In this document: piece after piece, positions 1 to 18,475 of the stretch
Layout: each line of letters starts with the position of its first letter
Numbering within the stretch: the stretch's first letter is position 1
From: Dissophora ornata
Lineage: Eukaryota > Mortierellomycota > Mortierellomycetes > Mortierellales > Mortierellaceae
Direction of reading: 5' to 3'
DNA: 18,475 bases
NCBI GenBank assembly: GCA_025201705.1
Contig: MU617231.1
Location: 1-18,475 of the forward strand
Program-made: the position numbers and the translations under genes
Notes under the pieces: generated by a model
Told to the model about the DNA's origin: nothing
The model's database searches: none
What the model saw: the letters and a program-made list of their open reading frames with translations, nothing else

Positions 1-260
1 CTTTGCCTTCTTGTGTCTTGCTGTGATGCCACGCTCCTTCTCGCGTTCGACCGTTGTCTTACATTTGGGCTTCCAGATGAGCTCAGTCGCTTGTTTCTCG
101 AGGTATTCGACGAACTTATGTATCACTGTGTGCGATTGCCAGGGGAGTACCAAAGAGGGCCCGCTCCTTGATCACACTGACTGGCGTGACGCCACAGTAA
201 AGGTCGCTGATCGCCCACTTGAGGTCCGTTACTCGGTCATAATGTCCTTTCCCGCGCAAA
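1..260 (-). pseudogene. Decayed coding fragment at the window edge, one frameshift
   Basis: Read on the minus strand, about 258 down to 119 gives a protein-like stretch (contains DLKWAISDLYCGVTPVSVIK and later ALFGTPLAIAHSD) that ends at a stop at 116-118. Reading then resumes one frame over from about 120 to position 1 (KFVEYLEKQATELIWKPKCK, then a basic tail) and runs off the window. Two adjoining stretches of sensible amino-acid composition in different frames suggest a broken gene or repeat-family ORF; an intron at this junction is not obvious. I do not recognise the family. A transposon-derived or lineage-specific multicopy protein is possible. No start codon is visible and the 3' end lies outside the window. 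Confidence 0.35.
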
Positions 261-316
261 AGCTATTGAGTTCCGCCGGTTGACGTCGGGGTTAGCACGA
301 AATATCTTCCACGTCC

Positions 317-459
317 TTTTTTTTTTTATAACAAGGACTCCCTGGGCTCTTCATTGTCCACGCCATGTGTATCTCAAACGCAGTGTACTTTTTCTGGGTG
401 CAGGCCCGGGCGGTAGCATTCTCTTTTTTTTTTTAACAACAAGACATGTCGGGGGGACC

Positions 460-526
<67 letters not shown>

Positions 527-547
527 ACCAACAAGGACCCCCAGCGC
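317..547 (-). repeat. Three successive poly(A)-tailed ends, seen as poly(T) on the + strand
   Basis: T runs at 317-327 (11 T), 424-434 (11 T) and 463-523 (61 T) are each followed within a few bases by a related sequence: ataacaaggac, aacaacaagacatg and atgaccaacaaggac. On the minus strand this is the same GTCCTTGTT-like end followed by A(n), three times at roughly 100- and 40-bp spacing. This is the look of 3' ends of a retroposed, polyadenylated sequence family, or of one degenerate tandem unit. No body of a LINE or SINE with recognisable coding or Pol III boxes could be identified beside them. Confidence 0.5.
463..523. repeat. 61-bp uninterrupted T homopolymer
   Basis: Sixty-one consecutive T residues, flanked on both sides by the 7-mer GACCAAC (456-462 and 526-532). 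The flanking direct repeat resembles a short target-site duplication around an inserted poly(A) tail, read on the minus strand. Homopolymers of this length are unstable and prone to assembly error, so the exact length is uncertain. Confidence 0.85.
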
Positions 548-701
548 CATGAAATTTATTGACTATGGTCCTTGGACAAGTCTCCAGCGCGTTCGCGCCC
601 CAGTGGGGGACCCCAGCCAGGGTTACCGCCTCGGCATTCCCATCGTAAATTTGCAAAACCGAATCTATAATAGTAATTTGAGCCTTCCAAATATCAAAGT
701 G

Positions 702-782
702 GTCAACATGGCCGAGCGGTTAAGGCGTGAGACTCGAAATCTCATGGGTTCTCCCGCGCAGGTTCAAATCCTGCTGTTGACG
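702..782 (+). tRNA. tRNA-Ser (anticodon CGA)
   Basis: A full class II cloverleaf is visible. The acceptor stem GTCAACA (702-708) pairs with TGTTGAC (775-781) and G782 is the discriminator base. The D arm carries the A-box-like TGGCCGAGCGGTTAAGGC. The anticodon stem TGAGA/TCTCA (728-732/740-744) closes loop CTCGAAA with anticodon CGA at 735-737, which reads the serine codon UCG. A long variable arm, typical of serine tRNAs, precedes the T arm GCAGG/CCTGC (758-762/770-774) with loop TTCAAAT. There is no intron. CCA is not encoded, as expected for a nuclear tRNA gene. Confidence 0.97.
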
Positions 783-789
783 CGATATC

Positions 790-796
790 TTTTTTT
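790..796 (+). terminator. RNA polymerase III T-run terminator of tRNA-Ser
   Basis: Seven consecutive T residues begin 7 bp after the discriminator base of the tRNA-Ser gene, the standard Pol III stop signal. Confidence 0.85.
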
Positions 797-3700
797 GTTT
801 TATTCCAAAATGTCAGCAATGAGGGACATGGAGAATTGTTGTAGCAGATCGAGGAGATTGCGCGCGCCAATTTTTGCTGAAAAATAGGTTGTCATCCTCT
901 CTTTCGTTGTTTGACCAAATTCATCGCGAAGGCACCATGTGCAAGGAAGGGGTGATTTCCTCCGCCCTCCAAAGAACCACTGCTGGGTTAATGGCGAAGA
1001 GTATGGTGCCCAATTCACGAGATAATTGCTGCGACCCAAATCGTATGATTGCATACTATAGCCCATCTCACATTGAGGTGTTACAGCTCTCAGCCAAAGT
1101 ATTCTCAACAATTGTGATGGCTGTAATAACTGTAAGCTCTCGCTACTTCTTTCTACCACGGGTTGCAGGAGCTCTGATGCGAATCCGTGTCAAATTGGCA
1201 AATTAGCGTCCTGTCCAAGAAAAAAGCTAGCATGAACTTTGTCAGGACTTGGAGACGTGACACAAGCTGTACGGGGGCGCTTGCCGAATGTCGAACGACT
1301 AGAGGGTACACCGCACTCGCAACGGGCGTCTTACGACTTCGCCCCTACAAAGTCTTCTTCCTTATGTTTCCGAGAATCGCAGAACATGCTCCTACTTCTT
1401 CCTTGGACCAGTAGACGTGACAGGTCTTGTCTGTTGGTTTTAGGCCGTTGTTTCCGAATCCCCGGGTTCCAACTTATTGCTCTTAAAGAGGTACCAGTAG
1501 CGCCATTTCAGGAGACAAACAAAAAAAAAAGAGGGGAAAATAGGGTTTCAGGGATCTCCCCTTTCCTCTTCCTTTGCTTTTCGAATAGTATTCGTCGTCG
1601 TCATTTAGGCCATCTCGTTTTGTTTAGTCGAGTGAGACTAAGAGCATGCAGAAGTTGCTCGCTATCGTTCGCCTTCTCCTCTCACAAGCAAGTAGTTATG
1701 CAGCAGTGGGTCGCATGTCCTATAATGATCATGGTCTCCAGGATCATTAACAGGGGTTCATCTGGAATTAGCGAATTACACCCAGGGGTACATCTTGTCG
1801 AGGTGGACAGTAATCACAAAAAAAGATACAAGTCTTATGTTCGGAGACATACATTATTGAGCTCGGCCAGGCCACTCCTCTTTAATATGGCGGAGTCGTA
1901 ACATGATTCGGGAAAATATTGTTGAAAAAGAATGTAGTGGGTCTCTTTCAGGATCGCCACTATCACACTGTTATCTTGTCTTAACGACAAACATGACCAC
2001 CGATGTATCCAGATGGATTCGCAGCTTTGTTCTCGATCTGCAACCTGAATAAGCTTATCACCTTTTTTTTCTTGTAAAAAAATAAAATAAATAAACAAGT
2101 AAAGAAAAAATTGCGGGGGAGGCACGAACGTCGCCAACAAAGAAAAAATACTGTCCCTCCACCTTCGCCGAACAGCCGTAGAGAGCAACAGGACGAAGGC
2201 TGCATTGGTATAGTAGCTTTCGGAAGGCGGTGGAGCACATCGGAACAAGCGTCAATGCTGATTTGCCAGAGGGGATTCAATTCTGTCTGGCGGCCATTAG
2301 AATTTCCCCTGGCAATGGTTATGAGTGGACGACATATTTGATCTCAGTCAACACGCGGGTTTCAAGGGCAGACAATGAAGTGAGGCCGCGCTAAGGAGCG
2401 GCCAGTCTGGAGAGTGGGGAAATGTTTAGAGATAAGGAGGGAGACGAAAAAAAATTCAACTCAGCAATGATGGATCCGTGATAAAATAGATACTGACGAC
2501 GATGTCTCGCTGTGGTCAAGTATTTGATACACTTGTCGTTGTGTCCGATCAACTCAGAAACTATTGTTAGCGGAGCGTATGCCGCGACGTAAGAAAGACA
2601 GAAGGCTATCACAGACAGCGAGCTGTCTAGCGCTCGCAGAGTGACACCTAAGCAGAGTTGTCTTGGTAAGCACGTTTGACACGTAGAACAGCAATTGGAG
2701 CACGTTCAGACCTGCGTTTTACATGGTGCTACAGAATGGAACAAAATTTAAACAAATGTCAAATGTGCTTGCATCGCACAAGGCGTGTTTGTGTTTACTA
2801 TTTACGCAATCGACCGCAGCAATGCACGACTTGCTTCACCGTCTGTCACGAAAGAGTCAGAAAATGACTTGAAAGATTTTCTGCAGCATGATAGTCTCCG
2901 CCGTTACTGCGTGAGCGATTGGCGATACACCCATTCATCTTTTGTTAGGAGAAGATATCGAGAGAAACAAACTGCGGGGCTTACTCTATTGTATAAGGCT
3001 TAGCGCGAACAGAGTGGGAGCAGCAGGAGCGAGTTCTCCATGCGGCATAGAGAGTGTCCCTTTCGATACGTATGGAATATCTAGGGACAAGACCCATCGC
3101 AGGATCGTCAAGGGCTGTCGCTGTCTTTGATTATTCCACGGTACATTGTCCTCTATTCTACCGCACTGTGTTTGCTCAGGATCCCTGTAACAGTGTAAAG
3201 GGGGCACCATGGAGAGAGTAGGAACCCGAAGGTGAGCGAAGGTGAAGGAAGATGTAGGAATCGATTTATGATGCCATTGCACGGGGAATTTCGATTTCAA
3301 AATCGTGCGAGTGCTCGTTTCGTTATTGGGTTGGTCGTAAAAGCAATGATGACACGATTGTGGCACATTTCTGCCCTACATGGCACAACCCTCAGCCCAG
3401 TACATGTTGCTTATGCACTAACACGCTTTGTTTGGGTGCTGCAAGAGCGATTACCGCGTAAAAGAAAGAAAGGAAGCAGACGACTGTCCCAATTACGCGG
3501 GCATCGCTATCAATAAATGCATGTATTGAGAAGCACCGCTGCTGTTGATAGGGAACATGTAGAGAGAAACCATGCTCCTGCTCCCAATGTGCTGGAATGG
3601 CGTATTATATGTGTGTATATCGAATGGCAGGCAACGACAGGATGTAAACATCAACACGAGCAGTTCTATATTTACTTGGAGCACACCGTCAGGAATGTAC

Positions 3701-4338
3701 TGGGAGGGAATTTGAACGTGTGGGCTACAGTATATGGATCCGGAGAGACGTGGAAGGGAGAGAGACAGAGAGTTTGGCTTGCTATGAGAGGGTAGGGGGG
3801 TCCCTACGTGTTCCTAAAAATGGTGCTGGTTAGTAGAGTTGCCTTTAGGGAGGCGAGTGAGTGCACGAACGGCGTACAGCGTGGAGTTTTTCTCAGGAAT
3901 CCCAAGCGCACACACACAAATGGAGAGAATACGGATTGCCGTGCGCATGTCGAACATATGATCGATTGTGACTGAATTGACAAGTCTTTTAGACTAAGGG
4001 GCGAAGGTGTCAACCCCACAGAGTGTGTTCCGATTTCCTTAGTGAATACGGGCGAATGAGTTGCGGCCACAGGTGGGTTTGCGTTGCTCTCCGCTAGCCA
4101 GCCATGCGTGCCTTATCTTGATGAGGAGTGAGCGGTGAGAGGCAATGAATCGGAGTCTTTAGTGCAATATATGTGAGGACATAATTTCATTCTATCCAAT
4201 TCATTCCGCAACGACCATTCACCTGCTCGAGATAAGGAGCAGGGCAGCTGCGTATTGTTGCTGTTAACCTTCTTTGTCTCCACTTTTTTATCCCATGCTG
4301 CTGAACTGGAAATGGAAATGTATTGAGGACGGATCCAT
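797..4338. other. Gene-poor stretch, no supported gene
   Basis: Open frames here are short, overlap on both strands and have no recognisable domain, codon pattern or consistent splice structure. Local features are an AT-rich patch at about 2060-2110 with T and A runs, and mixed-composition sequence with scattered short repeats of CGTCGTCGT type near 1587. No tRNA T arm, CRISPR-like array or transposon protein was seen. It could be decayed repeat DNA, or an intergenic region holding the distal promoter of the zinc-finger gene downstream. Confidence 0.5.
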
Positions 4339-4346
4339 TATAAAAG
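4339..4346 (+). promoter_or_regulatory. TATA box of the CreA/Mig1-like gene
   Basis: TATAAAAG lies 258 bp before the ATG at 4604. It is followed by a strongly pyrimidine-rich leader (about 4370-4600, with long T and CT runs), a common 5' UTR style in fungi. It would give a 5' UTR of roughly 200-230 nt. No upstream intron is needed to reach the start codon. Confidence 0.65.
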
Positions 4347-4603
4347 ACGCTCGCTTTCTCCTCGAACGTTTTTCTTTTTTTCCGGTTTTCTGGTTTCTGG
4401 TTTTTCTTTCTCTCTTTTTTTTTCTCACTTCCACTTTTCACTTGTATCCGTTTATCGTCTTTCAATCAATCAAGCACTTAGCCCCGGATCATAGCCAAGC
4501 AAACACCATTCCCACGCTAGCTCACGTCCTTGCCACCTATTCTTATTTGTCTCATCTTTCTCTTCACCATCGACTCTAACCTTTATTACTGCCACCGCCG
4601 AAC

Positions 4604-5536
4604 ATGAACATGACCATGATGACGACCACGAACCCTATGCCTGCGCCCAAACAGCAAAAGTCCTCTTCCTCTACAGCAGTTCCCAGGAGCGGCCAGGATG
4701 CGCCTCGCCCCTACAAATGTCACATCTGCCCAAAGTCCTTCCACCGCCTCGAACACCAGACCCGCCATATCAGAACCCACACAGGGGAGCGTCCTCACCA
4801 ATGCACGTTCGCGACCTGCCAGAAGCGTTTTTCGCGCTCGGACGAACTCACCAGACACACGCGCATCCACTCGACTACTAAGGCCAAGAAGGAACGTTCC
4901 ACAGCACCACCGTGCCACATCTCAATCAAGCCGTTCATGAAGGTGGTCATGGTCGCATTTGACGGCGAGAATAACCACCAGCGCGCCTCGACTACTTCTC
5001 CCTCAACTTCGCCCTCGCCCTCGCCCTCGCCTCGTATGGTATCCCCAGGCACCTTCAAGCAGCAGCGTCAGCAGAACAGGGCCTCGCCTTACCCGCAGGT
5101 GTCGTATGTCAAGAAAGAGTCTTCCTCACCCGTGATGGCCATGCAGCAGCCGTCTCCTCCTATGACGGCCAATTCCTCGCCAGTGTCACAGCTGATGTCG
5201 GACTCTGAATCCGATGCCTCGGCTTCTCCTCTCTTCACGCCAGAATCCTCGCCTGTGCCTCATGTCTCTTATCACCATGACCAGTACCAACAGCAGAAGT
5301 TTCATCAGCACCAGAGTCAGGCACCGGTGCAGTTCCAGTTTCAAAACACGAGTAGCAGCTTCTATCATCATCAGCATTTCCAGGGCTTTTCGACGTTGCC
5401 TCCTTTGAGTCCTATGCAGAGTCTCAAGCTGACTGCAGCGACCTTGTTGCCACGTCCTGTCTTTGCTCCCTTCCGTTCTTCGCAGGCAGTGACGCTGCCC
5501 CCAATTTCGACTATCATGAACTCCCTGTTCATTTAA
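4604..5536 (+). CDS. creA: CreA/Mig1-like C2H2 zinc-finger transcription factor
   Basis: Single-exon 310-residue nuclear DNA-binding protein. Two adjacent C2H2 fingers sit near the N terminus: finger 1 uses C39, C42, H55 and H59; finger 2 uses C67, C72, H85 and H89, joined by a THTGERPH linker. The recognition helices ([10 protein letters not shown] and [10 protein letters not shown]) are the hallmark pair of Mig1/CreA, which bind GC-rich SYGGRG sites and repress genes for alternative carbon sources when glucose is present. A short basic stretch (TKAKKER) after finger 2 may act as a nuclear localisation signal. The rest is low complexity: Ser/Pro repeats (about 128-145), a Ser/Asp-rich acidic patch, and a Gln/His-rich segment (about 225-260). 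It is shorter than ascomycete CreA (about 400 residues). Zygomycete-type genomes often hold several such paralogues, so the orthology is less sure than the family. Confidence 0.92.
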
Positions 5537-7274
5537 ACGCACTACAATCGGATACCAAGGTCCAAGGAAGGAATTTTTTTTATTCTTTTCTTACTTCCTG
5601 CTTGTGATATAGAACCATCATCTCGTCGTTTGACAACTGTATATAATTCTTGCAACACTACTGCTACAACTACATTACGCCAACCATACTGCCAACAATA
5701 AGACCCATATTCCCCTGTAAAATACCAAATAGTAATAACATTTGCTTTTTATTCCACATGCTTGTCTGAACAATTGAATGAAAAATTATGGAAATGGTGC
5801 AATCGAGGACAAGGGTGAGAAATTCGCCGCATAGAGCACTGAAAGATAACAGCGAACCCTTCCTCAGATTTTATTTTTGTAACGACTTTTGACCTCCGTT
5901 GCACACACGTAGAGATGCATAAATCCTTTTGATCCTCCCATTTTTTTTTATCTTACGACGGTGAGCGTGATCAGCAAATACAGAGCTTTGGCTCCATTTC
6001 CTCCCTGCTCTCTCCTCGGTCGTCCATAAAAAGCTAACATGGCCGACAACGAAACCCAGCAACCAGCGATTTATAAACAAATCAATTGCGAAAAAAAATG
6101 AGAGAATCAGGCATCAACCCCGCATGAATATATCATGACCATCCACTCACCATCTTGTGAGCATGTGCCACGCCCTATGTAGATGTATACAACTGTATAC
6201 GTGTGTGTAATTCACGATTACTCTTTTGTGTCAACACTTTTTTCTTTCCTTCTTTATCTCTCCCTTTTTGTTTTTTTCCCAAGAGACAGAGCAAAGTGGT
6301 TGGGCTATCTCTTTTTTTTTTTTTTACTTTCGGGTTCTGATCGGCCAAACCTTTTTCTTCAGTTTCTCTTGCTCTTTCGCCGTGTGCAAATTGGTTTTTT
6401 ATTCCCACTTTTCCCCGCACTTCCTTTTTTGATTACAGTTTGGTGTTGTTGTTTTCTTTCATTCACTTGTGGGGGATGTACTTTTCTGATGAGAAAAGTG
6501 ATCCTATCACAAAAAAATAAATAACAACAAACCGCAACAAGCAAAACCTTCTCGTTTGTTCACGTTGATCGATTGGTTGCTTCGGAAGAGAACGTCTGGC
6601 ACGTTCGTTTTTACACTCTTGTGTCTTTCTCCTGGGGCCTACCGCCGAGCCACCACCCCCGCATTCCGCCGCTCCCCCACCTCTGACTCCAGGGTATTTT
6701 AACGCCATTTCGATCCACCACTAGTTTCCGAAGGCAATGGATCGACGTAAATTGTATGCCGACACCTAATGTTTGTCACTTGAAGAACCGGGTCTGCCAC
6801 TGGAGTTACTTGAGAATGTGGGTCAGTGCCATGGATGATAAAACGAGCAGAGAGCGAACAAGGTGAGGCTCCTTCCTTTCTCGCGAGACCAAACCCACTC
6901 TTCATCTCGCGTTATAGGCGCTAGAAAAAAAATGGGTCATGTCCTTTTTCCCCCGCAGCCGGATCGAGTGGGTGCATATAGCGATCCCGGGGCCACAGAG
7001 TACGGGATCGGTAACGGACGTATGCATCCGTACGACATTATGTGTTTGTACGATGTTCAGAGGTCCTGCAATGGCGGGGGGAGCAGACGCGTTAGCCGTT
7101 TTAAGATGTAAACATGTGATTCGGCTATGGCGCACGTGTAACATTGCAACGCTCAGAGCAAGCGAGGAGGGAATTTGGCAATGATCTCGACGCGGTAGAG
7201 CTGCACTGGAATAATAAGTCGAACAGGAGACGCCTGTTTATCTTGTTCTTTGTCTTTTTTTCATATGATCCCCG
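5537..7274. other. Intergenic region between two convergent genes, pyrimidine-rich block
   Basis: This 1.7 kb lies between the 3' ends of the zinc-finger gene (+) and the NmrA-like gene (-). The first 200 bp are AT-rich 3' UTR material with T runs and AATAAG/AATAACA-type signals near 5697 and 5733. A strongly T/C-rich block covers about 6225-6470. No open frame here has recognisable domains, and no tRNA, snRNA or transposon protein was identified. An unrecognised non-coding transcript is possible but not supported. Confidence 0.45.
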
Positions 7275-7280
7275 TTTATT
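7275..7280 (-). terminator. Polyadenylation signal of the NmrA-like gene
   Basis: AATAAA on the minus strand (TTTATT on +) lies about 72 nt past the TAA stop of the NmrA-like gene, a suitable position for 3' end formation. Confidence 0.6.
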
Positions 7281-7351
7281 GATAAAACAAACTAGGGGTA
7301 CTCCCTCTAGAATACCCATTGATATTGAAGAGGTATTGTCATCGTGCACAC

Positions 7352-8632
7352 TTAGTCGCGATGAGGCTTGAAGGCGTCCTTCTCCTTGCGCAAAAAGTCC
7401 TTGATGGACTTCCCATGCTCACCTGTGATCTTTTCCAAGTCACCCGAGACAAGGCCAGCCTCACCCTTGCGAATGAGCTCGAGCTCATCGAGGAGCAGGT
7501 TGATCGCGGCCTCGTTGGGGACAATGTGATGATGATCGCCATGGTCATCATGGTCGCGTTGATAATCGCCGCTGGTGATAGTAACCGCAGAATACTGGGA
7601 AGAAGAGGCAAGGAGGTCACTACACCATTGACACCAATGACCCTCAGAATCCTGGAAATCATCAGACATGTTCTCGCGCTTCTTGAGCGACTCAAAGTAC
7701 TTCTTCAGCTCCTCGCGCGAGACCTCCTTGACCTCGATTTGTTTGCCAGTAACCTCGCTCAACTCGTGGACGAGACTCTCGGGCGTGATCTTTTGGGGGC
7801 CAGTCAGGGTATAGATTTTGTTCTTGTGCTGGCCGAAGCCGTAGTATTCATTGGAATCAACTTGCTGTTCTTCTTCATTGTCGGCTTGTTGATGTTGCTG
7901 CGGCTGCGGCTGCGAGGGAGAGAATGACAGTTCCTGCTCCTGAGCGGAAGAAATCTCAGCGAGAGATTCACCGTGGCGACACTCATTCACAACGATTGTT
8001 TCGATGGCGCAAACCAGGTCGCACACATCGATCGGCACCATCTCACACTGTTTGGTGGTCGAGATCGGAAATTCGGCGCGTTTCTTGACGATGGGTGCCC
8101 AAAGGAGAAAGCATTGATCAAGAATGCTCGCGCGGAGGATGATGTAACATTCGCAGTGCTGCTTGACGTCCTTTTCAATCTCGTGGTAGGAACTGATCTC
8201 CTTCAGATGCGAGGACGACTCGCCAGCACCCTCGACTGAGATCAGCATACAGGACTTTACGTCCTGGTTCTTCATCGCCTGAAGAACGTTCCTGGCGTAC
8301 TTGGCGCGACGCTCATCCACCTCGGGGATCAGAATCGCGCAGCGGACACCGCGGAGAGCCTTTTCGAGGCTATTTTCATCGTCATAGTCAACCTTCTCGA
8401 GGCGAACGTTTTTGTATTTCTTGAGTCTATCAAGGTGTTCGATCTTGCGGGCCAAACAGACGAGCTGAACGTCCTTGCACTTCTTCTCGAGTTCTTCGGC
8501 AAGGTGGTAGGCGGTACAGCAACCGAGCCAGGAGTCTACGTTAGTGAGGCCGATCCTCGTGATGCTGGCGATGCCAGTCTGCTTGACGATGGCGGCGGGG
8601 GGGCCAGTCTGAGGAATGGAGGAAGACGGCAT
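7352..8632 (-). CDS. NmrA-like NAD(P)-binding protein
   Basis: Single-exon 426-residue protein, ATG at 8632, TAA at 7352-7354. The first ~220 residues follow the NmrA-like atypical short-chain dehydrogenase/reductase fold: an N-terminal strand and Gly-containing turn (about 25-40, near WLGCCTAYHLAEEL), a second strand ending in LVCLARK where the cofactor adenosine is held, then KVDYDDENSLEKALRGV leading into the AILIPEV strand, and later LISVEGAG and ILRASIL. Such proteins usually act as NAD(P) sensors or as reductases in the cytosol or nucleus. The dinucleotide-binding Gly motif is poorly conserved and no Tyr-x3-Lys pair is clear, so a regulatory role is plausible. A Gln/Glu-rich insert (about 240-262) splits the domain from a C-terminal part with a His/Asp cluster (about 358-367). 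Function beyond the fold is unknown. Confidence 0.85.
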   Translation of the reverse strand: MPSSSIPQTGPPAAIVKQTGIASITRIGLTNVDSWLGCCTAYHLAEELEKKCKDVQLVCLARKIEHLDRLKKYKNVRLEKVDYDDENSLEKALRGVRCAILIPEVDERRAKYARNVLQAMKNQDVKSCMLISVEGAGESSSHLKEISSYHEIEKDVKQHCECYIILRASILDQCFLLWAPIVKKRAEFPISTTKQCEMVPIDVCDLVCAIETIVVNECRHGESLAEISSAQEQELSFSPSQPQPQQHQQADNEEEQQVDSNEYYGFGQHKNKIYTLTGPQKITPESLVHELSEVTGKQIEVKEVSREELKKYFESLKKRENMSDDFQDSEGHWCQWCSDLLASSSQYSAVTITSGDYQRDHDDHGDHHHIVPNEAAINLLLDELELIRKGEAGLVSGDLEKITGEHGKSIKDFLRKEKDAFKPHRD

Positions 8633-8768
8633 GGTTGGGATTCAAAATCGATGTTTGGAGAGAAAGAGGTGCAGAAGTTGTGGGTCCGCGTTGTGCGATA
8701 AGGAGTACTGGAGGTGTGAATGGTGAGAGCAAGAAAAAGAAAGGGTGAGGAAGCTGCAATGGCCAGGG

Positions 8769-8775
8769 TTTTATA
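8769..8775 (-). promoter_or_regulatory. TATA box of the NmrA-like gene
   Basis: TATAAAA on the minus strand (TTTTATA on +), about 137 bp upstream of the ATG at 8632. It sits in the divergent promoter region shared with the Cmc1-family gene at 9141. Confidence 0.6.
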
Positions 8776-9140
8776 GACAGGGGTGAGTTGACTAGCAAGT
8801 TTAGAGACATCGCTTCTTGGGATAGGTGATGTAGATGTAAATGCTGAAAATGTTGGTGATTGTGCTAAACGACCAGTCTCTGAGCACTACAGCCGCGTAC
8901 GATGCAGGGAGAGGCGGGTGATCGTTGAAGGGAAAAGGATTTCCCTAGCACGATCTGCAAGAGCGGGTCTCGTCGTAGACGGATGATGGGCTTGGTTGCA
9001 GATGGCGTAAATTGATACTGGACGCGACGCGACAGCCGTAGGACAAGATATCAAAGCCACACCCGATCGCCAACGAGGCTGAATCGCACCGTACTCCTGT
9101 CCATTCGCACATTCGACACACGCAGACCCACAGACCCGAC
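8776..9140. promoter_or_regulatory. Divergent promoter region, NmrA-like gene and Cmc1-like gene
   Basis: The start codons at 8632 (-) and 9141 (+) face away from each other, so this interval must hold the regulatory sequence for both genes. No TATA box is evident for the + strand gene. Its leader just before the ATG is rich in CACA/CAGACC repeats. No other gene is seen here. Confidence 0.5.
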
Positions 9141-9715
9141 ATGCACATTCTCACAAGAGCAGAGGAAGAGTACCTCTTCAAGACACTCAAAGCAAACGCT
9201 CTTAAGGAATGCGATCCCATTGTTAAAGGTAAATGACGTACCAAGAGAGCGAAGCATGGCGACGATCTTTTCTTTTGTCAGCTGCTAACGGTCAAAACGC
9301 ATGAATCATACAACGGAATAGAATTCGTCGAATGCACACACGGGAAGTTGGTCACTGTTCTGTGGGGCTGCAGGGCACAGCACAAGGCTATGAACAAATG
9401 CTTGATGGCACTGTATGTTGATACACTCTCCTTTTTATTTAACATGTTGTCTGGTCAATGGGTTAATAAGCTAATTCTGGTCATATATCTCTTGGCACGC
9501 TCTACTACTACTCGACAAAACGCACTTCACCACGCTCAATCGGGATATCGACATCTCCCAGGACAACACAGGCAGACATGGATAAGCTGAAGGTCCAATA
9601 TATCAACGACCTCGCAGAGGGCAAAATCGATCATGCGCAGCTGCAGAGGGAGCAGAAGCAAAAAGAGGAGGAGCTCAAGAAGAAGAGCAAGAGCGCTGGT
9701 CCTGGTGTTCATTAG
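9141..9715 (+). CDS. CMC1: Cmc1-family twin CX9C COX assembly protein, three exons
   Basis: Exons join at 9141-9228, 9322-9412 and 9562-9715 (GTAAAT..TAG intron of 93 bp; GTATGT..CAG intron of 149 bp). Phases match and give a 110-residue protein. Paired cysteine motifs C24-x9-C34 and C46-x9-C56 form the twin CX9C coiled-coil-helix fold of proteins oxidised by Mia40 in the mitochondrial intermembrane space. The N-terminal EEE..LKANALKECD and the CRAQHKAMNKC segment fit the Cmc1 family, which helps stabilise Cox1 during cytochrome c oxidase assembly. The tail is a charged helix rich in Gln, Glu and Lys. The first CX9C pair spans the first intron, so it is seen only after splicing. The gene is convergent with its downstream neighbour, 115 bp between stop codons. 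The family call is firm; Cmc1 rather than a close relative is likely. The second intron boundary is the least certain point. Confidence 0.84.
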
Positions 9716-9744
9716 AGTACAGCGACCCATTCTTTTACCAGAGC

Positions 9745-9750
9745 AATAAA
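9745..9750 (+). terminator. Polyadenylation signal of the Cmc1-like gene
   Basis: AATAAA begins 30 nt after the TAG stop, inside the 115-bp gap to the convergent neighbour. Confidence 0.65.
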
Positions 9751-9829
9751 GGGTCGGGGCGCTTGAATATAGACGAACGCTGGAGTGTGCTTTCAGACAT
9801 CCACTTCCAAACCTAAGGTCTGTTGTGGT

Positions 9830-10705
9830 TCAAAAGAGATCCATGCACGCTCCGACATATTGCTTTACGACGTCAGCATGTCGGAGGACCATTTCCTGGT
9901 CGAATGCTTCCTTGGCCTCTGTGATGTCTTTCTGGAACGCTTCCTTCGCGAGCTGTGTTGCATTTGCAGCCCTATCCATTTTCTACGATTGACAGGATGC
10001 CATGATATGAGCGCTGAGCCATCACAAAGCGATCCTTTGCGCATTTTTAGGGATCACATGTTACCTCTGAGCTGGTGGCGATAGTTTGTTGCAAAAGCTG
10101 AAGTCTTTCCAGAGTGGTCGTTGCTGTGTGTGTATATGTGCAGGAGAGATCAAACGATTGATCAGTTGCCATATCCAGGCTGTGTGGAGCTTGTAGTCAT
10201 CGGCGAGTTTCCCGTACCTTTACGACTAGTGCTGTCGATCGCTGCATCTAACGATCCTTTGGCGCTATTAAGCCGCGCTGGTGTATCCCGAAGCATGGGT
10301 ATAGTAGTGTCATTCTTTGCTGTAAGAAAGGTCCGCTTTGTCTAGAGTAGTCCATCCAATGTGGTTGTAGGTACGCCTGTTAGCCAGAATTCACGCAGCC
10401 TTGTAGGTGCTGTTTGGCAGTGCTGTCGAAAGCAGGGAAAGGGGTTGTCGCTCTTACTTCGAACTCTTGAACGAACGTGGTAATGGCTTTGTCGACGTTG
10501 GCCTGTGGGTTACCGAGGATAAGCGAGTACAGTTCGCCGACATCTATGGCAATTGATCATAAGGGAGTGAGCGAGCGACAAAAGAGGCATTTGGCTTTCA
10601 GCGCGCTCTTGCTCGGCTGGCTCGACTAGCTCAGTTGGCAGCATTACCGGCATGCGTCGCGAGGTCTGGCATCATGTGTGGTGGTGGACTAGTCTGGTGT
10701 GGCAT
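9830..10705 (-). CDS. Five-exon short helical protein, tentatively BLOC-1 subunit 5 (Muted)-like
   Basis: Minus-strand exons 10705-10648, 10543-10458, 10314-10218, 10123-10065 and 9982-9830 join in phase through four GT-AG introns (104, 143, 94 and 82 bp) into 150 residues ending at TGA 9830-9832. Two further in-frame ATGs at 10675 and 10672 would give 140- or 139-residue forms. The protein is almost wholly helical and polar, with heptad-like stretches (TTTLERLQLLQQTIATSSE and the C-terminal KEAFQKDITEAKEAFDQEM). Near the N terminus, GELYSLIL followed by TTFVQEFE resembles the Muted domain of BLOC-1 subunit 5, a part of the complex that sorts cargo to lysosome-related organelles; this is from memory of the family and weak. 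The third exon uses an AAG acceptor because the nearby CAG breaks the frame. A transposon lies just upstream, so its promoter may be altered. Confidence 0.62.
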
Positions 10706-10763
10706 GACCTCAATATAGTCGGCTAGGTTCCAGTGGATTCCAGGCGTAAACTACGTCACCGAA
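10705..10763. repeat. Left copy of the imperfect direct repeat flanking the transposon
   Basis: Three collinear blocks match the right copy at 18352-18400 in the same orientation: TGACCT (10705-10710), ATATAGTC (10713-10720) with GGCTA (10721-10725), and the 16-mer AAACTACGTCACCGAA (10748-10763). The left copy has an extra ~22 bp between the second and third blocks. It overlaps the start codon and promoter of the short helical protein gene. Confidence 0.7.
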
Positions 10764-10896
10764 GTTGGTAGTCGTGCGCCCTTCATCAGCGCAATTTCCA
10801 CAGGAAATAAGTTTCCCGGGCTACTGCACTAAACCTAATGGCATAAAATGCCGCGTGGTTACGAACACGCAAAATAATGGGAACTAGTCTTCTAGT
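10764..10896 (-). ncRNA. Candidate guide-RNA (omega RNA) scaffold 3' of the Fanzor gene
   Basis: Fanzor and TnpB guide RNAs usually come from the stretch between the 3' end of the nuclease ORF and the transposon end, with the guide reading into flanking DNA. This 133-bp interval lies in that position and holds closely packed hairpins: GCGTG/CACGC (10853-10857/10866-10870), GGCAT/ATGCC (10840-10844/10848-10852), and TTTCC-aca-GGAAA (10795-10807), whose GGAAA could pair instead with TTTCC at 10812-10816. Placement comes from family knowledge; transcription and the exact ends are not shown. Confidence 0.35.
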
Positions 10897-13800
10897 CTAG
10901 CTATCTGTGTCGTCGCTCGGTGCTTTTCTCTTCTTGCCTGCCGATTTCTTCTTCGGGGTCTCCTTCACAGTATCCGCGCCATCGCTCGGTGTCTTTCTCT
11001 TCTTGCCTGCCGACTTCGTCTTCGGGGTCTCCGGGGTCTGGTTTGTGGGTGCTTTGTTTGAAGGCTCTTCCTTTTCGCCCTGCTGCATCCAAGGGTACAA
11101 GCCATCGGCAGTCACAGGTTGTAGATAGAGCGGTCTCTGCTGATCCTCCAAGTGACCAAGTATGGCGTTGCACATGTTGTGACCAGCCATAACGTCCCGA
11201 TGCATCGGTTTCTTGCAGTTGTCACACCACAACCGGCGAATGCTCTCTGTCTGCGCCACAAATTTATGACAGGTGGGGCATTTCTTAGAGCTGTAGAATT
11301 CATTCACACCTACGACGAGATAGCCCAGTGCTCGCACCTAGAATAAAAAACACCACAAAAGAGATATGTAAGCATCAACCAGCTGGTGTAAAGTACATAC
11401 TTTCAACTGCTCTGTACCTTTTGAATGAAGTATGTCTCAAATGTCCCATGCAAGGAGGAAAGCTTGTTGACACCACTGAATTCGCCCAGACCAATGCCAA
11501 TAACCACCTTGTTCTTGTCATGACGTCTGGCACCCATGCATCCATCAACCATCTCAAGGAGTCTGTCTGCTATGAGCCAATATTCTCGCTCCCTTGCTCG
11601 CTTGGAAAACCACTTGTTTTTTTTTTAGTGACGCCTTGCCGTCATAAGAGCTGTAGAAGTTATTCAGTTGCTTCTCGTACTTGTGCAGATGGTCCAAGTA
11701 CTTGTTGACGTCGGTATCCTCGCCCCGAAGAGGAGGGAGGGAAGACTCAATATCGCTGATACTCCTCAATGGGCTGTGCGCTGTTGTTGTTGGTGTTGTG
11801 GTAGTGGCGGTCATAGTAGCGGTGGTGGTGGCCTCCTCCCCTGGTCCAACCTGTACATTTGCCGCAAGCAGGTCCTCTGGCATATTCAGATCCTTCCTCT
11901 TCTCACCTTCCATCCAACGCCTGTGCTTTAGAGTAGGCTGATAAACAGCCTTCTGCTTAACAGCAAGGTTGTAGTACATTTCAAGTGGTAGGCCCTTGTC
12001 AACCTCTGTTGCTTGCTCCTTCGTGATGCTTCGTCGCCTCTTTCCTCGCTTGTGAGTTTGCTTGTGCCTCAACTTTCCTCCTCGTTTGCCCTTTCTGCCA
12101 CGCTTGCGCTTCTGACCGTCATTGCTGTTATTGCGCCGCTGGATCGGGGGCCCGGGTCGAACTGCACTTGCTCCTACGACAAACGCCTGCCCAAGGTCGA
12201 TGCCAAGAACAGTCACCTCTTGTCGTACTTGGTCAGGAGAGCAGCCCAACAGATCCTGGACATCTTGAGCCGACTTGAACACGTTCCGAACCTCAGTGAG
12301 ATAATAGTCGGCGCCGCCCATGGTAGAGAGAAGACGGTTCGGAAGTCGATCGTCTGGGAAACGCTTGTATCGCACTCCCAACAACTCTTTCTTCTTGTGG
12401 ACAAGAAGTTGTAACTCGTGGCCGTCAGTCTTGATGGAACCGCGCATAATGTAGCCTTTGCCTTTGTATGCTCTTGGGTCGAAGTCCTCCTCTCGAAGTT
12501 CGTTAATGTGGCGCTTGATGTCATCTAAGGAGAGATTGTCGATGGCGGCCTCAAGCCCTGCCCTGTCTCTTTGTCGACGAGTAAGACCATCACTGCCAAC
12601 TTTGGCCACAAGCATCTCTGTTAGGTGACCGAACCTTGTTTTTGGGAGGTGATCTTCGACCAGTGTCGTCTTGTTGAGACTTTCCTCGGGTGTCCTTGGG
12701 AAGGCCTCTTTCATGTCCTGTCGCAGTTTGGTCCTGAGGCAGGGATATCGCGAGTTGAAGAAAAAACCTCCGAGTTCGTATTCAGTGAACGTGACAAATC
12801 CCACCTCCACAGAAGATAGCGGGAATGGCTTCCATGGATTGTGAAGGAGCTTGTTCAGCCTCCAGAAGTTCTCCACAGCCGACAGATTGTAGTTGATTGG
12901 CACTGTAGGAGAGCTTGGATCCCGCTTCTGAATGACCTCGAGCTAAAGTGATAAACAAATGTACCATAATAAAACAGTTGGTATCAAACAGCTCCGATAG
13001 GGTAAATACATAATCAAAAGTCTTCTATAAGAATGACAACAAACCTTATGGTATAAGTTCACTGTCCCATGCTTGAAGTGTTTCTTTAACTCGACATACA
13101 TTTGGCCAGATACAGAGCGTGTCAGCGAGGAGGCGGGAAATCTGTCATCATTCTGGTTCACAGTTCCAGGAAGACCGATCTCAAATGGTTGAAGAATGCC
13201 TTCAAACTCTTTATCTCTCAGACGTTCGACAAGCAGCAGGGCTTTGCTTCCTGGACGGTTCCCAGAGTGCAAAGCGCTCATGAAGGAATGAAGGAAATTG
13301 GCATTTTTGTCGGCGCTATCTCCAGTGCCAGCGTCTTTGTTGCTACTTTCATCAACTGTACCATCACCGGGTTGCTTAAAGTCGTCCTTGGTCAATCGAG
13401 GACAGAGTTGGTCAAGTATCTGTCGATCCTTCTCGGACACAACACTGAAGGAGGAGACCTTGGCCAAATAAATGCTAATAATCTCCTGACATCGTCGTTT
13501 GATAGACCAGGCGTCGCAGACCGCAGCACGGAGACAACCAACCACCTCTTGTGCTGCATCTGGTTGGTTTGGGAGAGCCTTCTTGACGTTGCCTTCGAGA
13601 AGACCCAGTCGGAGGACTGCAAAGGGGTGCTCGTATTCCAGGGCAGTAAGGATCATTTTCTTGTTGGAGGTCGCAGTGAGCTTGTCGGTTCGGCGTCCCT
13701 CAATCATCTTCCTCCGTTTAGCAGCCATGTCGGGAATATCTTGCACTGGCGCGGCAGGGATCTGGTCCGGGACTAATGACTTTGATTCTTTCCACTTGTA

Positions 13801-13953
13801 CTGGAGAAGGGTCTGAGGTCGCTCATGTAGCTTAGCTGTCTGGCGGGTCTTGAAGGAGTAACGTGGTCGATGCTCAGTGATGGGGGGGTCGATACTAGAG
13901 TGGTTGCTGGTGTTCGGAATAGAATTGTGTCGCAATTTCTGATGCCTGTACAT
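10897..13953 (-). CDS. Fanzor (eukaryotic TnpB-like RNA-guided nuclease), frame disrupted once
   Basis: Three exons: 13953 (or acceptor at 13945) to 13045, 12942-11418 and 11337-10897, with phase-0 introns of 102 and 80 bp. A long N-terminal region of no known domain (about 330 residues) precedes the nuclease core. RuvC-I reads VLGIDLGQ (Asp codon 12196-12198), followed by a very basic insert rich in KRKRGRKGKRGG. RuvC-II is the Fanzor1-style VVIGIGLGEFSG, then VVGVNEFYSSKKCPTC with Glu at 11299-11301, the displaced catalytic glutamate. A four-Cys zinc finger (CPTC..CDNC) leads to RuvC-III HRDVMAGHN (Asp 11194-11196). The C terminus has two copies of a Lys-rich repeat and likely nuclear localisation signals. 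Exon 2 is 1,525 nt, one base over a multiple of three, because of an A10 run at 11617-11626; a nine-A version would be open throughout. The gene starts 98 bp after the XPG-like stop and may be spliced to it. Confidence 0.9.
10913..11032 (-). repeat. Tandem repeat in the Fanzor C terminus, 69-bp period
   Basis: Two 51-bp copies (10913-10963 and 10982-11032) differ at only four positions and are spaced by 69 bp, 23 codons. Each encodes an ETPK-type, SAGKKRK-containing basic segment, so the repeat doubles a likely nuclear localisation signal or RNA/DNA-binding tail. Confidence 0.85.
11617..11626 (-). other. A10 homopolymer frameshift in Fanzor exon 2
   Basis: Ten T on + (ten A on the coding strand) separate two halves of the nuclease that lie in different frames: upstream ...SSYDGKASLKK and downstream WFSKRAREREYWLIADRLLE. 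With the present count the upstream frame stops at about 11554, before RuvC-II, the zinc finger and RuvC-III. No intron with matching phase bridges the site. Confidence 0.88.
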
Positions 13954-14054
13954 TTTGAATATGAGAGTGGGATAGAGAGTTTAATCATATGCTCATAGGA
14001 CTTTCAAAAAAAAAAAGGTCAGAAAAAAGGTCAAAAAGAAGGTATTATTTTTAC
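13946..14054 (-). other. Candidate intron joining the XPG-like and Fanzor ORFs
   Basis: On the minus strand a GTAAAAAT donor starts at 14054, two bases into the Arg codon that precedes the XPG-like stop. A TGTACAG acceptor ends at 13946, inside the third codon of the Fanzor ORF. Both sides are phase 2, so splicing removes both the stop and the Fanzor ATG and keeps the frame. The 109-bp length fits the other introns here; a pyrimidine tract and a CTGAC branch-like site lie inside. Confidence 0.5.
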
Positions 14055-15252
14055 CGTTTCTCAGCAGCCATGGTTTTTTGCCTCTCTTTGAGCTGCAAGC
14101 GAGCATCGTCAAACTCCTTTAGGAGGCGATGGTAGTGGTCACTGCTGTCTGTCTGTTGTCCACCAGGAGTCGTGATCGGTGTTTGGGTAAGACCAATGAA
14201 CACACGCAAACTGTCATCAAACGTTGTCAGTGCCGCGTTTTTCAACATCACACTCTCAAGTCCGAGATAATCGGACACAATAGCAGCCACATCTATAAGC
14301 AGAAAAAAAGAAAAAAAATTAGAATCCCGAAGAGCACTCAAGTGAGATGATGAGCAGTCTGTGTGTTTGTGTGTGTGTGTGTCTGTACCTTGGCCTGCTG
14401 TAATATCCTTGATCAGCTCATAGTTGGTGCAGATACCCAGAGTTGAAATGTTCTTATTGTAGTCGTTTCCTGTCACGACACACAGGGCGGTGAGCTGATC
14501 CCTTGTTAGGCCAAGGGATAGCAGAACCTCCTGCACGTGGTAGCAGTGGACGTTTGCTCGGGCCCCAAACCCAACGACACGCCATATCGTTTGGACTTGC
14601 TGATACGCGAAAAAGTCGCCATCACGTGATGCGACAGCATCTCCAGGTCCACATACTTTCGCGATTTCAACATCGGCTTCTGCTGGGCAGTCGATAACAC
14701 TCCAACCCCGGCTGCGGAGAAACACTGAGCAGGCTTTTTTTTCTTCGGAAGACCAGCGGTAACAGCCTCTCAGAGGCTTTCGAACTTTAGCAAAGTGTTG
14801 TTTCTTTATTCTCTGACCGTTGGTTGTTCTCTCACAGAATACGTCAAGAGCTGTCTGAGCTTGTTGTTGAGCCTTCACGCGTGCCATTTGCCGGCTGTTT
14901 TGTGTGGCGAGTTTCTCCTGGCACTGTTGACCGTCGATATAAATCACAAGGTTGCTCTTGTTGCCTATTTGAAGGCGGGAAGAGAACGAGCTTAGTTCTC
15001 CTGTGACGAAACTTTCCATTCTTAAAACTACACGCCTACAGAAACTAGCATACCAATCTTAGCAATGACTGACTCCAAAATCACGTTTGCAACGTCCGCT
15101 TTGTTGTTGGAGTACGCGTGCACAATAGTCGAGAAAAACGCCCCAAGCAAGTCAAGATGGATGGTTTTGGCGGTTTCGAGTTTGAATTGTAAACCAGGAG
15201 TGGGTTCGATTTTCTTTTTCTTAAGCCATGACCAAAGCCCTTGGATGCCCAT
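14051..15252 (-). CDS. XPG/FEN1-family structure-specific nuclease within the transposon
   Basis: Exons 15252-15054, 15000-14389 and 14292 to the stop at 14051-14053 (or to a donor at 14055). Introns are 53 bp and 96 bp; the second is stop-free and in frame, so its retention would only lengthen the protein. The start MGIQGLWSWLKKKK is the classic XPG N-domain opening. All acids of the FEN1 active site have counterparts: the Asp in IHLDLLGAFF, the Asp in YIDGQQ, the Glu and Asp in PAEADVEIA, the two Asp in ASRDGDFFAYQ, and the Asp of GNDYN in the helix-turn region (SLGLTRDQLTALCVVTGNDY). The family cuts 5' flaps and bubble or branch structures. At about 350 residues it is FEN1-sized but lacks a clear PCNA-binding tail. 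Earlier upstream ATGs exist on this frame (to 15426) but lack family similarity. Host repair genes of this family are not usually carried by transposons. Confidence 0.87.
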
Positions 15253-15547
15253 GGTGATAACGCGTTGATGGAGAAAAGGGATACAATTATCGATGTGTGG
15301 TTGTGAGATTGTGTGAATAATTTGAGAGTTGGGGTGTGGGAATGGAGAATTGAATAATTTGAGAGTTGTGGTGTGAGAATGAAGAAAGAGACAACATTGA
15401 ACATTTGCAGCTATTTTTGCCACCATGTGGGGAGAGAAGTTTAAAAAATGAATATCCGCTTAAGGGCCACATCCTCAATGTCCAGAAGAGGGAATAGGCT
15501 TTATTCAATCCGTCGTTTAACCGTTTATTCCTTCTCATCTTCCAGAG
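15253..15547. promoter_or_regulatory. Bidirectional promoter of the transposon genes
   Basis: The XPG-Fanzor unit (-) and the MULE transposase (+) start 295 bp apart and face away from each other, so this interval must drive both. No canonical TATA box was seen in either direction. It contains the tandem repeat at 15314-15384. Confidence 0.6.
15314..15384. repeat. Tandem direct repeat in the transposon promoter
   Basis: Two ~34-bp copies starting at 15314 and 15351 (37-bp period) share TGAATAATTTGAGAGTTG and a GGTGTG..GAATG tail with about three mismatches. They are placed midway between the divergent genes and could be binding sites for a regulator or for the transposase. Confidence 0.8.
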
Positions 15548-18315
15548 ATGAGTGGACTCAAAGTTAAGGACATATTCATTGATCCCAACGATTTTAAACC
15601 TCGAGATCTTGCTGTGCCATTCTCATTCCCCCGCGACCAGGAGAGATGGATGGTTAGATTCACTCCTGAGGATTTTAAAACTTTCTGGTTCCAGGAGCAA
15701 ACCGCAATTCAATTTGTTCCTTGTTCTGAGCAAGGGCCTAATCGCAACATTCGAAATCAGTCTGGCGACACGCTCCTCCCTTTCTATATCACTGTTCCGG
15801 GCAACAAGGGCAGACCGAAGACCTATGACTGGAGTTTCCGTTTTCAATGTAGAAGACACGGTTCTCCCAGAACATTAGCGATCAATCGGCCATCCATTGG
15901 CACTGGGTGCCCAGTAGAGATCCGTCTAAAGAAACCGGTTGGTATGGATGCTGTACTTGTGGATTACCGATGGCAGCACAACCATGACCTTTCAGCCAAG
16001 ACCTTGTCAAATATGCCCATGGGCGCCAATGAGCGCAACTGGATCAAGTTGAAGGTAGCCGAGGGCAACGACTGGAAGGGAATCCGAGCCTTACTGCGAA
16101 TGGATGACGACTCAATGACCGAGGTATTATTTTTATGATGGCGTCTTATGAAAAACCGTCGTCAAACAACTTCTCATTTACAGTGCAATCAATCCAACAA
16201 ATAGATCGAAGAAAAGAAACATGGAGGCACAGTTCCTCCTGCATTTTCCATGTCATATGAGGATGTGAGGCAGACTGTGTATCGTCAACGCACAAAGCAC
16301 TCTCGAAAGTCAGCAAATCCGACATTGAGTGTGCACACCTGGATTGAAACAATAAAACAAAAGGGAGGCAAAGGGATCTTTATTGACGGGATTGCCGGAG
16401 AGGAGGATCTCTATATGTTTGGCTGGAGTACAAAGTTCCAGCTTAAGGTACAGTCATTCAGTGATTGTTTTTTTGCTGTGAGAAAAAATGCGTCACTCTG
16501 CTTGCAACCTGTTTCTCATATAATGTTTTCTGAAGGTAATGGGCAACAATAACAAAATCGTGTGCATGGACTCTACACACAAAACGGTCAAGTCGTTGAA
16601 ACCCGACCCCAAAAACGAGAAGGCGTTCGCATCCGCGTATTTATTCACTCTTTTGGTGAAAGATATACATACCCAAATAGGGGTACCAATTGGATTTATG
16701 GTCTGCAATTCCGAGTCAACGTAAGTTCAACTCCTTGTAAGAATGCACTTATTTAATACCTTCTTCGAAAGGCACAGATAAGGTACTGTCAAGGTTGCAC
16801 TGAACAGTTGTTAATATTCCTTCGTTCTTACTCATGAACTTTAATAGGAGTGTTCTCAGGACATGGTTGACTTGGGTCAAAGAAGAGTGCGGCCTCTGCC
16901 CTTCCAAGTTTATGGTGGACTGTTCTGTTGTCGAGACCGAAGCTCTTAAGCAAGTGTTTGGTTTGTTGGAGATCTTCTACTGCAAGTTTCATGTCGGACA
17001 GGCTTGGGAAAGGAAAATGAGGGATCTTCACAGTGTCAGTACAGTTTGAGTAAACAAAAAACTGTTTGTGATAGTCAAAACCATTCATCCTCTAATATTT
17101 TCCTATTGAATTCCCTTTGGACTCCAGGTTTCGGAAAGTAATGTCATGCGAGGACCATTGAGTAAAGTTCTAAACGCATCGTCCGCCGAGGACCAAAGAC
17201 TAAGTTGGGAGGCGTTCGAAAAGACATTTTCACTCTCTGCCAGAAATTTTATAATCTATCTCAAGAAATGGATGGTACCAGAAAGACTTGTGAGATGGGG
17301 CCTATATTTTCGATCAGTAAGTGCAACAGGCAACTTGAGCACCACAACAGTATACTACATGAAGATGTCTGCTCTGCTTACTTTCATTTTTATTTTGGTG
17401 GCTATGTTAGGACTACCAGCACAACGATACCAACAATTTGGTTGAGAGTTGGCATAAGAAACTGAAGTCACAGTACCTGGGAAGCGAGCGCAATTTACGT
17501 CCAGATGACCTTCTGTACCTTTTGCAAGGAGTTGTTAATATTGACTTCAGGACACTATACCACAAGAGACTCAACAACATGATAGCACATCAGCTGTCAT
17601 CCTACGACGCAAAGGAGAAAGCGAAGGCAGATAGTGTGGACTTTATCACTGCTCAAAGTATGGTGGCACCAAACACAGATAAAAAAAAGGTACTGTCACT
17701 CTTGAGAATGGGCATTTTGCTATCAAAGTCCCATCTTGTTAACAAACTGCTTTCTATCGTGCTTAGTTCAAGGTCCAGTCCTTTGCAGTAACCACCGGAA
17801 TCAAGGCCACATATGACGTACGCACGGATGAGGGATTTACCATAGTTGTTGCCTGTCGATGCAGCTACTACGTGCGACATCAGACCCCATGCAGGCATAT
17901 GTATGTGACTGCAAGGGTTTACAAGGGTATGGATATCTCATACCATGGCGAACCTTATGAGCTTAACCGCTTGCAAGAGCAAGCAAAACAGAATGATGTT
18001 AATTTTTCATCGGATTCAACAATGCCGCCATCCTTGGAGCAGACACTCCCACAGTCAATCCTCCTTCTACTTCAAAGGCAAAGAGCCGACAAGGCGGAGC
18101 AGATAAGGATAGCTAGAGAGAAAGAAAAAGAGCAAGAGATACAGGATCTTGAGGCTGATCTGAAGGGTATGGTTTCGGAAATCGTCAAGGCTGCCAGCCC
18201 AGCCAAAAGAAAATGTACAATCGAGTACTTTCAAACCACAGTTGCAGGAGTAAGGAAAGTGCTACATGAGATAAAGGGACTCAACACCATCCAAGCCGGA
18301 CACAGATGTCAATGA
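15548..18315 (+). CDS. Mutator-like (MULE) transposase, seven exons
   Basis: Exons 15548-16123, 16205-16447, 16536-16720, 16848-17034, 17128-17316, 17411-17689 and 17767-18315 splice in phase through GT-AG introns of 81, 88, 127, 93, 94 and 77 bp to 735 residues. In order: a FAR1/WRKY-GCM1-like zinc finger (C101, C121, H144, H146; WQHNHDL), a spacer, and the MULE catalytic core with D285 (VCMDSTHKT), D359 (MVDCS), the C380-x2-H383 motif (YCKFHVGQAW) and TNNLVESWH (E472 near the expected third acid). A SWIM zinc finger follows (CRC at 583-585, CRH at 595-597), then a charged coiled coil (about 640-690). It binds element ends and performs cut-and-paste transposition in the nucleus. No stop or frame break was found, so it may still be active. 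The donor of intron 4 is GTCAGT, weaker than the rest, and intron 1 skips a nearer acceptor that would lead to a stop. Confidence 0.92.
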
Positions 18316-18351
18316 TAATCCTTATTTCCAACCAATATTTCGGCCAATGAG

Positions 18352-18400
18352 TGACCTGGAATGATGATATAGTCGACTCGGCTAAAACTACGTCACCGAA
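18352..18400. repeat. Right copy of the imperfect direct repeat flanking the transposon
   Basis: Matches the left copy (10705-10763) in the same orientation: TGACCT (18352-18357), ATATAGTC (18367-18374), GGCTA (18380-18384) and the 16-mer AAACTACGTCACCGAA (18385-18400). It begins 37 bp after the transposase stop codon. Confidence 0.7.
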
Positions 18401-18409
18401 ATTCGTGTG

Positions 18410-18431
18410 AAGGGCCAACAACTCGGCCCTT
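18410..18431. repeat. Short inverted repeat (hairpin) at the right border
   Basis: AAGGGCC (18410-18416) and GGCCCTT (18425-18431) form a 7-bp perfect stem with an 8-nt loop. It lies just outside the direct repeat and may mark the transposon terminus or be host sequence. Confidence 0.6.
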
Positions 18432-18475
18432 TCTTCCGCCTTGCTTCCTCCGCCTGCTTTCGCTTCTTCGCATCC
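18432..18475. other. Right flank, short, no gene assignable
   Basis: The last 44 bp are TTCC/GCC-rich. One minus-strand frame reads as a Lys/Arg/Glu/Ala-rich run, which could be the edge of a host coding region, but too little is present to decide. Confidence 0.3.

Follow-up and report, generated by a model that had tools for sequence, protein, structure and literature searches.

What an XPG/FEN1-type nuclease does next to a Fanzor and a MULE-type transposase is the question raised by the locus described here. The window, i.e., the whole stretch of DNA analysed, is the entire contig C661 of Dissophora ornata (18475 bases), and further copies were sought in the genome of the same fungus (31.4 Mb in 968 contigs). 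The XPG and Fanzor frames occupy 10.9-15.3 kb on the minus strand and the MULE-like transposase 15.5-18.3 kb on the plus strand (Table 1). Our preferred reading, to which we give about an even chance, is a MULE-type transposon whose second gene is predicted to encode a fusion of an XPG/FEN1/EXO1-type 5' nuclease with a Fanzor; the product would probably use an RNA guide to cut the emptied donor site and would resect the ends, so that repair copies the element back. Read from sequence, this proposal draws on the divergent gene pair, a junction intron that recurs among copies, gene models that contain both halves, kept catalytic residues, conserved hairpins and the bounds of a second copy on contig C21.

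Table 1. Features of the window, in order of position
Feature	Position	Strand	Basis or remark
tRNA-Ser	702-783		ordinary neighbour
C2H2 zinc-finger protein	4580-5536		ordinary neighbour
NAD(P)-binding, NmrA-like protein	7352-8641		ordinary neighbour
Candidate 9-bp target-site duplication ATATAGTCG, left copy	10713-10721	.	unique in window
Hairpin 2, terminal, UUCG loop; 3' arm is the terminal motif	10743-10781	-	
Candidate guide-RNA scaffold (inferred)	10743-10896	-	folding of 10728-10899
Hairpin 1, past Fanzor stop	10853-10870	-	
Last exon: Glu before finger, zinc finger, RuvC-III D	10900-11337	-	PF07282 (E 1.8e-10)
Fanzor RuvC-II piece, frame differs from exon 5	11418-11616	-	
A-run on coding strand (T-run on plus strand), frame change in window copy	11617-11626	-	
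Fusion gene exon 5: Fanzor middle part with RuvC-I DLG	11627-12942 (frame end approximate)	-	71 own-genome matches of exon-5 frame
Fusion gene exon 4: Fanzor N-terminal part	13045-13945	-	tblastn to other copies; P0003 spliced alignment
Predicted junction intron, phase 2	13946-14054	-	apparent XPG stop codon within donor site; P0003 spliced alignment
Fusion gene exon 3: end of XPG half	14055-14292	-	spliced alignment
Fusion gene exon 2: XPG core, acidic active-site residues, XPG I-region	14389-14964	-	Pfam XPG_I (E 2e-8); P0001 spliced alignment
Fusion gene exon 1: start codon and XPG N-terminus (MGIQGLW...)	15054-15252	-	spliced alignment of P0001 and P0003
MULE-like transposase, seven exons	15548-18315	+	relative P0009
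Transposase exons	15548-16123, 16205-16447, 16536-16720, 16848-17034, 17128-17316, 17411-17689, 17767-18315	+	
Candidate 9-bp target-site duplication ATATAGTCG, right copy	18367-18375	.	unique in window

The XPG half was assigned by profile, residues and fold. The XPG I-region profile (PF00867) matched the window at E 2e-8 with 35 bits against a Pfam cut-off of 24.9, and the start codon that opens MGIQGLW lies at 15252; the XPG/FEN1-family nuclease named in a preliminary description of this DNA is thus borne out. The profile was also matched in four of five copy models from the own genome, at E values up to 0.1 (C298 scored 24.4 against the cut-off of 24.9). It was not found by Pfam in the relatives P0003 and P0004, which counts against our preferred reading. 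The seven acidic metal-binding residues were kept in all 12 XPG proteins that reach them, ten with all seven and two that start past the first. In FEN1 numbering, the position of E160 is Asp in these proteins, so that one Glu is replaced by Asp. A structure search with the predicted fusion model, whose parts past residue 300 are of mixed or low confidence so that mainly the XPG half is probed, returned the XPG/FEN1/EXO1 nuclease fold for this half, and its N-domain matched FEN1 (21.8) about as well as EXO1 (22.5). When the fusion was used as the query in PDB sequence searches, Rad2/FEN1 was matched and the TnpB-like protein L79 was matched weakly, and no chain labelled Fanzor was among the matches listed. 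The first XPG intron was initially read as 26 nt, and an early relative search used a query built in this way; the alignment of P0001 gives an 89-nt intron instead.

The presence of a Fanzor was confirmed on the minus strand by PF07282 (Cas12f1-like TNB, the TnpB-like C-terminus with a C4 zinc ribbon), which matched above the cut-off in the window and also in all five own-genome copy models, and reached E 2.9e-14 in P0003. The earlier claim that RuvC-I, -II and -III and a zinc finger are all there holds in part: the RuvC-I DLG, the Glu six residues before the zinc finger, the four Cys and the last D are present, but the RuvC-II piece is out of frame in the assembly because the Fanzor frame shifts at the T-run (plus strand 11617-11626). 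The RuvC glutamate six residues ahead of the zinc finger, a Fanzor trait termed Ealt (PMC10711439), was found in all six Fanzor proteins that reach the site. A DPG at RuvC-I is described as near exclusive in Fanzors (PMC10711439); here the motif was DLG in seven of nine proteins, DPG in one and DGG in one. Since it is mostly DLG and the catalytic Asp is kept, we class this protein as Fanzor-type with a deviating motif. The dN/dS values between recent Fanzor pairs were 0.3-0.6, which we count against the preferred reading. In addition, a 69-base-spaced repeat (62 nt, 87% alike) at 10902-11032 encodes a Fanzor C-terminus with repeated lysine-rich KSAGKKRK.

The relationship between the two halves was analysed at their junction. 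P0001, an Entomortierella lignicola gene model (55% identity) in which the XPG part runs into the Fanzor N-terminus, was spliced onto the window with three in-frame introns, the third of which connects XPG and Fanzor; with this query the junction acceptor was placed at 13907, likewise in frame. Using our own spliced aligner, the window fusion was placed on 18 own-genome regions and P0003 was then placed on 19. With P0003 as the query, the junction was spanned in 18 of the 19 regions, and a phase-2 intron was given at the same place in 11 of these 18; its absence from that place in the other seven counts against our reading. In six of 17 copies (C661, C160, C237, C112, C123 and C824) the first base of the XPG stop codon is the second base of the donor. 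Six of 17 (C237, C141, C112, C20, C556 and C295) lack any ATG in the 55-123 open codons that precede the Fanzor block, and two of these, C141 and C295, have Fanzor parts that are 96% identical. C141 showed neither stop nor frameshift with either query (window fusion or P0003), C123 was free of stops with both queries and of frameshifts with P0003, and C298 was clean with the window fusion and had one frameshift with P0003. The remaining fusion copies carry lesions or are truncated; the frame change in the window copy and the one in-frame stop in C21 are counted against the preferred reading.

Fused gene models were also found in databases. Among the matches listed, seven models contain both halves (P0001, P0003, P0004, P0005, P0006, P0007 and P0008), and six named Mortierellaceae are represented; the predicted fusion is kept in these species and in copies about 40% identical. 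Two models belong to Mortierella sp. AD010, namely P0003, a full-length fusion of 1254 aa, and P0007, which is named Rad2 nuclease; P0004 is from E. chlamydospora, P0005 from Benniella and P0008 from Linnemannia zychae. P0006, from Dissophora ornata, has only the tail of the XPG side and is 86% identical to the C298 model over 54% of the model. P0002 contains XPG only and sits on a short contig. That the database fusions are predicted gene models is a point against our reading. The relative search covered proteins 0.55 to 1.75 times the fusion length, and because of this range and the restriction to matches listed, it favours fused proteins and is silent on the frequency of fusion. A fused query invites fused answers, and therefore we put weight on the recurring place and phase of the intron, the absence of start codons and the models made by the annotators themselves. 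Eight Fanzor regions gave no XPG match: C532 extends beyond the end of its contig, C549 and C824 retain the XPG end, C292, C787, C219 and C799 start within the Fanzor part, and C577 starts at the junction, so that Fanzor copies without XPG may exist, which again counts against the preferred reading.

The alternative is that XPG and Fanzor are two separate adjoining genes, merged by the annotators and by the spliced aligner. In the window each half does have an open frame of its own, and an ATG lies shortly ahead of the Fanzor frame; such an ATG is present in nine of 17 copies, the window among them, which counts against a fusion. Against two genes stand the recurrent junction intron, the stop codon within the donor, the six Fanzor frames that lack an ATG and the seven database models with both halves, and we regard this alternative as very improbable. 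One fused protein is predicted from spliced alignment with high confidence. The three separate nuclease genes of the preliminary description are not supported: the XPG and Fanzor frames are predicted to form a single gene, which stays in frame when the intron at 14054-13946 is removed.

The transposase, earlier described as complete, MULE-type and divergent, is supported in its completeness: after removal of six introns it reads as 735 aa through seven exons, with no stop and no frame break. Its match to the Pfam MULE profile (PF10551; E 0.0035), on the other hand, was below the cut-off (18.2 vs 27.6 bits), and the best relative scored 24.9 bits. Eight of its nine relatives are from species of Linnemannia, Mortierella, Entomortierella and Gamsiella; the best, P0009 of Linnemannia elongata (724 aa), is 47% identical over 98%. 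SWIM was above the cut-off in P0009, P0012 and P0015 and was not among the Pfam matches of the window transposase. Candidate D, D and E residues, read by eye, lie in DSTH, FMVDCS and NNLVESWH. The predicted structure of P0009 was poor (mean pLDDT 48.8). A 1093-aa model of Entomortierella lignicola (P0014, BGZ46_001844) shows partial likeness to the transposase and is perhaps a merged annotation.

Recurrence of the MULE, XPG and Fanzor order at other loci had been set beforehand as a check, and it was observed. The own genome contains 39 clusters of XPG matches, counted from the best 90 of 168 Fanzor matches (78 weaker ones omitted), all 59 MULE matches and all 44 XPG matches; the clusters are unsorted, presumably including some ordinary nucleases of the host, and several are located at the ends of contigs. 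A same-strand downstream Fanzor match accompanied 16 of the 39 (about 0.7 expected), a divergent MULE match lay within 4 kb in ten (about 0.5 expected), and both were within 4 kb in four, namely the window (C661), C160, C20 and C21. In C21 all three lie inside one inverted-repeat pair, and the element comprises 7332 bases (C21:22542-29873). Read outward, its ends are an identical 25-bp sequence with a score of 50, which was reached by none of 500 control windows (highest, 39), and on either side they are flanked by the 9-bp TCCAACCAT. Terminal inverted repeats with a target-site duplication of 8-11 bp, a trait of MULEs, are present in C21, and the window has only the candidate duplication.

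That the window has an inverted repeat at each end was considered and rejected, as the motif at 10750 and at 18387 is in direct orientation; a right inverted repeat was not significant, since 717 of 2000 random windows matched the left end at least as well. Nor is the position 18405, formerly given as the limit, shown to be the end of the element: the motif at 18387 faces away from the transposase, and the contig itself ends at 18475. Among nine other loci, the terminal motif was found at the MULE end in C429 only, which counts against our reading. At 18376-18475 of the window the terminal motif lies just right of the candidate duplication, oriented like the MULE-side end of C429, and a second element possibly abuts there, cut by the contig end. 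In C461 (L005) two tandem occurrences of the motif, spaced by 39 bases, lie near 1928 and 1967, after the Fanzor end. Near-identical scattered element ends with both hairpins were also observed (L090, L093, L094, L097, L098, L102, L106, L107 and L109), seen as 320-base stretches that are too short to reveal any gene further in. These may be gene-less elements resembling the ghost loci of S. punctatus, i.e., many elements with ends but without the gene, as given in the accessible part of PMC10432273.

The Fanzor end of the element would likely yield a guide RNA, as judged from its predicted folding and conserved hairpins; the RNA of SpuFz1 arises from the corresponding place, according to the accessible text of PMC10432273. 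The region 10728-10899 folds at z -3.40, and none of 200 shuffles was equally stable. Hairpin 1 (GUGUG-loop-CACAC) follows the Fanzor stop in many copies. In 12 sequences picked by eye, three of its six pairs vary on both sides; the observed pairing and covariation scores were each reached by 0 of 500 shuffles, and on two of the five measures shuffles did as well, the number of both-side-changed pairs in 64 of 500 and the pair types in 439 of 500. Hairpin 2, in eight chosen sequences, showed both-side change in four of 20 pairs, with a covariation score reached by two of 500 shuffles; both sets exclude copies without a clear hairpin, e.g., C141, C295, C461, C283, C635, C112, C7 and C709. Folded alone, hairpin 2 was much more stable than shuffled sequence in four of seven copies (z -3.6 to -7.6) and moderately so in C123 (-2.5), with no clear excess in the window (-1.28) or in C532 (-0.77). 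Rfam gave no match in 10600-11000.

In the mechanism that we propose, the transposase would excise the element, and end joining would seal the donor gap, so that a cut-and-paste element would lose ground. The Fanzor half, with an RNA read from the Fanzor end of the element into the flank, would cut sites that have lost the element; TnpB in plasmids was shown to cut the element-free site, as stated in the available part of PMC11870625. The tethered XPG half would immediately degrade 5' ends or flaps; 3' tails would thereby be exposed and end joining disfavoured, and recombination with a copy still holding the element would restore it. SpuFz1 leaves 5' overhangs; the cuts of other Fanzors are blunt or have 3' overhangs, which counts against the proposal (PMC10432273, accessible text). 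The joint mechanism suggested in the preliminary description is made more likely because both nucleases appear to be one polypeptide, a point that the description had missed. That the fusion is used for cutting the element-free site and for resection favouring copy-back seems to us slightly short of an even prospect.

Two other uses of a real fusion were considered. The XPG half could serve insertion by trimming the flaps or gaps that the MULE transposase leaves at a new site, while the Fanzor half locates or holds the DNA. FEN1-type enzymes cut flaps, the N-domain resembles FEN1 and EXO1 to about the same degree, and transposase and fusion lie within one element in C21, all of which agree with such a role; however, the catalytic residues of the Fanzor are kept, which would be needless for a mere locator, and host FEN1 is expected to do such trimming already, so that we consider insertion an unlikely use. 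Processing of RNA or of other partners, e.g., trimming of the guide RNA from the Fanzor end, appears still less probable, as the DNA enzymes EXO1 and FEN1 score higher in the structure comparison and SpuFz1 obtains its RNA without such a domain, as far as the accessible text of PMC10432273 goes. 

Under the preferred reading of guided cutting followed by resection, a bolder view can be put forward, which we rate somewhat below even odds: the MULEs of Mortierellaceae may bear an exonuclease editor of natural origin, which would be the first RNA-guided nuclease to have a resection enzyme in one chain with it, and by which guided cuts would be diverted from end joining into copying and a cut-and-paste element would become self-restoring and gene-drive-like.

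It is already known that Mutator-type elements can carry Fanzors and that a viral Mariner element has a separate nuclease next to its Fanzor (PMC3627910, accessible part). The Mucorales Fanzor1 MuDr-type elements ROr-4, PBl-3 and MCi-4 are likewise Fanzor-bearing elements of the Mutator type in early-diverging fungi and have inverted repeats and a duplication of 9 bp, but they are said to encode no MuDR transposase, and the accessible text mentions no XPG domain or fusion (PMC3627910). PGv-1, the viral Mariner element, also combines a transposase, a further nuclease and Fanzor1, but as separate proteins with a GIY-YIG nuclease and a transposase of another superfamily, in contrast to the predicted fused XPG type here (PMC3627910, same part). 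SpuFz1 of Spizellomyces punctatus is an RNA-guided nuclease in a fungal transposon, as is predicted here; in the accessible part of PMC10432273 its element has a single ORF, without transposase or XPG half. The MULE-Mucorales clade, in Mucoromycota, is Mutator-type, as is probable here, with a SWIM finger like that matched in relatives of the transposase, but is given in the available text of PMC6446971 with one ORF, 40-bp repeats and a 10-bp duplication, as compared with two genes here and a 25-bp perfect repeat and 9-bp duplication in C21. No paper with Fanzor and XPG together was found in the openly licensed literature searched, which lacks most subscription journals, so that absence there is no proof of priority; in the texts accessible, the word "fused" is absent from PMC3627910, "fusion" from PMC10711439 and both from PMC10432273, and PMC11071296 mentions viral "Fanzor flap endonuclease homologs" in passing, with no fusion described in the part available.

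FEN1, EXO1 and XPG-RAD2 nucleases are stand-alone host repair enzymes with about 14% sequence identity to the XPG half. A Fanzor with a FEN1/EXO1-type nuclease in the same chain would point to repair-pathway choice as the reason that transposons keep Fanzors. The closest parallel in design is found in the exonuclease editors, in which EXO1(1-352) and Cas9 likewise place an RNA-guided nuclease and an EXO1-type 5' nuclease in one chain, and which, with both orders tried, gave a bias toward templated repair (PMC11107001, accessible text). Those editors are man-made and use Cas9 rather than a Fanzor, and their best version carries EXO1 at the C-terminus, whereas the nuclease is N-terminal here (PMC11107001, same part). 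The predicted natural pairing mirrors this engineered one, and natural variants would serve tools that favour copying over end joining.
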